A DNA stretch of 64,000 bases, taken from NCBI GenBank assembly GCA_017537745.1, contig JAFYKF010000007.1, positions 62,001 through 126,000 on the forward strand. The letters run 5' to 3'. Position numbers and translations under genes: made by a program. The notes under the pieces are model-generated. The model had not been told where the DNA came from. It did no database searches and worked only from the letters and a program-made list of their open reading frames with translations. Each line of letters begins with the position of its first letter. The stretch's first letter is position 1. This document shows, in pieces, positions 1 to 64,000 of the stretch. Source of the stretch: Candidatus Saccharimonadota bacterium (GTDB taxonomy: Bacteria; Patescibacteriota; Saccharimonadia; Saccharimonadales; Saccharimonadaceae).

Positions 1-370
1 TCGTCAAACCTGGCGTCTTGAAATCTTTTACATTTCCATCACCTACATTTATTACACGCTCAATCTGCTCACGAATGCATTTTTTATTATGCTCTACTTC
101 ATCTAAACTCTTCAAATCTCTTTCACCGTTCTCTTTTGGATCACCAATTTGCCCAGTCGCGCCACCAACCAAAAGGTATGGCTCATAACCATGTCGCACA
201 AAGCACGCGCACATCATAAGTGCAGCCAAATTCCCAATCGTAAGCGAGTCTGCTGACGGATCCGCCCCCCAATAGAATTTCTTCACTGCCCGAGTATCCA
301 AATCCTCCGGCTTCTCAATTGTCGTTTCCGCTACAAACCCCCGATATAATAATTCCTCTGATAGTTTCAT
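1..370 (-). CDS. tyrS: tyrosyl-tRNA synthetase, N-terminal part (3' end outside window)
   Basis: Class I aminoacyl-tRNA synthetase that charges tRNA-Tyr. About 123 residues are visible; the gene runs off the left edge. The protein starts MKLSEELLYRGF, then has the ATP-binding stretch WGADPSADSLTIGNL (about residues 34-48) and the nucleotide-fold motif LLVGGATGQIGDP, both diagnostic of TyrRS. The HIGH signature reads TIGN: the first His is Thr and the second is Asn. Asn at the second position is common in the family, Thr at the first is less usual. A TATATT hexamer ends six bases before the ATG and no Shine-Dalgarno is present, so the mRNA is probably leaderless. It is divergent from the PRC-barrel gene. 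Family assignment is firm. Confidence 0.9.
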   Translation of the reverse strand, partial: MKLSEELLYRGFVAETTIEKPEDLDTRAVKKFYWGADPSADSLTIGNLAALMMCACFVRHGYEPYLLVGGATGQIGDPKENGERDLKSLDEVEHNKKCIREQIERVINVGDGNVKDFKTPGLT

Positions 371-450
371 ATATATAATATACCACATTTCCCATCTTTT
401 TTCACCACCCCAACCTATAAACCGACCGTAATTTGTGTTATAATTAAGTT

Positions 451-1059
451 ATGTTAATCACAGCAAGTAAATTTATCGGTACTCCAATTCTCAGCATGCA
501 AGCTAGCGGCCCAATTGGTCAAGTAACCGATTTTGTTATCGAACCAGAATCATTAAAAGCAATCGCCTTTATTGTTTCTGGCCCTGGTATCAACCCAGAA
601 ACAAATATTCTAGACACTAAATCCATCCGCGAATATTCCAGCTATGGCCTAGTTATTGATTCAGAAGACGACTTAGCTGCACGCGGCGACATCATTCGCG
701 TCGACAAAGTTCTCAAACTAGATTTTGCGCTAAATGATCTTAAAGTTGAAACCAAAAAAGGTAGTAAACTTGGCCATATCATTAATTTTACTATGGCCAG
801 CGACGATTTTACCGTTCAACAATTAATAGTCAGACGTCCAAAGCTAAAAGCTATTATTGATGCCGAGCTCACCATCCCGAGAAACGAGATAGTTGAGGTA
901 ACAGACGATAAAATCATTGTCAAAGACGAAGAAAAAGTCATTAAAGCCCGCGCCGAAAAAGAAGATTTTATTCCAAATTTTGTGAATCCATTCCGTAAGA
1001 CTGAACTTTCTCGCGCGCCAGCTCAAACGAAAAACCCTGACGACATAGATATTGAATAA
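451..1059 (+). CDS. PRC-barrel domain protein
   Basis: Cytoplasmic protein of 202 residues without signal peptide or membrane segment. Residues ~1-75 (MLITASKFIGTPILS, GPIGQVTDFVIEP) have the beta-rich pattern of the PRC-barrel domain seen in RimM and in photosynthetic reaction-centre H subunits. A second similar repeat follows at ~85-160 (GSKLGHIINFTM). The C-terminal 40 residues are charged and probably disordered. PRC-barrels are usually RNA- or protein-binding adaptors; the precise role here is unknown. A -10 hexamer TATAAT ends six bases before the ATG, indicating a leaderless transcript. The last 92 bp overlap the 3' end of recX on the other strand. Confidence 0.75.
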   Translation: MLITASKFIGTPILSMQASGPIGQVTDFVIEPESLKAIAFIVSGPGINPETNILDTKSIREYSSYGLVIDSEDDLAARGDIIRVDKVLKLDFALNDLKVETKKGSKLGHIINFTMASDDFTVQQLIVRRPKLKAIIDAELTIPRNEIVEVTDDKIIVKDEEKVIKARAEKEDFIPNFVNPFRKTELSRAPAQTKNPDDIDIE

Positions 1060-1720
1060 GTTTTTCATCGTCCGCATATCGCATCCGTTTTTTTGCAATT
1101 ATCTTTTCAATTTCTGCTTCATCATCGCGCGCATCCAACACCTCATCAATGATATTCTTTGAAATTCCTTTTTTTAACAATTCCATTCGAAGTCTTTTTT
1201 GCGAAACCCCCTTCTTCACAAAACGATTCTCCACCCACCATTCCGCGAACTTTTGATCATCCACATACCCGCGAGCGACAAGTCTGTTGAAAACGTTCTT
1301 AAGAAGTTCAGAATCGTCTTCTGAGGAGGTTTTCGCGACAACGGGAGCGAATGGAGCGCCGCGCTCCCCGTAACGACGGGCGAGCGCAAGCGTCTCCGAA
1401 GAAGACATTCTGAGCTTCTTGCAAAGGTATTCTTTCAACTCTCTTTCGCTTCGCGGCCTTGTGAGAGACCACTCGAGTGCTCTTTGATAAAGTTTCCCAA
1501 ATTCACTAGCACTTTTTAACTCATTAAGTTCTTCTTCAGAAATTTTCTTCCCAACTTTTAACTTGAAATCCACCACCTGCGAAACATCCAATGAAAAAGA
1601 AAATTTATCATTTACAAAAACATTGACACGATCTGGATTTTTCACCCCCTGCTTCAAATCGGTAATTATCAAAGCCTTTACATTGTCAACCGTAAAATCT
1701 TTTAACTTATAGATTTCCAT
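968..1720 (-). CDS. recX: regulatory protein RecX with in-frame palindromic insert
   Basis: RecX (250 residues) binds RecA filaments and modulates RecA activity. The three-helix repeats are recognisable: RPRSERELKEYLCKKL, then ARGYVDDQKFAEWWVENR, then KRLRMELLKKGISKNII and the last repeat KLIQYLCRQGFSFELAREKV. Between the first and second halves of repeat 1 lies an extra ~40-residue stretch (containing ARRYGERGAPFAPVVAK) encoded by a palindromic element at 1301-1420; ordinary RecX has nothing there. The gene is third in recA-Nudix-recX and overlaps the end of the Nudix gene by 14 nt, so translation is probably coupled. Its 3' end overlaps the convergent PRC-barrel gene by 92 bp. Confidence 0.88.
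   Translation of the reverse strand: MEIYKLKDFTVDNVKALIITDLKQGVKNPDRVNVFVNDKFSFSLDVSQVVDFKLKVGKKISEEELNELKSASEFGKLYQRALEWSLTRPRSERELKEYLCKKLRMSSSETLALARRYGERGAPFAPVVAKTSSEDDSELLKNVFNRLVARGYVDDQKFAEWWVENRFVKKGVSQKRLRMELLKKGISKNIIDEVLDARDDEAEIEKIIAKKRMRYADDEKLIQYLCRQGFSFELAREKVQSYGMDSQNLE
1301..1420. repeat. palindromic element, family A, inside recX
   Basis: Imperfect inverted repeat of about 120 bp (40 codons). The left arm begins AAGAAGTTCAGAATCGTCTT and the reverse complement of the right arm begins AAGAAGCTCAGAATGTCTTC; arms are ~27 bp with few differences. An inner hairpin pairs ACGGGAGCG with CGCTCCCCGT. The core (CTTCTGAGGA ... TCCGAAGAAG, with TTCGCGAC and TAACGA inside) is also present at 22674-22790 in lepA. 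The length keeps the recX frame open. Confidence 0.8.
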
Positions 1721-2264
1721 TCTGTAAAAACCATTCTCTAAGCAATTCGAAAGTTAATTTTTCTTTTTTAAGTGGAGCTTTGGCGTATTTTGAACAAAAA
1801 TCTATCGCCTCCGCAAACGGAACCCACTTCACTTCCGACACCTCTTCATCGTTAAAATGAAAATCATCTTCTTTTCCAGTCCAATCTGTCATAAAAACCC
1901 ACGCAAAACGATTTCTGTTAAAAGGCCGCATCGTCACAAACCTTAAATCATCAGTATTAATTTCCGCTCCAATCTCTTCATGACACTCTCGCACCGCACC
2001 TTCCACCACCGATTCGCCCAAATTAATATGCCCACCCGCCGAAATATCATAATCACCCGGAAAACGATCTACTTTCTCAGAACGCTTCTGCCATAGTAAT
2101 TCCAGTTCACCGGCATCATTTAATCGATAAACAAAAATTACTGAAACGCCAACAATTTTATCACTGCCAGTTTCTTCTGGATTACCCAAAGCCGAATCCC
2201 ACCCCTCACCAACCACCGGTTCGCCATTCGGCCGATAAACCTGCCACATTTCATCGTGATGCAT
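1707..2264 (-). CDS. NUDIX hydrolase
   Basis: Hydrolase of a nucleoside diphosphate linked to another moiety (185 residues). It contains a full Nudix box GX5EX7REUXEEXGU at ~residues 78-100 (GHINLGE, then RECHEEIGA), the Mg2+-binding catalytic loop-helix. The N-terminal WQVYRPNG and GDYDISAGGH segments resemble the YfcD/IPP-isomerase-like branch, whose substrates are poorly defined. The ATG lies three bases after the recA stop and the gene overlaps recX by 14 nt, so it sits in the middle of a recA operon. A role in cleaning oxidised or damaged nucleotides alongside RecA is plausible but is inferred from position only. Confidence 0.88.
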   Translation of the reverse strand: MHHDEMWQVYRPNGEPVVGEGWDSALGNPEETGSDKIVGVSVIFVYRLNDAGELELLWQKRSEKVDRFPGDYDISAGGHINLGESVVEGAVRECHEEIGAEINTDDLRFVTMRPFNRNRFAWVFMTDWTGKEDDFHFNDEEVSEVKWVPFAEAIDFCSKYAKAPLKKEKLTFELLREWFLQNGNL

Positions 2265-2266
2265 AA

Positions 2267-3298
2267 TTATTCTTCGGCAGCCTTCTCACGTACTTGCTTT
2301 TCAATTTCCGCCATAAGTTCTGGCTTCTCGCGGAATAGTTTTTTCACCGCTTCACGACCCTGGCCAAGAGTTTCACCTTTATATTTGATAAACGCACCCG
2401 ACTTTTCCAAAACGCCATATTGTACGCCAAGATCCAATACGTCACCAGACTTTGAAATCCCCTCATTATACATAATGTCAAACTCTGCCGTACGGAATGG
2501 TGCTGCAATCTTATTTTTCACCACCTTAATCTTGGTCCGGTTACCAGCGATATTATCACCGTCTTTGATTTGCCCAATTCGTCGAATATCAATACGTACT
2601 GATGCATAAAATTTCAAAGCATTACCGCCAGTCGTAGTTTCTGGATTTCCGAACATCACGCCAATCTTCATACGAATCTGGTTAATAAATATTACCGTCG
2701 CACGAGATTTAGAAATGATACCAGTAAGCTTACGCATCGCCTGTGACATTAAACGAGCCTGCAAACCCATTTGTGAATCACCCATATCACCATCAATTTC
2801 CGCCTGTGGCACCAATGCCGCCACTGAATCTACCACTATCAAATCAACCGCATTCGAACGCACCAATGTCTCACAAATCTCGAGCGCCTGTTCACCATTA
2901 TCTGGCTGCGAAATCAAAAGATTTGCCGTATCTACACCAATCTTCTTGGCATATGCCGGATCAAGAGCGTGCTCCGCATCAATAAAGGCCGCCTGCCCGC
3001 CCTGCTTCTGAATCTCCGCAATCGCATGCAAAGCCAAAGTTGTTTTGCCAGAAGACTCTGGTCCATAAATTTCAATAATCCTACCTTTTGGATAACCACC
3101 ACCTAGTGCCAAGTCCAACGCTAAAGACCCCGACGGCAGAAGTTCAACATTCATTTTAGGCGTATCACCAAGCTTCATAATAGAACCGTCGCCAAATTGC
3201 TTTGTAATTTGTGCCATCGCAAGCTTCAAAGCTTCACTTTTGCCATCTTTCTTCTCCACCGCTTTTGTTTCTTTTTCCACCGCGTCTTTTTTCGTCAT
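2267..3298 (-). CDS. recA: recombinase RecA
   Basis: Strand-exchange protein of homologous recombination and SOS co-protease, 343 residues, normal length. Walker [10 protein letters not shown] (~residues 80-88), the [12 protein letters not shown] Walker B region, loop L1 ([19 protein letters not shown]), [22 protein letters not shown] (loop L2) and a C-terminal acidic-basic tail are all present. The start ATG is preceded by AGAAAGG about 12 nt upstream, so this gene, unlike many neighbours, has a leader and a Shine-Dalgarno. First gene of recA-Nudix-recX. No recognisable LexA box was seen upstream, but the leader contains an inverted repeat (3353-3387). Confidence 0.97.
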
Positions 3299-3352
3299 AA
3301 TAGTATTACCTTTCTGATATCTATTATATAATATTTTAACATTTACGAGTAG

Positions 3353-3387
3353 AGCTGTTTTTAGATATACCCACCTCTACTCTCGCA
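3353..3387 (-). promoter_or_regulatory. inverted repeat in recA upstream region
   Basis: CGAGTAGAG is followed 21 bp later by CTCTACTCTCG, a 9-bp inverted repeat with one extra dinucleotide in one arm, located 55-90 bp upstream of the recA ATG. It could form a leader hairpin or be an operator. An extended -10 (TGTGATAAT, hexamer at 3394-3399) with TTGCAA at 3415-3420 would start transcription just upstream of it. Regulatory function is inference. Confidence 0.35.
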
Positions 3388-3537
3388 ACACTAATTATCA
3401 CACTTAAAAATCAATTGCAAGCCCCCACTTTTCAAAAAATAAGTAGGGGGTTGAAGATTTTGTACACCCATGTTACAATACCCCCACCCCAAGTCACCCA
3501 ATTCATATAAAACCCTAAACGTGTTATAATATAAAAT

Positions 3538-4611
3538 ATGAAAATAACCGAAAATGTCCCAATTAAAGAGCTTACTACCATGCGACTTGGCGGACCTGCC
3601 CGCTATGTTCTAGAAGTAAACAACCCTTCCGAAATCCCCGAAGCCTATGAATTTGCCAAATCCAAAAACCTCCCCATCTTCATCCTCGGCGGCGGTGCCA
3701 ACACCATCGCTCGCGACGAAGGCTTCAACGGCGTCATCGTTCGTAATACCATGACAGGAATTAAGTCGGCGGGGGTGACGGACCTGGAGGGGGTCCCCCA
3801 CGGAACCTTTAGTGACGTGGGGGAGGAGAAGGTCCGGCAGGACCCCCGCCGCTATATTATTACTGCCATGGCAGGAGAAGTTTGGGATAACGTCGTCGCC
3901 TTCGCCTGCGAGCGCGGTCTTACTGGCATCGAAGCCCTATCCAAAATTCCTGGGCTCGCCGGCGCCGCGCCAGTTCAAAACATTGGCGCCTACGGCCAAG
4001 AACTCGCCGATACCTTTGTTTCCGCCGAAGTTTATGACTCTAAAACAAATGAATTTAAAACTCTCAATAAGTCTGACTTTGGCTTTTCATACCGCAAATC
4101 CATCCTAAACTCCACCGAAAAAAATCGTTATTTTGTTGTATCCATCACCCTGGAACTTCAACCAGGCGAAATGCAAAAACCTTTTTATAATTCCATCGAG
4201 AAATATATTGAAACACATAATATTACCGATTTCTCACCGCAATCCATCCGAAATATCGTCACCGCTATTCGCGCCGACAAACTCCCAGACCCAGCCAAAA
4301 TCCCCTCCGCCGGCTCGTTCTTTAAAAACATCTATCTTACCAAAGAACAAGCTGAAGACGCCGAAAAGAAAGGTTACCCAGTTTACAAAGGCCACGATGG
4401 ACTCAAAATTAATTCTGGCTGGCTAATCGAACAAGCTGGTTTTAGCGATAAATTACTCCACGGCATTCGCGTCAACAAAAAAGCTGCTCTCGTCCTCATT
4501 AACGAATCAGCCAAATCTTATGATGACCTTGCCAAAGCCCGCACCGAGATAATTGAAGCCGTCAAAAACAAATTCGGATACACCCTAGAACAGGAGCCAA
4601 ACGAAATATGA
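3538..4611 (+). CDS. murB: UDP-N-acetylenolpyruvoylglucosamine reductase with in-frame palindromic insert
   Basis: FAD enzyme that reduces enolpyruvyl-UDP-GlcNAc to UDP-MurNAc, the second committed step of peptidoglycan synthesis. FAD-binding motifs TMRLGGPARY and FILGGGANTIARDEGF are at ~15-65; the catalytic Ser is in SAGSFFKN (~258-265) and the C-terminal WLIEQAGF is conserved. Length 357 is above the ~300 typical of the family because of a ~32-residue stretch after GVIVRNTMTGI, encoded by a palindrome at 3759-3856. The -10 TATAAT ends seven bases before ATG and there is no Shine-Dalgarno, suggesting a leaderless mRNA. The stop overlaps the folD start (ATGA). Confidence 0.93.
   Translation: MKITENVPIKELTTMRLGGPARYVLEVNNPSEIPEAYEFAKSKNLPIFILGGGANTIARDEGFNGVIVRNTMTGIKSAGVTDLEGVPHGTFSDVGEEKVRQDPRRYIITAMAGEVWDNVVAFACERGLTGIEALSKIPGLAGAAPVQNIGAYGQELADTFVSAEVYDSKTNEFKTLNKSDFGFSYRKSILNSTEKNRYFVVSITLELQPGEMQKPFYNSIEKYIETHNITDFSPQSIRNIVTAIRADKLPDPAKIPSAGSFFKNIYLTKEQAEDAEKKGYPVYKGHDGLKINSGWLIEQAGFSDKLLHGIRVNKKAALVLINESAKSYDDLAKARTEIIEAVKNKFGYTLEQEPNEI
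3759..3856. repeat. palindromic element, family B, inside murB
   Basis: About 98 bp. The left arm has GCGGGGGTGACGGACCT and the right arm, reverse complemented, has GCGGGGGTCCTGCCGGACCT; an inner hairpin pairs GTCCCCCAC with GTGGGGGAG. The G+C content is much higher than the flanking murB sequence and the encoded residues (KSAGVTDLEGVPHG and following) have no counterpart in usual MurB. The right-arm motif GGACCCCCG is shared with the element in pcrA (33768-33892). Confidence 0.7.
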
Positions 4612-5417
4612 AAATATTAAACGGCAAAGAGCTTGCGGGGTTCGTCAAAGAACGGCAATCTCACATGGTTAAAACTCTCAAAGAAGCCCACATCCAGCCA
4701 ACCCTTCTAATTATTTACGACAACGACAACCCTGTCATTCAAAAATACATCCAACTCAAAAATCGCTACGGCGAAGACATTGGCGTAAAAGTTGAAATTC
4801 ACCGTGCAGAAAGTTCGGACGACATCGCCACTACAATCGAGGAAGCAAATAAAAACCCTAACATTCATGGCATTATTCTTCAACTCCCCATTAAGGACCA
4901 ACAAAAAACCGACGAATTAACCAGCAAAATCGCCGCAGAAAAAGACGTCGATGGACTCTCAAACAACGCCAATGCCTTTGATTCTGCCACCGCCACCGCC
5001 ATTAATTGGCTTCTCACCGGCTACAACATCCCGCTTGAAAAATCCAAAATCGCCATCATTGGCCGCGGTAAACTCGTTGGCGCCCCACTTTTTAAAATGT
5101 ATCAAGCCTCAAATTACAACGTTACACAATTTCACAAAGGTGACGATTTATCAAGCCTTACTAACTACGACGTCATTATTACTGCCACTGGCGTTCCCAA
5201 TCTCATTACCAACGAAATGATTCGCCCGGGCACTACTATCGTAGACGCCGGTACCGCCAGCGAAAAAGGAGTTATTAAAGGCGACGTTTCCGACGAAGTC
5301 CGTACTCGCACCGACCTCACTGCCATTACTCCGATTATTGGTGGGGTTGGTCCACTTACTATTTCATGCCTATTCGACCACGTCATTCAATCCGCTTCAA
5401 AAAGCCAAAAAAAATAA
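4608..5417 (+). CDS. folD: bifunctional methylenetetrahydrofolate dehydrogenase / cyclohydrolase
   Basis: Interconverts 5,10-methylene-, methenyl- and 10-formyl-THF (269 residues). The catalytic YxxxK is seen as KYIQLKNRYGE (~residues 45-55), the substrate loop as ILQLPIK and EKDVDGLS, the NAD(P) glycine-rich motif as IIGRGKLVGAPL (~148-160), and the C-terminal TPIIGGVGPLTISCL is canonical. The start overlaps the murB stop as ATGA, so the two genes are translationally coupled although they belong to different pathways. A strong hairpin terminator follows within 30 bp. Folate genes are otherwise absent from this window. Confidence 0.92.
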   Translation: MKILNGKELAGFVKERQSHMVKTLKEAHIQPTLLIIYDNDNPVIQKYIQLKNRYGEDIGVKVEIHRAESSDDIATTIEEANKNPNIHGIILQLPIKDQQKTDELTSKIAAEKDVDGLSNNANAFDSATATAINWLLTGYNIPLEKSKIAIIGRGKLVGAPLFKMYQASNYNVTQFHKGDDLSSLTNYDVIITATGVPNLITNEMIRPGTTIVDAGTASEKGVIKGDVSDEVRTRTDLTAITPIIGGVGPLTISCLFDHVIQSASKSQKK

Positions 5418-5443
5418 CGGAGAATTTCTTCTCCGTTATTTTT
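5411..5443. terminator. bidirectional Rho-independent terminator
   Basis: AAAATAACGGAGAA-TTTC-TTCTCCGTTATTTTT, a 14-bp stem with poly-A on one side and poly-T on the other. It separates convergent folD (+) and the surface-protein gene (-). Confidence 0.88.
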
Positions 5444-5472
5444 CTCGACCACCCTTGTGAAGCGGCCAATAA

Positions 5473-6762
5473 TTAACGATTTTTTCGGCTAAGAATAAAG
5501 TAGCCAGCAGCGGTTACAATAGAACCGGCACCGAGCGCAGCACCAGTAACTTCAGTTGCACCAGTGTTAACAATTACCACTGGATCTGGAGTTGGTTCTG
5601 GATCAGGTGTTGGGTCTGGATCCGGAGTTGGATCTGGATCTGGAGTAGGAGTTGGCTTTGGCTTACAAGCATCATCATTACGATTTACCATCACCGAAGC
5701 GTCATCCTTAACCACTGTGTCGTGACCAACCGTAGCATTTGCCCAGTTGACCAATTGGTTGCTACCACAAGCCAAGGTTTTATTAACCACCTTAGCAGTA
5801 AAGCGTACATACGCATTACCACGAGACTTATAGCTACCAATGTTAATACCAGTAGTAGTTACAGTATTTTCATTGATAAGTACACCGTCTTTGTGGTTAG
5901 AGTTATAAACGTAAGTAGAATCCTTAACATATTCCATGTTAGTAGGAAGAATATCACGAATCATCACGTTATTAACAGTCTGATCAGAGAGGTTTTTGTA
6001 CGCAATCTGGAATTCAACCTCATCACCAATCTTCGCATCAACGTGCTCGGCAAACTCATTACCAGAGCCTTTGATACGTACAGTTTTGGTGATACGATTT
6101 GGTACAGAGTTGTGTACTTTAACCTGAATAGTTACCTGACCATCATAGTCGTAACAACCAGGGATTTGACCATTCATAGAAGTGTAACCGAGTTTAGCGC
6201 CAGATGTAATAACGCTATCGTCCAATCTAAATGTACCTTGTGTATTGGTATATCTAGCTGAACCACTTACGAACTCAAGATAAAAAGTATCGTTAGACGT
6301 AAATGTTACCTCATCCCAGTAACGAGTAGGTTTTGCATTTTCAGCATTCAAATACCCAATCACAGTATGAGATTTGCTTACTGTGGTAGGAAGTGAAACA
6401 CTTGCCGATACGCCAGTTGCAATAGCACTAGTCCCAAGAGGGCTGTTATTGTGAACATAAAGACGAATCGTATAAGTTTCACCATCTTTCACAGCAATCG
6501 TATCCGCATTCCATTTGTCAACGGTGCTAGAGCTAAGCTTAGCTCCAACGAAATTGCGCTCATCACCAATTTTACCATTGGTAATAGAGTTAAAAGTAAT
6601 GGTTTTACCAAGTTTACCAGCATTAATCTGCTCTAAAGTATAAGTGGTACGACCATTATTAGAGTCGCCCCAAGCTAAAACATTAGCCGGAACGATTATT
6701 GACGCACCAGCCACAATTGCAGTAGCAGCTACGCCAAGAATAGTTTTGTAAACTTTATTCAT
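5473..6762 (-). CDS. secreted surface protein with DUF11-like domain, Pro-rich stalk and C-terminal anchor
   Basis: 429 residues. N-terminal signal peptide (KVYKTILGVAATAIVAG..., probable cleavage after NVLA, residue ~30). The middle part has beta-strand-rich segments; residues ~235-350 (GDEVEFQIAYKNLSDQTVNNVMIRDILP) match the DUF11/CARDB-like conserved-repeat pattern of cell-surface proteins. A PTPDPDPTPDPDP stalk follows at ~370-395, then NTGATEV, a hydrophobic helix and the basic tail SRKNR. This resembles a cell-wall sorting signal with NTG in place of LPxTG, but no sortase is encoded here; it may simply be a membrane anchor. A Shine-Dalgarno (AGGAAAGGA) lies ~8 nt upstream of ATG. It probably acts at the cell surface. 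Confidence 0.75.
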   Translation of the reverse strand: MNKVYKTILGVAATAIVAGASIIVPANVLAWGDSNNGRTTYTLEQINAGKLGKTITFNSITNGKIGDERNFVGAKLSSSTVDKWNADTIAVKDGETYTIRLYVHNNSPLGTSAIATGVSASVSLPTTVSKSHTVIGYLNAENAKPTRYWDEVTFTSNDTFYLEFVSGSARYTNTQGTFRLDDSVITSGAKLGYTSMNGQIPGCYDYDGQVTIQVKVHNSVPNRITKTVRIKGSGNEFAEHVDAKIGDEVEFQIAYKNLSDQTVNNVMIRDILPTNMEYVKDSTYVYNSNHKDGVLINENTVTTTGINIGSYKSRGNAYVRFTAKVVNKTLACGSNQLVNWANATVGHDTVVKDDASVMVNRNDDACKPKPTPTPDPDPTPDPDPTPDPEPTPDPVVIVNTGATEVTGAALGAGSIVTAAGYFILSRKNR

Positions 6763-6899
6763 AATAAAATTCCTTTCCTAATCTATTAAAAAACGTTTAC
6801 AGTTGATATTAGTTACATCTAAATTAACTCGTCACTTCTTAGCCGAATTGTTAATTTTCGTCTGCAACCGAATCATCTCAAATTTCAAATCATGGGGGA

Positions 6900-6925
6900 G
6901 GCCCGGCAGCCGAAGCTGCCGAGCC
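6900..6925 (-). terminator. G+C-rich hairpin downstream of the 6956-9028 gene
   Basis: GGCCCGGCAGCCGAAGCTGCCGAGCC forms a strong stem with a tetraloop-like centre. No clear U tract follows on the minus strand, so it may be an mRNA 3' stabiliser rather than an intrinsic terminator. The rest of 6763-6955 shows nothing coding. Confidence 0.5.
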
Positions 6926-6955
6926 AACGCTAAAGGACAATATATACATTGCAGA

Positions 6956-9028
6956 TTAGGGAGCGTCGAAGTCCCACTCTTCTCCGGGCTCCTCATCGGC
7001 AAATGATCCAGTTTCCCCCGTATCCGGGTCAGTGTAAGTCACTTCCGGAACGATCGGAGTGGGGTCGTCTGCACCCCCATATCCAGTTCCTTCATCGCCG
7101 TTATTGTCAATGGCGGGGGGAGGGGCCGGAGGGGGTTCCGGAACATACGAAGGTTCGTTCGAATCCCCAGCCTCTTTCTGAGGCTCTTCCAACTCTTCCA
7201 ATTTGTCCCAGTATTCATCCAGGGTATCGTGCAGCGAATTGCTCGGCTGCTCGTCCTTGGACTCCTTGGCTCCCCGGCCGTTATTTGTGTCTGGTCCAGG
7301 ACCAGGCACGTCATCGGGCCCTACATCGGTCCCCTTGGTGGGGTCCTTAGGCTCAAACGAAGGAATCGGGATCGTCGGCGTCGGAGACGGCGGCGGAGGC
7401 GGAGGCGTAGGCGTCGGGGTCGGCGGCGGTACCGGTCTCCAAGTCGGAGGTGGCGGCACCGGAGTTGCCGTCGGCGTCGGGGACGGAGACGGAGTTGCCG
7501 TCGGCGTCGGGGACGGAGACGGAGTTGCCGTCGGCGTCGGGGACGGAGACGGAGTTGCCGTCGGCGTCGGGGACGGAGACGGAGTTGCCGTTGGCGTCGG
7601 AGTCGGATCAGGCTCCCGAGGATTCGGGATAACCGTCACCGGCGCGACTTTGCTGACATTCGTCGGCTGGAAGTCGCAATCCGCGCGATACTGCACCTCT
7701 TTTTTCTCCGTTCCCTTGATATAATCCCGGAAAGTCAACATGAAGCCACTATGATTGTGGCTCGTCATCACGATGACATCCGGGATCCCGTCCAGCGTAA
7801 AGCTCGTCATATACATCTGGTCGTCAAGACCAGACTTCACATACGAGATGACTATCTCGTCGCTGTCCAACAGAGCCGCTTTAAAAATTTCCAGGACTCT
7901 CAGATATTCGTCCTGATCCTCCAGCCATTCCCTCGACTTCGCGTTGATGTGCTCCATCAGGGCGTCTGGATGATCGAGGAGCTCAGTTACGAATGCACCC
8001 AGGAAACGAGTCCCGTGGATGACATCGTAGTAGCCCATGTCCGCCGCACCCTTCACAGGGTCCTGCTCCAAAACCTCAAAGAAATAGTCAAGAATGTCAT
8101 CAGCGACGAGCTGATACAGCTCTTTTTCCGTCTTATTCTCGAGATCCTTCGGAGTCAATTCCCCACAAGCCACTTTTCTGGCGAAAATCTCGGTCAACGG
8201 GTTCGGACCGAAATCGTCGTCATTAGACTTTTCTTCGTCCTCCAAAACCAACAGGTGACGAAGGACGTACCAAGCCTCTTCTTCTTCGGGTTCAGGCTCG
8301 GCGGTAGGCTCAGGGGTGGGTACGGGCGTAGATTTAGGCGTAGGTGCCGGCGTAGCCGTCACAGTCGGTCCCTTTATTGCGATATCATTGCTCTTTTTAG
8401 GGATGGCATTCCATTTAACACCCAAAGCAAGCAAAAGAATCGCAAAGATAAGGAACAGCACCATGAAGAACCAGGCGCAGACGTGTGCTCTATTCTGCTC
8501 CGACGAACCAGGAGTGGCTCGCATGTCGCGGTAAAAGAGACACAGGTCAACAAGCATCACGCCAAAAGCCAAAGTTCCCACCGTCCAAGCGATGGTCGTC
8601 AGTAAAGACAACACAAAGTCAGACTTAAACAACCCGGCCAACATAGCCGCTTCCACCGTAGCCGCCCAGCAAAATGCCACTATCAAGATGGCAAACAGGA
8701 TCAACTCGGCAGGCTCCGAGCCACCCTTCATCGGATTTCTCCACCAAAAAACCAAGCCAACGATAGCGGCCAGACTCACGGCGAAAAGACCGATGTGCAG
8801 GACCCAATACCAGAACGTAGCCCCGGTAAAAGTGGGCCCGAATTTAATCACGAACCACCAGGCGGCGGCAACGAGAATGGCATAAAGCCAACCCCCGAAG
8901 TCACACTTATCCAGGAAGGTCCGCGACGCGCCAGCCACAGGGGCAGACGCACGTACTTTCCCACCATTCATCAGATGAATGGTGGCGGCCATAAGGAAAA
9001 TCATGACCAAACCAGCAACAAATTTCAT
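6956..9028 (-). CDS. polytopic membrane protein with long Pro/Thr-rich tail, unknown function
   Basis: 690 residues, not recognised. I chose the ATG at 9028 because AAAGGAG sits ~10 nt upstream; a longer reading would lack one. Residues 1-20 form a signal-like helix, then about five further hydrophobic segments to ~residue 205. An acidic soluble domain follows (~260-470, EEEEAWYVLRHLLVLEDEE to QYRADCDFQP), then PTPTATPSPS decapeptide repeats (from 30-bp tandem repeats in the DNA), and an acidic Pro/Gly/Asp-rich end. The topology (membrane domain, globular domain, extended stalk) recalls type IV secretion or mating-channel membrane proteins, but no motif proves it. Codon use is strikingly G+C-rich compared with neighbours, and the promoter is a near-consensus TTGACA-N17-TATAAT. 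Confidence 0.8.
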   Translation of the reverse strand: MKFVAGLVMIFLMAATIHLMNGGKVRASAPVAGASRTFLDKCDFGGWLYAILVAAAWWFVIKFGPTFTGATFWYWVLHIGLFAVSLAAIVGLVFWWRNPMKGGSEPAELILFAILIVAFCWAATVEAAMLAGLFKSDFVLSLLTTIAWTVGTLAFGVMLVDLCLFYRDMRATPGSSEQNRAHVCAWFFMVLFLIFAILLLALGVKWNAIPKKSNDIAIKGPTVTATPAPTPKSTPVPTPEPTAEPEPEEEEAWYVLRHLLVLEDEEKSNDDDFGPNPLTEIFARKVACGELTPKDLENKTEKELYQLVADDILDYFFEVLEQDPVKGAADMGYYDVIHGTRFLGAFVTELLDHPDALMEHINAKSREWLEDQDEYLRVLEIFKAALLDSDEIVISYVKSGLDDQMYMTSFTLDGIPDVIVMTSHNHSGFMLTFRDYIKGTEKKEVQYRADCDFQPTNVSKVAPVTVIPNPREPDPTPTPTATPSPSPTPTATPSPSPTPTATPSPSPTPTATPSPSPTPTATPVPPPPTWRPVPPPTPTPTPPPPPPSPTPTIPIPSFEPKDPTKGTDVGPDDVPGPGPDTNNGRGAKESKDEQPSNSLHDTLDEYWDKLEELEEPQKEAGDSNEPSYVPEPPPAPPPAIDNNGDEGTGYGGADDPTPIVPEVTYTDPDTGETGSFADEEPGEEWDFDAP
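7461..7610. repeat. 30-bp tandem repeat (minisatellite) in the 6956-9028 gene
   Basis: Four identical copies (7461-7490, 7491-7520, 7521-7550, 7551-7580) of a unit beginning GGAGTTGCCGTCGGCGTCGG, plus a degenerate fifth copy to 7610. Each encodes a PTPTATPSPS-type decapeptide. Identity of the copies implies recent slippage or unequal recombination, so stalk length may vary between strains. Confidence 0.92.
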
Positions 9029-9188
9029 ATGTTGTTGACTCCTTTCAAATAATAAATGAGTGGGATAGTTCTGCATGTATATATAACAGGTTATCATTTG
9101 GCATCAAAACCATTTGAAACCTGAGATGATTCGGTTGTTAATGGTCTTCGTCGTTTTAAAAAAACACACTAAAACTCAGACTGGTTCC

Positions 9189-9217
9189 ATTATATCACAC
9201 ATAAGCGTATTTGTCAA
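9189..9217 (-). promoter_or_regulatory. consensus promoter for the 6956-9028 gene
   Basis: On the minus strand TTGACA (9212-9217), 17-bp spacer, TATAAT (9189-9194), both hexamers perfect. A leader of about 155 nt runs to the ATG at 9028. Confidence 0.85.
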
Positions 9218-9254
9218 TACTATTACCACTAAATCACGCTTATGGCAAAAAGCA

Positions 9255-9294
9255 ACAAAAACGCCCCCGGCCTAAAAGGTCGGAGGCATTTTTT
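9255..9294 (-). terminator. terminator of the 9306-9941 gene
   Basis: Minus strand: GCCTCCGACC-TTTTA-GGCCGGGGGC followed by GTTTTTG. It sits a few bases after the stop at 9306. Confidence 0.85.
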
Positions 9295-9305
9295 CATAGG
9301 AGGAA

Positions 9306-9941
9306 TCAGAAGATACCGGATCCCAGACCCAAAAGGTCCAGGAGGTTCCCATCGGAGCTCTTCCGATCCTCGGCGCCCTTCAGGATGTTGCCGGCGTTCA
9401 GGGCGTGAGCCCTAGCTTCGGCAATTTCCTTACGGAATTGCGAGTCTTCATCGGGCGTCATTCCCGCGTTCTTCACGCGGTCAACCAACGCCTGAGCGTT
9501 CTTGGCGGCACCACCGCAAGCTTTGGCCTTCACGACCTCATACTCGGCGGCGGTGAGCTTCTTCTGGAGCTCGGCGCATTCGTCCTTGGCCTTCTTGGCC
9601 TCGGACTCCGCAGCGTTCAGCTTCTTCTGGAGCTCGGCGCCCTCGTCCTTGGCCTTCTGGGCCTCGGACTCCGCAACACCCAGCTTCTTCTGGAGCTCGG
9701 CGCATTCGTCCTTGGCCTTCTTGGCCTCGGACTCCGCAGCGTTCAACTTCTTCTGAAGCTCGGTGATATCAGCCTTGGGGGCCTTTTTCTTGAGGTCATC
9801 GACCTCTTTCTTAGCGAGCGCCAGATCTTCCGTAAGTTTGTCGTTCGCCGCCTTCGTGTCTTCGAAGGCCTTGCGAGCGTCATCGCGCTCCTGGATCGCC
9901 TTCTTGTACTCTTCGCCGGTGACGATATACGAACCCTTCAT
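9306..9941 (-). CDS. repetitive coiled-coil protein, unknown function
   Basis: 211 residues with no signal peptide or membrane helix. Almost the whole protein is predicted coiled coil: EEYKKAIQERDDARKAFEDT at the N-terminus, then four ~21-residue repeats of the type AELQKKLNAAESEAKKAKDEC (~75-155), then an Ala-rich segment and a Gly/Leu-rich end (LLDLLGLGSGIF). Heptads with Leu and Ala at a/d positions are evident. Start choice: ATG preceded by AGGAGG at ideal spacing. It has the same G+C-rich codon style and consensus promoter type as the 6956-9028 gene, suggesting common origin or regulation. It could be a structural filament or scaffold; function cannot be assigned. Confidence 0.8.
   Translation of the reverse strand: MKGSYIVTGEEYKKAIQERDDARKAFEDTKAANDKLTEDLALAKKEVDDLKKKAPKADITELQKKLNAAESEAKKAKDECAELQKKLGVAESEAQKAKDEGAELQKKLNAAESEAKKAKDECAELQKKLTAAEYEVVKAKACGGAAKNAQALVDRVKNAGMTPDEDSQFRKEIAEARAHALNAGNILKGAEDRKSSDGNLLDLLGLGSGIF
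9541..9756. repeat. 63-bp tandem repeats in the coiled-coil gene
   Basis: About three to four copies of a 63-bp unit (containing CTTCTGGAGCTCGGCGCATT) encode the 21-residue coiled-coil repeat. Copies differ by a few substitutions, so they are older than the 30-bp repeat at 7461 or are under selection. Confidence 0.85.
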
Positions 9942-10020
9942 TTCCTTTTCCTCCTATTTTTAGGTTCTAGAATTTTTTATATATAAACCCCATTAGGGGA
10001 AAAAACTCTCAAACACTATC

Positions 10021-10049
10021 ATTATAGCACACGATTCAAAATTTGTCAA
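10021..10049 (-). promoter_or_regulatory. consensus promoter for the coiled-coil gene
   Basis: Minus strand TTGACA (10044-10049), 17-bp spacer, TATAAT (10021-10026). Leader about 75 nt to the ATG at 9941 with AGGAGG Shine-Dalgarno. Confidence 0.85.
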
Positions 10050-10128
10050 TACTAAAACCATAAAAATAATAGAATCCAAAAACTTGCAATTTCACCCTCC
10101 TTGCGTTATAATTATTTAAACGACATCT

Positions 10129-10206
10129 GGTGGGATTAGCTCAGCTGGTTAGAGCGTCTGATTGTGGTCCAGAAGGTCGTCGGTTCGATCCCGATATCCC
10201 ACCCCA
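10129..10206 (+). tRNA. tRNA-His(GTG)
   Basis: Cloverleaf with acceptor GTGGGAT/ATCCCAC, anticodon loop TTGTGGT and T loop TTCGATC. The extra G at 10129 (G-1) opposite C73 is the histidine identity element and is encoded. CCA is encoded at 10204-10206. A TTATAAT box lies ~20 bp upstream. Confidence 0.95.
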
Positions 10207-10220
10207 TATCGTTGTAACTT

Positions 10221-10295
10221 GCGGGTATAGTACAGTGGTTAGTATACAAGTTTTCCAAACTTGGGATGAGAGTTCGATTCTCTCTACCCGCACCA
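10221..10295 (+). tRNA. tRNA-Gly(TCC)
   Basis: Acceptor GCGGGTA pairs with TACCCGC, anticodon stem CAAGT/ACTTG around loop TTTCCAA, normal GG in the D loop and TTCGATT T loop. CCA encoded. Probably co-transcribed with tRNA-His 15 bp upstream. Confidence 0.95.
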
Positions 10296-10324
10296 AAAAA
10301 AACGAGCCTAGTAGCTCGCTTTTT
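10296..10324 (+). terminator. terminator after tRNA-His/tRNA-Gly
   Basis: CGAGC-CTAGTA-GCTCG hairpin followed by CTTTTTATT. Its T tract overlaps the stop codon of the convergent gene. Confidence 0.8.
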
Positions 10325-10622
10325 ATTTCCTAGTAATTCCCGGATTAATCCGCTGTGGTGCCGGTCTATTTTGCGGAGTATCGGCTGGCTTCACATAAGT
10401 GCTTGCTCTTGGGGAACTAATCCTCGCCTGCTGCATCAAATTTGAATCACTATATCTTCGAACAGCCTGTCGATTCGCCTCAATCTTTTGTCTTTCTTCG
10501 AAACTCTGCGTCGAAGAAGCACCCATAGCCCCGCTATTCTGGGCTCGAGCATATGCCGAAGTATGCAAAACATCCTTAACTTCTTCTTTCATCATATACT
10601 TCAAAAGAGGGTTTTTATCCAT
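10323..10622 (-). CDS. small hypothetical protein, probably disordered
   Basis: 99 residues, not recognised. Rich in Arg, Gln, Ser and Pro; no signal peptide, membrane helix or catalytic motif. The N-terminus (MDKNPLLKYMMKEEVKDVL) could form an amphipathic helix and the rest (ADTPQNRPAPQRINPGI) looks unstructured. It lies 8 bp after the 10631-11227 gene, which itself overlaps tpiA, so it is probably the last gene of a tpiA operon. Codon use resembles the neighbours, supporting a real gene. Confidence 0.6.
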   Translation of the reverse strand: MDKNPLLKYMMKEEVKDVLHTSAYARAQNSGAMGASSTQSFEERQKIEANRQAVRRYSDSNLMQQARISSPRASTYVKPADTPQNRPAPQRINPGITRK

Positions 10623-10630
10623 ATTGCATC

Positions 10631-11227
10631 CTATTTAGGCAGCAACAAAAACGCCACCGTTCCTGCCGCAGCACCCAAAATAATAGTTATGATAATAGTA
10701 ACCACCAAGCCTACTTTCGAATCTTTTTCTGGCTTTTGAATAATGGTCACCGGGCCTTGCGGAACTTCCTTCGGCTCTACAACCTTCTTCTGATAAACGT
10801 TCTTTGAAAGTGGCCTTTTTACCACTTTGTCAGTATTTACAAATCGCGTCTGCGACACTCTATACATCTGATTGGCCGTCCCCGCCCTCGCAGCAGTCTG
10901 TTCCAAGATTTCATCTTTCTGAGCAGGCGCTTCAATGCTAGCCGATTTCGCCACCTTAGCGGCCTTCTTAGACCTAAAAGTGCGTTTCATCGCCGAACGA
11001 ATCATCCCGTCGCCCATCAATGCCGATGGTTTCATTGCAATTTTTTTGGATTTTGCACTTTTAACAGATTTAGCATCATCAACATTCTTTACGACTTTTT
11101 CCTCGCTAGCACCACCAGCAACCGGCTTCTTCTCTGTCGGTTGAGAAGGCATAATCACCTGTGGTGACTTCTTAGCTCGAGCTGAGCCAGCGTTCTTCGG
11201 GACAAAATCGATGTATTTTTTATTCAT
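10631..11227 (-). CDS. tail-anchored membrane protein, unknown function
   Basis: 198 residues: a basic, Lys/Ala/Ser-rich and probably disordered N-terminal 165 residues (KKSPQVIMPSQPTEKKPVAGG and following), ending in one hydrophobic helix (VGLVVTIIITIILGAAAGTVAFLLL) five bases from the end. That arrangement implies tail anchoring with the N-terminal part in the cytoplasm, or a signal-less bitopic protein. The start overlaps the tpiA stop as ATGA. The repeated basic patches would suit nucleic-acid or envelope-polymer binding, but that is inference; family not recognised. Confidence 0.65.
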   Translation of the reverse strand: MNKKYIDFVPKNAGSARAKKSPQVIMPSQPTEKKPVAGGASEEKVVKNVDDAKSVKSAKSKKIAMKPSALMGDGMIRSAMKRTFRSKKAAKVAKSASIEAPAQKDEILEQTAARAGTANQMYRVSQTRFVNTDKVVKRPLSKNVYQKKVVEPKEVPQGPVTIIQKPEKDSKVGLVVTIIITIILGAAAGTVAFLLLPK

Positions 11228-11988
11228 CTCTGCACTCTTTTTGCTATTTCTATTATATCAAGAAATTCGCTCAGAATCAAGCTTGACCCACCCACTAATA
11301 CTCCATTTACACCTGGTATAGTAAGGTATGCACCAGCATTCGACGGATTAACGCTCCCCCCATACAACACCGGCACATCGTCACCTTCGTCAAAAGACTC
11401 CTTTAATACATTTCTAATGAATTTCACGGCATCTGTCACCTCGTCGATTGAAGCCAACTTTGATGATTCCTCAGACGAAATCGCCCAAATCGGCTCATAC
11501 ACAATCATAACCTTATTAATATCTTCCTTAGAAACATCGCGAAGCCCAGACAGCACCTGATCTCGCAAAACATCCGCTGTTTCCCCATATGCTCGCTCAC
11601 TCTCTGTCTCGCCCACACATAGAATCGGCGTAATTTTATTTCGTAATGCCGCAGAAACCTTCCGCGCAATCACTTTATCATCCTCACCAAAAACATATCT
11701 CCGCTCGCCAGAACCGATAATCGCATAATCCACTAATCCAACCATTTGCGAGAACGATGTCTCACCTGCGTACGCTCCATAATCACGATAAAACCCGTTC
11801 TGCGCCGCAAGTTTCAACTTATGCACGTCAACTTGCAAAGAAAGCGATTGCAATGCAATCATCGGGGGCGCAACTATCACCGCCACATCCCTGTAATTTG
11901 GTAATTTTCTTTGTATTTTGTGAAGATAAATCGATGCCTCACCCACTGTAAAGTTCATCTTCCAGTTGCCCACAACGTATGTTTTCAT
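11224..11988 (-). CDS. tpiA: triosephosphate isomerase with replaced catalytic histidine
   Basis: Interconverts dihydroxyacetone phosphate and glyceraldehyde-3-phosphate. 254 residues, normal length. VGNWKMN carries the N/K pair (Asn and Lys of the active site), VYEPIWAIS contains the catalytic Glu, and LYGGSVNPSNA and VNGVLVGGSSL are the phosphate-binding loops. The electrophilic-His motif, normally GHSERR, reads GSGERR (~residues 92-97): the His is Ser. The codons GGT TCT GGC GAG are unambiguous in this assembly. The TATAAT box ends six bases before ATG (leaderless), back to back with a similar box for the gene at 12043. First gene of a three-gene operon. Confidence 0.92.
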   Translation of the reverse strand: MKTYVVGNWKMNFTVGEASIYLHKIQRKLPNYRDVAVIVAPPMIALQSLSLQVDVHKLKLAAQNGFYRDYGAYAGETSFSQMVGLVDYAIIGSGERRYVFGEDDKVIARKVSAALRNKITPILCVGETESERAYGETADVLRDQVLSGLRDVSKEDINKVMIVYEPIWAISSEESSKLASIDEVTDAVKFIRNVLKESFDEGDDVPVLYGGSVNPSNAGAYLTIPGVNGVLVGGSSLILSEFLDIIEIAKRVQR

Positions 11989-12042
11989 ACCCCCATTATA
12001 CCATAGTCAGCATAAAAAACACAAATATGTTATAATTACCGT

Positions 12043-13332
12043 ATGGATATCTTTATCGTGGGCAATATAGTAAAAGATGTTTATCTTAGCATTGATTCTC
12101 GCACCGAGAATCTCGAGACCGACCGACACAACACTAAATGGCTTAATCTCAGTTTTGACGCTTCAGCACACCGCTATTTCCATCGCATCAGCAGCCTCGG
12201 CGGCGCTGCCGTCACCAGCGAAGTTCTTACCAAAATGGAGCTTGCAAATACCGTCACAAGCTCTCCAAACGATAGCCGCACTTATCGCTACATTTTAACT
12301 TCCGACGACAATGTTTGCTATCTCACCCCCACTAAATACACCTCAGCTACTTTCGTCGAGCCAGAATCCCCACCAAAATATCTCTATATTGACCGATCAG
12401 CCAACCTAGATGGCAAAAATAGCGACAAAATCAAACGGTATCTAGATGCTAACCCAAATCTAACTCTTATTCTCTACCTGAAAGACTTTAATAATCGCCA
12501 CTTAAACAACCTGATCGAGAATGCAAAAATTATTTTTCTTGAAAATTCGAACTCCACCCCAAAAGAATACCAGACACTTCTAGTAAACACTGAAAAAATT
12601 ATCTACATCAACGAACATTCACTCAAATACCAAAATTCCACCGAAGTAGTCCGCCGCGAACGCATTGACAAAATGACACACCTATCTGCTTACTCTATCG
12701 CCTCCGCTACCATCCTCGGCGGCATCATTCTCGGCAAGCCAGTTGAGGAATGCCTCCGTCTTGCTCGCGTTAATCTAGAAAACTCCACATTGGACACCTG
12801 TCTCACCATTCACGAGCTCCAAACTATTGCCAACGTTCCACCAGAAAACCTAGAATTAATCGCTGCCACTCTTATTAAAAGCACAAATAATCCCATATCC
12901 GCCTCATCAATCACCGCCAAGTTCTCAGCCAACCTTTCACCCGCACTAAATAAAAAACTCCTTCAAGCCTACTCCGACGGCTTCCGCATCGCTGAATACG
13001 ATTTTAATCTAACTGGAGACATTGACAAACAGTCTCACGCTCTTGCCGATTGCGCTAAACGCACCCAATCTGCCGGCCTTGTGCCAACAATAGTTTTTGA
13101 CACCGTTCCAACCGAGCCCAACTTAAAAGCCCTCCTAAGAGAGCTTTCAAGTTACGGTGTAAATCTTTATGCCACCGTTTTTAAAATAAACCAGGATTAT
13201 TCTTTAGCTTCTTCAGCTTCAGCTGGAGCACTACCGTTCTCGGATGGCACATCTGCTGCTTCAACTGGTGCAGCCTCAGCCGCAGCCTTCTCTTCAGCTT
13301 CACGCGCAGCAGCTTCCACCGCTGGATCATAA
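12043..13332 (+). CDS. degenerate PfkB-like kinase fused to class I aldolase-like segment
   Basis: 429 residues. The N-terminus MDIFIVGNIVKDVYLSID and the SSLGGAAVTSEVLTKM segment follow the fold of PfkB/ribokinase sugar kinases, and ILGGIILGKPVEECLRLARVN matches the helix after the catalytic site. The GAGD motif with the catalytic Asp is missing (SAYSIASAT occupies that region), so kinase activity is doubtful. Residues ~290-385 (DGFRIAEYDFN, LADCAKRTQSAGLVP, VNLYATVFKIN) resemble the middle of class I fructose-bisphosphate aldolase, ending near its Schiff-base Lys region. The last ~45 residues are Ser/Ala-rich and lie antisense to rplY. Leaderless promoter (TATAAT six bases before ATG). Assignment is tentative. 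Confidence 0.5.
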   Translation: MDIFIVGNIVKDVYLSIDSRTENLETDRHNTKWLNLSFDASAHRYFHRISSLGGAAVTSEVLTKMELANTVTSSPNDSRTYRYILTSDDNVCYLTPTKYTSATFVEPESPPKYLYIDRSANLDGKNSDKIKRYLDANPNLTLILYLKDFNNRHLNNLIENAKIIFLENSNSTPKEYQTLLVNTEKIIYINEHSLKYQNSTEVVRRERIDKMTHLSAYSIASATILGGIILGKPVEECLRLARVNLENSTLDTCLTIHELQTIANVPPENLELIAATLIKSTNNPISASSITAKFSANLSPALNKKLLQAYSDGFRIAEYDFNLTGDIDKQSHALADCAKRTQSAGLVPTIVFDTVPTEPNLKALLRELSSYGVNLYATVFKINQDYSLASSASAGALPFSDGTSAASTGAASAAAFSSASRAAASTAGS

Positions 13333-13883
13333 AGCGATACCACCACTTGCTCTGACGACATTTCCTTATCAGCAAATTCTATACCAGATGGTAATTCAAT
13401 ATCACCAACTGTTAGTTTATCGTCAACATTAACGAGCTTTGAAGCATCAATTGTGAGTTCCTTTGGCAAATCGGCAGGCTTAGCTTTTACATTGATTTCT
13501 TCCATCGCGCGTACCATTGCAAAGTGATAAATCTTCGAAGCATCGCTACCCTCAAAGTTCACAATTACAATCGGTGTAGTCGCTTCCACCACTGAATCAG
13601 CCTTAATGGCTTGAAACTCAATGTTAATAATTTTACGCGAAATTGGATCAAGCTGCACATCTTTTACGATTGCAAGCTGTTTTTTACCATCAACATCCAA
13701 ATCAATTGGCGAGTGATAGCCTGCTTGCCCCAACACCTTTTCAGTTGCAACATATTCAGAAGCACCAAGCCTTGGTTCGCCCTCACCATAAATAACGGAT
13801 GGTATCATCCCGCTTTCTCTTAAAGTCTTTAATTTCTTACCTGTAAGCTCACGCTTATCAAGCTTCAAACTATATTCAGCCAT
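13197..13883 (-). CDS. rplY: 50S ribosomal protein L25/CTC (TL5 type)
   Basis: 5S rRNA-binding ribosomal protein, long TL5/CTC form of 228 residues. The N-terminal L25 domain (KLDKRELTGKKLKTLRESG..IPSVIYG, DVQLDPISRKIINIEF) is followed by the C-terminal TL5 beta domain (KAKPADLPKELTIDASKL, LTVGDIELPSG). The final ~45 residues are Ala/Glu-rich and probably disordered. Shine-Dalgarno AAAGGATT upstream. Its 3' 136 bp overlap the convergent PfkB-like gene, an unusually long antisense overlap restricted to this low-complexity tail. Confidence 0.93.
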   Translation of the reverse strand: MAEYSLKLDKRELTGKKLKTLRESGMIPSVIYGEGEPRLGASEYVATEKVLGQAGYHSPIDLDVDGKKQLAIVKDVQLDPISRKIINIEFQAIKADSVVEATTPIVIVNFEGSDASKIYHFAMVRAMEEINVKAKPADLPKELTIDASKLVNVDDKLTVGDIELPSGIEFADKEMSSEQVVVSLYDPAVEAAAREAEEKAAAEAAPVEAADVPSENGSAPAEAEEAKE

Positions 13884-13948
13884 GTTTAATAATCCTTTTT
13901 CTGCTAATTATTACATATTTTATCACTTATCGCTTATTTTGTAAACCC

Positions 13949-16375
13949 CTAGTATTCACTCAACCACTTCTCAATCGCCGCTTTATTCTTCGTAATCATT
14001 TTCAATCTTGCCTCAATTTCATTTTGACCCATCTCCATCGCTCGCGCAAGAGCCGGATCATCTTTTAACATCCCAAAACAGTCCAACCAACCTTTATATT
14101 CTTTCTCGTTTCGCACAGATACAGCCGTATAACGCGGATAGTTCTCTAGCGATTTGTCACCAGATATCTTTTTGATATACTCCCACCTCCTTTTTGCCCA
14201 GTCAAGTGCTTCCGTTTTTACCCTGAAATTACGATACAAATACAAGAACAAATGGAATAAGTCTTGTGGCTTTACTATTTCTGGCTTATTTAGTAATTCC
14301 ATTACTTTCTCAAGCTGTTTTTTATCTCGGACCAACGTCACAGCAAATAGCAAATCGTATTTTATTTCAGCATCCGCCGTCTTGCTATATGCTTCCAAAT
14401 ATTCACCAGTAAATTCTGGCTCCAAATAAAGTTTCGCATCCAAAATATCATCACGTATCTCTGGATCAAGTTTTGTATAGTCTTGATCGTACATCTTCGC
14501 TAGCTCTTGCAATCTCTCTTTATCTTCACCAAAATAATTTAACGCCAACAAAATCGACCTTAGTCTCAAAGTATTTTCGTCATCGCTCTCTCGTGTCACT
14601 AACCCAATCTCAGACAACAACGGAATCGTCAATTCTCGAACAAACTTTTTATATTTCTTTTCCATCGGAGAGTCGTGTTCAAAAAACAGACTTATTCCAT
14701 TTATAATCGAAGTCACTATACTCCAAACCGCCGCACTATGCTCGTTCTTAAATTTCTCAATCAGCGGTAGCAACGAAACCATCTCTACCACCCCAGCTTT
14801 AGCTAGTAAATCGCGGTCAATCAAGAGTCTTAATTTCTCCTCTAGTCCAAGTTTATCAAATCGCGCCAACCGTTTGTTGAATTCTTCTTCCGACAAATTC
14901 AAAATGTAATGTCCGCTCATATCCTCGGATATTTCCGGCAACAACCAATTAGATTCCAGCATTTCTGCGTCCAACAAAAACCTTCTTTGAGTATAGTTAT
15001 TGAAATCTTCCCCATTACTAGTAATAACCGGATAACCTGGCTGATCAATAAAATCATGCATCATTACACCCACATCAAAACCGGCATGACCTTTAAGCGC
15101 CGTCCACAGATCATCTCCTACTGTATTGCTATACTTAAACTTTTCAAAGTAATCTCTCACACCTAAACAAAACTTATCCCAACCCATTGCGCGAATTACC
15201 ATTAATATCAATCTCGCACCCTTTGCATAAACAATCGCTGGGTCGAATAATGTAGAGATTTCCGCTGGATCATTTACGTCTTGATGCACCGGTTGAACGC
15301 CACTTAGACAATCCCGTTTCAACGCCGCCAAAGCATCTCCAGTAAAGAACCCTTCCCAAATTTTGAACTCTGGATAGATAAAATCAGTCGCATAATATTC
15401 CATAATACTAGCAAACGATTCATTCAGCCACAAATCATCCCACCAGCTCATCGTCACAAGGTCACCAAACCATTGATGCGATAATTCATGTGTCACCGTG
15501 AGTGCCACACCTTTTTTAGTATCAAGCGTAGCATTTTTGTTAGCAAGCAACATTGATTCACGATAAGTTACTAGCCCCCAGTTTTCCATTGCCCCAGCCT
15601 CAAAATCTGGTAACGCCACTTGTGTGCATTTTGGCAAAGGATATTTTACACCAAAATTATCGTTAAAATATTCTAGCGCCCTTGCCGCCGTCTCATTGGC
15701 AAACTCCACCGACTCAATATCCTGATTCAAGGCTGCATAAGTCGTAACTTCCACCCCATAACGATTTGTTGTCGTTTTCCCATGAAACTTCCCAATCACC
15801 CACGCCAACAAATACGTACTCATTTTCGGCGTCGGCTCAAACCGAGTTGTGTGGTAACCATAGCCAGTATCTGAGTTTTGATTCGGGGCATTGCGGAGCG
15901 CTAACTGTGGTGTATTAGCTAGCACCATATCGTCTTTATCTGTCGTAATCGCTAGCTCAAACACTGCTTTCGCCGCCGGCTCATCAATACACGGAAACGC
16001 TTCCCTAGCAAAATGCGACTCAAATTGTGTAGCCACAATTACTTCTGTCTTACCCTCATACTTATAGGTAGACAAATATGCTCCTATCATATTTTCGCTT
16101 AAAGAGCCATGGTACCGCATTTTAATGCTTGAAGCATTCCTAGGTACCTTAAATAACGTCAGAACACCTTCTTCACATTTATAATCATCTGGTTTTACAT
16201 TCTTACCATCAATTTCCACCCCCTCCACCTCTAATTTTACTGCGTGAAATTTGACCGTTTCAGCCCTAACTTCGCCAAATACTTCCACCGACCCAGAGAT
16301 AGACTTTTTAAACTTATCTATTGACAAATCCAACTTGTATCTTTCTGGTACAAAATAGTCCAAAAATCTCTCCAT
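13949..16375 (-). CDS. M1-family zinc aminopeptidase
   Basis: 808 residues, PepN/ERAP-like. The exopeptidase motif GAMENWG (~residues 260-266) and the zinc site HELSHQWFGD...NESFA (HExxH-x18-E, ~295-320) are intact, followed by the conserved Tyr region. The N-terminal beta-saddle domain and the C-terminal helical ERAP1-like domain are both represented. No signal peptide, so it is probably cytoplasmic, releasing amino acids from peptides. This fits an organism that imports peptides rather than making amino acids. Twelve bases downstream of ftsH with a GGAGG Shine-Dalgarno; probably co-transcribed with it. Confidence 0.93.
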   Translation of the reverse strand: MERFLDYFVPERYKLDLSIDKFKKSISGSVEVFGEVRAETVKFHAVKLEVEGVEIDGKNVKPDDYKCEEGVLTLFKVPRNASSIKMRYHGSLSENMIGAYLSTYKYEGKTEVIVATQFESHFAREAFPCIDEPAAKAVFELAITTDKDDMVLANTPQLALRNAPNQNSDTGYGYHTTRFEPTPKMSTYLLAWVIGKFHGKTTTNRYGVEVTTYAALNQDIESVEFANETAARALEYFNDNFGVKYPLPKCTQVALPDFEAGAMENWGLVTYRESMLLANKNATLDTKKGVALTVTHELSHQWFGDLVTMSWWDDLWLNESFASIMEYYATDFIYPEFKIWEGFFTGDALAALKRDCLSGVQPVHQDVNDPAEISTLFDPAIVYAKGARLILMVIRAMGWDKFCLGVRDYFEKFKYSNTVGDDLWTALKGHAGFDVGVMMHDFIDQPGYPVITSNGEDFNNYTQRRFLLDAEMLESNWLLPEISEDMSGHYILNLSEEEFNKRLARFDKLGLEEKLRLLIDRDLLAKAGVVEMVSLLPLIEKFKNEHSAAVWSIVTSIINGISLFFEHDSPMEKKYKKFVRELTIPLLSEIGLVTRESDDENTLRLRSILLALNYFGEDKERLQELAKMYDQDYTKLDPEIRDDILDAKLYLEPEFTGEYLEAYSKTADAEIKYDLLFAVTLVRDKKQLEKVMELLNKPEIVKPQDLFHLFLYLYRNFRVKTEALDWAKRRWEYIKKISGDKSLENYPRYTAVSVRNEKEYKGWLDCFGMLKDDPALARAMEMGQNEIEARLKMITKNKAAIEKWLSEY

Positions 16376-16387
16376 GTCTTTCCCTCC

Positions 16388-18328
16388 TTAATGTAGTTTC
16401 GCAGTTGTTGGCATTTTTGCATCTTTAAGCAAAGGCTCAAGTTCCTTTTCTTCCAAAGTTTCATGTTTTAGTAGTTCCTCTGCAAGACCATCCAAAACTT
16501 TTTTGTTGGCTTTCAAAACCTGTTCTGCTCTTACCGCTGCTTCATCAGACAACTTTCGCACTTCCGCATCGATCATCTCAGCGGTTTTCTCTGAATAAGG
16601 TTTACCAGTTGTAATTGTATAATACCCAGTTTGTTCATCTGGGAACACGATATTACGAAGCCCAGCGCTCATACCTTCTTCTATCACCATAGACTTCGCC
16701 AATTCTGCTACGTTTTTCAAATCCGACGACGCGCCGGTCGTAATTGCATCTTCGCCAAATATCAATTTCTCTGCAATCCTACCGCCCATCGCCCGCGCCA
16801 AAATATCCTTCAATTCATAAATATTCTTGTAGCTTCTATCTTCTGGCGGCAAGAACCACGTCACACCACCAGTTTGTCCACGTGGAATAATAGTTACTTT
16901 ATGCACCGGGTCAGAATCTGGCAACACATGCCCTACTACCGCATGCCCAGCCTCATGATAGGCCGTAATTTTTCGCTCTTTATCGTTCATCACTTTAGAT
17001 TTTCGTTCTGGCCCAATCGCCACCCGTTCAAATGCCTCAGTCAAATCATGATTCGAAATTGCTTTATGGCCCTCACGTGCTGCCGTAATAGCCGCCTCAT
17101 TCGCAATGTTAGCCAAATCAGCACCAGACGACCCTGCTGTTTTCTTCGCCAAAGCCTCCAAATCCACGTCTGCTTCCACTGGTTTACCCTTAAAATGTAC
17201 TTTCAAAATCTCCAGCCGGTCTTTTCTTTCTGGCAAAGTTACATTAACGTGCCTATCAAAACGCCCTGGGCGCAACAAAGCCTTATCCAACATATCTACC
17301 CGGTTCGTCGCCGCCATTACAATCACGCCAGAATCATTATCAAAACCATCCATTTCAACGAGAATCTGGTTCAAAGTTTGTTCGTCTTCACGCCCAGCTC
17401 CACCGCGTGCATCACGCTTGTGCGCCACCGCGTCAATTTCATCAATAAAGATAATTGACGGCGCATTTTTCTTTGCTTTTGAGAATAAATCACGCACGCG
17501 AGAAGCACCTACGCCTACAAACATCTCTGCAAATTCCGAGCCTGAAATCGAAAAGAATGGCACATCAGCCTCACCCGCCACCGCACGTGCCATCAAAGTT
17601 TTACCAGTACCAGGATCACCGGCTAGCAATACACCACGCGGAATTTTAGCTCCCAGCTTCTCATATTTTTTCGGGTTTTTTAAGAAATCAACAATCTCCG
17701 TTAAATCCTGCTTCGCCGACTCATTCCCCGCAACATCATTAAATGTAACCTTTTTCTTATCTGGACCATACATCCTAGCTTTTGCCTTGCCAAACGACAT
17801 AGAAGAATTGTTTGCCGCTGTCGCCTGTCGCATAATCCAAGCAAAGAAAATTGCAATTGCCACAATCGGCAGAATCGTCAAAATTACATCAAGCACAATT
17901 CCCCATACATTTACATCTTCTTTGTATTCAATCGTCGGATAAGTATCCAGGCATTTCGCTAACTCCTCGCCTTCCAGCTCCTCACAATAGTTTTTCAGCC
18001 CTTGGTCATACAAAGTTCCAGATGAATCTTTACGAGATGTTTCGGTCGGCTTTTCCTCACCCTTCAGAGTAATATCCAAAGTATTGCCAGTTATCGTGAT
18101 TTTTTCAATATTACCCTCGGGGTCATTTGCTCGCATTATTACATCCGAGATTGCCACTTCGGCTTTCTGTGCATTCTCACCCGAATTATTCATATTCATT
18201 ACCATCGCTGCCGCCAGACATGCAATCAAAGTAATAAAAATGATACTCCTAAGATTATTTGATTTACTCGTATTCGGACCTTTTTGTCCGCCGAGCCCCG
18301 CGTTTTTTTTCGGTAACTGTTCCGCCAC
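16388..18328 (-). CDS. ftsH: ATP-dependent zinc metalloprotease FtsH
   Basis: Membrane-anchored AAA+ protease, 646 residues. Two N-terminal transmembrane helices (~25-45 and ~145-165) flank an extracytoplasmic domain. The AAA module has Walker A GDPGTGKT, Walker B IIFIDEIDAV, the pore motif FVGVG and the SRH ATNRVDMLDKALLRPGRFDR; the protease has HEAGH. The extracytoplasmic loop is longer than in E. coli. Start is GTG with AAGGAG just upstream. It degrades misfolded membrane proteins and presumably works with HtpX and LemA encoded at 46-47.5 kb. Confidence 0.96.
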   Translation of the reverse strand: MAEQLPKKNAGLGGQKGPNTSKSNNLRSIIFITLIACLAAAMVMNMNNSGENAQKAEVAISDVIMRANDPEGNIEKITITGNTLDITLKGEEKPTETSRKDSSGTLYDQGLKNYCEELEGEELAKCLDTYPTIEYKEDVNVWGIVLDVILTILPIVAIAIFFAWIMRQATAANNSSMSFGKAKARMYGPDKKKVTFNDVAGNESAKQDLTEIVDFLKNPKKYEKLGAKIPRGVLLAGDPGTGKTLMARAVAGEADVPFFSISGSEFAEMFVGVGASRVRDLFSKAKKNAPSIIFIDEIDAVAHKRDARGGAGREDEQTLNQILVEMDGFDNDSGVIVMAATNRVDMLDKALLRPGRFDRHVNVTLPERKDRLEILKVHFKGKPVEADVDLEALAKKTAGSSGADLANIANEAAITAAREGHKAISNHDLTEAFERVAIGPERKSKVMNDKERKITAYHEAGHAVVGHVLPDSDPVHKVTIIPRGQTGGVTWFLPPEDRSYKNIYELKDILARAMGGRIAEKLIFGEDAITTGASSDLKNVAELAKSMVIEEGMSAGLRNIVFPDEQTGYYTITTGKPYSEKTAEMIDAEVRKLSDEAAVRAEQVLKANKKVLDGLAEELLKHETLEEKELEPLLKDAKMPTTAKLH

Positions 18329-18441
18329 TTTATTATCTCCTTACTGTATTAATTCTATCATAATGGTATTATTTTTTCTACAAAAAATAATTATTGTGAT
18401 ATAATATTAACATAAGCAAATTATTTTTAAGGAAAAATAAA

Positions 18442-19083
18442 ATGGAACAGAATCAAACAGGTGCACAACCCGCACCAAATCAACCAACACCAACTCAACC
18501 AGCAGCACCTGCCATGACCATGGAAGAACAGGTCGCAGCCGCAGTTACAGAAACAGCTCCAGAACAAACAGTCACTCAAGACACTGCACCAGCAAATGAG
18601 GCGGAAGCCCCCAAGAAAAAGAGCAAAGTCGGTGCTCTTCTTGCGATAGTTTTTGCAATTGCCGCCATCGGTGGTATTGGCTTTGGCGTAATGATGATGA
18701 TGCAAAAAGACAATCAAGCCAAAAACTACGAAACACAAATATCTAGCCTCAAGAAATCCAATGCCGAGCTAACCGAACAGCTAGCAGATGTTGCACTAAT
18801 TAATGGCGACGAAGCTCTAGCGCTCATGAAAGCAAAGGTCACTGCCGACAGTCTGCCATACAACATCCTTAATGCCAACGTCTACGCTGTTTACGATGGC
18901 GAAGAAGAAGAAACATCTTATTGGATAAAAATGGTCTATTCTTTAGCTGCTGCTGACACAGTCATGTTAACCAGCAATGTTATCTTCACCTTAGACGAAG
19001 ATACCGAAAAATGGGATTTCGATTTGCCAGGCTTCATCACAATTAGTGACGAAACAGCCAAAGAATACAAAGTCCTTGAATAA
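18442..19083 (+). CDS. single-pass membrane protein with extracellular domain, unknown
   Basis: 213 residues: a Pro/Gln/Thr-rich cytoplasmic N-terminus (~1-60), one transmembrane helix (VGALLAIVFAIAAIGGIGFGVMMMM, ~62-86), a short coiled coil (YETQISSLKKSNAELTEQL), then a ~100-residue soluble domain (YNILNANVYAVYDGEEEET...). Not recognised. The leader between the TATAAT box and the ATG (ATAAGCAAATTA...TTAAGGAA) is almost the same as the one before the gene at 23415, which encodes a similar TM-plus-coiled-coil protein, so the two may be co-regulated. Monocistronic with its own terminator. Confidence 0.7.
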   Translation: MEQNQTGAQPAPNQPTPTQPAAPAMTMEEQVAAAVTETAPEQTVTQDTAPANEAEAPKKKSKVGALLAIVFAIAAIGGIGFGVMMMMQKDNQAKNYETQISSLKKSNAELTEQLADVALINGDEALALMKAKVTADSLPYNILNANVYAVYDGEEEETSYWIKMVYSLAAADTVMLTSNVIFTLDEDTEKWDFDLPGFITISDETAKEYKVLE

Positions 19084-19095
19084 TTTGCCAACCTT

Positions 19096-19132
19096 AAAAG
19101 AACCGCTCACAATTTACTGGCGGTTCTTTTTT
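19096..19132 (+). terminator. terminator after the 18442-19083 gene
   Basis: AAAAGAACCGC, 13-nt loop, GCGGTTCTTTTTT. Confidence 0.88.
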
Positions 19133-19163
19133 ATTCAAAATATTTTATGTTATAATTATTCTT

Positions 19164-19688
19164 ATGAAAAAGTTTTTGGCTAGTCTGATACTTGTAGCAG
19201 CCGCTCTTCTAGCGACTGTAACCAATCTCAATTTTGCAAAAGCCGAAGCAAGTACCGATTTAACTACCGAACAAATAAACGCTATCAAAAAAAATTGCGC
19301 CATCATCAAAGACAATCTCAAAAGCATCCAATACGAAGACTCTCGCGTACGCGTACATCTGGGGCGTTACTATGACACAGTTCAATCCAACTTTATCACG
19401 CCACTTAATATTGCGCTAATCGGCAACAATATTTCAAACATCAATCTTATTGAAAACCAAACCAATTTCGTAACAGCCCGCTCAAAGTTTGCCAGTGATT
19501 ATATCGCATACCAGAAAAGCCTCGAAGAATTAGTTTCGCTAGATTGCACGATTGAGCCAGTAAAATTCTATAACAAATTAGTCTCCGTCCGCGAAAAACG
19601 CGCCAAAGTTGCAAACGATACCACCAAATTACGAGAGCTCACCGAAAAACAAGTTAATCTAGTAACCAAACTTAAGGAGGTCCTATGA
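19164..19688 (+). CDS. exported helical protein, unknown function
   Basis: 174 residues with a typical signal peptide (MKKFLASLILVAAALLATVTN, cleavage probably after AKA, ~residue 27). The mature part is mostly alpha-helical with two Cys (KKNCAIIKDNL and SLDCTIEP) that could form a disulphide outside the membrane. Similar small helical exported proteins are common in Saccharibacteria but I cannot name a family. TATAAT ends seven bases before ATG (leaderless). The stop overlaps the next gene as ATGA, so the two products probably act together. Confidence 0.7.
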   Translation: MKKFLASLILVAAALLATVTNLNFAKAEASTDLTTEQINAIKKNCAIIKDNLKSIQYEDSRVRVHLGRYYDTVQSNFITPLNIALIGNNISNINLIENQTNFVTARSKFASDYIAYQKSLEELVSLDCTIEPVKFYNKLVSVREKRAKVANDTTKLRELTEKQVNLVTKLKEVL

Positions 19689-20014
19689 GCAGCGGCGCCC
19701 GCAACCTATTAATCCTTGGTTTCTTGTCTGCCGCCATCGCATTAACCACTACCGGCGTCAGCCTTGCCATTTATCACAACTCTGGCGACATCTACCTTGA
19801 TCGTTCACGACCAGGATTCCTGCCAGACGACGACGAAATTGAAAAAGACAAAAACGAAAACGACGATGATTATAAGCTCGACGAAAACACCATCATCACA
19901 ACAGAAGTACTAGATGAATATCTGGAAAGCCTCCTCCACGAGATTGAAAACATCGATGCTTATAAAAACCCGTTCTCTAGCGAGGGTCTAAGTGATAGTC
20001 GCTTAGGTATTTAA
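19685..20014 (+). CDS. small single-pass membrane protein, unknown function
   Basis: 109 residues. One N-terminal hydrophobic helix (NLLILGFLSAAIALTTTGVSLAIY, ~7-30) followed by a strongly acidic, extracellular or periplasm-like segment (DDDEIEKDKNENDDD) and a short helical end (TEVLDEYLESLLHEIENID). It is translationally coupled to the exported protein at 19164-19688 and has AAGGAGG before its start. Likely partners at the membrane surface. No known domain. Confidence 0.65.
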   Translation: MSSGARNLLILGFLSAAIALTTTGVSLAIYHNSGDIYLDRSRPGFLPDDDEIEKDKNENDDDYKLDENTIITTEVLDEYLESLLHEIENIDAYKNPFSSEGLSDSRLGI

Positions 20015-20061
20015 TAAATCTTGCACATTTTAGCCAAAAATATGTTATAATTATATTATAA

Positions 20062-20137
20062 CTGGGTGTAGCACAGTTGGTAGCGCGCGACGTTTGGGAC
20101 GTCGAGGTCGCAGGTTCAAGTCCTGTCACCCAGACCA
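20062..20137 (+). tRNA. tRNA-Pro(TGG)
   Basis: Acceptor CTGGGTG/CACCCAG, anticodon stem CGACG/CGTCG with loop TTTGGGA, A73 and encoded CCA. TGTTATAAT box upstream. Confidence 0.95.
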
Positions 20138-20150
20138 CAAGAATATGAAC

Positions 20151-20179
20151 AAAAATCCAAAATTTATTTTGGATTTTTT
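20151..20179 (+). terminator. terminator after tRNA-Pro(TGG)
   Basis: AAAAATCCAAAA-TTT-ATTTTGGATTTTTT. Confidence 0.85.
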
Positions 20180-20185
20180 GATGTT

Positions 20186-20217
20186 AAAAGCCCCGGGGCG
20201 CACGCCCCAGGGCTTTT
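20186..20217 (-). terminator. terminator of the SleB-like gene
   Basis: AAAAGCCCcgGGGCGcacgCCCCagGGCTTTT: symmetrical stem with A and T tracts, five bases after the stop at 20222. Confidence 0.85.
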
Positions 20218-20221
20218 AATG

Positions 20222-21091
20222 CTAGTTATCATACGGGTTGTAGGGGCTACTGAATGGGTCATAGATGTCTCCCCAGCAATAACGGTAAAATTCGTTATAG
20301 TAGGGATTATCATCTCTGTTGTCAAAGAACAGATGCGTCTTCGGCACCGTCCTGCCAACTTCCCACTCGGGGGCACCCATGTCCTCCAGGACCTTCCGGG
20401 CAAATACGTCCCGAACAATCCACTCGACACGAGGGTCCGGCTCTACCGACAGATTTGCAGTGGTATACGTGGAGAACTGATTCTTCGCCGATAATACACC
20501 GATGATGGTGTCATTGTTGGCGAACCCAGAAGCGCCCACACGCCCAACGATTACCCAGGCATGAGCACTCCAAATCGTGTCGCTATAAGCAACCAGGTCC
20601 TCCGCCATAATAATTTGCGTCGTTTGGCGGATTTCTTCCTCGGTGTAATACCGATCAAGGTGGGCTTTAATCCAATCCAAATCGGCATACTCCTTGGCGT
20701 CCTCTTCAGCACGCCGAATCCGAGCTTCTTCCTTCTTGGCCTGAATCATCAGATCGACTGACGCACGAGATTCGATAGTAGTCTCATCCTTGCTAAGAAC
20801 AGGTAGGTCTTCCGCCTTGGTCGCATCTTCATCCGGGAAATCCTCAGCGACAACCATATTGTCAGGTTCTGCCACGGCGGACTCTTCCACCAAAGGGGTC
20901 AAGGCACCGCTAATAGACGCTGCCATTTCAGGTACCAGCCCGAGACTTTCAGCCCCAACGACTTCAACGGCCTCACCCATAAAGGACACCGAAGTTGCCG
21001 CTGTCTGATTCGAATACATCGCGAATAAAGACGCAAGTAGACAGATTGCAACGATGATACCACCAAACTTCACAAAACGATAGTCAGACAC
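20222..21091 (-). CDS. membrane-anchored cell-wall hydrolase, SleB-like
   Basis: 289 residues from a GTG start at 21091, chosen because GAGAGG lies eight bases upstream (a TTG at 21097 is too close). One N-terminal transmembrane or signal helix (IIVAICLLASLFAMY, ~14-28), an acidic linker and a helical segment (MIQAKKEEARIRRAEEDAKEY). Residues ~150-280 resemble the SleB/CwlJ cell-wall hydrolase fold: IIMAED with the candidate catalytic Glu, then IVGRVGASGFANNDTIIGVL and NQFSTY, and the C-terminal HLFFDNRDDNP. This predicts cleavage of peptidoglycan outside the membrane, its own or possibly that of the host cell. G+C-rich codon use and a perfect consensus promoter set it apart from neighbours. 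It lies between two tRNA-Pro genes. Confidence 0.7.
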   Translation of the reverse strand: MSDYRFVKFGGIIVAICLLASLFAMYSNQTAATSVSFMGEAVEVVGAESLGLVPEMAASISGALTPLVEESAVAEPDNMVVAEDFPDEDATKAEDLPVLSKDETTIESRASVDLMIQAKKEEARIRRAEEDAKEYADLDWIKAHLDRYYTEEEIRQTTQIIMAEDLVAYSDTIWSAHAWVIVGRVGASGFANNDTIIGVLSAKNQFSTYTTANLSVEPDPRVEWIVRDVFARKVLEDMGAPEWEVGRTVPKTHLFFDNRDDNPYYNEFYRYCWGDIYDPFSSPYNPYDN

Positions 21092-21164
21092 AAACAATTC
21101 CTCTCTTTCGTATGATTCTTAATCTACTTTTACCTCTGTGCCCCCCTAGGCAAATATCTATACC

Positions 21165-21193
21165 ATTATAGCATAAAAAGAATATTTTGTCAA
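21165..21193 (-). promoter_or_regulatory. consensus promoter of the SleB-like gene
   Basis: Minus strand TTGACA (21188-21193), 17-bp spacer, TATAAT (21165-21170). Leader about 70 nt. Confidence 0.87.
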
Positions 21194-21242
21194 TCAAGAG
21201 ATGCTTCCCCATTGGTTAAATTTATGATATAATCAAAACAAT

Positions 21243-21318
21243 CTGGGTGTGGCGCAGTTGGTAGCGCGCAGCGTTCGGGACGCTGAGGTCGCCCGTTCAA
21301 GTCGGGTCACCCAGACCA
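21243..21318 (+). tRNA. tRNA-Pro(CGG)
   Basis: Acceptor CTGGGTG/CACCCAG, anticodon stem CAGCG/CGCTG with loop TTCGGGA, encoded CCA. Nearly identical in the acceptor and D arm to tRNA-Pro(TGG) at 20062. Confidence 0.95.
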
Positions 21319-21327
21319 GATTATCAA

Positions 21328-21403
21328 CAGGGATTGGCGCAGTTGGTAGCGCGCACGCCTGGGGGGCGTGAGGTCGCCAGTTCAAGTCTGGTATCCCTGA
21401 CCA
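21328..21403 (+). tRNA. tRNA-Pro(GGG)
   Basis: Acceptor CAGGGAT/ATCCCTG, anticodon stem CACGC/GCGTG with loop CTGGGGG, encoded CCA. Ten bases after tRNA-Pro(CGG), so co-transcribed; with 20062 all three proline anticodons sit within 1.4 kb. Confidence 0.94.
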
Positions 21404-21440
21404 GAGCGATCTCGCGAGCTAAGCGAGCGAGGAGGCTCTA
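21404..21440. repeat. short palindromic sequence after tRNA-Pro(GGG)
   Basis: GAGCGATCTCGCGAGCTAAG and following bases, ending GGAGGCTCT, pair imperfectly (AGAGC/GCTCT ends, CTCGCGAG core). Its reverse complement shares TAGCTCGC and CGCTCGC words with 41101-41130, which is also beside a tRNA. It could act as a terminator stem or be a small repeat element. Confidence 0.4.
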
Positions 21441-21452
21441 CCAATTTACACT

Positions 21453-23303
21453 TTAGTCTCTCTTTAGCATCACCATAAATGCTTCAGACGGAATATCAAT
21501 CTTACCAAATCGTTTCATGCGCGCCTTGCCGCGCTTTTGTTTTTCCAGAAGTTTCGCTTTTCTATCCCTATCGCCAGTATGAATTTTCACCGTCACATCC
21601 TTACGATATGCTCCAATCGTCTCACGCGCAATAATCCGTGCCCCAATTGCCGCCTGCAACGCTACTTCATAGTTCTGTCGCGGAATTACCTCTTTTAATT
21701 TTTTAGTTGTTTCCCTTCCAATCGCATCCGCTTCAGAACGATGGCACATAATAGAAAGCGCGTCCAACCGATGTCCACCCACTAGGAAATCCACTCTCAC
21801 CAAATCCTCGGCCCGGTAGCCATTCAACTCGTAATTAAACGACGCATACCCAGAGGTTGCCGACTTCAATTGATCATAAAAATCCGTCAGCAAATTCGCC
21901 ATTGGCGCCTCAAAATCAATTACCGCCCTGTCCTCAATGTAAGACACATTAGTCTGATGACCTCTTTTTTTATTAATCAAATCCAGTACTGCCCCAATCA
22001 TCGATTTTGGCAAAATAATCTCACCCTTCACCCAAGGTTCCCGGATCTCGGAAATTTCACTCATATCCGGCAAATCCGCCGCCGATTTAATCTCCACCAC
22101 TTCACCATTGTTCATCACTACTTCATAATTCGTTGATGGATTTGTTACAATCAAATCCAAACCGAATTCTCGCTCCAATCTCTCTTTAATAATATCCATA
22201 TGGAGAAGCCCGAGGAACCCAATCCGAAGCCCAAAACCAAGCACCGGCGAATTCTCCGGTTCATATCTTAAAGCCGAATCAGACAAAGCCAACTTCTCAA
22301 TTGCCTCTTTTAATTCCTTATACTGATCATTTGAGACTGGGAAAAATCCCGCATAGACAAAAGGCAAAACGTTCTTATAGCCCGGCAAAGCCGTCGCAGC
22401 AGGATTACTGACGAGCGTCACCGTATCGCCCACTTTTGCCTCACGTGTAGACTTCAAATTCGTCACAATGTAACCAATTTGCCCCTCTGATAATTTCTCC
22501 CGCGCAGTCATTTTAGGCGTCAGAATCCCAACTTCAAGCGCCAAACCCTTCGTCCCCGCCGCCATCATCAAAATCTCTGCATTCTTCGCAATTTCCCCCT
22601 CAAACACCCTCACGTACAACACCACCCCTCGGTAATCATCAAAATAAGAATCAAATATCAGAGCCCTGGTCACAGTGTGACCAGATAACCCTTCTGAGGA
22701 ATCTTCGCGACCAACGGGGAGCGATTGAAGCGACTGAGCCCCATAACGATGGGCGCGAAGGAGCGGGTCCGAAGAAGGGTTATTGGTCACTATTGCATCT
22801 AATATTTTATCCACCCCGAGCCCCGTTTTCCCGGACGCCTCGATGATTTCCTCGCGCGAACAGCCCAAAAGATTCATAATTTGCGCCGCAACTTTTGGCA
22901 CATCCGCCGCTGGCAAATCTACCTTATTTATCACCGGAATTATTTTCAAATCTTGTTCAATCGCCAAATATACATTCGCGAGTGTCTGCGCCTGAATTCC
23001 CTGCGTTGCATCTACTACTAAAACCGCCATTTCCACCGCTTGCAAAGACCTCGAAACTTCATACGAAAAATCTACGTGCCCCGGCGTATCAATCAAATTT
23101 AAAGTATAGCCTTTCCATTTCATCGTCACCGGCGTCAGCTTAATCGTAATGCCTTTTTCGCGCTCCAACTCCATCGAATCAAGAAGCTGCGCCTTCATTT
23201 CGCGCTTTTCTACCGTACCAGTAATTTCCATCATCCGATCCGCAATTGTCGATTTGCCATGATCGATGTGTGCAATTATACAAAAATTCCGGTTCTTTTC
23301 CAT
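21453..23303 (-). CDS. lepA: elongation factor 4 (LepA) with in-frame palindromic insert
   Basis: Ribosomal back-translocating GTPase, 616 residues. G1 AHIDHGKST (~residues 11-19), G3 DTPGHVDF, G4 NKVDLP and the LepA-specific C-terminal domain (GRETTKKLKEVIPRQNYEV, ARETIGAYRKDVTVK) are present. Between domain I and II, where other LepA have a short loop before ALIFDSYFD, there is a ~39-residue insertion (SSDPLLRAHRYGAQSLQSLP and following) encoded by a palindromic element at 22674-22790. Leaderless: TATAAT ends seven bases before ATG. Upstream neighbour is divergent. Confidence 0.95.
   Translation of the reverse strand: MEKNRNFCIIAHIDHGKSTIADRMMEITGTVEKREMKAQLLDSMELEREKGITIKLTPVTMKWKGYTLNLIDTPGHVDFSYEVSRSLQAVEMAVLVVDATQGIQAQTLANVYLAIEQDLKIIPVINKVDLPAADVPKVAAQIMNLLGCSREEIIEASGKTGLGVDKILDAIVTNNPSSDPLLRAHRYGAQSLQSLPVGREDSSEGLSGHTVTRALIFDSYFDDYRGVVLYVRVFEGEIAKNAEILMMAAGTKGLALEVGILTPKMTAREKLSEGQIGYIVTNLKSTREAKVGDTVTLVSNPAATALPGYKNVLPFVYAGFFPVSNDQYKELKEAIEKLALSDSALRYEPENSPVLGFGLRIGFLGLLHMDIIKERLEREFGLDLIVTNPSTNYEVVMNNGEVVEIKSAADLPDMSEISEIREPWVKGEIILPKSMIGAVLDLINKKRGHQTNVSYIEDRAVIDFEAPMANLLTDFYDQLKSATSGYASFNYELNGYRAEDLVRVDFLVGGHRLDALSIMCHRSEADAIGRETTKKLKEVIPRQNYEVALQAAIGARIIARETIGAYRKDVTVKIHTGDRDRKAKLLEKQKRGKARMKRFGKIDIPSEAFMVMLKRD
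22674..22790. repeat. palindromic element, family A, inside lepA
   Basis: 117 bp (39 codons). The left arm starts GTGACCAGATAACCCTTCTG and the reverse complement of the right arm starts GTGACCAATAACCCTTCTTC. TGGTCAC occurs as a direct repeat at 22667-22673 and 22784-22790, a possible target duplication. Core sequences match the recX element at 1301-1420 in the same orientation, and both encode SS(E/D)xL..ARRYG/AHRYG...P(V)...SSE in the same frame. Confidence 0.8.
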
Positions 23304-23414
23304 TCTCTATATTATACCATGTTTATCGGGGAACACAAACTGGCAATAATCTCACCAAGACTAAACATATTATGATATAATTAAACCATAAGCAAATTAC
23401 ATTAAGGAATTACT

Positions 23415-23678
23415 ATGAAGCCAACTCAAAAAAATCGAGCAATTAACCGCGCCAAAAACAAAAAAACCAATATAAAAGTCTCTAAGAAGAAGGACAACTT
23501 GGCTATCATACTTAGCATTATTTTACTTGCCATTCTCGTCATTAGTGGTATCGCCTTTAGTGTCATCGAAGCGATTAATCGGAACAAAGAAATATCTGCT
23601 TTAAATGAACAAGTCACATCCCTTAAAGAGTCCGTCAATATTCTCTTGGAATCCGAAGAAGGTCTAATAGAAGAATAA
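23415..23678 (+). CDS. small membrane protein with coiled coil, unknown
   Basis: 87 residues: a very basic cytoplasmic N-terminus (KNRAINRAKNKKTNIKVSKKK), one transmembrane helix (LAIILSIILLAILVISGIAFSVI, ~30-52) and a short extracytoplasmic coiled coil (NKEISALNEQVTSLKESVNIL). Layout is like the first half of the 18442-19083 product, and both share a near-identical leader (CATAAGCAAATTA...TTAAGGAA). Resembles small division or septum-associated proteins in general shape (FtsB/FtsL-like), but no diagnostic motif is present. Confidence 0.65.
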   Translation: MKPTQKNRAINRAKNKKTNIKVSKKKDNLAIILSIILLAILVISGIAFSVIEAINRNKEISALNEQVTSLKESVNILLESEEGLIEE

Positions 23679-23700
23679 AGCAAATCGAAGCTTGTCAAGA

Positions 23701-23730
23701 AAAAAGACCCGCACCAAGCGGGTCTTTTTT
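23701..23730. terminator. bidirectional terminator
   Basis: AAAAAGACCCGC-ACCAA-GCGGGTCTTTTTT between the small membrane-protein gene (+) and pnp (-). Confidence 0.9.
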
Positions 23731-23738
23731 CTTTGGCT

Positions 23739-25913
23739 TTATTGCTCTACGCCAAGCATTGATAAGCTAAGTTTACCATTATCAATTGCTACTAGTTTCA
23801 CTTTTACCTTGTCGCCCACATGCAAGACTTCTTCCACGCTCTTTAATCTCTTACCTTCTACAATCTGCGAAATATGCAACATTCCATCGATTCCAGGCAA
23901 GATATTGACAAACGCACCAAAATCCTTAATCGTCACTACGGTACCATTGTAAATCTTCCCCACCTCCGGTTCTTCAACCAAAGACTTAATCCATTCTACC
24001 GCCGCGTTAATCTTAGATGCATCAGTGCCAGACACTGTCACAAGACCAGAGTCGTCAATATCCACTTCAGCACCAGTCTCGGCCGTAATTTTATTAATAG
24101 TCTCACCGCCTTTACCGATAATTGTGCCGATTTTATCTTGCTTGACTTGAATTTTTTCAATTCTCGGCGCATATTCCGAGATACTTTCACGCGGCGCCGC
24201 AATCACAGAAAGAATATGATCTAGAATAAACATTCTCCCCTCATGGCTTTGTTTCAAAGCCTTCTCCATGATTTCTACCGGCAAACCATGCACCTTCATG
24301 TCCATCTGGAGCGCTGTAATACCTTCCGTAGTGCCAGTCACCTTAAAGTCCATGTCACCAGCAAAATCTTCTGCATCCATCAAATCAGTTAGCACATAAG
24401 CCTTGTCGATATCAGATGCTTCAATCGGGGTACCTTTTTCTACATCCACCATCAAGCCCATCGCCACACCAGATACTGGTCGTTTCAAAGGCACACCAGC
24501 ATCCATCAATGCCATACAAGATGAACAAGTTGCCGCCATCGAAGTTGAACCATTTTGTGACATAATTTCTGTCACGCTACGAATTGCGTATGGAAAATCT
24601 TCCACCGATGGCAACACCGGCATCAATGCTCTCTCAGCCAAATAGCCATGTCCAATTTCACGACGACCAGGAGAGCCTATTCTACCTGGCTCACCCACTG
24701 TATAAGATGGTGCATTGTAATGATGCATATACCTACGCTTGCCATCAGTTACCTCCATTGTATCCACTTCTTGTGCATAAGACAAAGGTGCCAAAGTTAC
24801 GATGTTCATTGCCTGCGTCAAACCACGCGTAAACAACGACGAGCCATGCACCCTTGGCAAGATTCCCACCTGTGAAGACAACGGTCTCACCTCATTCAAT
24901 TTACGTCCATCTGGCCTTTCACCTTCAACAATGATGCCACGTCGTACTTCCGCATGTACCGCCGAATTAAACGCCTCGGTATAAACAGATTTCAAATTTT
25001 CATTATACCAAGCAATTTTCTCTTCATCAGTTTCACCTTCGCCATGTTTCAACGCCATTTCAGAGTGCATTTCATCGGCAATTGTACCAAGCAAATTCTG
25101 TCGCTCAAGCACGTTTCCTCTCACACCAGAGAATCGTCCATTCGTCCAATCGTTCACCTCCATCAAAATTTCATCTGGTGGCAAATTCAACTCGTAAGCT
25201 AGTTCATCCGGCGCTACCAAGTCACGCAATTGTCGTTGCAAATCCAGTACTGGCTGCACCTCAGAAACCGCCCAATGCATTGCTTCAATAATGGTATCTT
25301 CTGGCACTTCATTTGCGCCCGCTTCCACCATCATAATCTTACCATCTTTACAAGCCACCACGAGATCAAGCGGTGATGTTTCTCTTTCTTCTGGTGACAA
25401 AAATCCCTTGAATTCACCACCAATTCGCCCGATTCTAATCCCTGCTACTGGCCCATCAAATGGAATTCCGGCATTCATCAAAGCCGACGATGCTGCAATC
25501 ATTGCAACACAATCTGGCCGAAACGCAGGGTCCATTGACAACACTGTACAAACCACCTGCACTTCTTGTCTATACCCCTTAGGGAACAAAGGCCTAATCG
25601 GACGATCAATCAAACGACCAACTAGAACCGCTTCATCGGCCGGCTTGCCTTCGCGCTTAATAAATCGCGAGGATGAAATTTTACCTGCTGCATAGTATTT
25701 TTCTTCGTAATCCACAGACAGTGGGAAGAAATCCTGCTTCACTGGGTCTTTGCTCACCACCACTGAACCCAAAACCACAGTATCTCCATAGGTAACCAAT
25801 ACCGATGAAGTTGTCCTAAAACCAACCCTATTTACTTCTAGAGTGAGTTTTCTACCTAACCAGTCGCACGACACACTAGTCGTCTTTTTACCAGACGGGT
25901 TAATTATGTCCAT
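23739..25913 (-). CDS. pnp: polyribonucleotide nucleotidyltransferase (PNPase)
   Basis: 3'-5' phosphorolytic exoribonuclease of mRNA decay, 724 residues from the ATG at 25913 (AAAGGAC seven bases upstream; a longer reading has no ribosome site). Two RNase PH-like domains are present: core 1 with YEEKYYAAGKISSSRFIKREG, core 2 with QNGSTSMAATCSSCMALMDAG and MDFKVTGT..GITALQMD. These are followed by a KH domain (IGTIIGKGGETINKI, ~570-600) and an S1 domain (GKIYNGTVVTIKDFGAFVNILPGIDG, to the end). Usually follows rpsO directly; here an oppositely oriented gene (26105-26482) stands between them. Confidence 0.96.
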   Translation of the reverse strand: MDIINPSGKKTTSVSCDWLGRKLTLEVNRVGFRTTSSVLVTYGDTVVLGSVVVSKDPVKQDFFPLSVDYEEKYYAAGKISSSRFIKREGKPADEAVLVGRLIDRPIRPLFPKGYRQEVQVVCTVLSMDPAFRPDCVAMIAASSALMNAGIPFDGPVAGIRIGRIGGEFKGFLSPEERETSPLDLVVACKDGKIMMVEAGANEVPEDTIIEAMHWAVSEVQPVLDLQRQLRDLVAPDELAYELNLPPDEILMEVNDWTNGRFSGVRGNVLERQNLLGTIADEMHSEMALKHGEGETDEEKIAWYNENLKSVYTEAFNSAVHAEVRRGIIVEGERPDGRKLNEVRPLSSQVGILPRVHGSSLFTRGLTQAMNIVTLAPLSYAQEVDTMEVTDGKRRYMHHYNAPSYTVGEPGRIGSPGRREIGHGYLAERALMPVLPSVEDFPYAIRSVTEIMSQNGSTSMAATCSSCMALMDAGVPLKRPVSGVAMGLMVDVEKGTPIEASDIDKAYVLTDLMDAEDFAGDMDFKVTGTTEGITALQMDMKVHGLPVEIMEKALKQSHEGRMFILDHILSVIAAPRESISEYAPRIEKIQVKQDKIGTIIGKGGETINKITAETGAEVDIDDSGLVTVSGTDASKINAAVEWIKSLVEEPEVGKIYNGTVVTIKDFGAFVNILPGIDGMLHISQIVEGKRLKSVEEVLHVGDKVKVKLVAIDNGKLSLSMLGVEQ

Positions 25914-26031
25914 AAAATGTCCTTTCTTAAGAGAAAACTTCAGGTACAGAGCCAAGAACAATTTCGCCTTCTTGCCACTATATCTGCCGTTTTCTCTTGA
26001 TTATTAATGTATGCTACCATTATACCACCCC

Positions 26032-26060
26032 TTGAGTTTTTATGCAAAATATGATATAAT
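26032..26060 (+). promoter_or_regulatory. promoter of the 26105-26482 gene
   Basis: TTGAGT (26032-26037), 17-bp spacer, TATAAT (26055-26060). Leader of ~38 nt containing GGGGGAG. Confidence 0.8.
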
Positions 26061-26104
26061 AAACACAAGCCTGTATGGGCAAATATATTTTTGGGGGAGT
26101 ACAT

Positions 26105-26482
26105 TTGGAAGGGATTGAAATTGTCGAAATCACGCCGTTCGTTCTTCGATTCAAAGGCGTCGGTTTCAACGAAGTTGAGAAAATCATGTATATCGAAAGC
26201 GTGTGCCATAAATACAAACACGTTTTCATGGAGGGTTTTCCCTGTGGGCGCAAGACCCGCAAACGGCTCGGCGCTCGCATGAAGCGGTGGCAAGACTACC
26301 CTGGCATCTGCCTCACCTATCTGGTGACGCCAAGGGAAAACAACACCGCAACGGTGCGCGTGCTCGTTAGCAGCGTTGAAAAACTGTTGAGCCGATATAC
26401 CAGAAGCGAAGTCGGCTACTTCGTTCAATTGTATCTTCAGTATGTCGCTGAAGAAGTAGTCGCTCAGCCGGTCCTCGAATAA
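26105..26482 (+). CDS. hypothetical protein lodged between rpsO and pnp
   Basis: 125 residues, not recognised. Start taken as TTG at 26105 because GGGGGAG (26093-26099) lies five bases upstream; an in-frame ATG at 26075 has no ribosome site and lies within the leader. Predicted alpha/beta, basic in the middle (CGRKTRKRLGARMKRWQDYP) and acidic at the end, no signal peptide or membrane helix. Its G+C-rich codons, TTG start and -35/-10 promoter resemble the genes at 6956, 9306 and 20222 rather than its immediate neighbours. Position and strand suggest insertion into a formerly contiguous rpsO-pnp pair. Confidence 0.65.
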   Translation: MEGIEIVEITPFVLRFKGVGFNEVEKIMYIESVCHKYKHVFMEGFPCGRKTRKRLGARMKRWQDYPGICLTYLVTPRENNTATVRVLVSSVEKLLSRYTRSEVGYFVQLYLQYVAEEVVAQPVLE

Positions 26483-26493
26483 CAATCCTTCAG

Positions 26494-26539
26494 CAAAAAT
26501 CCCCCGCTCTGCTTGGCAAGGCGGGGGACTTCCTTTTTT
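26494..26539 (+). terminator. terminator after the 26105-26482 gene
   Basis: TCCCCCGC, loop, GGCGGGGGA followed by CTTCCTTTTTT. Confidence 0.85.
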
Positions 26540-26543
26540 AAAT

Positions 26544-26810
26544 CTATTTCCTAAGTTTCAATTTGGCCACAGTCTTCTTGTATAGCTCAAAATCAGTCTC
26601 TTCCAGATACTTGAGAAGTTTTTTACGCTTCCCGACCATCTGCATTAGGCCTCTTTTAGCCATAAAGTCATGTTTATTATTCTTTACGTGCTCAGTAACC
26701 TCTTTGATGCGAGCCGTAAGAATAGCCACTTGAACTTCAGGAGAACCAACATCGTTCTTATTTCGAGCGACACTGGCAATAGCTTTGTCCTTATTCTCTT
26801 TTGTTATCAT
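26544..26810 (-). CDS. rpsO: 30S ribosomal protein S15
   Basis: 88 residues, full length. GSPEVQVAILTARIKEVTEHVKNNKHD and GLMQMVGKRKKLLKYLEETDFELY are typical of S15, which binds 16S rRNA helices 20-22 early in assembly. The promoter (TTGACT-N17-TATAAT at 26820-26848) would give a 5' end only a few bases before the ATG, so the usual structured S15 autoregulatory leader does not appear to fit here. Confidence 0.97.
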   Translation of the reverse strand: MITKENKDKAIASVARNKNDVGSPEVQVAILTARIKEVTEHVKNNKHDFMAKRGLMQMVGKRKKLLKYLEETDFELYKKTVAKLKLRK

Positions 26811-26819
26811 AGTGCCACT

Positions 26820-26848
26820 ATTATATCACGACTCAAGAGCCTAGTCAA
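26820..26848 (-). promoter_or_regulatory. promoter of rpsO
   Basis: Minus strand TTGACT (26843-26848), 17-bp spacer, TATAAT (26820-26825), nine bases before the ATG. Confidence 0.75.
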
Positions 26849-26871
26849 TAAATTCCCATCCAATCTAGGCA

Positions 26872-28947
26872 TTAGGAATCGGCATGAATAGGTACCATGG
26901 CTGATCGTTCAACAACATCAATCGTCTGTCCAGCAAAATCATCATAATAAAAGTCCACAAATAGCTCAACGCTTCTTTCATCGAAAAGTGGCAAATAATA
27001 TCTGTCGTAATCATCGATACCATAATAATAACGCCACATTGCATGCCCAACCGACTCGCCATAGTTGCCAACTTTTCGTGCGACAGTGCTAGTCTCCACA
27101 GGCACCGTACCCTCATGCTCTTCATCATACACCGGATATAATTTAATATTAAATTCAAAAACCCTATCTTCCGCTAAACTTCCTCGATCGGAAACCATAA
27201 ATGACACAATACCACTATCCAAGTATATTTCCGTAGAACCAGAAATCGTTTCATCAAAAGCCTGCAAAACAAAACCCGGAACCACCATCTCGCCACCGTA
27301 AATCATTCCGAGCTCAATACCAATAGGGCCAAAATTACCTTCCGCAACATAAAGTTGAAGGCCAGAATCCAATTCATAGTCTATTTCCATCTTCATTTTC
27401 TTTGCCCCAGGAATTAATATCTGATGAAAATACATTCTATCAAACTTATTCCATCTACTACTTACCTCACTACTTTTTTCAGAATAACAAGTCGTTTTTT
27501 CAATCGCCCCTACGTCTTCTGGCTGCTCCGCATATATTGGGAAAACCTCCGCAAAGAAACCATAATCATAACCCTCTTGCGGCCCATCAAGAACGATAGC
27601 TGCCACAGTTACAGTGTCACCATCAAAAACATATTCTGCATCTCCTTCCATCAATGGACTTTCCGTAGGCATTATCATTTGAGATTCCGCAAGCGCAGCA
27701 GCACCAATACCTAATGGACTACTTTCATCGAGAATCTCATCAATAGCCCATTCTCCCTTAAACACTGCGATGTAGGCTTCGGTTATTCTATAATCAATAT
27801 CTATTTTTATGCCATCCGCACCAGGAACATTTACCACTTGATAAGCAATAACATATACATTACCACCATTTAACATTACCGGCTCCATAATTGGCTCATA
27901 CATCCCATTCTGCACACCATTATTATTCAAGTTACTCGTCTTTACGATAGCGTTTGGCTCAGCAGTAGTATATAACTTCCCACAATTATCACCTATATAA
28001 GCTAATCCAGAAGTTTTATTGTAGGTTACCGTGTTGATATATCCATCGAGAAAACGCGTGTCCCCAGATTTTTCAGGGAATATATGTTCAACGTCGTCGG
28101 GCATATGATAATTCACCGTCACATCATCCTCAACTACATTAGCAATTGCAATATAGGTAATAGTGGCACCAGAATAAGTACCAAAGTCTAGGTCTGGAGT
28201 GATGTAAGTAGCATAGTAGAAAGTAGATTTGTCATTAGCAGATGTAGCATCACTAGTAGCTTTAATAGTCATAGCATATTTTTCTGCAGTTGGTAGACCA
28301 CGAAATAGTGTATCGTCCTGTGAGGTTGGTTTAGTAATAGCCATGCCCCAAGTATTGTCTTCTAGAGCTTTAGAGTAAGTAGAGTCTAGCATGGAAATAG
28401 TGCTTTTAGATGATTTATCTGTTTCATTGGTTAGGTCTGTAGTAGTACTATCTACATAGGCCATAAGTGTATATCCTGCTGTAGTAGCAGAATCTACTGT
28501 TACTACACTTTCTCCAGTAGCAAATACTGCTTTGTCTTTTAAGTCTACGTCTATTTCTATATCACTTGCTGTAATTGTTAGTGTATTAGATGCTGCGTTT
28601 ACATTGTCTTCTTGTTTGGTATTAAAGTTTAATGCTACAAATGTAGTAATAAGAATTAAGGTCATGATACTTGTGATTCTAAGGATGGTATGTCTCCTAG
28701 AATAAATTGAGAAGTTATTTGTCTTCTTACTCTTCTGTTTTCTTACTAAACTAATTATTAATGCTACTAATACTACAAGTAGTACAGAAATGCCAACAAT
28801 AGGAGCTATCATATTAGAAGTATTATTAACCCCATCATTATGAGAAACGCTAAGCATACCAGTGTCTGGTGCATTAGTATCCGCATCAGTGTCTGGTACT
28901 ACAACTGGGTTAGCGTCATTGACGTTAATGAGTAGTTTGGAAGACAT
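26872..28947 (-). CDS. large surface protein, two-TM N-terminus (paralogue 1 of 3)
   Basis: 691 residues. Starts MSSKLLINVNDANP, then VPDTD and APDTG motifs, transmembrane helix 1 (APIVGISVLLVVLVALIISLV, ~48-68), a basic cytoplasmic loop, helix 2 (ITSIMTLILITTFVALNF, ~92-109) and a long extracytoplasmic beta-rich region. The first ~170 extracellular residues (LTITASDIEIDVDLKDKAVF, TTAGYTLMAYVDSTTTDLTN) are closely shared with the proteins at 50711 and 54065. The rest contains two similar ~110-residue modules (VVPGADGIKIDIDYRI / PGAKKMKMEIDYEL). No FISUMP domain, unlike the other two. Likely an adhesin or envelope protein exposed on the cell surface. Confidence 0.75.
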   Translation of the reverse strand: MSSKLLINVNDANPVVVPDTDADTNAPDTGMLSVSHNDGVNNTSNMIAPIVGISVLLVVLVALIISLVRKQKSKKTNNFSIYSRRHTILRITSIMTLILITTFVALNFNTKQEDNVNAASNTLTITASDIEIDVDLKDKAVFATGESVVTVDSATTAGYTLMAYVDSTTTDLTNETDKSSKSTISMLDSTYSKALEDNTWGMAITKPTSQDDTLFRGLPTAEKYAMTIKATSDATSANDKSTFYYATYITPDLDFGTYSGATITYIAIANVVEDDVTVNYHMPDDVEHIFPEKSGDTRFLDGYINTVTYNKTSGLAYIGDNCGKLYTTAEPNAIVKTSNLNNNGVQNGMYEPIMEPVMLNGGNVYVIAYQVVNVPGADGIKIDIDYRITEAYIAVFKGEWAIDEILDESSPLGIGAAALAESQMIMPTESPLMEGDAEYVFDGDTVTVAAIVLDGPQEGYDYGFFAEVFPIYAEQPEDVGAIEKTTCYSEKSSEVSSRWNKFDRMYFHQILIPGAKKMKMEIDYELDSGLQLYVAEGNFGPIGIELGMIYGGEMVVPGFVLQAFDETISGSTEIYLDSGIVSFMVSDRGSLAEDRVFEFNIKLYPVYDEEHEGTVPVETSTVARKVGNYGESVGHAMWRYYYGIDDYDRYYLPLFDERSVELFVDFYYDDFAGQTIDVVERSAMVPIHADS

Positions 28948-28992
28948 GTGTTTATCCTTTTATGTGTTTGTTTATGACCTTTTGTGGTTATG

Positions 28993-29021
28993 ATTATATA
29001 CCACAATGAAATAATAGTCAA
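28993..29021 (-). promoter_or_regulatory. promoter of surface paralogue 1
   Basis: Minus strand TTGACT (29016-29021), 17-bp spacer, TATAAT (28993-28998), leader ~40 nt with AAAAGGA before the ATG. Confidence 0.8.
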
Positions 29022-29070
29022 GAGTAACATCAAAAAATGACAAAACCAAAAATTATGTTATAATAACAGA

Positions 29071-29724
29071 ATGGAAGATCAAATCATCTTAGTCGACAAG
29101 CCAGCCGGCATCTCCAGTTTTGGCGTCGTCGCCAAAGTTCGTGGTTATCTCAAAGCAAAATATGGACACAAAGTCAAAGTTGGCCACACTGGCACTTTGG
29201 ACCCTTTTGCCACCGGCCTCCTAATTCTTCTAACTGGCAAAATGACCAAAAAATCTGATGAATTCCTAAAAAAAGACAAAATCTACGAAGCCACTCTCAA
29301 GCTCGGCTACACCTCCACCACCGGCGACCCAGAAGGCGAAATCACAAAAACCAGCGACACCACTCCAACAATCCAAGATATCCAGACAGCAATCTCAAGT
29401 TTCATTGGCGATATCAGCCAAACAGTCCCGACCTTTAGCGCCGTCAAAATCAACGGCGAACGCGCCTACAAACTTGCCCGCAAAGGGGTAAATTTTGAAA
29501 CTCCCACCCGAAAAGTCACCATCTATAGCATCGAAATCCTACGGTATAATTATCCAGAACTAACCATCCGCTGCCACGTATCAAGTGGCACCTATATTCG
29601 CACTCTCGCCGAAGATATTGGCAAAAAACTCAACACTGGCGCCTATCTCACTTCCCTCCGGCGCATCCAAATCGCCGATTACAACATAAAAGACGCCCTC
29701 CCATTGTCTCATTTTGAAAAATAA
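29071..29724 (+). CDS. truB: tRNA pseudouridine(55) synthase
   Basis: Makes pseudouridine-55 in the T loop of tRNAs. 217 residues, short compared with ~300 in E. coli because the C-terminal PUA-type domain is missing. Catalytic GHTGTLDPFATGLL (Asp in motif II, ~residue 41), VDKPAGISSF, PTFSAVKINGERAYKLAR and SSGTYIRTLAEDIG are conserved. TATAAT ends six bases before ATG (leaderless). Single gene divergent from the surface-protein gene. Confidence 0.94.
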   Translation: MEDQIILVDKPAGISSFGVVAKVRGYLKAKYGHKVKVGHTGTLDPFATGLLILLTGKMTKKSDEFLKKDKIYEATLKLGYTSTTGDPEGEITKTSDTTPTIQDIQTAISSFIGDISQTVPTFSAVKINGERAYKLARKGVNFETPTRKVTIYSIEILRYNYPELTIRCHVSSGTYIRTLAEDIGKKLNTGAYLTSLRRIQIADYNIKDALPLSHFEK

Positions 29725-29743
29725 AGCAAAAAAAATGGTGGTA

Positions 29744-29772
29744 AGCTTTTAATCGCTTCGCGATTAAAAGCT
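29744..29772. repeat. 13-bp perfect inverted repeat after truB
   Basis: AGCTTTTAATCGC-TTC-GCGATTAAAAGCT, within a larger imperfect palindrome (GTGGTA...TACCAC). It may terminate truB, though no T tract follows. Confidence 0.6.
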
Positions 29773-29791
29773 GGTACCACTGCGGTTGCTC

Positions 29792-29821
29792 AAAAAATCC
29801 AAGTCAAGACTTGGATTTTTA
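29792..29821 (-). terminator. terminator of tRNA-Met
   Basis: AAAAATCCAAGTC-TTG-ACTTGGATTTTTT on the minus strand, about ten bases after the encoded CCA. Confidence 0.85.
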
Positions 29822-29830
29822 TTCGCAACC

Positions 29831-29907
29831 TGGTGGTACCGGGTGGAATTGAACCACCGACCTCGGGCTTATGAGTCCCACGCTCTAACCAGCTGAGCTA
29901 CGGTACC
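29831..29907 (-). tRNA. tRNA-Met(CAT), elongator type
   Basis: Acceptor GGTACCG pairs with CGGTACC, D arm GCTC/GAGC, anticodon loop CTCATAA, T loop TTCAATT, encoded CCA. The loop CTCATAA and a normal first pair argue for elongator Met rather than initiator; tRNA-Ile2(k2CAU) cannot be fully excluded without comparison. Confidence 0.88.
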
Positions 29908-29947
29908 ATTCTTTTATTATATCATACATTCATGATATAATAAAGCT

Positions 29948-30340
29948 ATGAAGAAGAAAAAAGGCTTTACAGTCCCAGAAATTAGCGCTGTCATCGTAGT
30001 AGCACTATTACTTTTCGTCCTCTTTTTCACCCAATATCAGAATTTCGCGGCTATGCATCGCGACGAAGCTCGAAAGACTGCAATCAACACCATCTACTAC
30101 GCTCTCGAAAATAAATACAAAGAAATTGGTTATTATCCTGAATCCATCTCTATTGCTAACTTACCAGTAGTCGCCGAGAAGTTCTGGACCGACCCAGAAG
30201 GACACGATTTTAATACGCCAGAGAGTTCATACATTTACCAACCCGCCAATTGCCATCAGGCTCGCTGCACCGAATACACCCTTCGCACACGCCTCGAAAA
30301 AGAAGACGATTACATCAAAACCAACAGCCAAACTAAATAA
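29948..30340 (+). CDS. type IV pilin-like protein
   Basis: 130 residues with a class III prepilin signal: basic leader KKKKG, cleavage before FTVPE with the conserved Glu at mature position 5, then the hydrophobic helix (ISAVIVVALLLFVLFF). The C-terminal globular part has two Cys (NCHQARC) that may form a small disulphide loop. No prepilin peptidase, assembly ATPase or other pilin gene is adjacent, so it depends on components encoded elsewhere. TATAAT ends six bases before ATG (leaderless). Could be a minor pilin or pseudopilin. Confidence 0.75.
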   Translation: MKKKKGFTVPEISAVIVVALLLFVLFFTQYQNFAAMHRDEARKTAINTIYYALENKYKEIGYYPESISIANLPVVAEKFWTDPEGHDFNTPESSYIYQPANCHQARCTEYTLRTRLEKEDDYIKTNSQTK

Positions 30341-30341
30341 T

Positions 30342-30926
30342 TTAATCTTCAGATTTCTTGCGTAGAGCTTTCTTTTTCGCATCGGTAATCAAATCCGACA
30401 CCTCTTTGAGCTCATTTGGCTTAATATCAGAATACTCAAAAGTATATGTTGTCTCATCGCCCACTGTAGACAACCGGAAAGTTCCAAAATTAAACAACTT
30501 TTGCCAAATTCCATTTTGGCTAAAACTTGCATCCTCAATCGACGAAAGATCAATCACATTGATTGATGTTGCCATTGGTGATTTCATCACCATCTGAATC
30601 GCATGCTTATTAGTTATAAACAAACGGTTCCCACGATACACCATCAACGCAAACAACCCAATTGCTATTGCAACCATCACTAATGTAAACAGAAGTATAT
30701 ACATGAAATTCCGCCCCATATCGTCAATCGTGCTCTGCCCTAGCACCACCAAGAGAAAAGCAAACAAAACAAAAATCAATCCTGCCGCTACCCCACCAAA
30801 AATCAAAGCAAGACAAACTTTTGCCCTCGTAAAAGCAAATTCTACATATTCATCATCATCGAGTTTCAAAAACGGAAAATCTTTCTTACTCCGTTCGTGT
30901 CTAATTTTAGCTAAACCTTCGTCCAT
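30342..30926 (-). CDS. membrane protein with bacterial PH-like domain
   Basis: 194 residues. A short cytoplasmic N-terminus, two transmembrane helices (VCLALIFGGVAAGLIFVLFAFLLVVL, ~36-61, and YILLFTLVMVAIAIGLFALMVY, ~76-97), then a bPH2-type domain (NRLFITNKHAIQ, INVIDLSSIEDASFSQNGIWQKLFNFGTFRL). Such proteins are widespread in Gram-positive and Patescibacterial membranes; their ligand is usually unknown. AAAGGGA Shine-Dalgarno. It follows ruvB by ~20 bp and converges with the pilin gene. Confidence 0.75.
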   Translation of the reverse strand: MDEGLAKIRHERSKKDFPFLKLDDDEYVEFAFTRAKVCLALIFGGVAAGLIFVLFAFLLVVLGQSTIDDMGRNFMYILLFTLVMVAIAIGLFALMVYRGNRLFITNKHAIQMVMKSPMATSINVIDLSSIEDASFSQNGIWQKLFNFGTFRLSTVGDETTYTFEYSDIKPNELKEVSDLITDAKKKALRKKSED

Positions 30927-30947
30927 TAAAATTCCCTTTCACTTATA

Positions 30948-31967
30948 TTATATCTTATTTTCTGGATTTTGCAAGTGCTTTCTCCCTTTTTCTGTCACCA
31001 CTCTCCCCTTAGGCGTCCGCGCAATCAACCCTAATTGCAACAAATACGGCTCATAATAATCCTCAATCGTCGTTGCTTCATCACCAGTGAGCGCCGCAAT
31101 CGTCGTTAGCCCCACCGGCCGCTCTCCATAATGCTCCCACATCAGTTGCAACATATTCCTATCCGCCGGATCAAGGCCCAAATAGTCGATTTCCATCAAT
31201 TTTAGCGCGCTCGTTGCTACCGCCGTGTCAATTATTCCATCCCCATTCACGTCTGCATAATCTCGCACTCGCTTGAAAATCCGATTTGCAATCCTCGGTG
31301 TCAAACGCGACCGCGACGCCAGCAATTTACATGCTTCCGGTTCAATTGTAGTCGTCAAAATCCCCGCCGTCCGATTCAAAATCTGTTCAATCTCTGGTTC
31401 CTTATAATATTCCAACCGGTGAATAATTCCAAATCTATCGCGCAAAGGGCCCGCAAGCGAACCAGTCCTAGTGGTTGCACCAATTACCGTAAATCTCGGC
31501 AAATCCAGTCGTACACTCCGCGCCGCCGGCCCTTTACCAATCACGATATCAAGTTTATAATCTTCCATCGCAGAATACAGCACTTCTTCCACCGTCCGAC
31601 GCAACCGATGAATCTCGTCAATAAACAATACATCGCCATCTTTTAAATTGGTCAAAATCGAAGCTAAATCCCCCGCTCGCTCAATCGCTGGCCCAGAGGT
31701 CACCCGAAGAGATGCTCCAAGCTCGTGCGCTATCACCCCAGCCATCGTAGTCTTGCCGAGTCCTGGCGGGCCATATAGTAGCACGTGGTCCAAAGTCGAA
31801 CCATCCGCCCGCTTTTTTACCGCATCAATCGCCAACTTGATATTATTCTTAAGATGTTCCTGCCCAATATATTCATTAAAAGTCGTCGGCCTAAGCGAAA
31901 TCTCAATTCGCTCCTCTTCGCTGTCATTCTGCGCCGCAGTCGGCTCCACTAACCTCTCTATTGCCAT
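30948..31967 (-). CDS. ruvB: Holliday junction branch migration helicase RuvB
   Basis: AAA+ motor that drives branch migration with RuvA. 339 residues. RPTTFNEYIGQEHLKNN, Walker A YGPPGLGKTTMAG, Walker B LFIDEIHRL, sensor ATTRTGSLAGPLRDRFG and the C-terminal winged-helix segment (DYLGLDPADRNML) are all canonical. TATAAT ends six bases before ATG (leaderless). The stop lies close to the next gene, forming a small operon. Confidence 0.97.
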   Translation of the reverse strand: MAIERLVEPTAAQNDSEEERIEISLRPTTFNEYIGQEHLKNNIKLAIDAVKKRADGSTLDHVLLYGPPGLGKTTMAGVIAHELGASLRVTSGPAIERAGDLASILTNLKDGDVLFIDEIHRLRRTVEEVLYSAMEDYKLDIVIGKGPAARSVRLDLPRFTVIGATTRTGSLAGPLRDRFGIIHRLEYYKEPEIEQILNRTAGILTTTIEPEACKLLASRSRLTPRIANRIFKRVRDYADVNGDGIIDTAVATSALKLMEIDYLGLDPADRNMLQLMWEHYGERPVGLTTIAALTGDEATTIEDYYEPYLLQLGLIARTPKGRVVTEKGRKHLQNPENKI

Positions 31968-31992
31968 ACCATCATTATATCACACGACCAAA

Positions 31993-34104
31993 CTATTCAA
32001 AAACCGGTAGGTCATCTGGAAATGGGTCAAAGTCACTACTGCCAAAATCATCGTCATCGAAGTCTTTAAATCCATCCCCATCTTCGTCACGAGCCGAAAC
32101 TCCAAAACCGCCAAATCCACCAGAGCCATACGGATTATAGCCCAATTCCATCAAAAACCTCGATGGCATATTATAATTCCGACTTCCAAACGAATATCTA
32201 CTCCCCGCATAAGTCAAAAACAATCTCTGCATTGCCCGCGTCATCCCTACATAAGCCAATCGTCGCTCTTCTTCAAGCCCAGCCGTTTCCTCCGCCGCTC
32301 GCGCGCTCGGAAACAACCCCTCTTCCATTCCCACCACAAATACCACTGGAAATTCCAAACCCTTCGCCGCATGCAAAGTCATCAAAGTCACCGAATTCTT
32401 ACCAGAAGCCTCGTCTGCCGACGACATCAAAGACGCATCCGCCAAAAAATCCTCTAAATTCTCGTATGCCTCAGCATTAGATTCCAAAACCTCCAAGTTT
32501 TTCATTCTCTCTTCAGCACTCGGCGTCCCATCATCAGTCAAAGTCCGAAAATCAAAATACGAAATCGCCTTTTTAATAATCTCACTTGGTGCCATTGTCG
32601 AACCTACCATCCGATAAAACCCAACCAGTTTAGCAAACGCCGTCTTTGCCTTGGCAGATTTCAACGCTTCTGATAAATCCGGGTTCATTAGTGGCGCTTC
32701 ACCCTCTACTACGTCCATCGCATCCATCAATTTATTTAGCGACGCTTCACCAAGTCCAGACAGCACGTTTTTCGCCACTCGCGTAAGACTCACCTTATCG
32801 CGTCCGCTCACCATTAACTTCAAAATCGCTAGTACATCTTTCACTTCCTTACGATCATAGAATCTCACCCCACCCACAATTTTATAAGGAATGTGCAAAT
32901 TAATAAAAACTTTTTCAAAAGCATACGATTGTGCATTTGTACGATACAAAACAGCAAAATCACTGTAATCAGGATATTTGGCAGTGAGCTCTGTAATTTT
33001 CCGCGCTACAAACTCCGCTTCCTTGTTTTCGTCCGCCAAGGCTTCAATTTCAACCGGCTCCCCATCACCCGCTACGGTAAACAATTTCTTATCTGTTCGC
33101 GTTTTATTCTCTTTTATCACTTTCTGCGACACCGCCAAAATACAACCCGTCGAACGATAATTTTGTTCCAATTTTACCACCTTCGCACCAGGAAAATCTT
33201 TTTCAAAATTCAAAATATTGGTAAAATCCGCGCCCCGCCATGAATAAATCGACTGCCAATCATCCCCCACTACACAAATATTACGTTTTTCATTTACCAG
33301 TAACTTTACTAACTGATATTGAATCAAGTTCGTATCCTGATACTCATCAATTAAAATATGTTCAAATTTCTGTTGCCATTTTTCACGTATTTTTTTATTC
33401 TTCGCAAATAATTCCAAAGTCTTCAACAATAAATCATCAAAATCCAAAGCCCCAGCTTTTTTCTTTTCTTCTTCATAACCACGAAAAATCTTCGCAATAT
33501 CACGTTGATTAGGATAAAGCGCACTCGCAGCATATTCTTCTGGCCCATTTCCACGGTTTTTTTCACCTGAAATAATCGACTGAACCGACTTCGGCTTCAA
33601 AGCCTTATTTTCAGACAAATGCAGACTTTTCATCACGCGCTTAATCAATGAAATCTGATCGTCAGTGTCATAAATCACAAAATCCCGCGTCAACCCTGCC
33701 GCCTCCGCCTCAATCCGAAGAATCTTCACGCAAATACTATGAAACGTCCCCATATACGGCATGAACGACTTTGGTGGTTGGTCGGGGGTGGCCGAAAATG
33801 GTCTTTCGAAGGGCCTAAGACTTGGCCGAGCGGCCCGGAGCGGCCCGAGAAAGGCCTTTTCGGACAGGACCCCCGAAACTAGCCCCCAGAGTCTCTGCCG
33901 CATTTCATTGGCCGCTTTATTAGTAAACGTCACCGCCAGTATTTGATTCTCGCGTACGCCATGCGCAATCAAATTTGCAATTCTATGCGTCAGAGTCTTA
34001 GTTTTACCAGACCCAGCTCCCGCCAAAATCAACACCGGTCCTTCAAGACATTCCACCGCTTCTTTCTGCTGCTCATTTAAGCCATCAAAAATACCACTAT
34101 CCAT
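31993..34104 (-). CDS. pcrA: UvrD/PcrA superfamily 1 DNA helicase with in-frame palindromic insert
   Basis: 3'-5' DNA helicase for repair and fork restart, 703 residues. Motif I AGAGSGKTKTLTHR, Ia FTNKAANEMR, II IDEYQDTN, III SIYSWRGAD, IV LEQNYRSTG, V VTLMTLHAAKGLEFPVVFVVG and VI RRLAYVGMTRA are intact. Between Ia and Ib (normally a few residues before GTFHS) lies a ~40-residue Arg/Pro-rich insertion (LGPLRAARPSLRPFERPF...) encoded by a ~125-bp palindrome at 33768-33892. The acidic C-terminal tail (DEDGDGFKDFDDDDFGSSDF) replaces the usual basic RNAP-binding end. Downstream of murA by six bases. Confidence 0.94.
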   Translation of the reverse strand: MDSGIFDGLNEQQKEAVECLEGPVLILAGAGSGKTKTLTHRIANLIAHGVRENQILAVTFTNKAANEMRQRLWGLVSGVLSEKAFLGPLRAARPSLRPFERPFSATPDQPPKSFMPYMGTFHSICVKILRIEAEAAGLTRDFVIYDTDDQISLIKRVMKSLHLSENKALKPKSVQSIISGEKNRGNGPEEYAASALYPNQRDIAKIFRGYEEEKKKAGALDFDDLLLKTLELFAKNKKIREKWQQKFEHILIDEYQDTNLIQYQLVKLLVNEKRNICVVGDDWQSIYSWRGADFTNILNFEKDFPGAKVVKLEQNYRSTGCILAVSQKVIKENKTRTDKKLFTVAGDGEPVEIEALADENKEAEFVARKITELTAKYPDYSDFAVLYRTNAQSYAFEKVFINLHIPYKIVGGVRFYDRKEVKDVLAILKLMVSGRDKVSLTRVAKNVLSGLGEASLNKLMDAMDVVEGEAPLMNPDLSEALKSAKAKTAFAKLVGFYRMVGSTMAPSEIIKKAISYFDFRTLTDDGTPSAEERMKNLEVLESNAEAYENLEDFLADASLMSSADEASGKNSVTLMTLHAAKGLEFPVVFVVGMEEGLFPSARAAEETAGLEEERRLAYVGMTRAMQRLFLTYAGSRYSFGSRNYNMPSRFLMELGYNPYGSGGFGGFGVSARDEDGDGFKDFDDDDFGSSDFDPFPDDLPVFE
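33768..33892. repeat. palindromic element, family B, inside pcrA
   Basis: Arms of ~45 bp: left contains TCGGGGGTGGCCGAAAATGG, the reverse complement of the right contains TCGGGGGTCCTGTCCGAAAA; both continue to CTTTC..GGGCC. GGACAGGACCCCCG in the right arm matches the murB element. G+C far above the gene's average. The helicase frame is kept. Confidence 0.75.
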
Positions 34105-34110
34105 CGCAAA

Positions 34111-35661
34111 TTAAATCCCAGTCAATGGCGAAATATCTGCGCCCAAATGTCTTAATCTCGCCGCAAAATCCTGGTATCCACGATTGATCGGATAAACATT
34201 GCGCAAAATTGAAGTTCCTGGTGCTGCCAGCATCCCAATCAGCACTACTACTGCCGGTCTTAAAGCCTGTGGTGCCGTCAAATCTGCCGGTCGCCAATTG
34301 GTTGGGCCCTCAATATATAATCTGTGTGCATCAAGAAGTTCCACTTTTGCATTCAAATTTGACAGTTCTGTTGTATAGATTGCCCGATTTTCAAACACCC
34401 AGTCATGTATCATTGTTCGTCCTTTTGCCACTGCAGCAATTACCGAGAAAAATGGCAAGTTATCAATGTTGAGCCCCGGGAACGGCATCGGATGAATCTT
34501 GTCTTTTGGTGCCACCAGCTCAGACTTCATTATCTTCAAATCAATCAACCTTGTCCGTCCATTCGCCGACAAATATTCCGACGATTTTTCAAATTTTGCA
34601 TTCATTGATTTCAAAATTTCAAGCTCAATTTCCAAAAATTCAATCGGCGCACGCTGAATCGTAATTTCCGAATTCGTTACATATGCTGCCGCAATGAAAC
34701 TCATTGCTTCAATTGGGTCTTCCGAAACATCATACTCAACGTTTTCGTCGATTCGTGCTCGTCCTCGCACAGTCAAAGTTGTAGTCCCAATTCCGCTAAT
34801 TTTCACACCTAATTTTTCTAGGAAAAAGCACATATCTTGCACCATATAGTTTGGCGAAGCCCCTACAATTGTTGTCTTTCCCGGCGAGAGAGCCGCCGCC
34901 ATCAACACGTTTTCTGTCACGGTGTCACCACGCTCAATCAAAACAATATATCTATCACTGTATTTATTCAAAGTATGTTGATTTACCGTCACATCATAAA
35001 AACCACTTCTGCATTGCGCATCTACATCCAAGCCAAATGACTCTAACGCCTTAATGTGTGGCTCTACCGTCCTCGTCCCAAGCGAACAACCACCGGCATA
35101 CGGCAGCTGAAAATGTTTGTAGCGATGAAGCAATGGCCCCAAGAACATGATTATAGAACGTGTTTTACGTGCCGCCTCGAGATCCATCTCTTCAAGTTTC
35201 AATTCACGTGGTGATATAATTTCTAGGTCTCTGTGACGATTCGTCCACTTACATTTAACACCAATCGACTCCAAAACTTCAATAATTCTGAAGACTTCTT
35301 CAATGCGCGCAATTCGATGAAAAGTCGTTTTTCCTGCATTTAAAAGCGATGCACACAAAAGCCCCACTGCCGCATTTTTGGACGTATTGACCGTTATTTC
35401 ACCAGAAAGCTCCTTCCCTCCACGTATCCTAAAACTCTGCTTTGCCGAGTCATTTATAGAGAGAATTTGGCTTCCCAAAGCCTCCGAAAGCTTTTTAATC
35501 ATTTCGAGCGACACATTTTGACCGCCTTTTTCAATTCGATGGATTGCCGACTGACTCGTCCCCACCATTTCCGCCAATTCACCTTGCGTTAACCCCCTAT
35601 CAGTCCGCATTTGTTCAATAGTTTCACCAATCACCTGATGATAAGTCTTCATTTTTTTCAT
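34111..35661 (-). CDS. murA: HTH (XRE)-UDP-GlcNAc 1-carboxyvinyltransferase fusion
   Basis: 516 residues from the ATG at 35661 (TATAAT ends six bases upstream; leaderless). Residues ~5-62 are a helix-turn-helix of the Cro/C1-XRE type (IEQMRTDRGLTQGELAEMVGTSQSAIHRIEKG). From ~75 on it is MurA/EPSP-synthase fold: TVNTSKNAAVGLLCASLL with the catalytic Lys-Asn, YAGGCSLGTRTVEPHI with the reactive Cys, and the C-terminal GYQDFAARLRHLGADI. MurA transfers enolpyruvate to UDP-GlcNAc, the first step of peptidoglycan synthesis. The HTH domain suggests DNA binding, possibly autoregulation. Divergent from pgk; followed by pcrA. Confidence 0.92.
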   Translation of the reverse strand: MKKMKTYHQVIGETIEQMRTDRGLTQGELAEMVGTSQSAIHRIEKGGQNVSLEMIKKLSEALGSQILSINDSAKQSFRIRGGKELSGEITVNTSKNAAVGLLCASLLNAGKTTFHRIARIEEVFRIIEVLESIGVKCKWTNRHRDLEIISPRELKLEEMDLEAARKTRSIIMFLGPLLHRYKHFQLPYAGGCSLGTRTVEPHIKALESFGLDVDAQCRSGFYDVTVNQHTLNKYSDRYIVLIERGDTVTENVLMAAALSPGKTTIVGASPNYMVQDMCFFLEKLGVKISGIGTTTLTVRGRARIDENVEYDVSEDPIEAMSFIAAAYVTNSEITIQRAPIEFLEIELEILKSMNAKFEKSSEYLSANGRTRLIDLKIMKSELVAPKDKIHPMPFPGLNIDNLPFFSVIAAVAKGRTMIHDWVFENRAIYTTELSNLNAKVELLDAHRLYIEGPTNWRPADLTAPQALRPAVVVLIGMLAAPGTSILRNVYPINRGYQDFAARLRHLGADISPLTGI

Positions 35662-35724
35662 AAGCAAATTATATCACGGGATGAATATTTTGTAAAGAAT
35701 TTTCTTCTATGTTAAAATTAAGAT

Positions 35725-36777
35725 ATGAAAACTATTGAATCCATCAATGTCAAAGATAAAACCGTTTTAGTCCGCGTCGACTATAACGTTCCAGTCAAAA
35801 AAAACAAAGTACTAAGCGACCTACGCGTAAGAGCCAGCCTGCCGACTATCAACTATTTATTGGAAAATGGTGCCAAAAGAATCGTCCTCATTTCACATCT
35901 CGGACGCCCAGAGGGCAAAATTAATCCCGAATTTACCCTTTCACCAGTCGCAGATTGTCTTCGCGCCCTTCTCCCCGACCAAACTATCGGCTTCTACCCC
36001 ACACCAGAACCAGGCGAAACAGTCAAAATCCCAGACAATATCAAAATTGCTCTCCTAGACAATCTCCGCTTTAACCCAGGCGAAGAAAGCAATGATAAAC
36101 AATTCATCAAAAGCATTATCGACGGTGTAGGTGCCGATGTTTACGTCCAAGATGGTTTTGCAGTTGTTCACCGCGCTCACGCCTCCACCGACGCCGTTAA
36201 AGAATTCCTCCCAGTCTACGCCGGTTTATTGCTCGAAAAAGAAATTAAAAACCTTGATTCCGTATTAAACAATCCCGCTCGTCCACTAGTCTTAATAATC
36301 GGTGGTTCAAAAGTTGAAGACAAAGAACCTCTCATCAAAAAATTCACCAGCCTCGCCGACCACATTTTAGTGGGTGGCAAAATTGCCGCCGATGGCTACA
36401 AATCAAACAACAAAAAAATCTATGTCGCCACTGATTTTGACGAAGATTCCACTGGCGCCAAACTAGATATTGGACCCATTTCCACCGCCGAATTTGCCAA
36501 TCACATTGCCGACGCCAAAACCATTGTTTGGAATGGGCTCCTCGGTAAAGCCGAAGACCCAGCTTACGCCACCTCTTCCAACATTGTAGCTGATTTAATT
36601 GGCGAAAAATCCGACGCCACCACCATCATTTGCGGTGGCGACACTACAGGATTTGTCGAAGAATTAATGACAAAACACAAAAATCTCAAATACTCCCTCA
36701 TTTCTACCGGTGGCGGCGCTAGCTTAGAATATCTACTTGGCAACCACCTGCCTGGCCTCTCCGCCATCAAAAAATAA
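35725..36777 (+). CDS. pgk: phosphoglycerate kinase (short form)
   Basis: Makes ATP from 1,3-bisphosphoglycerate. 350 residues, about 40 below the usual length. LVRVDYNVPV, LISHLGRPEG, LLDNLRFNPGEE, VHRAHASTD, GGSKVEDKEP, VWNGLLG, CGGDTTGFVE and STGGGASLEYLLG correspond to the family's substrate and nucleotide sites. The usual NDAFGTAHR reads QDGFAVVHR. TAAAAT ends six bases before ATG (leaderless), back to back with murA. With tpiA and pyk it marks a lower-glycolysis energy route. Confidence 0.94.
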   Translation: MKTIESINVKDKTVLVRVDYNVPVKKNKVLSDLRVRASLPTINYLLENGAKRIVLISHLGRPEGKINPEFTLSPVADCLRALLPDQTIGFYPTPEPGETVKIPDNIKIALLDNLRFNPGEESNDKQFIKSIIDGVGADVYVQDGFAVVHRAHASTDAVKEFLPVYAGLLLEKEIKNLDSVLNNPARPLVLIIGGSKVEDKEPLIKKFTSLADHILVGGKIAADGYKSNNKKIYVATDFDEDSTGAKLDIGPISTAEFANHIADAKTIVWNGLLGKAEDPAYATSSNIVADLIGEKSDATTIICGGDTTGFVEELMTKHKNLKYSLISTGGGASLEYLLGNHLPGLSAIKK

Positions 36778-36792
36778 TTATTTAGATAAAAT

Positions 36793-38097
36793 CTAAAGTT
36801 TAATAACTTCAAACTCCAAAATCGTCAATGAGTTCATGTCGTCCTGACCGTCAATTCCATTACCACCAATTGTTATCGTGGCATTAGATAAATTATTTGG
36901 GACAGCGTTGTTACCTCTAATATATTTATTCTGATACCCGCCCACCATGGACGCATTAATAATTGGTTTTTTATTCCATCCAGTCGGCTCATAAGTAATC
37001 GTTACATCAAAAGTCCTTTCGCCAGTCAAGGCGGAAGAGCTAAGTGCCGCATAATTATTTGGAGTCAACAATCCAGTACTACTACTTCTGGAGCGATTAA
37101 AGTAGGAGCCAATCCTCAGATATCCTCTATTGTAGTTATACAAGGCAAATCCATCATAGTTATTACCATTAGGCTGCAAAGCCGTCAAAACATACTTACC
37201 ATTCTCATTGGCAAGATCCGTCTTAAACACAATATGTATCGAGAACGCATTACCGTCAAATGCAACCACTCCAGTATCTATATTGTTTCCAGGCAAAACC
37301 TGCAACCCACCACTGGTGCTATTCGTTGTATCAATTGAATAGCCAACTACCCTACCATTCGGATCAATTTCTTGCACAGTTACATTGCCGTATTGGTCAG
37401 TCGTAGTAATTGTTTGTGAACCGTCTGGATTTACAACTATCACCGTTCCGCCAGTCACCTGAGTAAATTGATAATTAACTATACCATTAGACAAAGTCTG
37501 ATAAGCACTCGCCACCGTTCCCCCCGACACAATTGACGGGTCATAGGCATATTTTGCATAAAAACTCGCTACTCCACCAGCCGGAACTGAGCCCGTCATA
37601 TCAATCACATTCGTAGTTGAAAGCCCCAATGTAGTTGCATCCGCCACCGACAATACCGATGGCACAATATATTCATTTGTATAAGTCCCAAGTTGGCTCG
37701 TGGGATCATACAATACATCAGACAATTTATATGCATCATTATTTTTATTTTTCACATCTATTTTATAAATCACATAGGAGCCACCATCCGCATCTAGATA
37801 AATATAATTCGTTAATAAAGTTGAATAATACGTTTTTATTGTTTGGCTAGTACTCGCCCCATTCATCGCCGCCACTGACACATTTGTAATAAAAAGTCCG
37901 CTCTGCGTGTCAGCACCAATATCGCCGCCGATAGATAATTCCGAGGTAATACTCGCATACCCAATCCCCAAAAAAATCACCACCACAATAAAAACTATTG
38001 CAAGACTCGTGCGCACAAAATTAAACAAACTTTTTAATTTTCTGAGATTGGAAATCCTGATTTTTCTGAGACCGGTCTTATTCCTTTTCATTTGCAT
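36793..38097 (-). CDS. exported fibre or adhesin subunit with LamG-like domain (SipW cassette, gene 4)
   Basis: 434 residues. A basic N-terminus (KRNKTGLRKIRISNLRKLK) precedes a hydrophobic signal helix ending GIGYASITSELSIGGD, the same pattern as in the 40307-40888 product and typical of substrates of SipW-type signal peptidases (TasA/camelysin-like). The middle is beta-rich, Ser/Thr/Gly/Tyr-rich and without Cys; residues ~280-430 (FDGNAFSIHIVFKTD, TFDVTITYEPTGW, ATITIGGNG) look like a LamG/concanavalin-type jelly roll, often carbohydrate-binding. The start overlaps the upstream gene by 20 nt; ATG at 38091 is an alternative. Probably surface-exposed. Confidence 0.7.
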   Translation of the reverse strand: MQMKRNKTGLRKIRISNLRKLKSLFNFVRTSLAIVFIVVVIFLGIGYASITSELSIGGDIGADTQSGLFITNVSVAAMNGASTSQTIKTYYSTLLTNYIYLDADGGSYVIYKIDVKNKNNDAYKLSDVLYDPTSQLGTYTNEYIVPSVLSVADATTLGLSTTNVIDMTGSVPAGGVASFYAKYAYDPSIVSGGTVASAYQTLSNGIVNYQFTQVTGGTVIVVNPDGSQTITTTDQYGNVTVQEIDPNGRVVGYSIDTTNSTSGGLQVLPGNNIDTGVVAFDGNAFSIHIVFKTDLANENGKYVLTALQPNGNNYDGFALYNYNRGYLRIGSYFNRSRSSSTGLLTPNNYAALSSSALTGERTFDVTITYEPTGWNKKPIINASMVGGYQNKYIRGNNAVPNNLSNATITIGGNGIDGQDDMNSLTILEFEVIKL

Positions 38098-39142
38098 CTG
38101 TCACCTTGAAGATAAATCGATACACCGTATTATTGTTGGTAGCTGGAATTATAAATTCTGTCTGTTGCGGTTTATCTTTTTGATACATTAGTACTGGCGA
38201 TTGCAACGAATCTCTAATTTCAAACAAATCTTCAAGCGTTTCCGCTTCAACCAAATGATTTTTCCCAATTTTATATGGCTCCGTAATTGGTTGCAAAAAT
38301 GCTGAATAATTCTTTTCGATTTTTTCAATCTCACGTTGATAATTTTGCAATGGCGTCCTCGCCCTGCGTATTCTTCGCGCAATATCAAAGAATTCAAACA
38401 CCGCGATCACCAAAAACATTAAAGCAAAAATCAAGAATGGAGTTTTGTTGCCAGTTTGTTGCACCTTTAGAAAATCGTTACTATAAAAATCATTTTTGCT
38501 TATGCTCACTGCTACAGTCTTAGTTGTAAGTGGCACCGAAAAACTAATTCTTGCCGATTTATTTGCATTTTTCACATTCAAATCCGTTTCCGTTGCCACA
38601 TCAACATACATCGTCACAGTAAGCGTACTCTCAGTCCCGTCCAAATCGTAAACACTTATGAACTTACTTATTAAACCATTATATTTAACATAATTAATAC
38701 GTATGGTCTTATTAAAATCTTCTTCCAGTGCCAATTCGGTATTGGGCACCAATTCATCTTCGTAATTATAAATCGTATTGTGTGAGACCTTGTCCAGCAC
38801 ATTAACTTCAGCTATTATTTTGTAGCTTCCTTTGAGATTAACTCCTTCCGCCAAAGCATCAAAACTATACCGGAAATTTGCATTAATATAATCAATTAAG
38901 CTTGCCACATATTCATTGCTCTTTTTTTCGTATTCCTTCTCAAAAAACTCATTTTCTTTCAAAATAACGGACGTAGTTACGTCGCCATTTTCAGAATATA
39001 AAATATTATAATCTCTCGCCAAGAAAATATAAGCCGACAAGCTACCAAGCATCAAAATTACATCAAACACCAACAAGACAATCAGCTTTGGCACCAAATT
39101 ACGCTTCTTCTTTTTTTGCTGCTGCTTTTTCTTCTTTTTCAT
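38078..39142 (-). CDS. bitopic membrane protein, DUF5305-like (SipW cassette, gene 3)
   Basis: 354 residues from the ATG at 39142, which overlaps the upstream stop as ATGA. An extremely Lys/Gln-rich N-terminus (KKKKKQQQKKKKR), transmembrane helix ~22-45 (LIVLLVFDVILMLGSLSAYIFL), a ~185-residue extracytoplasmic domain (ILKENEFFEKEYEKK, SARISFSVPLTTKTVAVSI), a second helix ~238-255 (PFLIFALMFLVIAVFEFF) and a cytoplasmic C-terminal domain. Layout and position beside a type I signal peptidase match DUF5305 proteins as I know them; the match is not strong enough to be certain. It may assist processing or assembly of the fibre subunits. Confidence 0.65.
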   Translation of the reverse strand: MKKKKKQQQKKKKRNLVPKLIVLLVFDVILMLGSLSAYIFLARDYNILYSENGDVTTSVILKENEFFEKEYEKKSNEYVASLIDYINANFRYSFDALAEGVNLKGSYKIIAEVNVLDKVSHNTIYNYEDELVPNTELALEEDFNKTIRINYVKYNGLISKFISVYDLDGTESTLTVTMYVDVATETDLNVKNANKSARISFSVPLTTKTVAVSISKNDFYSNDFLKVQQTGNKTPFLIFALMFLVIAVFEFFDIARRIRRARTPLQNYQREIEKIEKNYSAFLQPITEPYKIGKNHLVEAETLEDLFEIRDSLQSPVLMYQKDKPQQTEFIIPATNNNTVYRFIFKVTDANEKE

Positions 39143-40284
39143 GCCTTGAAAACTTCCCTTAACCACAAAGTTGGCCACCCGACCACTGGCACCCTAAACA
39201 ATACTTTTCCGATCAATTCATTTTTAGTCACATAACCATCATCTTCTGCCTCATTAGCATCGCCCTTAGTATAATATCTTTCTTCACCAGCCACAGTACT
39301 TATCTTTATCACCCGGTGGACAATTTTTTCGCTTCGCCTATTAAACACGATAATGTCGCCTTCGTGCACTTCTTCGTTTGCTCCATATTCTTTTGTTATT
39401 ACCACATCACCTACATCAACTGCACCGGACATCGAACCAGACCCAATCACAATCGCCCCTACGCTAAATTGACAAGACACCAACATAATAAATCCCACCA
39501 TCACAATGCACGTGACGGTCCCAAATATTCTGCCCAACACTGTTCCCCCTTTTGCCAACGCCTTTGTCTCGTGCTCCACGAAAGTCCTATCAATTACCCA
39601 GTAAACAAATAATGGCGCCATCATCCTGCAAAAACTACTAAAGAACGCATAAACGTCCGGCAAAACCGGAATAATATATGCATAAAGAGATGTAATAAGT
39701 CGATAAGCAATAATCGAACCTGCACCAAACCTTGCACTAACAAAGTTATATAGCAAATTTGATGTTAATGCGCCGCCAACCAAACCAATCAATAACAATA
39801 GTTGGTCTAGCTGTCTAGTATCGTAAACCGCCATGTAAATGATAATTTCTGACAACACACCGATTATATAAGTCATCACCTTGGTGTATCTACCTTTAAA
39901 ACAAAGTAGTTTAGCACGAATTATCTCTGTACCAACAATAGTTATGCCAATGGGTAATATAAAATTAATAATGCTGAACCATCCAAATTGAACATTGTTC
40001 ACTGCAAAACCAGTGTATGCCCCAATTGCATAATAAAGCCCGACGTAAAGTAGCCCAAGCACAATCATGTATTTTACAAGTGTACTTTTTTCTAAAGGCA
40101 ATATTTTAAATGATTTCAAAAAAATCACTACTAGCACTGCAGCTAGAACAGTAATACCGGCAAGTATTATCCTTAGCGACAGACCAGTAAAACCTGGCAA
40201 TTTTAATGTCGCCAAAACCATCAACGCGGCAAGAAGAGCTACCAGAATCCCCTCAAAAACCTTAACTTTCTTACTCGCCGGCAT
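39139..40284 (-). CDS. SipW-like signal peptidase I with polytopic N-terminal domain (SipW cassette, gene 2)
   Basis: 381 residues. The C-terminal ~130 residues are a type I signal peptidase of the S26B (ER/archaeal/SipW) class: GSGSMSGAVDVGDVVITK with the nucleophilic Ser, IVHRVIKI with His instead of the bacterial Lys, and TKGDANEAED with the Asp. About seven hydrophobic segments (residues ~8-250) precede it, far more than the one or two in Bacillus SipW. Gene order suggests it cleaves the signal sequences of the two subunits encoded on either side (40307-40888 and 36793-38097). AAAGGA Shine-Dalgarno; 22 bp after the first subunit gene. Confidence 0.82.
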   Translation of the reverse strand: MPASKKVKVFEGILVALLAALMVLATLKLPGFTGLSLRIILAGITVLAAVLVVIFLKSFKILPLEKSTLVKYMIVLGLLYVGLYYAIGAYTGFAVNNVQFGWFSIINFILPIGITIVGTEIIRAKLLCFKGRYTKVMTYIIGVLSEIIIYMAVYDTRQLDQLLLLIGLVGGALTSNLLYNFVSARFGAGSIIAYRLITSLYAYIIPVLPDVYAFFSSFCRMMAPLFVYWVIDRTFVEHETKALAKGGTVLGRIFGTVTCIVMVGFIMLVSCQFSVGAIVIGSGSMSGAVDVGDVVITKEYGANEEVHEGDIIVFNRRSEKIVHRVIKISTVAGEERYYTKGDANEAEDDGYVTKNELIGKVLFRVPVVGWPTLWLREVFKA

Positions 40285-40306
40285 TTTATCCTTTTATTAC
40301 AAACCT

Positions 40307-40888
40307 TCAGTTAGTTGCAGTTGCGACCAATGTGCAAGTAATCGTAGTCGACACATTACTGTCAACTGGCAATTTTATCAACGTGACTGTCACCGTCTGA
40401 CTCGTCGATGGCGTTGCACCACCAGCCTTGGTCAAAGTACTTGTTCCAAGTGTAGAAGCAATTTGGAAATAGCCACCAGTATCAGTCTGCGTACAGGAAG
40501 GCGTAGCAAGAGAAGCGCCAAGATCAGCACTTGCATTTGTAATCGTATAGGTCACAGTAGCAGTCTCATTCATCTTAGACATACCAGTCGCTGTAAAAGA
40601 TGCTGTTTTTGTCGGATAAGATGTAGTAGTATCAGTCACCGTACCAGTACCACCAGTACTAATGCTAGCAACAGTGTTAGCAGTATAATTGATGTTAAAC
40701 GCGGTACTATCCGGTGTAGCTGTCGCTTCCGTACCAGAACCACCAATGACGAGGTTTGATGTAATTGCAGCATAACCTACACCCAAAATCGCTACCACTA
40801 CTAACGCAATAATCGCAATCAAAACTTGTCGGTCTTTCGTAGAATGTTTCTTCGTCACCCTAGTTACTTTAGTTTTCTTTTTAGCCAT
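40307..40888 (-). CDS. small exported subunit, TasA/camelysin-like signal (SipW cassette, gene 1)
   Basis: 193 residues from the ATG at 40888 (AAAGGAATTAAAATG). Basic N-terminus (KKKTKVTRVTKKHSTKDR), hydrophobic helix (LIAIIALVVVAILGVGYAAI) and the sequence GYAAITSNLVIGG at the processing region. The mature part is Thr/Ser/Gly-rich beta sandwich (~140 residues) with two Cys (PSCTQT and TCTLVA). The pattern is like TasA/camelysin-type fibre subunits that depend on SipW. First gene of the cassette and probably the most highly expressed, since the promoter (TTGATT-N17-TATAAT) lies just upstream. Confidence 0.68.
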   Translation of the reverse strand: MAKKKTKVTRVTKKHSTKDRQVLIAIIALVVVAILGVGYAAITSNLVIGGSGTEATATPDSTAFNINYTANTVASISTGGTGTVTDTTTSYPTKTASFTATGMSKMNETATVTYTITNASADLGASLATPSCTQTDTGGYFQIASTLGTSTLTKAGGATPSTSQTVTVTLIKLPVDSNVSTTITCTLVATATN

Positions 40889-40934
40889 TTTAATTCCTTT
40901 TTCATTAAAGAGATTAAGCTTTATTCTTAAGACA

Positions 40935-40963
40935 ATTATACAGTCCTTCCATAAAAAAATCAA
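40935..40963 (-). promoter_or_regulatory. promoter of the SipW/fibre cassette
   Basis: Minus strand TTGATT (40958-40963), 17-bp spacer, TATAAT (40935-40940); leader ~40 nt. Confidence 0.75.
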
Positions 40964-41054
40964 TACCAACAATAAGCAAAAACCAGACATAATTAAAACC
41001 GTCCTAGATGGGTGTTTTCTTCTTGCAAAGTGCTATTATTGATAGAGCGAGCAA

Positions 41055-41077
41055 GAAAAAACGCCCAGATAGGCGAT
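41055..41077 (-). terminator. second terminator downstream of tRNA-Glu
   Basis: Minus strand CGCC-TATCT-GGGCG followed by TTTTTTC. It follows a duplicated tRNA-Glu 3' end. Confidence 0.75.
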
Positions 41078-41088
41078 TCTAATATGTC

Positions 41089-41108
41089 TGGTGATCTCTG
41101 CGAGAGTT
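41089..41108 (-). repeat. duplicated 3' end of tRNA-Glu
   Basis: TGGTGATCTCTGCGAGAGT at ~41089-41107 repeats the acceptor/T-arm end plus CCA of tRNA-Glu (41222-41240). Between the copies lie nested inverted repeats (e.g. GAACTCG-CTG-CGAGTTC at ~41142-41158) and a terminator. Read on the minus strand this is a tRNA remnant lacking its 5' half. Confidence 0.8.
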
Positions 41109-41188
41109 AGCTCGCTACGCTCGCTATTCGCCTTCGGCGAGCGAACTCGCTGCGAGTTCAACCTCCTGACGGAGGTTATCAAAACCAA

Positions 41189-41216
41189 CAAAAAATACCC
41201 TTCGGGCATTTTTTTT
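41189..41216 (-). terminator. terminator immediately after tRNA-Glu
   Basis: AAAAAATACCC-TTC-GGGCATTTTTTTT; A and T tracts on both sides make it work in either direction. Confidence 0.85.
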
Positions 41217-41221
41217 GGTTT

Positions 41222-41296
41222 TGGTGATCTCTGCGAGAGTCGAACTCGCATTGACGGGATGAAAACCCGTTGTACTAACCGTTATACTAAGAGACC
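41222..41296 (-). tRNA. tRNA-Glu(TTC)
   Basis: Acceptor GGTCTCT/AGAGATC, anticodon stem ACGGG/CCCGT with loop TTTTCAT, T stem GCGAG/CTCGC with loop TTCGACT, encoded CCA. Confidence 0.95.
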
Positions 41297-41327
41297 AGCC
41301 GTACTTGTTTTATTATAGCAAAATTCC

Positions 41328-41876
41328 CTAGAATATGCAAGCATATTTAAATTCAACACGGTAATCCTCTGCACCAAATGGGTCAACTGGATAAAAGTGT
41401 ACCAAGGTCTCATCCGGATCGCAATATCGATACAGCTCCGCTTCCGCCTCCGCATGTCGACGGCCATCAAACAGCATCAATTGTCTAAGCGATACATCAG
41501 AAAAACCACCCTCAGCATATCGTTCCATCACTTCGCTCATCACCTTATTCGACGGCACATTGTCCAAAATCTTCTCATAATAATAATTCTCATAATAATC
41601 TGCCGCAATCGATTCAATCTTTGACTTTATAATTGCTTCCGGATTATGAAACACCACCATCAAAACCGCCAGCACCACCGACATCATCGCAAGTAAAATT
41701 ACCATCAGAATCACCTTTCGCACTCTCGACACAAATTTTTGGTCTTTCTCTTTTGTCAATGCATATTTTGATTCCCCCATTTTTGCCCGTTTTTCATGAA
41801 TCGAAGAACTCGCAACCCTCACTGGCTTCTTTGCAACTTCGTCTTTTTTGGCTTTTTTATTTTTGGTTCTACCCAT
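41328..41876 (-). CDS. single-pass membrane protein, unknown function
   Basis: 182 residues: a basic cytoplasmic N-terminus (KNKKAKKDEVAKKPVRV, ~1-52), one transmembrane helix (VILMVILLAMMSVVLAVLMVVF, ~54-75) and an extracytoplasmic domain (~76-182) rich in Tyr and acidic residues (AADYYENYYYEKILDNVP) with two Cys near the end. Not recognised. TAAAAT ends six bases before ATG (leaderless); back to back with pyk. Confidence 0.65.
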   Translation of the reverse strand: MGRTKNKKAKKDEVAKKPVRVASSSIHEKRAKMGESKYALTKEKDQKFVSRVRKVILMVILLAMMSVVLAVLMVVFHNPEAIIKSKIESIAADYYENYYYEKILDNVPSNKVMSEVMERYAEGGFSDVSLRQLMLFDGRRHAEAEAELYRYCDPDETLVHFYPVDPFGAEDYRVEFKYACIF

Positions 41877-41921
41877 ATCCTCATTTTAGCATAAATAAAG
41901 TTTTTATGGTAATATATTTAT

Positions 41922-43352
41922 ATGAGCAAACTTTTTAAACGCACAAAAATTCTCGCCACCATTGGTCCAGCTACCAACTCTGCCGAGCTAATCGAATCTG
42001 CCATTATGGCCGGCGTTAATGGTTGTCGCCTCAATTGTTCGCACGGTTCCGACGAAGAACGTCATCAACAAATCGAATGGATCCGCGCCGCCGCCGCCAA
42101 AAAAGGCCGTAGCGTTGCTATTTTGCAAGATCTTCAAGGCCCCAAGATTCGTCTTGGCATGCTTCAAAATAATCACCTCGATGTCCGCGCTGGGGATGAA
42201 TTGATTTTAGAATCAGACCCATCTTACGAACACGATGGCAGCTTCACTGTACCAATCCAATACAACCTAGCTAGCAAAGTCAAACCTGGCGAGCCACTTT
42301 CAATTTTCGATGGCAAAATTCACGCCATTGTTCTCGAAGTCGTTTCGCCTACCGCTATCCGCATCAAAATTGAAAATGACGGTTTTCTGATGTCTAAAAA
42401 AGGTCTCAACTTCCCAGACACCGATTTTGGTGGCGATATTCTCACCGACAAAGACCTTGCCGACATTGCCGCTGGCGCCGAAGAAGATTACGATTATGTT
42501 TCCCTCTCTTTCGTCCAGTCCGCTTCCGACATTGAAAAACTCCGCCAAATCTTGCTCGCTCACGGTTCCACCTCTCGCGTCATTGCCAAAATCGAAACTA
42601 AAAAGGCGATTTCCTCATACGAAAACCTCGAGGCAATCGTCAAAGCATCGGACGGCATCATGGTCGCCCGTGGCGATATGGCCGTCGAAGCCGGTGCCGA
42701 AGTTGTCCCCATCATCCAACGCAAACTCATCGCTCTCTGCCGTGCCCACGGTAAACTATGCATCGTCGCTACGCAAATGCTATCATCAATGGTGGATTCA
42801 CCAGAACCTACTCGTGCCGAAGTCTCCGATGTAGCCACCGCCGTCATTCAGGGCGCCGACACTGTCATGCTTTCAGACGAAACCGCCAATGGCTCTTATC
42901 CAATTGAAGCCATCAAAGCTATGAAAAAAGTTATCCTCTACACTCAAAACAATTCCCAAATCACCCCCATCAACAAACCCATCGAGCACGCCACGATTTA
43001 TGATGCAATTTCCAATTCCGCCGCCCGTCTCGCCGAGGACATCGACGCCGATGTGATTATTTGCCAAACCGCTTCCGGCGCCACTGCTTACGCCATTGCC
43101 GCCGCTCGCCCCAATCTACCAATCGTATCGGTTACTTCAAATCCAAGAGTTGCCAACCAACTCGCCCTCATTTATGCCAACTCTGCCTTCGTGCGTCCAT
43201 ATTCTCCAGAATTCGGTTACGACCTTGCCGTTGAGCTAAAAGAATCCGGCTATCTCAAAACCAAAGAAGGCGTCAAAGATCTCATCGCCGTCATTGTTTC
43301 CGGCGACAACGACAAATCCGGCACCGACACCATCAGGGTCCGCAACATCTAA
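41922..43352 (+). CDS. pyk: pyruvate kinase
   Basis: Final ATP-forming step of glycolysis, 476 residues. TKILATIGPATNSAELIESAIMAG and CRLNCSHG at the start, the active-site AKIETKKAISSYENLEAIV...DGIMVARGDMAVE (catalytic Lys and metal ligands), PTRAEVSDVATAVIQGADTVMLSDETANGSYPIEA and a complete C-terminal domain. Leaderless start: the TAATAT-like box ends about six bases before ATG. Five bases separate its stop from that of the convergent ligA. Confidence 0.96.
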   Translation: MSKLFKRTKILATIGPATNSAELIESAIMAGVNGCRLNCSHGSDEERHQQIEWIRAAAAKKGRSVAILQDLQGPKIRLGMLQNNHLDVRAGDELILESDPSYEHDGSFTVPIQYNLASKVKPGEPLSIFDGKIHAIVLEVVSPTAIRIKIENDGFLMSKKGLNFPDTDFGGDILTDKDLADIAAGAEEDYDYVSLSFVQSASDIEKLRQILLAHGSTSRVIAKIETKKAISSYENLEAIVKASDGIMVARGDMAVEAGAEVVPIIQRKLIALCRAHGKLCIVATQMLSSMVDSPEPTRAEVSDVATAVIQGADTVMLSDETANGSYPIEAIKAMKKVILYTQNNSQITPINKPIEHATIYDAISNSAARLAEDIDADVIICQTASGATAYAIAAARPNLPIVSVTSNPRVANQLALIYANSAFVRPYSPEFGYDLAVELKESGYLKTKEGVKDLIAVIVSGDNDKSGTDTIRVRNI

Positions 43353-43356
43353 ATAA

Positions 43357-45357
<2,001 letters not shown>

Positions 45358-46083
45358 TTAGTCCTTTATTTTTAAAATCTTGTGATAGTACAAATACAAA
45401 TACACCGCCACATAAATGGTTGAAAAACACCCACATATGAAAATCGTTGCAGTTGTCACCGGTACATACTGACCAAGATTTCTAAGACCAAGTTCAATCA
45501 AAACACCAATACCTACTACCGCCACCCAAATCAAAGCCAAAACAAGAACCATTGTAATCAACTTTACAATAAAACCAATTCTCTCCCCCACCATCACTTC
45601 ATGTATTAATTCCAGAGCCCTAAGCGGATACATCCCTGGCGCACTTACTGCCACCATCGCCATCAACGACCCAGAAATTAGATACAACGATAAAGCGCTC
45701 ATCGCTAACGCGAACAACACAAAGAGCGACCCATAAAACATATCACCAAACAAATTCGTCTCCACCGCCGCCGAATATGCAATAATTACAATCATAATTG
45801 GAATACATTGAATCGCAATCACAATTAAAATCACCAAGGACGAGAAAAACGGTGTCATCGCATTAAAAATACCGTCACGAAACCGCACTGGTTTCTTTTT
45901 TAAAATTCTCCTCACAAAGAAAATTGACGTAAGCCACAACATTATAACGATAAATACGTTAATAATCATCAACGACTCTTCATTTACACCGATCGCTAAT
46001 AGTCCAATCAAAAACGCTAGTGACAGTAATGGCAAAAACAATTTCCAATTTTTAAATATCAAACTAAAAGTTCTTTTTACCAT
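45358..46083 (-). CDS. polytopic membrane protein, unknown function
   Basis: 241 residues from the ATG at 46083 (AAAGG upstream, overlapping htpX by 20 nt). Six hydrophobic segments, e.g. FLPLLSLAFLIGLLAIGV, LIIN VFIVIMLWLTSIFF and VITLVLALIWVAVVGIGVLI-like stretches, with short basic loops. The layout resembles the DUF6159-type glycerophosphoryl-diester-like membrane proteins seen next to housekeeping genes, but I cannot confirm a family. Operon position lemA-htpX-this gene-ligA. Confidence 0.6.
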   Translation of the reverse strand: MVKRTFSLIFKNWKLFLPLLSLAFLIGLLAIGVNEESLMIINVFIVIMLWLTSIFFVRRILKKKPVRFRDGIFNAMTPFFSSLVILIVIAIQCIPIMIVIIAYSAAVETNLFGDMFYGSLFVLFALAMSALSLYLISGSLMAMVAVSAPGMYPLRALELIHEVMVGERIGFIVKLITMVLVLALIWVAVVGIGVLIELGLRNLGQYVPVTTATIFICGCFSTIYVAVYLYLYYHKILKIKD

Positions 46084-46942
46084 TTTCAAGCCTTTCGATT
46101 CGTTTCTCAATTGGCGGATGTGTGCTCAATAAATTATTAAAGAAGCCCTTCCTAAGCGGATCATTAATATACATTGATGCCGCCGCCACATTTTGTGATT
46201 TCATCGGCTGCGTATGAGACTGCAATTTCTTCAGAGCATCAATCATTCCCTCTGGATAACGCGTAATACTCACTGCCGACGCATCAGCCAAATATTCCCG
46301 TTGACGCGATACCGCCATTTGCGCGATTGCTGCAAGTATTGGCGACAAAATCGCCGCAACCAGTATTAATATATATCCCACTGGGCTACCTTCATTATCA
46401 CGTCGACGATTGCCATAGTACATCATTCTAAATGCAATATCCGAAATCAAACCCACTACACAAGTTAAACCAAACACAATCATTGACACGCGAATATCGT
46501 AGTTTTTAACGTGAGACATCTCATGCGCCATCACCGCCGTAACTTCCTTATCGTCCATTATGTCAAGCAGCCCGGTCGTTGCCGCCACTATCGCATGCTT
46601 TGGATCACGCCCCGTCGCAAAAGCATTTGGTGCCGAATCTTGTATGATATATACTTTCGGCATCGGGAGACCAGTCGTAATCGATAAATTCTCCACGATG
46701 TTATAAAATCTGGGGTTATCTTTTTTGGTAATTTCCTTCGCACCGGCCATCGCCGTCGCAATCGAGCCCGAAGCAAAATATTGGATTACAGCGTAAACTA
46801 TCGCAACCAAGGTAGTCCACACTGCAATCCACGGATCATTGTAAGCCCAAGCAAAGGCCACGGCAATCGCTACAATCATCAAGACGAAGGCGATTATAAT
46901 AATCACCGTTCGTCTTTTATTTTCAGCGATTTGCTTGTACAT
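46064..46942 (-). CDS. htpX: M48 zinc metalloprotease HtpX
   Basis: Membrane-integral endopeptidase for quality control of membrane proteins, 292 residues. Two N-terminal helices (IIIIAFVLMIVAIAVAFAW, WTTLVAIVYAVIQYF), zinc motif HEMSH (in AVMAHEMSHVKNYD, ~residues 138-150), downstream helices, and the third ligand region SRQREYLADASAV. The start overlaps the lemA stop by one base, so translation is coupled. Confidence 0.94.
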   Translation of the reverse strand: MYKQIAENKRRTVIIIIAFVLMIVAIAVAFAWAYNDPWIAVWTTLVAIVYAVIQYFASGSIATAMAGAKEITKKDNPRFYNIVENLSITTGLPMPKVYIIQDSAPNAFATGRDPKHAIVAATTGLLDIMDDKEVTAVMAHEMSHVKNYDIRVSMIVFGLTCVVGLISDIAFRMMYYGNRRRDNEGSPVGYILILVAAILSPILAAIAQMAVSRQREYLADASAVSITRYPEGMIDALKKLQSHTQPMKSQNVAAASMYINDPLRKGFFNNLLSTHPPIEKRIERLENGKKNF

Positions 46943-47526
46943 TAGAATTTAACTTCTGGTGCTTTTTCGATTTTAGCTTTTTCAGCTTCTGCTACTTCAA
47001 AGTAGTCACGCTTCTTAAAATGACCAATTATTTTATTTATTAAATTGGTTGGGAAAGTTTGAATCTTGGTGTTAAGTTCTTTCGCACCGGAATTATAGAA
47101 TCTACGTGCAGCCTGGATTTTATCTTCCACATCTTGCAATTGTTCTTGTAATTTTTTGAAATTACCATCAGCCTTTAATTCTGGATAGGCCTCTGCAATT
47201 GCGAAGATTTTACCAAGCGCCGCTTGCATTTCATTCTCAGCCGCTGCAGCTGCTTTGACAGTTTTTGCACCCATCACGGCCGAACGCGCTTCCGTCACCA
47301 TCGCAAAAGTTTCTTTTTCATGCTTCGCATAGCCCTTTACGGTCTCAACTACGTTTGGAATCAAATCCGCACGATATTTTAGCTGTACCGTGATATCACT
47401 CCAAGCCTCATTCACTCGCTCGTTTAAAGTAACCAACGAATTGTATGCTCCGGCGAAAATTGCAACTAGCACAATTAGTACCACCACAATAATTATAATT
47501 GTTATTACTACTGGACTCATTTCCAC
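46942..47526 (-). CDS. lemA: LemA family protein
   Basis: 194 residues: an N-terminal transmembrane helix (VVITIIIIVVVLIVLVAIFAGAYN), then the helical LemA domain (NSLVTLNERVNEAWSDITVQLKYRADLIPNVVETVKGY, FNSGAKELNTKIQTFPTNLI-like end). LemA is commonly encoded with HtpX in Patescibacteria and other bacteria and is thought to work with it at the membrane; exact function is unsettled. Shine-Dalgarno AAGGAGTGG. Confidence 0.93.
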   Translation of the reverse strand: MEMSPVVITIIIIVVVLIVLVAIFAGAYNSLVTLNERVNEAWSDITVQLKYRADLIPNVVETVKGYAKHEKETFAMVTEARSAVMGAKTVKAAAAAENEMQAALGKIFAIAEAYPELKADGNFKKLQEQLQDVEDKIQAARRFYNSGAKELNTKIQTFPTNLINKIIGHFKKRDYFEVAEAEKAKIEKAPEVKF

Positions 47527-47561
47527 TCCTTCAATTATTTATATAATTATTATACCAAATT

Positions 47562-48557
47562 TTAACCTTGCGTCAATTTTATTACCACATTCGAAATCAA
47601 GAAGCCGTAATAAACCAAAAACACTGCGAGCAATGCCAATCCCTCCGCACGGGATATTTTCCTGCCACTTTTTGCAAATGCCCAAAGCAGTACCGTAGAT
47701 ACTAGCACCATTATTAAATCAATCACCAGACCAAACATATCACCATTATCCGGTGTCACCGTGCCAAAAATTGCCGCTGGCAAACCCAACACGATACAAA
47801 CATTAAATATATTACTACCAATAATATTACCAACCATCAACTCATTCTCGCCTCGCTTTGCAGATTTGATCGTTGTGATAAGCTCAGGCAACGATGTACC
47901 AAATGCCACCACTGTAAGTGCAATGATCCTTTCCGGCACTCCAAATGCCGTTGCAATATTTGTGGCCGAACCCACTACGAGTTCCGCCCCACCTACTACA
48001 CCAGCAAGACCAAGCACCACGAGCAGTAGCGAAATCGATAATTTAAATTTTGGCTTTTCGACTTCTTTCTTCCCCGTTCGATTCCTTCGTGCCATTGCAA
48101 TAATATAAAACAAGAATATTGCAAAACAACACAGACAAATAATACCATCCGTCCGATCAATTGTATTCACACTTAACCCGTTTAACGAATCAAAAAATAG
48201 CACCACAAGTACCACCGAAATCAACAATAATAATGGTAATTCTTTAGTAATTGTATCTTTTTTGATCCTAATCGGTCGGATCGTTGCACCAATCCCAAGC
48301 AATAATAAAACATTCAAAATATTACTACCAATCACATTACCAAGCAGCATATCGCTTGTACCATTAAACATCGATGAAATCGACACCGCAAGCTCCGGTG
48401 CACCAGTACCAAACGCCACTATGGTAAGACCAATTAAAAGTTTTGATACTTTAAAATGTGAAGCCGTACTTGACGCACCATCAATCAAAAAATCTGCGCC
48501 TTTGATTAATATTACAAAGCCCACAATTAGCAATATAACCTGTAATGCAATGTCCAT
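47562..48557 (-). CDS. sodium/calcium exchanger family protein (CaCA, YrbG type)
   Basis: 331 residues, about ten transmembrane helices arranged as two inverted repeats. The alpha-1 repeat GTGAPELAVSISS...GNVIGSNILN and alpha-2 repeat GTSLPELITTIKSA...GNIIGSNIFN carry the ion-coordinating residues. Predicted to extrude Ca2+ in exchange for Na+ or H+ across the cytoplasmic membrane. Own promoter with leader; separate from lemA by 35 bp. Confidence 0.9.
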   Translation of the reverse strand: MDIALQVILLIVGFVILIKGADFLIDGASSTASHFKVSKLLIGLTIVAFGTGAPELAVSISSMFNGTSDMLLGNVIGSNILNVLLLLGIGATIRPIRIKKDTITKELPLLLLISVVLVVLFFDSLNGLSVNTIDRTDGIICLCCFAIFLFYIIAMARRNRTGKKEVEKPKFKLSISLLLVVLGLAGVVGGAELVVGSATNIATAFGVPERIIALTVVAFGTSLPELITTIKSAKRGENELMVGNIIGSNIFNVCIVLGLPAAIFGTVTPDNGDMFGLVIDLIMVLVSTVLLWAFAKSGRKISRAEGLALLAVFLVYYGFLISNVVIKLTQG

Positions 48558-48673
48558 TTTTTATTTTTATCCGTTTATGCTTAGTATTATACCACATTTT
48601 TACGCATTTTTAACTATTTTGTGTTATAATAAATACATACTTTAATAGTGTTCCGCGCAATAAAGCACCACGT

Positions 48674-48750
48674 GCGAATGTAGCTCAGTTGTTTAGAGCG
48701 CTTCCTTGCCAAGGAAGAGGTCGAGAGTTAGAGTCTCTTCATTCGCACCA
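48674..48750 (+). tRNA. tRNA-Gly(GCC) with altered 19-56 elbow pair
   Basis: Acceptor GCGAATG/CATTCGC, anticodon stem CTTCC/GGAAG with loop TTGCCAA, encoded CCA, TGTTATAAT upstream. The D loop is AGTTGTTTA (G18 but T19 instead of G19) and the T loop is TTAGAGT (A56 instead of C56). The two changes together keep a Watson-Crick 19-56 pair. It may still decode GGC/GGT, or serve a non-translational purpose; tRNA-Gly(TCC) at 10221 is normal. Confidence 0.92.
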
Positions 48751-49092
48751 TTTTTGATTTTAGTGAAATGCAGAAGCCCATCGAAGTCTTTCTTTAAGAT
48801 ACAGGTGAGCTTATTTTTATCGTCTAATATCAAGTTAGAGAAAGCCCAAAAAGTCCGCAAAACCCTCAAAACTGCACAAGAATTAAAAAGACATACTACC
48901 TCTATAAAACGGTAGCCGTTGCGCATAGCACTAAAACGAAAGCCATTTCATTAACAGGTAGGATCCTACGTAAAGCACAGTTCTCACATTTTCCCGTGCA
49001 TATGCTCTACTAAAAAGGCTCCGTTCGCTATAATTCAAAGCAGTCTTCCATCCATCCTATACATAAGACTCTGGTTCGGATAACAGTGACTA
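48751..49092. other. intergenic stretch, no supported gene
   Basis: 342 bp after tRNA-Gly. Contains a perfect 12-bp palindrome (GTAGGATCCTAC, ~48957-48968) and short open frames on both strands with no ribosome site or family resemblance. Possibly a decayed gene at the edge of an accessory region. Confidence 0.4.
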
Positions 49093-49992
49093 TCAGTATT
49101 CTAAGTTTCCATCATCGTCATATATTGCTTCTGGTGGGTCATAAGAATTCTGAATTCGCTCTAAATCATTTTCATCATCACTATATGAAGGATCGTCACT
49201 ACTTGCATAACTTGACCAATCAAATGAATCTTGCAATGGCATATAAAACTGTCCACATCCAGGACACCTTTTTTCCGAAAAACCATCGCCAGGTTTATCG
49301 GAAGTACACCCTGTATTATGATGATACTTGCAAAGGTATTTCTTTTTTGGGTCTACTACAATCTTTTCTTCTTGTATGTCATCAAAAGAACTCCCTTTTT
49401 TCGTATCCTCTTGCGATGACTCATCCGTTTTTATATGTACACGAATATACAAATCTCCAGGTTTACCACCATTTGGCGATTCTTCACCCATCTCTTTTAT
49501 CAAAATTTTAACCCCTTCACTAACCCCAGCAGGAATTCTTGCCTCTATACGCCTTTCATCTATACGAATATATCTAGTCGCTCCTTTACTAGCTTCTTCA
49601 GGAGTAACTACTATCGATTTTACGATATCAGAACCACGACGGGGTGTATTGAGAAATGTATTAACCCTTTTAGATCCAAATATACTTTTGAAGGCATCTT
49701 CAAATGATGAATCTTTTCCACCAAAATCAAAATTAAAAACAGGTCTATTATTAAAAGGATTAGACAACTGTTCTTTTTTGCAATAATTATCATACTTTTC
49801 TTGAAGATTACGAGAAAACATAAAAGTTTTTAAAACATCTTTACTATGAATATTCCGATACTCATCTTGTTCTGCCTCGTTTAACTCATTCTTAAAAAAC
49901 ATTTCTTTTAGAAAAGTAAGCTTCATCATTAGCTCTTTGCTTTCTTTCGTATTCTCAGCCCTGAGCATATCTAGTAAATCATCTTTTCTCAT
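49093..49992 (-). CDS. J-domain-less DnaJ/CbpA-like C-terminal protein with zinc ribbon
   Basis: 299 residues from the ATG at 49992 (TATAAT ends seven bases upstream; leaderless). Residues ~1-75 are helical but lack HPD, so no J domain. Residues ~120-200 match the substrate-binding C-terminal domain I of DnaJ/CbpA: GSDIVKSIVVTPEEASKG, RIEARIPAGVSEGVKILI and GGKPGDLYIRVHI. The Gly/Phe-like segment before it (NRPVFNFDFGGKDSSF) is reminiscent of J proteins. Near the C-terminus two Cys pairs (CKYHHNTGC, CPGC) form a likely zinc ribbon, then an acidic tail. Probably a holdase-like or specialised co-chaperone; function unproven. Confidence 0.68.
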   Translation of the reverse strand: MRKDDLLDMLRAENTKESKELMMKLTFLKEMFFKNELNEAEQDEYRNIHSKDVLKTFMFSRNLQEKYDNYCKKEQLSNPFNNRPVFNFDFGGKDSSFEDAFKSIFGSKRVNTFLNTPRRGSDIVKSIVVTPEEASKGATRYIRIDERRIEARIPAGVSEGVKILIKEMGEESPNGGKPGDLYIRVHIKTDESSQEDTKKGSSFDDIQEEKIVVDPKKKYLCKYHHNTGCTSDKPGDGFSEKRCPGCGQFYMPLQDSFDWSSYASSDDPSYSDDENDLERIQNSYDPPEAIYDDDGNLEY

Positions 49993-50194
49993 ACCTTCTA
50001 TTATACTATATCTCATAACAGGTTATTACATAAGAACTTTGAAAAAGTGTGTGATATTTTTTAGCTGATAATCCTAAAGCTAATCATATTAGTTTAAGAA
50101 TAAGAGGTTTGTATTAATACTTATAGTTTTCTAAGCATTAATACTATAATAGTTCTAGAAAAAACAGGCATATATTAGTAGTAAGGGGGTACAT

Positions 50195-50368
50195 CAGGGG
50201 ATGTACTGAATGGTTTCGAGCATCTCGCTCTTCTCCTTAAATGACAGATAAGGGAAAGCAAAGATGCCTTCCTTATCTATAGAAACGAGGGTTCGCGCCA
50301 CCACTTCAGGTAGTTCGAGATTCATCGCTTCTGGAGCACCATAGATTAACGTCACTGTGGAGAACACA
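50195..50368 (-). CDS. small open frame or gene fragment
   Basis: 57 codons from a possible GTG start (no Shine-Dalgarno), ending TGA. The product (LIYGAPEAMNLELPEVVART, then DKEGIFAFPYLSF) looks protein-like and the codons are G+C-rich like those of the 6956, 9306, 20222 and 26105 genes. It may be the 3' remnant of such a gene, or the real feature may be an RNA on the + strand (box near 50147, terminator at 50382). Confidence 0.3.
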
Positions 50369-50381
50369 TTATTATTTGGAA

Positions 50382-50412
50382 ATCCCCGATTTTACAGGGG
50401 TATTTTTTATAT
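50382..50412 (+). terminator. terminator on the plus strand
   Basis: ATCCCC-GATTTTACA-GGGGTATTTTTT. No plus-strand gene was identified to its left, so it may end an unrecognised transcript starting near 50160. Confidence 0.65.
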
Positions 50413-50551
50413 TCTGGTGGTTTTTAACGATTTGTTAAAGTAATGCGTTGCACCAATTTTTTGCGCTGAGCGAGGCCCTGCGTGGGTGCTGAAATAAAAA
50501 TTGGTACAGCTGCACCAGTTTTTCAAGAAATTGGTGCAAACAAAATTACGC

Positions 50552-50590
50552 ATAAAAATCTTCGCCACCATGGAGGTGGCGAAGATGGTT
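50552..50590 (-). terminator. terminator of surface paralogue 2
   Basis: Minus strand ATCTTCGCCACC-TCCAT-GGTGGCGAAGAT followed by TTTTATG. A second hairpin, GTTTTGCTAC-ATTT-GTAGCAAAAC (50616-50639), lies just before it. Confidence 0.75.
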
Positions 50591-50710
50591 TTCCTGGTTT
50601 AGCTCCCTACTTAGTGTTTTGCTACATTTGTAGCAAAACTGCTTTTCTTACGAGTTCCAATGACTTTCGGAAAGGCGCAGGACGAAAACCCGAAACAAGG
50701 AACGCTAGGA

Positions 50711-53700
50711 CTAACGAGCCACACAGCGCACCGAATCGCCGCCGCCACGATGGCCGCCGACCCGGGGGCCCATGAAGCCATCCCTACGGAAGTAGAAGCC
50801 ATACGCGAGGTCACCATCGTCAACCACCGAAGACCAGTAGCTGCCGAGCCCACCAACGTAGTAGGACTCACCGACCCAGTTCCCACCATACACGAAATAC
50901 ACAGGTGTGTTCTGGACGTTACCGGAAGTACCGAAAGTTAAGCTAAGTGTCGTTGCTAAGTTGGCATAAGATTTGTCACCGCTATAGGTTGGTAATCTCC
51001 AGCCAGCCGGACAGATGGATTGGTCTACATCTTGTTGGTCTGTAGTATAGGAACTACTGTCATTCATAGCTACAGCTGCAGTCCAGTTGTAGTAGTTACC
51101 AATGTGATAGTGTTTGTCGCTGCCACAAGCTACAGTATCGGTGGTGATTGTACCGTTATAGTCACTTCGGATGGTGCCGTTCCAGCAAAGGTCGCCTGGG
51201 TCGTAGGATTCTGGATCCGAATACGAATCATCTACGTCATACCAATTTGTATTACTGGTGACATAAGTAGCTCTTTCGGCAGTCCAAGTAGCAGAAGTGT
51301 TTGGCGTAGAACCATGACCAATATCTGTGTTAGCATAAGTATAGAAGCCAGCAGTGGTCACGATATCATGGTCTAGATTTTGAGTCATCCAAACATTGCC
51401 ATCGGCAAGCTTGGCGACAGTATAAGTCTTATTGTCGCGGGTATCGATGAGAGTATATTGCACATTTAGTACCATCGAGCTAATTATTTGGTCACTATTT
51501 GGTCCGGCAAAATCCTGCATACAAACAGCATTATTGATTGTTGTTGCTTCAGGATTGCATCCCATATCTATTTCCCACTGCGCATAAAGCGTAATTGTTT
51601 CACCTGGTTGCGCCAAATCTAGAACCACATCATCTGGTTGGTACCACGTGCCGGTGCCGTCGGAGCGCGTATTCCAACCGATGAATTCATAACCAGCATT
51701 AGTAAACTCATTAGAATAGATATTCGCATTTGTATGTGGCAATACCCACTGATCATCCGTATTGCCGTTTCCATCATTGGAATCGTAAAGGATACCGTAA
51801 TTATTAAATAGATAAAGATCAATTGTTTTACTAGGGAGTTCATCGTAATAATGTGTTATTTCATTTTTTACATCACTTTCATCATAAAACCGAGTCCCAA
51901 CCGTAAAATAACCGTCATCATCAATTACATAATACCAATTACCATCTAGCGGAATTAAACCATCGTCCCCATACCCAATTGGCAAACTGTACTCGCCAGA
52001 TTTATTAGTAAACGAACAGACCTGTTCGGGAATAGTGCCTTCTTGTTCACCATCATAAATTGGGTATAATCTAGCATAGAAGCCATAATTATAACCACTT
52101 ACCGGTGGGTCATATACACGCATTGCAAACGTTAGAGAGTCGCCATCAACAATAATTGTTTCTCTGCCAGAAATATTACTACCGGTATCAGAATCCATAT
52201 CCCAAGTAGAAATTTCGTAGACAGGTGATGTCATAATCATTATTGGCCCACTATTACTATTTATTTGTCCCTCGAAGATTCTAATCCAAGCCTCATCCGT
52301 CAGGGCATACTCAATCTCTATTTTGATTTTGTTGGCTCCGGGAAGCGTAACGGATTGAGCATGTTTTATTGGGCCATACGGCTCTATCATATTACCTTCA
52401 TCATCCAAATTATCACTTTTAGCAAAATGACAAGAGGTGCTTTCAATTGTTTCTATATTTTCTGGCTTCTGGTAGAAAACTGGGTAGACTTTGGCATAGA
52501 AACCATAATCATATCCATCACCTGGGGAATTCGCAAACATGCCAAACGACGCAGTATCTCCTTCTATCGAATATGTAACTTCACCTTGTCCAGAGAACAT
52601 TTCATATACCGCAGGCTCGCCAACCAAGTTTTCGTTACCCTGAGCTACGACAACCTGGCCGTTTAAATTATAAGTAAGCTCAACTATTAAATAGTCTGCG
52701 CCAGGAATACTAGCCATACCAACTTTAACCTGCGTAGGTATCTCATAGGGTCCATTCTGTGTCCCATCATCACGAATATTTGGCGTCTTCACAATCTCAG
52801 CAGGTTCTTCTGTGGTATAAACCTTACTGCAATTACCGCCCACATAAGCTAGCTCGCAAGATGTACCGTAAACCACAGTGTTTACATCCTTAGTTCCAGC
52901 TTGGTCAAAATAATATCCATTGCCATGAAAGTTTACGGTTACATCCTCGTCAATTACATGTGCTACTGCAACATAATTAATGGTAACTCCTTCATAAGTA
53001 CCATGATCTAAATCTGGAGTGACATAGGCAGCATAATATAGCGTAGTCTCGTCATTAGCTTCTGTGGCATCAGAACCAGAAACTTTTACCACCATAGCAT
53101 CTTTTTCTGCTGTTGGAAGCCCTCTGAATAAAGTCTTATCTTGTGAGTCTGGTTTTGATAATGATATACCCCAAGTATTATCCGTGAGGGCTTGCGATTG
53201 GCTAGTTTCTAACATTGCAATCTTGTCACCAGAATCATTGGTTAGGTCTGTAGTGGTGCTATCTACGTAAGCCATCAATGTATATCCAGTATCCGTAGCG
53301 GTCGTGACTTTGACTTTACTTTCGCCAACCCCAAAAGCTGCTTCGTCGGTCATTTCGATATCAATAGCGGTTACTTCTTCAGTGGTAACGGTAAGCGTAG
53401 AACCATCCGCAGCCTCCGCATTAACCATACGTTGACCATCATAAAACTTAAGAATTCCAAAAACACTCACCAGGACAACGAAGGACAACCCAGCAAGTTT
53501 CGGAACTAAATATTTTTGAGCACCAAGCTTCATTGGTGCATAGCCACCAAAACCATTAATCGAACTTTGTTTCTTGCGCCGTCTGATTAACAAAACAATT
53601 ATGGCGGCAACAACCAACACTATTAAACCAATAGCAATAAACAAGGCCGTATTATTATTAAAAGCCTCGTCCAGCCATTTACCAATACTCAATATACCAG

Positions 53701-53791
53701 TATCCGGAGCTCCCGCATCAGGAACTCCGTCTGTGTCTGGCACCACAATTTCACTAGGATCAATCAAGTTGACCAGCAACCTAGATGACAT
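50711..53791 (-). CDS. giant surface protein with InlB-type repeat and FISUMP domain (paralogue 2 of 3)
   Basis: 1026 residues. N-terminus MSSRLLVNLIDPSEIVVPDTD with APDTG, transmembrane helix ~50-70 (LFIAIGLIVLVVAAIIVLLI), basic loop, helix ~98-115, then the shared beta domain (DTGYTLMAYVDSTTTDLTN). Several ~130-residue repeated modules follow (IPGADYLIVELTYNL, LPGANKIKIEIEYAL). Around 690-760 there is a Listeria-Bacteroides (InlB B-type) repeat (YEFIGWNTRSDGTGTWYQPDD...ITLYAQWEI), and the last ~250 residues form a FISUMP domain (YTLIDTRDNKTYTVAKLADGNVWMTQNLD to YWSSVVDD, SVRCVAR). A large adhesin-like protein of the cell surface. Confidence 0.8.
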   Translation of the reverse strand: MSSRLLVNLIDPSEIVVPDTDGVPDAGAPDTGILSIGKWLDEAFNNNTALFIAIGLIVLVVAAIIVLLIRRRKKQSSINGFGGYAPMKLGAQKYLVPKLAGLSFVVLVSVFGILKFYDGQRMVNAEAADGSTLTVTTEEVTAIDIEMTDEAAFGVGESKVKVTTATDTGYTLMAYVDSTTTDLTNDSGDKIAMLETSQSQALTDNTWGISLSKPDSQDKTLFRGLPTAEKDAMVVKVSGSDATEANDETTLYYAAYVTPDLDHGTYEGVTINYVAVAHVIDEDVTVNFHGNGYYFDQAGTKDVNTVVYGTSCELAYVGGNCSKVYTTEEPAEIVKTPNIRDDGTQNGPYEIPTQVKVGMASIPGADYLIVELTYNLNGQVVVAQGNENLVGEPAVYEMFSGQGEVTYSIEGDTASFGMFANSPGDGYDYGFYAKVYPVFYQKPENIETIESTSCHFAKSDNLDDEGNMIEPYGPIKHAQSVTLPGANKIKIEIEYALTDEAWIRIFEGQINSNSGPIMIMTSPVYEISTWDMDSDTGSNISGRETIIVDGDSLTFAMRVYDPPVSGYNYGFYARLYPIYDGEQEGTIPEQVCSFTNKSGEYSLPIGYGDDGLIPLDGNWYYVIDDDGYFTVGTRFYDESDVKNEITHYYDELPSKTIDLYLFNNYGILYDSNDGNGNTDDQWVLPHTNANIYSNEFTNAGYEFIGWNTRSDGTGTWYQPDDVVLDLAQPGETITLYAQWEIDMGCNPEATTINNAVCMQDFAGPNSDQIISSMVLNVQYTLIDTRDNKTYTVAKLADGNVWMTQNLDHDIVTTAGFYTYANTDIGHGSTPNTSATWTAERATYVTSNTNWYDVDDSYSDPESYDPGDLCWNGTIRSDYNGTITTDTVACGSDKHYHIGNYYNWTAAVAMNDSSSYTTDQQDVDQSICPAGWRLPTYSGDKSYANLATTLSLTFGTSGNVQNTPVYFVYGGNWVGESYYVGGLGSYWSSVVDDGDLAYGFYFRRDGFMGPRVGGHRGGGDSVRCVAR

Positions 53792-53844
53792 TTTTAGTTT
53801 CCTTCATTTTTATATTTATGTATGACCTTAGAAAAACGCCGCTC

Positions 53845-53922
53845 TTATGCTACAAATCTGGATACTTCCCAGACAACATTCACGCGTGAGCGACTTTCTT
53901 CTGTTTGTATTCTTATTTTCAT
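53845..53922 (-). CDS. possible 25-residue leader peptide
   Basis: ATG at 53922 preceded by AAAAGGA at good spacing; product MKIRIQTEESRSRVNVVWEV and five more residues. It lies in the ~205-nt leader between the consensus promoter and surface paralogue 2. No hairpin pair typical of attenuation was found, so regulation is only a possibility; it may also be the residue of a degraded gene. Confidence 0.3.
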   Translation of the reverse strand: MKIRIQTEESRSRVNVVWEVSRFVA

Positions 53923-54001
53923 TGTTTTTTCCTTTTCTAACACAATGACACACCTATCCCTTGTCTTTTGTGTTTATTTATATGACCTTTATATGCTTAT
54001 G

Positions 54002-54030
54002 ATTATAAAGGACACAAAAACAAATGTCAA
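54002..54030 (-). promoter_or_regulatory. consensus promoter of surface paralogue 2
   Basis: Minus strand TTGACA (54025-54030), 17-bp spacer, TATAAT (54002-54007). Confidence 0.85.
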
Positions 54031-54064
54031 TAGGAAAATTAAATGATTTTTTATTTCCGCTTCT

Positions 54065-55819
54065 TCAGGACAAGCTTTCTCCAGACCACACTGCTTCATT
54101 AGTAACTGGTCGTGCTACACAACGAACAGACTGACCATATTCACGATCATCTTCAGAGCTTGAACCAGCACCGCTCATAAGCTGATAATATGCACTATAC
54201 GCCTCACTATCACTTAAACCATAAGAAGACCAAAAATAACCACTACTTCCAAGGCTACTTATCTCTAAATCATCGTCGTAGTAACCACTAGCAACAAAGA
54301 AAAGTGGCTCCATCCACAAAGCATGCAGTTCATCATTTTCGCCATACCAATAGGAACCATCATCTCCAAAGCCATAATATTCCCACAACGAATAAAAAGA
54401 GTCATTACCATGCCCCACTCTTGGCAAAGTCCAACCAGCCGGGCAGATAGATTGTTCCACGATTGCACCATCACCATAATACGAACTATTATTCATAGCC
54501 ACAGCCGCTGTCCAGTTGTAATAGTTACCCAAGTGGTATTGTGGAATGCCAGTAGAAGATATAGTTTCATCTATGTCCCAATATACATCACCCGGATCAT
54601 AGGATTCTGGAACAGAAAACAAATCTCTCCAAACCTCATTAGTAGCATAAGTAGAGAGACTCGGTTTCCATGTAGCGGTTTCATACTGTTGAGTGCGCGG
54701 GTTATAACCAAGGTCTGTGTCTTTGTTGGTGTATGTAGTATTAGTATCAAGATCCAAATCTAAGTTTTGCGTCATCCAGACAATATATCCCCAAGAAGCT
54801 TCAACATTCCTATCCGCATCCCCCTCAGCGGCACTAAGCGTATATTGACGTAATTTTGCAATTGTATAAGTTTTTTCATCGCGCACATCCATCAGTGTAT
54901 ACTGGGTTTCCGGCGTCATAGAATCTACGATTTGGTCACGATTAGGACCAGCAAAATCTTGTAAGCATTTAGCTTCTTGTATGGTAGTAGCATTTGGATT
55001 ACATGGTCCGGCATAGTTGGCTATAGCAATGTAAGTAATGGTGGTACCAGAATAAGTACCGTAGTCTAGGTCTGGAGTAATGTAGGTGCCGTAGTAGAAA
55101 GTAGATTTGTCGTTAGCAGTTGTAGCTTCGTCTGTAATCTTTAATGTGATAGCTTCTTCTAGCGTGGTAGTAAGGCCAGTAAATACTTCACTAGTTTGGT
55201 CTGTTGGTTTTGTGGTTGCAATACCCCAAGTATTGTCTGTAAGAGCTACAGGGTTTTTAAAGTCCGTAGTGTCTAACATATTAATAGTACTCTTAGAGGA
55301 CTTATTTGTTTCGTTAGTAAGATCTGTAGCGGTACTGTCTACATAGGCCATGAGTGTATATCCTGCTTCAGTAGCAGAACTTACTGTTACTGTGCTTTCT
55401 CCAGTTGCAAAGACTGCTTTATCGTTTAAGTCTACATCAATTTTAATATCACTGGCCGTAATAGTAAGCATGTCTTCTTCTGAATTATCTGCTGCATTAA
55501 CCATACTGGTTAATTTATCTGCGTTCATTACTCCAAGTGCGCCTAGTAGTACTACTACGGATAATGTAGTTAATTTAGCTACTAAATGTTTATTAGTATG
55601 GGTAGTAAAACGATTTACTTTCTTACGACGGGAGATTGCCACAACAATACCAGCAATCATAACAATACTAAGCGTTGTAATACCAATGATTGGCAATACC
55701 ATAGAAATACCATTATCATGCGCTAGATTGGTGCTTAATGCTGATGTATTACCACCAGTATCTGGTATTATGACGCTGGGGCTAGCATCATTTACGTTGA
55801 TTAAGAGTCTTGATGACAT
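54065..55819 (-). CDS. surface protein with FISUMP domain (paralogue 3 of 3)
   Basis: 584 residues. MSSRLLINVNDASPSVIIPDTG, transmembrane helix ~38-62 (VLPIIGITTLSIVMIAGIVVAI), RRKK loop, helix ~80-97 (TLSVVVLLGALGVMNADKL), then the beta domain nearly identical to that of paralogue 1 (LTITASDIKIDVDLNDKAVFATGEST). There is no repeat region: the FISUMP domain follows almost directly (YTLMDVRDEKTYTIAKLRQY, VWMTQNLDLDLD, HLGNYYNWTAAVAMNNSS, SICPAGWTLP, YFWSSYG, SVRCVARPV). FISUMP domains are found in large families of secreted proteins; they are beta-rich and may bind ligands. DNA similarity to paralogue 1 in the 5' part suggests recent duplication or gene conversion. Confidence 0.78.
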   Translation of the reverse strand: MSSRLLINVNDASPSVIIPDTGGNTSALSTNLAHDNGISMVLPIIGITTLSIVMIAGIVVAISRRKKVNRFTTHTNKHLVAKLTTLSVVVLLGALGVMNADKLTSMVNAADNSEEDMLTITASDIKIDVDLNDKAVFATGESTVTVSSATEAGYTLMAYVDSTATDLTNETNKSSKSTINMLDTTDFKNPVALTDNTWGIATTKPTDQTSEVFTGLTTTLEEAITLKITDEATTANDKSTFYYGTYITPDLDYGTYSGTTITYIAIANYAGPCNPNATTIQEAKCLQDFAGPNRDQIVDSMTPETQYTLMDVRDEKTYTIAKLRQYTLSAAEGDADRNVEASWGYIVWMTQNLDLDLDTNTTYTNKDTDLGYNPRTQQYETATWKPSLSTYATNEVWRDLFSVPESYDPGDVYWDIDETISSTGIPQYHLGNYYNWTAAVAMNNSSYYGDGAIVEQSICPAGWTLPRVGHGNDSFYSLWEYYGFGDDGSYWYGENDELHALWMEPLFFVASGYYDDDLEISSLGSSGYFWSSYGLSDSEAYSAYYQLMSGAGSSSEDDREYGQSVRCVARPVTNEAVWSGESLS

Positions 55820-55877
55820 ATGTCTTTTGCCTTTTTATAATATATTATGTTTTTATGTTTATAAACTTATGGATATA

Positions 55878-55906
55878 ATTATAACGATATAAAAGCTAGT
55901 TGTCAA
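55878..55906 (-). promoter_or_regulatory. consensus promoter of surface paralogue 3
   Basis: Minus strand TTGACA (55901-55906), 17-bp spacer, TATAAT (55878-55883); leader ~50 nt with AAAAGG. Confidence 0.85.
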
Positions 55907-55959
55907 CTCACAATCTACAAACCCATATTCAAAAGTATGTTATAATAAAGATACATTCT

Positions 55960-56033
55960 GGTGCTTTGGCGGAGTGGTTACGCAGCGGTCTGCAAAACCG
56001 CGTACACCGGTTCAATTCCGGTAGGCACCTCCA
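55960..56033 (+). tRNA. tRNA-Cys(GCA)
   Basis: Acceptor GGTGCTT/AGGCACC (one G-T pair), anticodon stem GCGGT/ACCGC with loop CTGCAAA, T73 (the Cys identity base) and encoded CCA. TGTTATAAT box upstream. A TTTTTTGTC-TTC-GACAAAAAA hairpin right after it acts as terminator. Confidence 0.95.
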
Positions 56034-56087
56034 TTTTTTGTCTTCGACAAAAAACTCCGGTACCTTCCGCGTCCCAAGGGGCAGTAT

Positions 56088-56103
56088 GGCACCTCCATTT
56101 TTT
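56088..56103 (+). repeat. duplicated 3' end of tRNA-Cys
   Basis: GGCACCTCCATTTTTT occurs at 56023-56038 (tRNA 3' end plus first T residues) and again here, 66 bp further on; CTCCGGTA upstream of it also echoes the T arm. The spacer contains a terminator hairpin. Confidence 0.75.
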
Positions 56104-56113
56104 TAGCAGAGTT

Positions 56114-57085
56114 TTATAGCTTTACCAACGGCTTCTTTGTCTTCGCAAGCCTTGCGCCCTTTTTAATCAATAAATCAATTTTCTCATGGTCGGCACGTTG
56201 CTTCTCCTCGTCAAAAGCCTCTTGCTGCCGTTTCAGGTTTCCATAAAACCCCGTCCCCCTCGCCGCTTCCCAAAACATCTCTTCGCAAGGCACATTCTTA
56301 TAATGCCACGGCTTATTAAACAAATTAAAATGCACTAGTTTCACATCAGATGACAAATCTTTGCGGGGCTCTGCATTCCAATTCGGATCAAGATGCATTA
56401 TTTTACCACGCAAAATTATATTCAAATAATCCTGATCTGGCGCTATCAAATCGGCATCATATTCATGTATCAGCTCAATCATTGTGGACAGATATTTTAA
56501 TTTCCGCATCTTTTTTAAATCCATTACTTGCACGCCAGAATTCACATACTCATCCTGTGGCACCCCCACCGCATTGTTCACATAATCACGAAATTCCTTA
56601 ATCATAGTAACCTTCGGGTCCACCACCGCCGCAAGCGCATTCTCCTCCAAATCGATATCATAAAGTTCCCCAATATCGCCACGCAAAATAACATCACTAT
56701 CAATATAAACCGCTTTCTTATACAGTGGAAAAAGCCGCGGAATAAACGCCCGGTAATAATACACCGCAGACGAAAAGAAATCCCCCGCCCCCTTTTGCCG
56801 TCGTGTACAATAGGTTACAATCGCCCGAAGATACAAACTATTTGTGATCTTCCGAAACTCAATTGCCATATTCTTTGTCACCAAGCTTCGAAGCCTCACC
56901 CGATTCTGGAAACTTAACCCATCATGCAATATTATTACGCGATAGTATCGCTTTTTATTCGACGCTCGTTCCAACGAATGAATCGCCGCTGCCGCATACG
57001 GCGCATACGCATTATTAATTGTAATAAAAACCGGCACTACCTTTGTAAATCTATTCAACGGCAACCCGGTTGCAAAAATACTCAT
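56114..57085 (-). CDS. glycosyltransferase family 8 protein
   Basis: 323 residues. GT8 retaining transferases use UDP-sugars and Mn2+. PVFITINNAYAPYAAAAIHSL at the start, the DxD metal site in KAVYIDSDVILRGDIGELY (~residues 120-138), YVNSGVQVMDLKKMR and the late LVHFNLFNKPWHY. The acceptor is unknown; similar enzymes decorate lipopolysaccharide, teichoic acids or surface proteins. The start overlaps plsC as ATGA and a second GT8 lies upstream, so the three form an envelope-building unit. Confidence 0.88.
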   Translation of the reverse strand: MSIFATGLPLNRFTKVVPVFITINNAYAPYAAAAIHSLERASNKKRYYRVIILHDGLSFQNRVRLRSLVTKNMAIEFRKITNSLYLRAIVTYCTRRQKGAGDFFSSAVYYYRAFIPRLFPLYKKAVYIDSDVILRGDIGELYDIDLEENALAAVVDPKVTMIKEFRDYVNNAVGVPQDEYVNSGVQVMDLKKMRKLKYLSTMIELIHEYDADLIAPDQDYLNIILRGKIMHLDPNWNAEPRKDLSSDVKLVHFNLFNKPWHYKNVPCEEMFWEAARGTGFYGNLKRQQEAFDEEKQRADHEKIDLLIKKGARLAKTKKPLVKL

Positions 57086-57912
57086 TTCTTCTTGGCCTTT
57101 TTAACATATTTAAAATATTCATAGCTATTATGCTTACTCATTTTTACCATACTATTATACGCTTCCTCCGCCAATTTCGCGCGATTTTCTTCATCGGTCA
57201 AATTTGCATCCGGATAAAATGGCCCGTCCACATATACCGTCATGTCTGGCCGCGCCTGACCTTCCACCCGCGATTTTTGGTATGTCGTTGTCATCGTAAA
57301 AATCGGCAAATTATTCCTCACTGCGTACTTAAACGATTTATCACCCGCCGGGAATTTTCGTATCCCAGTATAATACGGCCATACGTGTGCCTCAGGATAA
57401 ATCACCAAACAATTCTTTTGCGCCAATCTTTTATCTATCGCCTCATTAAAAGCAATCTTCTCCTCTAGTGTCGCACCGAGCGGCAACGCCCCAATGTACG
57501 GCAAATATTTTCCAATACCTGGAATTTTCAAATTCACTGGCGAAACGATCGTAAAAATCCGCCTGTCCGCCACCAATGCCGGCGAAAAAGCATCGTGGTA
57601 CGGATTTGTGTGATTTGCATAAACCACATACCCAGTCCCCTTAGCTTTTTTAAACTTCTCCCGCCCGACCACTTTCATATGTAAATACGAATTAGCATAA
57701 TATCTTGCAAACACCTTAAATCCGCGATACAACACCGACCCATACAATCTCTTAAAAGGATTCCGCGGAATAAATTGATACCCCTCCGGCAAACCAACTT
57801 TTTCTTTTCGTTCCTGCTCAGCAGTTTGAATCGGGTCATCCTCCTCTGAAGTATAATAAAAAACCCGTTCACTTTCCGGCAAATCTTTCTGAAACAACTC
57901 CGCTTTCGCCAT
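57082..57912 (-). CDS. PlsC-like lysophospholipid acyltransferase
   Basis: 276 residues. The acyltransferase motif I is NHTNPYHDAF (NHx4D variant, ~residues 99-108), motif III-like LVIYPEAHVWP (~170-180). No clear transmembrane helix at the N-terminus, so peripheral at the membrane. Related to 1-acyl-glycerol-3-phosphate acyltransferase, but the place between two glycosyltransferases suggests acylation of a glycolipid or other envelope precursor. TATAAT upstream with a ~35-nt leader. Confidence 0.8.
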   Translation of the reverse strand: MAKAELFQKDLPESERVFYYTSEEDDPIQTAEQERKEKVGLPEGYQFIPRNPFKRLYGSVLYRGFKVFARYYANSYLHMKVVGREKFKKAKGTGYVVYANHTNPYHDAFSPALVADRRIFTIVSPVNLKIPGIGKYLPYIGALPLGATLEEKIAFNEAIDKRLAQKNCLVIYPEAHVWPYYTGIRKFPAGDKSFKYAVRNNLPIFTMTTTYQKSRVEGQARPDMTVYVDGPFYPDANLTDEENRAKLAEEAYNSMVKMSKHNSYEYFKYVKKAKKK

Positions 57913-57950
57913 CTATCAAAACTCCACTTTACACTAATGCTTTAATTATA

Positions 57951-58772
57951 TCACAAATTACTTTTCAGCTTCTCATACTCGGCAAAAATATCATCGTATT
58001 CATCAATTTTCAGAACCTTATGCACCCTCTCCACATCAAACGGCTTCACCTTCTGCACTTTGAAATATGGCCAAAACTTAAAATTATTTGAAAAATGGTG
58101 CAAGACTGTATCTTTACGTGGCCTCTCACCCTGTTCATTATATTTTCGCGGCATTAATTTCCGCTTCGAAATCGCTTTATTCAAAGCCGCCTGATCCGCC
58201 AGCATCATCCATCGCTTCATACATAATGAAACCGCTTTTTCAAACATTCCAGTCTTCCGGCATTCTTTCAAATTAAATAGCATCACACCCGAATTCATGT
58301 AATCAAAATTCAGCAGCCCATGATAATGATAAAAATTCTTCCCATAAATATCTAGCACTCCCGCCGCTTCCACGCCGTCCAAATCCGTATTATAAAACTT
58401 GCTAATATCACCCCTGCAAACCACATCGTAATCTAAATACAAAACCCGTTCGCATTGTTGAAGCTCCGCAAATTTGTCCATATAAAGTCGGAGCATCGAG
58501 CAAGGCGTAAAATACGACCCCATATTTTTCTTCGGCAAATTCGCCACAAATACTTCCGTTGCATCAATCAGTGTCACCGAATTCTTAACATTATATTTCT
58601 TTACCAACTTATCCAAAAAGCCCGCTGTCTTCTTGGGAAACGGTTTCACATTATCATATTTAATCGTTGCAATATAAATATTAAAAACTCCCCGCCCATT
58701 CATCATCAAGGACAAAATAGACACCAGCACCCCTCGGCTAATTCCAGCATCCCCACAATACAAAATATTCAT
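57951..58772 (-). CDS. glycosyltransferase family 8 protein
   Basis: 273 residues. MNILYCGDAGISRGVLVSILSL, DxD site in RVLYLDYDVVCRGDISKFY (DYD, ~residues 107-125), MNSGVMLFNLKECRKTG and the C-terminal HHFSNNFKFWPYF fit GT8 (LgtC/glycogenin-like). TATAAT ends six bases before ATG (leaderless). Divergent from the EamA gene; followed by plsC and another GT8 on the same strand. A shared glycolipid or cell-surface glycan pathway is inferred. Confidence 0.85.
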   Translation of the reverse strand: MNILYCGDAGISRGVLVSILSLMMNGRGVFNIYIATIKYDNVKPFPKKTAGFLDKLVKKYNVKNSVTLIDATEVFVANLPKKNMGSYFTPCSMLRLYMDKFAELQQCERVLYLDYDVVCRGDISKFYNTDLDGVEAAGVLDIYGKNFYHYHGLLNFDYMNSGVMLFNLKECRKTGMFEKAVSLCMKRWMMLADQAALNKAISKRKLMPRKYNEQGERPRKDTVLHHFSNNFKFWPYFKVQKVKPFDVERVHKVLKIDEYDDIFAEYEKLKSNL

Positions 58773-58824
58773 ACCACCATTATATCAAAACCACCACATA
58801 TACAAAATATGCTAAAATATAACC

Positions 58825-59748
58825 ATGAGCTGGATCATTTTTGTTATTATTGCCGTCGTCGTCACCGCAATCGTTATCTTTATCGATAATTATATTTCAG
58901 ACGTCTATTTCAAAGGCCGCGACGCCGCTTCACAAAAATACTTCTTCACCTTTGCTTACCTCATTGCGGGGCTAATCACTCTCCTAATTTTTGGCATTAA
59001 TTTTTCCGTCGCCAGTCCACTTACATATATCATCATCCTCGGCTCCGGCATTATTATTAGTGTTGCAAATATATTTTATTATCGCGCGCTCGAGATAGAC
59101 AACTCCACCAACCTAGGTATCTTCATCCAACTTGCGCCAATCCTCTATCTCGTATTCGGCTGGATGTTTTTCGGTGACACCATCTCACCCCTACAGCTCG
59201 TTGCCTTCGCAGTTATATTATCCGCGCCAATCCTTATTATTCTCACCGCTCGCAAACGCAGCCGCAAAGTCAAAATCCGTGCCGTATTATTTACGTTCTT
59301 ATATGTAGCAATCGCTGTTGCCGGGAACCTACTTTTTGCTAAATTTAATAATCCCGACATCAACTTTGGCACTGAAATCGCCCTCGTTTTTCTCGGTAAA
59401 GGCATCGGCAACAGCATCATAATGCTTTTTAAGCCCGACTGGCGCCGCCGCTTTCGTTCAGTTGTCCAATCTACACACAAAAAAGTACTTTTGCCGCTCT
59501 CAATTGATTTTATCTTAAATCTAATCAAAGATTTCACTTACCGCAGCGCTCTCGTTTTAGCTCCGTCAATCGCCCTTGCCTCCGCCGCCTCAGACTCCGC
59601 CGAACCAATTGTCATTTTCTTCATGGGACTACTACTTACCCTCATCTGGCCCAAATTTGGCCGCGAAAAACTCAATCGCAAGTCCGTCGTTGTTCACCTA
59701 ATTGCCACAATTTTAGTTGTTACTGGTATAATCCTAATTCAATTATAA
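58825..59748 (+). CDS. EamA/DMT-family transporter
   Basis: 307 residues with ten predicted transmembrane helices in two five-helix halves. The first half has the EamA pattern (IIISVANIFYYRALEIDNSTNLGIFIQLAPILYLVFGWMFF GDTIS, Pro at the helix end). Drug/metabolite transporters of this kind export amino acids, nucleotide sugars or undecaprenyl-linked substrates; with the adjacent glycosyltransferases a sugar or lipid-carrier role is possible. TAAAAT ends six bases before ATG (leaderless). Its stop overlaps rnhA by six bases. Confidence 0.8.
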   Translation: MSWIIFVIIAVVVTAIVIFIDNYISDVYFKGRDAASQKYFFTFAYLIAGLITLLIFGINFSVASPLTYIIILGSGIIISVANIFYYRALEIDNSTNLGIFIQLAPILYLVFGWMFFGDTISPLQLVAFAVILSAPILIILTARKRSRKVKIRAVLFTFLYVAIAVAGNLLFAKFNNPDINFGTEIALVFLGKGIGNSIIMLFKPDWRRRFRSVVQSTHKKVLLPLSIDFILNLIKDFTYRSALVLAPSIALASAASDSAEPIVIFFMGLLLTLIWPKFGREKLNRKSVVVHLIATILVVTGIILIQL

Positions 59749-60171
59749 TGTCTCACCCAACCTAGCCCGACCTGCCCACTCGTCAGCCATCTCGTTAAAC
59801 TCAGTTCCCACGTGCCCACGCGTCCACACTAATTTCACTGAATTCTCGCAATACAAACTATATAATTCCTGCACGAGATCCAAATTCTTAATCGGACCAG
59901 TTTTCTTTTTCCAGCCATTCTTTTCCCAACTCGGCGCCCACTTTGTCAACACATTTACCCAAAATTCTGAATCAGTATGAATTTCACAACCTTCATCACC
60001 AGCATATTTAATCGCATTAATAAGAGCCGTCCCTTCCATCCGAATATTCGTCGTGTTTTCTTCAGAGCCAATCACCGCTGGTGCACCCACACCATCTTTA
60101 ACCTCAATTACTGCAAAACCACCCAAACCGGGATTAGGCTCTGCGCTTCCATCTGTATATAATATCTTCAT
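59743..60171 (-). CDS. rnhA: ribonuclease HI
   Basis: Cleaves RNA in RNA-DNA hybrids. 142 residues from the ATG at 60171, preferred because TAAAAT ends seven bases upstream (leaderless) and upstream codons would run antisense through tRNA-Leu. The catalytic DEDD set is seen as YTDGSAEPNPG, RMEGTALINAI, IHTDSEFWVN and the C-terminal FNEMADEWA; TRGHVGTEFNE supplies the His loop. Convergent with the EamA gene with six bases of overlap. Confidence 0.93.
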   Translation of the reverse strand: MKILYTDGSAEPNPGLGGFAVIEVKDGVGAPAVIGSEENTTNIRMEGTALINAIKYAGDEGCEIHTDSEFWVNVLTKWAPSWEKNGWKKKTGPIKNLDLVQELYSLYCENSVKLVWTRGHVGTEFNEMADEWAGRARLGETL

Positions 60172-60238
60172 ATATCTCATTTTATCATAACAAGCCACCA
60201 ACCACCAAAAACTATGATATAATAATATACAGATACGG

Positions 60239-60323
60239 GCCCCGGTGGCGGAATTGGTATACGCGTTCGACTTAAAATCGAATGGAGAAATCCATATGAG
60301 TTCAAGTCTCATCCGGGGCACCA
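60239..60323 (+). tRNA. tRNA-Leu(TAA)
   Basis: Class II tRNA of 85 nt with long variable arm (TGGAGAAATCCA). Acceptor GCCCCGG/CCGGGGC, anticodon stem TTCGA/TCGAA with loop CTTAAAA, A73 and encoded CCA. TGATATAAT upstream. Confidence 0.95.
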
Positions 60324-60328
60324 TGAGC

Positions 60329-60362
60329 AATAATCTTGACCGCATGTCAAGATTATTTTATT
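60329..60362 (+). terminator. terminator after tRNA-Leu
   Basis: AATAATCTTGAC-CGCAT-GTCAAGATTATTTTATT. Confidence 0.85.
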
Positions 60363-60406
60363 ATACAACAATGGGTTTTTATACTAAAATATAGTATAAT
60401 TTTACT

Positions 60407-62350
60407 ATGAGCGAAAAAACAAAAAGAAGACACATCATCGGTCTGGACACTTTGAAGCTAATCGCAATTATATTAATAGTGATTTACCATTGTTTTCCAG
60501 GAGCTTTAACCGGTGGCTTCATCGCCGTAGAGATCTTCTTTGCAATTTCAGGATTTTTAATCGGACAAAAGCTACTATCGGAATACAAAATCAAAAAAGA
60601 CAAATTTGGTAGCCCAAAAGAATTCTTCAAATTCACAATCGGCAGACTAAAAAGATTCTTGCCAACCCTATTATTCTGCATAATCCTAACTCTATCCTTA
60701 GCTTATTTCGCTGACCCCGACCTTCTCACCGGAGCACGCCCAAACACCCTTTCGGCAGTTACATTCTCAACGAACATCGTTTCAATTATTACTGGCAGTA
60801 CCTACGAAAACTCATTAATTCTAAATCTTTTTAATCCAACTTGGTTCCTAGCGCTCGAATTACAAGTGTGCCTGTTATTCTATTTAATATTTGCAGCTTT
60901 CACCAAGCTTTCGCCAATGAAAAATAGCAAAACTAACAATTTCTACATCAAATTTCTCGTACTCTGTCTACTAATCGCCACGATATCGTTTGGCCTAATG
61001 GCCTTATACGGTGGACGATTCTCACTATTCGACCGCGCCTACTTCGGTCCAGACTCGCACATCGGGGCTTTCTTCCTTGGCGCCGCACTTGCAGTATTTA
61101 CGACAATGCACCAAATCAAACCAGCAACAGAAAAACGTAGAATCAGCTGGCTCGTAGCATTATTAATAAGCATAGCTGGAGTAATCGCAATGGCGCCATT
61201 CATTCATTACGATTCAGCACTAGCATTCATAATGGCTCTTCCGCTCACTGCAGCACTAAGCATCATAATGATATTCGCAATACTAAAGCTCCAAAAACCA
61301 ATTATAAACAAAACTCCACGAGCTCTCATCATACCAGAATATCTCGGCAAACTTTCATTTGCAATTTATTTACTGCACTGGGGACTCTACATTCTACTTC
61401 CAAGCCTACTATCGTTTTGGCCACTAGAAGTTGCGCCTTATATTGCAATCGCACTCAGTATCGGTCTAGCGATTCTGCTCCAAAAAGTCATCACGCCATT
61501 TTCCAAAAAACACAAAATTATCTTCGCAATACTTCTAGCGTGTAGCACAATTCTTCCAATCATGTCACTCATCAAAGCTCCAGAAAAATCTTCAATCGAA
61601 GAAAACTTAGCGGAAGCAAAAATCGAACTCGACGAAGCCAACAACCAAACCGAAGAAGCAACCACGGTGATAATAGACTACAGTGGAATGAAAGTACTAG
61701 CCAATCTTTTGAACGGCGAGGTTATGAAATTCTTTGACGGGGCTGAAGATTTCGCAAAACCATATCCAGTCGCAACAACCGCAGCCTGGTACGGCGGTGG
61801 AGTAACTGGAAGTTTGTACGGAAGAGATTATTACAGCACGCCAGATTACGGACGCACTTCTGAACTAGCGTCAAAACGCGTCATGGTACTTGGCGACTCA
61901 GTAGTGCTGGGCGCAACGGCAGACCTTTATAATACAGTACCAGGAGTATTCGTAGATGCAATGGGCTCGCGCAACATGACGGATGCCATCAACTTGCTAG
62001 CCGGATACCGCGCCGCCAACGGTGGTTCTCTGCCATATATAATTGTCATTGGGCTTGTCACTAACTACGTCAATTTTGGCACAGACACACTCCAGGCAAT
62101 TATGGATGCAGCCGGCCCCGGACACCAATTTGTTTTTATGACCGGTTATTGCGGCGATTACTCGCGCGACGCCCAGAACAATACAATTCGCTGGATGGCG
62201 AATAACTACGGCAATGTGCATGTTGGAGATTGGGTATCAGTGGTAGTACCCAACGTAGATTGGTATACTTATGCGGACCACACGCATCTTACACCTGCAG
62301 GTCGGCAGGCGTACGCAGATTTAGTTTATCAGGTGGTAAGTGGACTATGA
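60407..62350 (+). CDS. OatA-like O-acetyltransferase (AT3 membrane domain plus SGNH domain)
   Basis: 647 residues. An N-terminal acyltransferase-3 domain with ~11 transmembrane helices (GLDTLKLIAIILIVIYHCFPG with the conserved His, FFAISGFLIG, TWFLALELQV) to ~residue 390, then a linker and an extracytoplasmic SGNH/GDSL domain: VMVLGDSVVLGATADL (nucleophile Ser), VIGLVTNY (block III region) and DHTHLTPAG with the catalytic Asp-His. This architecture O-acetylates peptidoglycan (OatA) or other wall polymers, giving lysozyme resistance. TATAAT ends six bases before ATG (leaderless). Overlaps the next gene as ATGA. Confidence 0.9.
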   Translation: MSEKTKRRHIIGLDTLKLIAIILIVIYHCFPGALTGGFIAVEIFFAISGFLIGQKLLSEYKIKKDKFGSPKEFFKFTIGRLKRFLPTLLFCIILTLSLAYFADPDLLTGARPNTLSAVTFSTNIVSIITGSTYENSLILNLFNPTWFLALELQVCLLFYLIFAAFTKLSPMKNSKTNNFYIKFLVLCLLIATISFGLMALYGGRFSLFDRAYFGPDSHIGAFFLGAALAVFTTMHQIKPATEKRRISWLVALLISIAGVIAMAPFIHYDSALAFIMALPLTAALSIIMIFAILKLQKPIINKTPRALIIPEYLGKLSFAIYLLHWGLYILLPSLLSFWPLEVAPYIAIALSIGLAILLQKVITPFSKKHKIIFAILLACSTILPIMSLIKAPEKSSIEENLAEAKIELDEANNQTEEATTVIIDYSGMKVLANLLNGEVMKFFDGAEDFAKPYPVATTAAWYGGGVTGSLYGRDYYSTPDYGRTSELASKRVMVLGDSVVLGATADLYNTVPGVFVDAMGSRNMTDAINLLAGYRAANGGSLPYIIVIGLVTNYVNFGTDTLQAIMDAAGPGHQFVFMTGYCGDYSRDAQNNTIRWMANNYGNVHVGDWVSVVVPNVDWYTYADHTHLTPAGRQAYADLVYQVVSGL

Positions 62351-63075
62351 AAACTATGAAAAAAATCTTAATCGGAACACTTTGCTGTGTAGCAATAACA
62401 GGATTTGCATTATACGAAGCATATTCTATTGTAAAAAAAGAATATCTGCATCAAACAGAAATTGCAGCAGTGGCACACGAAAAAATAAATTATAATTTGG
62501 ACATGATTAAAATAGCTGTCATGACCGAAGACGTAGAAACCTACGAAAAGAATCTAGCCGAAATTACAGAGCAAATCAACATTATCGCGCCACTTGGGCT
62601 TGTCAAAAGCGAACAGACAGATTACTTAAATCAACTTGAAGAATACACAACGCTTCTAAACAACAAGGTTGAATTATTGACCGAAATGCAATCCATAAAA
62701 TCCAATATCGCAACCGTAAAAGACAAACTAAATGAAAATTACGGCGACGAAGATTCTATATCGCGAGATAAACTAAAAGAATCCAAAGACAAAGTTCTAG
62801 AATTCAAAATCAAACCCGACGAATATACTGAGGAAAAAGTTCTTGCGATTATCAATCAGGTTAACGGAGCCCTAGAAGGCATTTCCGAAAAAGCCTCAGC
62901 CCTCGCCGAATGCATCGATACTTGTTATGCGGATCGAATCAGTGAAATTGATGACGAATTAGCAGATAAAATGAAAAGCTTCGCTGATGCAGTAGACGAA
63001 CTAAATAGCAACCTCGAAAAAGAATTCAGCTTTGACAAAATGGAAAGCATCAAAGAGAATAAAACCAACGGATAA
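62347..63075 (+). CDS. membrane-anchored coiled-coil protein, unknown function
   Basis: 242 residues from the ATG at 62347 (overlapping the OatA-like stop; MKTMKKILIGTLCCVAITG). One N-terminal signal or transmembrane helix with two Cys (LCC), which could be a lipobox-like site though the context is not canonical. The rest is alpha-helical and acidic with coiled-coil stretches (VETYEKNLAEITEQINII, DELADKMKSFADAVDELN) and two Cys (AECIDTCYADR). Translational coupling suggests partnership with the O-acetyltransferase at the outer face of the membrane. Not recognised. Confidence 0.65.
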   Translation: MKTMKKILIGTLCCVAITGFALYEAYSIVKKEYLHQTEIAAVAHEKINYNLDMIKIAVMTEDVETYEKNLAEITEQINIIAPLGLVKSEQTDYLNQLEEYTTLLNNKVELLTEMQSIKSNIATVKDKLNENYGDEDSISRDKLKESKDKVLEFKIKPDEYTEEKVLAIINQVNGALEGISEKASALAECIDTCYADRISEIDDELADKMKSFADAVDELNSNLEKEFSFDKMESIKENKTNG

Positions 63076-63077
63076 AA

Positions 63078-63851
63078 TTATCCTAAATACCGCACCGCTT
63101 CCGTTGCTGCTACCGCACCGTCAGCCGCCGCCGTCACTAGTTGTCTCACTGATTTCGTCCGGCAATCCCCCGCCGCAAAAACACCAGGTTGCGATGTATG
63201 ACAGTCTTCACCAGCAACAATATATCCATCGGTATCTAAATCCACAAAACCCTTTAAATAATCAGTCGCCGGCACTCTTCCAATTGCCACAAACACTGCT
63301 TCTGCATCCACAGGAATCGGCTCATCGTGGTGTATATTATAAACTTTCGACGCAATATTCTCCAAGTACGAAACTTCATATTTAGCAGTATTACCGCTCC
63401 CCACCACTACCACAGGTTTATTTTTATATAATGCCCCATCACAAGTTGCACAATATGAAACTGGCCGCTTCCCCACCATAGCCATTTGCTTTTCGGACAA
63501 CCTCCGTGGCTCCGTACCAGTCGCAAGTATCAATGCGTTACATCGGTACTCTGTTTCATCAGTCTTAATCACATATTCAAAATCGCCATTTTTATCATTC
63601 AAGATATCTTCCACCACTTCATAAAACACCTTCACGCCCAGCTTCTCTACCTGTGCATAAATCTTTTTAGACAAATCCTCTCCAGATATCATTATTTCAC
63701 CCGGCCAATTACCCACCTTTAATGACTCAACAATTTGCCCACCAGCAACCTTACCCTCTATTATCAGTACAGATTTACCAGCTCGCGCCGCATAAATCCC
63801 TGCCGTCATTCCGGCCACCCCCGCTCCAATTATAATAATATCTGCATCCAT
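63078..63851 (-). CDS. trxB: thioredoxin reductase-like flavoprotein with shortened NADPH domain
   Basis: 257 residues against ~310 for ordinary TrxB. FAD site IIIIGAGVAGMTAGIYAAR (~residues 4-22), GGQI, ATGTEPRRL, the redox-active CATC (in SYCATCDG, ~130), nucleotide motif VVVVGSGNTA and the terminal GVFAAGDC...QLVTAAADGAVAA are intact. After SKVYNIHHDEPIP about 50 residues are absent, including the HRRxxxRA loop that binds the 2'-phosphate of NADPH. It may use NADH or another donor, or be non-classical. TATAAT ends six bases before ATG and overlaps the stop of the upstream gene. Confidence 0.87.
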   Translation of the reverse strand: MDADIIIIGAGVAGMTAGIYAARAGKSVLIIEGKVAGGQIVESLKVGNWPGEIMISGEDLSKKIYAQVEKLGVKVFYEVVEDILNDKNGDFEYVIKTDETEYRCNALILATGTEPRRLSEKQMAMVGKRPVSYCATCDGALYKNKPVVVVGSGNTAKYEVSYLENIASKVYNIHHDEPIPVDAEAVFVAIGRVPATDYLKGFVDLDTDGYIVAGEDCHTSQPGVFAAGDCRTKSVRQLVTAAADGAVAATEAVRYLG

Positions 63852-63858
63852 GATATTA

Positions 63859-64000
63859 TTATACCTTATTAATAACTGGAATTACAATCGGCGTATGCCC
63901 AGTTGCATCAAAGAGTATGTGCGTAATATCAGTTTTTATTTCTTCCTTCAAAACTTTCATTTCTGGATCAGTCGCAATCGACTTATCAGTCTTTTGCCGC
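63859..64000 (-). CDS. rnj: C-terminal end of a probable ribonuclease J (5' part outside window)
   Basis: The last 47 codons of a gene entering from the right edge. The product ends TDITHILFDATGHTPIVIPV then INKV, which fits the C-terminal domain of RNase J (final strand ...R/H-x-P-I-V-I/L-P-V/I). RNase J is the main 5'-end-dependent ribonuclease in bacteria lacking RNase E. The fragment is too short for certainty. Its stop codon TAA forms part of the -10 box of trxB. Confidence 0.5.
   Translation of the reverse strand, partial: RQKTDKSIATDPEMKVLKEEIKTDITHILFDATGHTPIVIPVINKV

Follow-up and report, generated by a model that had tools for sequence, protein, structure and literature searches.

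The Rickettsia palindromic elements (RPE) were reportedly described by Ogata et al. in 2000 and 2002. Among other short palindromic repeats of bacteria, REPs are mostly intergenic, end in a tetranucleotide foot and have a cognate transposase, and MITEs are accompanied by target duplications. According to the parts of two accounts that deal with them, RPE and the corresponding elements of Wolbachia are palindromes of ~105–150 bp that form long stem-loops, belong to several families and occur in intergenic positions as well as in frame within conserved genes, where they are translated as tolerated inserts (PMC2229807, PMC10969869). The elements described here, which occur in Saccharibacteria, are likewise dispersed palindromes of ~100 bp, with several copies per genome that are either intergenic or genic and in frame. 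By these descriptive features, the best reading is that the Saccharibacteria element works in a similar manner to RPE. It differs from RPE in its hosts, since RPE and their Wolbachia counterparts reside in Alphaproteobacteria, and in possessing an invariant GGGTCCTG...CACCC foot and exchangeable heads. Additionally, the same loops have been struck repeatedly and independently, and at pcrA the arms are copied from the host, neither of which is described in the available parts of the RPE accounts. A literature search, conducted largely outside the subscription journals, found no earlier report of palindromic elements in Saccharibacteria/TM7. Translated mobile DNA in core proteins has been known mainly from Rickettsia and Wolbachia. 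Its wide occurrence in an unrelated phylum would mean that mobile DNA living within proteins is not peculiar to the Rickettsiales and recurs in the reduced genomes of another phylum. It also calls for caution in annotation, as odd inserts in the core genes of Saccharibacteria can be parasitic DNA.

The window, which is the whole 64-kb stretch of DNA that was analyzed, contains inserts in two core genes, pcrA and murB (Table 1). Both are G+C-rich hairpins at the positions given in the preliminary description, and both are in frame. In a sliding fold scan of the 64 kb, the murB hairpin ranked first (z -5.1) and the pcrA hairpin third (z -4.8) among all 110-nt windows. The folding energies of the coding strands were -58.9 and -55.5 kcal/mol for murB and pcrA, respectively, and those of the other strands were -52.9 and -73.0 kcal/mol. 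The arm motif CAGGACCCCC, which had been proposed as common to both inserts, occurs exactly twice in the window, once in each. Two further regions form very stable hairpins, 29741-29850 (z -5.1) and 41141-41250 (z -4.7), and these overlap tRNA genes.

Neither insert interrupts its reading frame, and both full-length proteins match their families. The proposal that the insertions occupy loops that are short in relatives is supported by structural comparison and modelling. In PcrA, the insert adds ~34 residues relative to the solved structure 1pjr, between 1pjr residues 84 and 88. The AlphaFold model of MurB has an overall pLDDT of 84.7 and places insert residues 81-102, all with pLDDT <50, between two strands, suggesting that the insert is probably a disordered loop. 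The model of PcrA is poor (pLDDT 66), and the only use made of it was to note the very low confidence of the insert. Given that these conserved core genes remain open and that the inserts lie in loops, PcrA and MurB may still be functional with the insert in place.

Table 1. Coordinates of the palindromic inserts in the window, their component parts and the genes that carry them.
Feature	Position	Strand	Description
recX palindrome	1301..1410	-	In-frame insert of recX; family D, core CCCGTAACGAC
murB	3538..4611	+	Host gene, 357 aa
murB insert with arms	3759..3856	+	~33 codons; probably a disordered loop, between strands 75-81 and 105-111
murB copy, core	3773..3845	-	A-type head; minus strand reads GGGTCCTG...CACCC, murB itself being on the plus strand
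lepA palindrome	22681..22790	-	Family D-like, inverted arms GTGACC-ATAACCCTTC and AGGGTTATTGGTCAC; in frame
pcrA	31993..34104	-	Host gene, DNA helicase, 703 aa
pcrA insert	33768-33892		G+C-rich hairpin with arms; in frame
pcrA distal arm	33768..33785	-	CCGACCAACCACCAAAGT; almost an inverted copy of the proximal arm, missing from empty sites
pcrA copy, core	33786..33872	-	GGGTCCTG to CACCC, foot and B/E-type head; in frame
pcrA proximal (coding-upstream) arm	33873..33892	-	ACTCTGGGGGCTAGTTTCGG; first part native pcrA (RLWGLV) by comparison with L270

A single repeat family accounts for the inserts in pcrA and murB. Its members have a foot that does not vary, GGGTCCTG-Y ... YCACCC, a stem whose sides covary, and heads that can be exchanged. 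In an alignment of 20 copies, the two ends, GGGTCCTG and CACCC, were invariant and enclosed a variable stem. The foot itself is composed of GGGT, a CCT bulge, a G-C pair and, in most copies, a pyrimidine-pyrimidine mismatch, after which the variable stem begins. The murB copy possesses the subtype A head, CCCCCAC...GTGGGGGACCCCC, and the pcrA copy the subtype B head, CTCGGGCCGCTC...AGTCTTAGGCCC. Together, the core and arms span ~85-125 bp. Covariation in the stem of the aligned copies was 0.515, compared to 0.139 +/- 0.020 after shuffling, and the stems of orthologous copies in G000 and G099 are kept though both sides have changed. Compensatory changes of this strength, found even between orthologous copies, would suit old functional RNA elements, that is, regulatory hairpins kept for their structure in the mRNA and not as mobile DNA. 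This explanation is nevertheless unlikely. The copies occur in both orientations and in unrelated genes, are patchy between species and have empty sites as their counterparts. There was also no match to Rfam: the scan of the window returned tRNAs only, and at the element loci no family reached its gathering score on the element. Moreover, selection is not needed to keep hairpins matched, as template switching can do so, according to the available part of one account (PMC8794818).

The more probable explanation is that the inserts are mobile, non-autonomous palindromes of the Saccharibacteria that are translated in tolerant loops and whose arms are matched by fold-back template switching. The distribution of the family is consistent with such a reading. 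The first search used a gapped pattern of the shared ends and found four copies in the window's own genome and matches in 12 of 100 congeneric genomes, while the reversed pattern, which served as the control, gave single stray matches only, in four genomes. The genome-wide search proposed in the preliminary description was extended with a covariance model, which confirmed a repeat family with 12 copies in the own genome (nine genic and three intergenic). The same model found the family in 57 of the 100 congeners, with up to 23 copies per genome. The carriers are uncultured Saccharibacteria, and relatives occur here and there in the rest of the phylum. A 29-base A-type pattern, when scanned against 84,980 species, found copies in Saccharibacteria only. 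All 34 of the named genome stretches were from Candidatus Saccharibacteria, many of them titled as ruminant gut samples. No match was found in any sampled genome from the other genera of the same family, and the patterns used detected no copy on viral contigs.

In other families of the phylum, relatives are patchy and combine the same foot with a different head, often CGCCAGTGCTC...TGCGCGCTGTCGGG, and some are in frame in ORFs. Elements of this kind, with differing heads, are multi-copy in six genomes (G334, G192, G178, G249, G324, and G128). Based on these sequences, the foot appears either to predate the genus or to have spread between families. Because it is the part that is kept across the families of the phylum, the foot probably serves as the site at which the copying machinery recognizes the element. 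Two observations concern individual intergenic or neighboring copies. Upstream of hrcA, ~190 bp around an intergenic copy differ by one base between G000 and G099 (L024 and L014), genomes whose murB DNA is ~87% identical, which indicates either a recent transfer or a binning error. In G004, two copies lie 430 bp apart (L046:1501-2016) with identical scores and flanking bases and are possibly a tandem duplication.

Dispersed copies, patchy presence and empty sites all point to mobility, and candidates for the mobilizing activity can be compared with the gene content of the carriers. Like REPs and the MITEs derived from insertion sequences, the element is a short, palindromic, non-autonomous repeat that forms an imperfect hairpin. 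It could be a repeat of the MITE or REP kind that a Y1 transposase of the IS200/IS605 or RAYT type mobilizes in trans by recognizing the bulged hairpin, the arms being no more than target palindromes. Its one imperfect hairpin, in which a bulge and a mismatch are conserved, and the lack of a target duplication do recall the REPs. However, Y1_Tnp (PF01797) was detected in only three of the 100 congeners (G024, G041, and G088), in none of which a copy was detected, and it was not found in the own genome. A Y1 transposase was therefore rejected as the mobilizer, being missing from every copy-bearing genome among the 100 searched. The foot also lacks a GTAG-type tetranucleotide, the positions outside it carry little information and covary instead, and the inversion of the pcrA arm is missing from empty sites. 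On balance, movement by a Y1 transposase is improbable. A further difference, from MITEs, is that the Saccharibacteria copies have no target-site duplication: direct repeats at the flanks scored 5.87, compared to 5.81 +/- 0.14 for shuffled sequences. Reverse transcription of a hairpin RNA would be another route, and many genomes of the genus (60 of 100) have RVT_1 reverse transcriptases. None was detected, however, in the own genome or in the copy-rich G004, G069, G082, G093, and G099, some of these genomes being incomplete, and this route is very unlikely.

If the mobile palindrome inserts at many sites, genic copies would survive only where the frame is kept, no stop is introduced and the insertion falls in a tolerant surface loop. 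The contexts of 117 distinct copies agree with this expectation. In total, 85 were in frame within ORFs of at least 150 aa, and 32 were between genes or at gene ends, none of which visibly split a gene as judged by eye from the neighboring ORFs. The 85 copies used the three frames of one strand 49, 15, and 0 times and those of the other 10, 8, and 3 times. Five of the six possible frames are thus in use, and the sole unused frame is the one closed by an invariant TGA. Similarly, when measured against empty sites, the inserts at the compared coding sites had lengths divisible by three, while most intergenic and gene-end inserts did not (86, 89, 89, 116, 122, and 124). Besides MurB and PcrA, the host ORFs include GyrA, IleRS (two copies, in the own genome), QueA, GatB, LigA, MurA, AlaRS, and a penicillin-binding protein, these further names being the author's reading of the sequences. 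In the encoded peptides, G, A, P, S, and R are abundant, whereas I, L, F, Y, and K are scarce; SAGVTDLEGVPHGTFSDVGEEK is an example from MurB or PcrA. The restriction to in-frame, stop-free copies in tolerant loops indicates that transcription and translation of the element are likely and would yield a disordered stretch of ~25-40 residues according to the frame statistics.

The byp elements of Magnusiomyces capitatus mitochondria are also palindromic, G+C-rich hairpins that interrupt genes, but they are skipped during translation. By analogy, the stable hairpins within essential genes of Saccharibacteria could be bypassed in the same way, or be removed by intron-like splicing, leaving normal proteins. 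Inserts that are removed or skipped would require no constraint on frame or stops, so the frame statistics count against this explanation, which is the most improbable of those considered: all 85 genic copies are in frame and stop-free, the stop-bearing frame is never used and no gene-splitting copy was seen among the rest. The frame and stop statistics instead suggest that the Saccharibacteria inserts, in contrast to byps, are translated.

The preliminary description had also suggested that these inserts and the palindromes of recX and lepA may be one superfamily. The lepA core is a near variant of the recX core, and both palindromes have long inverted arms. They resemble the pcrA and murB inserts in size and G+C richness, in having extended arms and in the sites that they prefer. 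The foot, on the other hand, is not common to them, and the covariance model of the GGGTCCTG family detected neither the recX nor the lepA element. The word TTCGGAC, which had been offered as a link between the types, has five matches in the window and is not diagnostic.

Comparison across species clarifies this relationship. The pcrA loop is occupied by several palindrome families, of which the GGGTCCTG type is found in the own genome. Other species carry a family with CCCGTCGCCACGGG, another with CCCGTCGTCACGGG, which corresponds to the window's recX type on the opposite strand, and a third with GGGACACACTCGAGGCCGTTCGGCC...GGTCCC, which resembles the B-subtype head. The inserts found at equivalent positions in relatives are therefore often other palindromes, with empty sites between them. 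Given these and the copies found genome-wide, the refuting condition set in the preliminary description does not hold. In G099, the closest relative compared (MurB 87% identical), the pcrA loop is empty, with a net difference of 81 bp. The murB turn likewise contains many different inserts or none (GIAIKDNFITAFGGE), and it is an empty site in L146. From this comparison, the pcrA and murB loops are hotspots: several palindrome families, the lepA/recX type among them, have struck there independently. For this reason the idea of a single superfamily is only partly right, and it is better described as several families using the same tolerant sites. Heads may also pass between palindrome families. 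With 174 congeneric genomes and repeated strikes on the same loops, the origin and spread of the elements, the matching of their arms and their tolerance by core proteins can be tested by comparison. Two loops hold sequences of another kind. The pcrA loop of G006 (L281) retains TCTCGGGACGGGTCGC, a possible remnant of a palindrome deletion, and the murB loop of G004 (L123) contains a further, unrelated-looking insert, ATDSVFAQTLRLTRSLSSEPRNDGRERDGLRENTSV, that possibly represents yet another family.

The arms provide evidence on how the palindromes are maintained. Outside the foot, they vary from copy to copy yet remain complementary, positions 1-5 being paired in 70-99% of copies. The inverted match of the flanks beyond 8 nt was 7.11, compared to 5.25 +/- 0.11 for shuffled sequences. 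At pcrA, the inverted match between a copy's own left flank and its own right arm was 13.1, but only 7.1 +/- 0.7 across species, and empty sites showed no excess of inversion (5.5 vs. 5.4). The own-flank match, together with its absence at empty sites, indicates that the pcrA insert includes the target flank, newly copied in inverted order. As far as sequence comparison goes, this shows the distal arm to be an inverted copy of each species' own upstream codons. Copying from the opposite side is at most weak (7.1 vs. 6.6 +/- 0.3). The lack of excess inversion at empty sites also led to rejecting the idea that insertion at pcrA generally targets a palindrome already in place. The empty site in L224 opposite L056, however, is itself a small hairpin, so a palindrome already in the target could account for some inverted arms. 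At murB, arms copied from the native flank were not seen (z 0.4), and fold-back copying is therefore shown at one hotspot only, pcrA. It is suggested for lepA and recX.

Template switching during replication, according to the available parts of two accounts, makes and maintains hairpins and homogenizes the arms of inverted repeats (PMC8794818, PMC8604942). It has also been proposed for the coding palindromes of nematomorph mitochondria, which resemble the present case in being inverted repeats within coding genes with arms kept identical, and differ from it in that the repeats are local, perfect and long (up to 284 bp) and do not form a dispersed family sharing a common core (PMC6649704). In Saccharibacteria, fold-back template switching at the hairpin during replication would both lengthen the arms and keep them matched, and it is the process that best explains them. 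A bolder and rather doubtful possibility is that insertion of the element itself involves fold-back DNA synthesis, in which upstream codons of the target itself are copied in inverted order onto the incoming hairpin, giving a longer, site-specific coding palindrome. If true, an inverted instead of a direct target duplication would be an unusual outcome of transposition for a bacterial element. Repeats of a different nature are found elsewhere in the window, at 7218-7670, where the G+C content reaches up to 82% and repeated GTTGCCGTCGGCGTCGGGGACGGAGACGGA units lie within a 713-aa ORF that probably encodes a repetitive surface protein.
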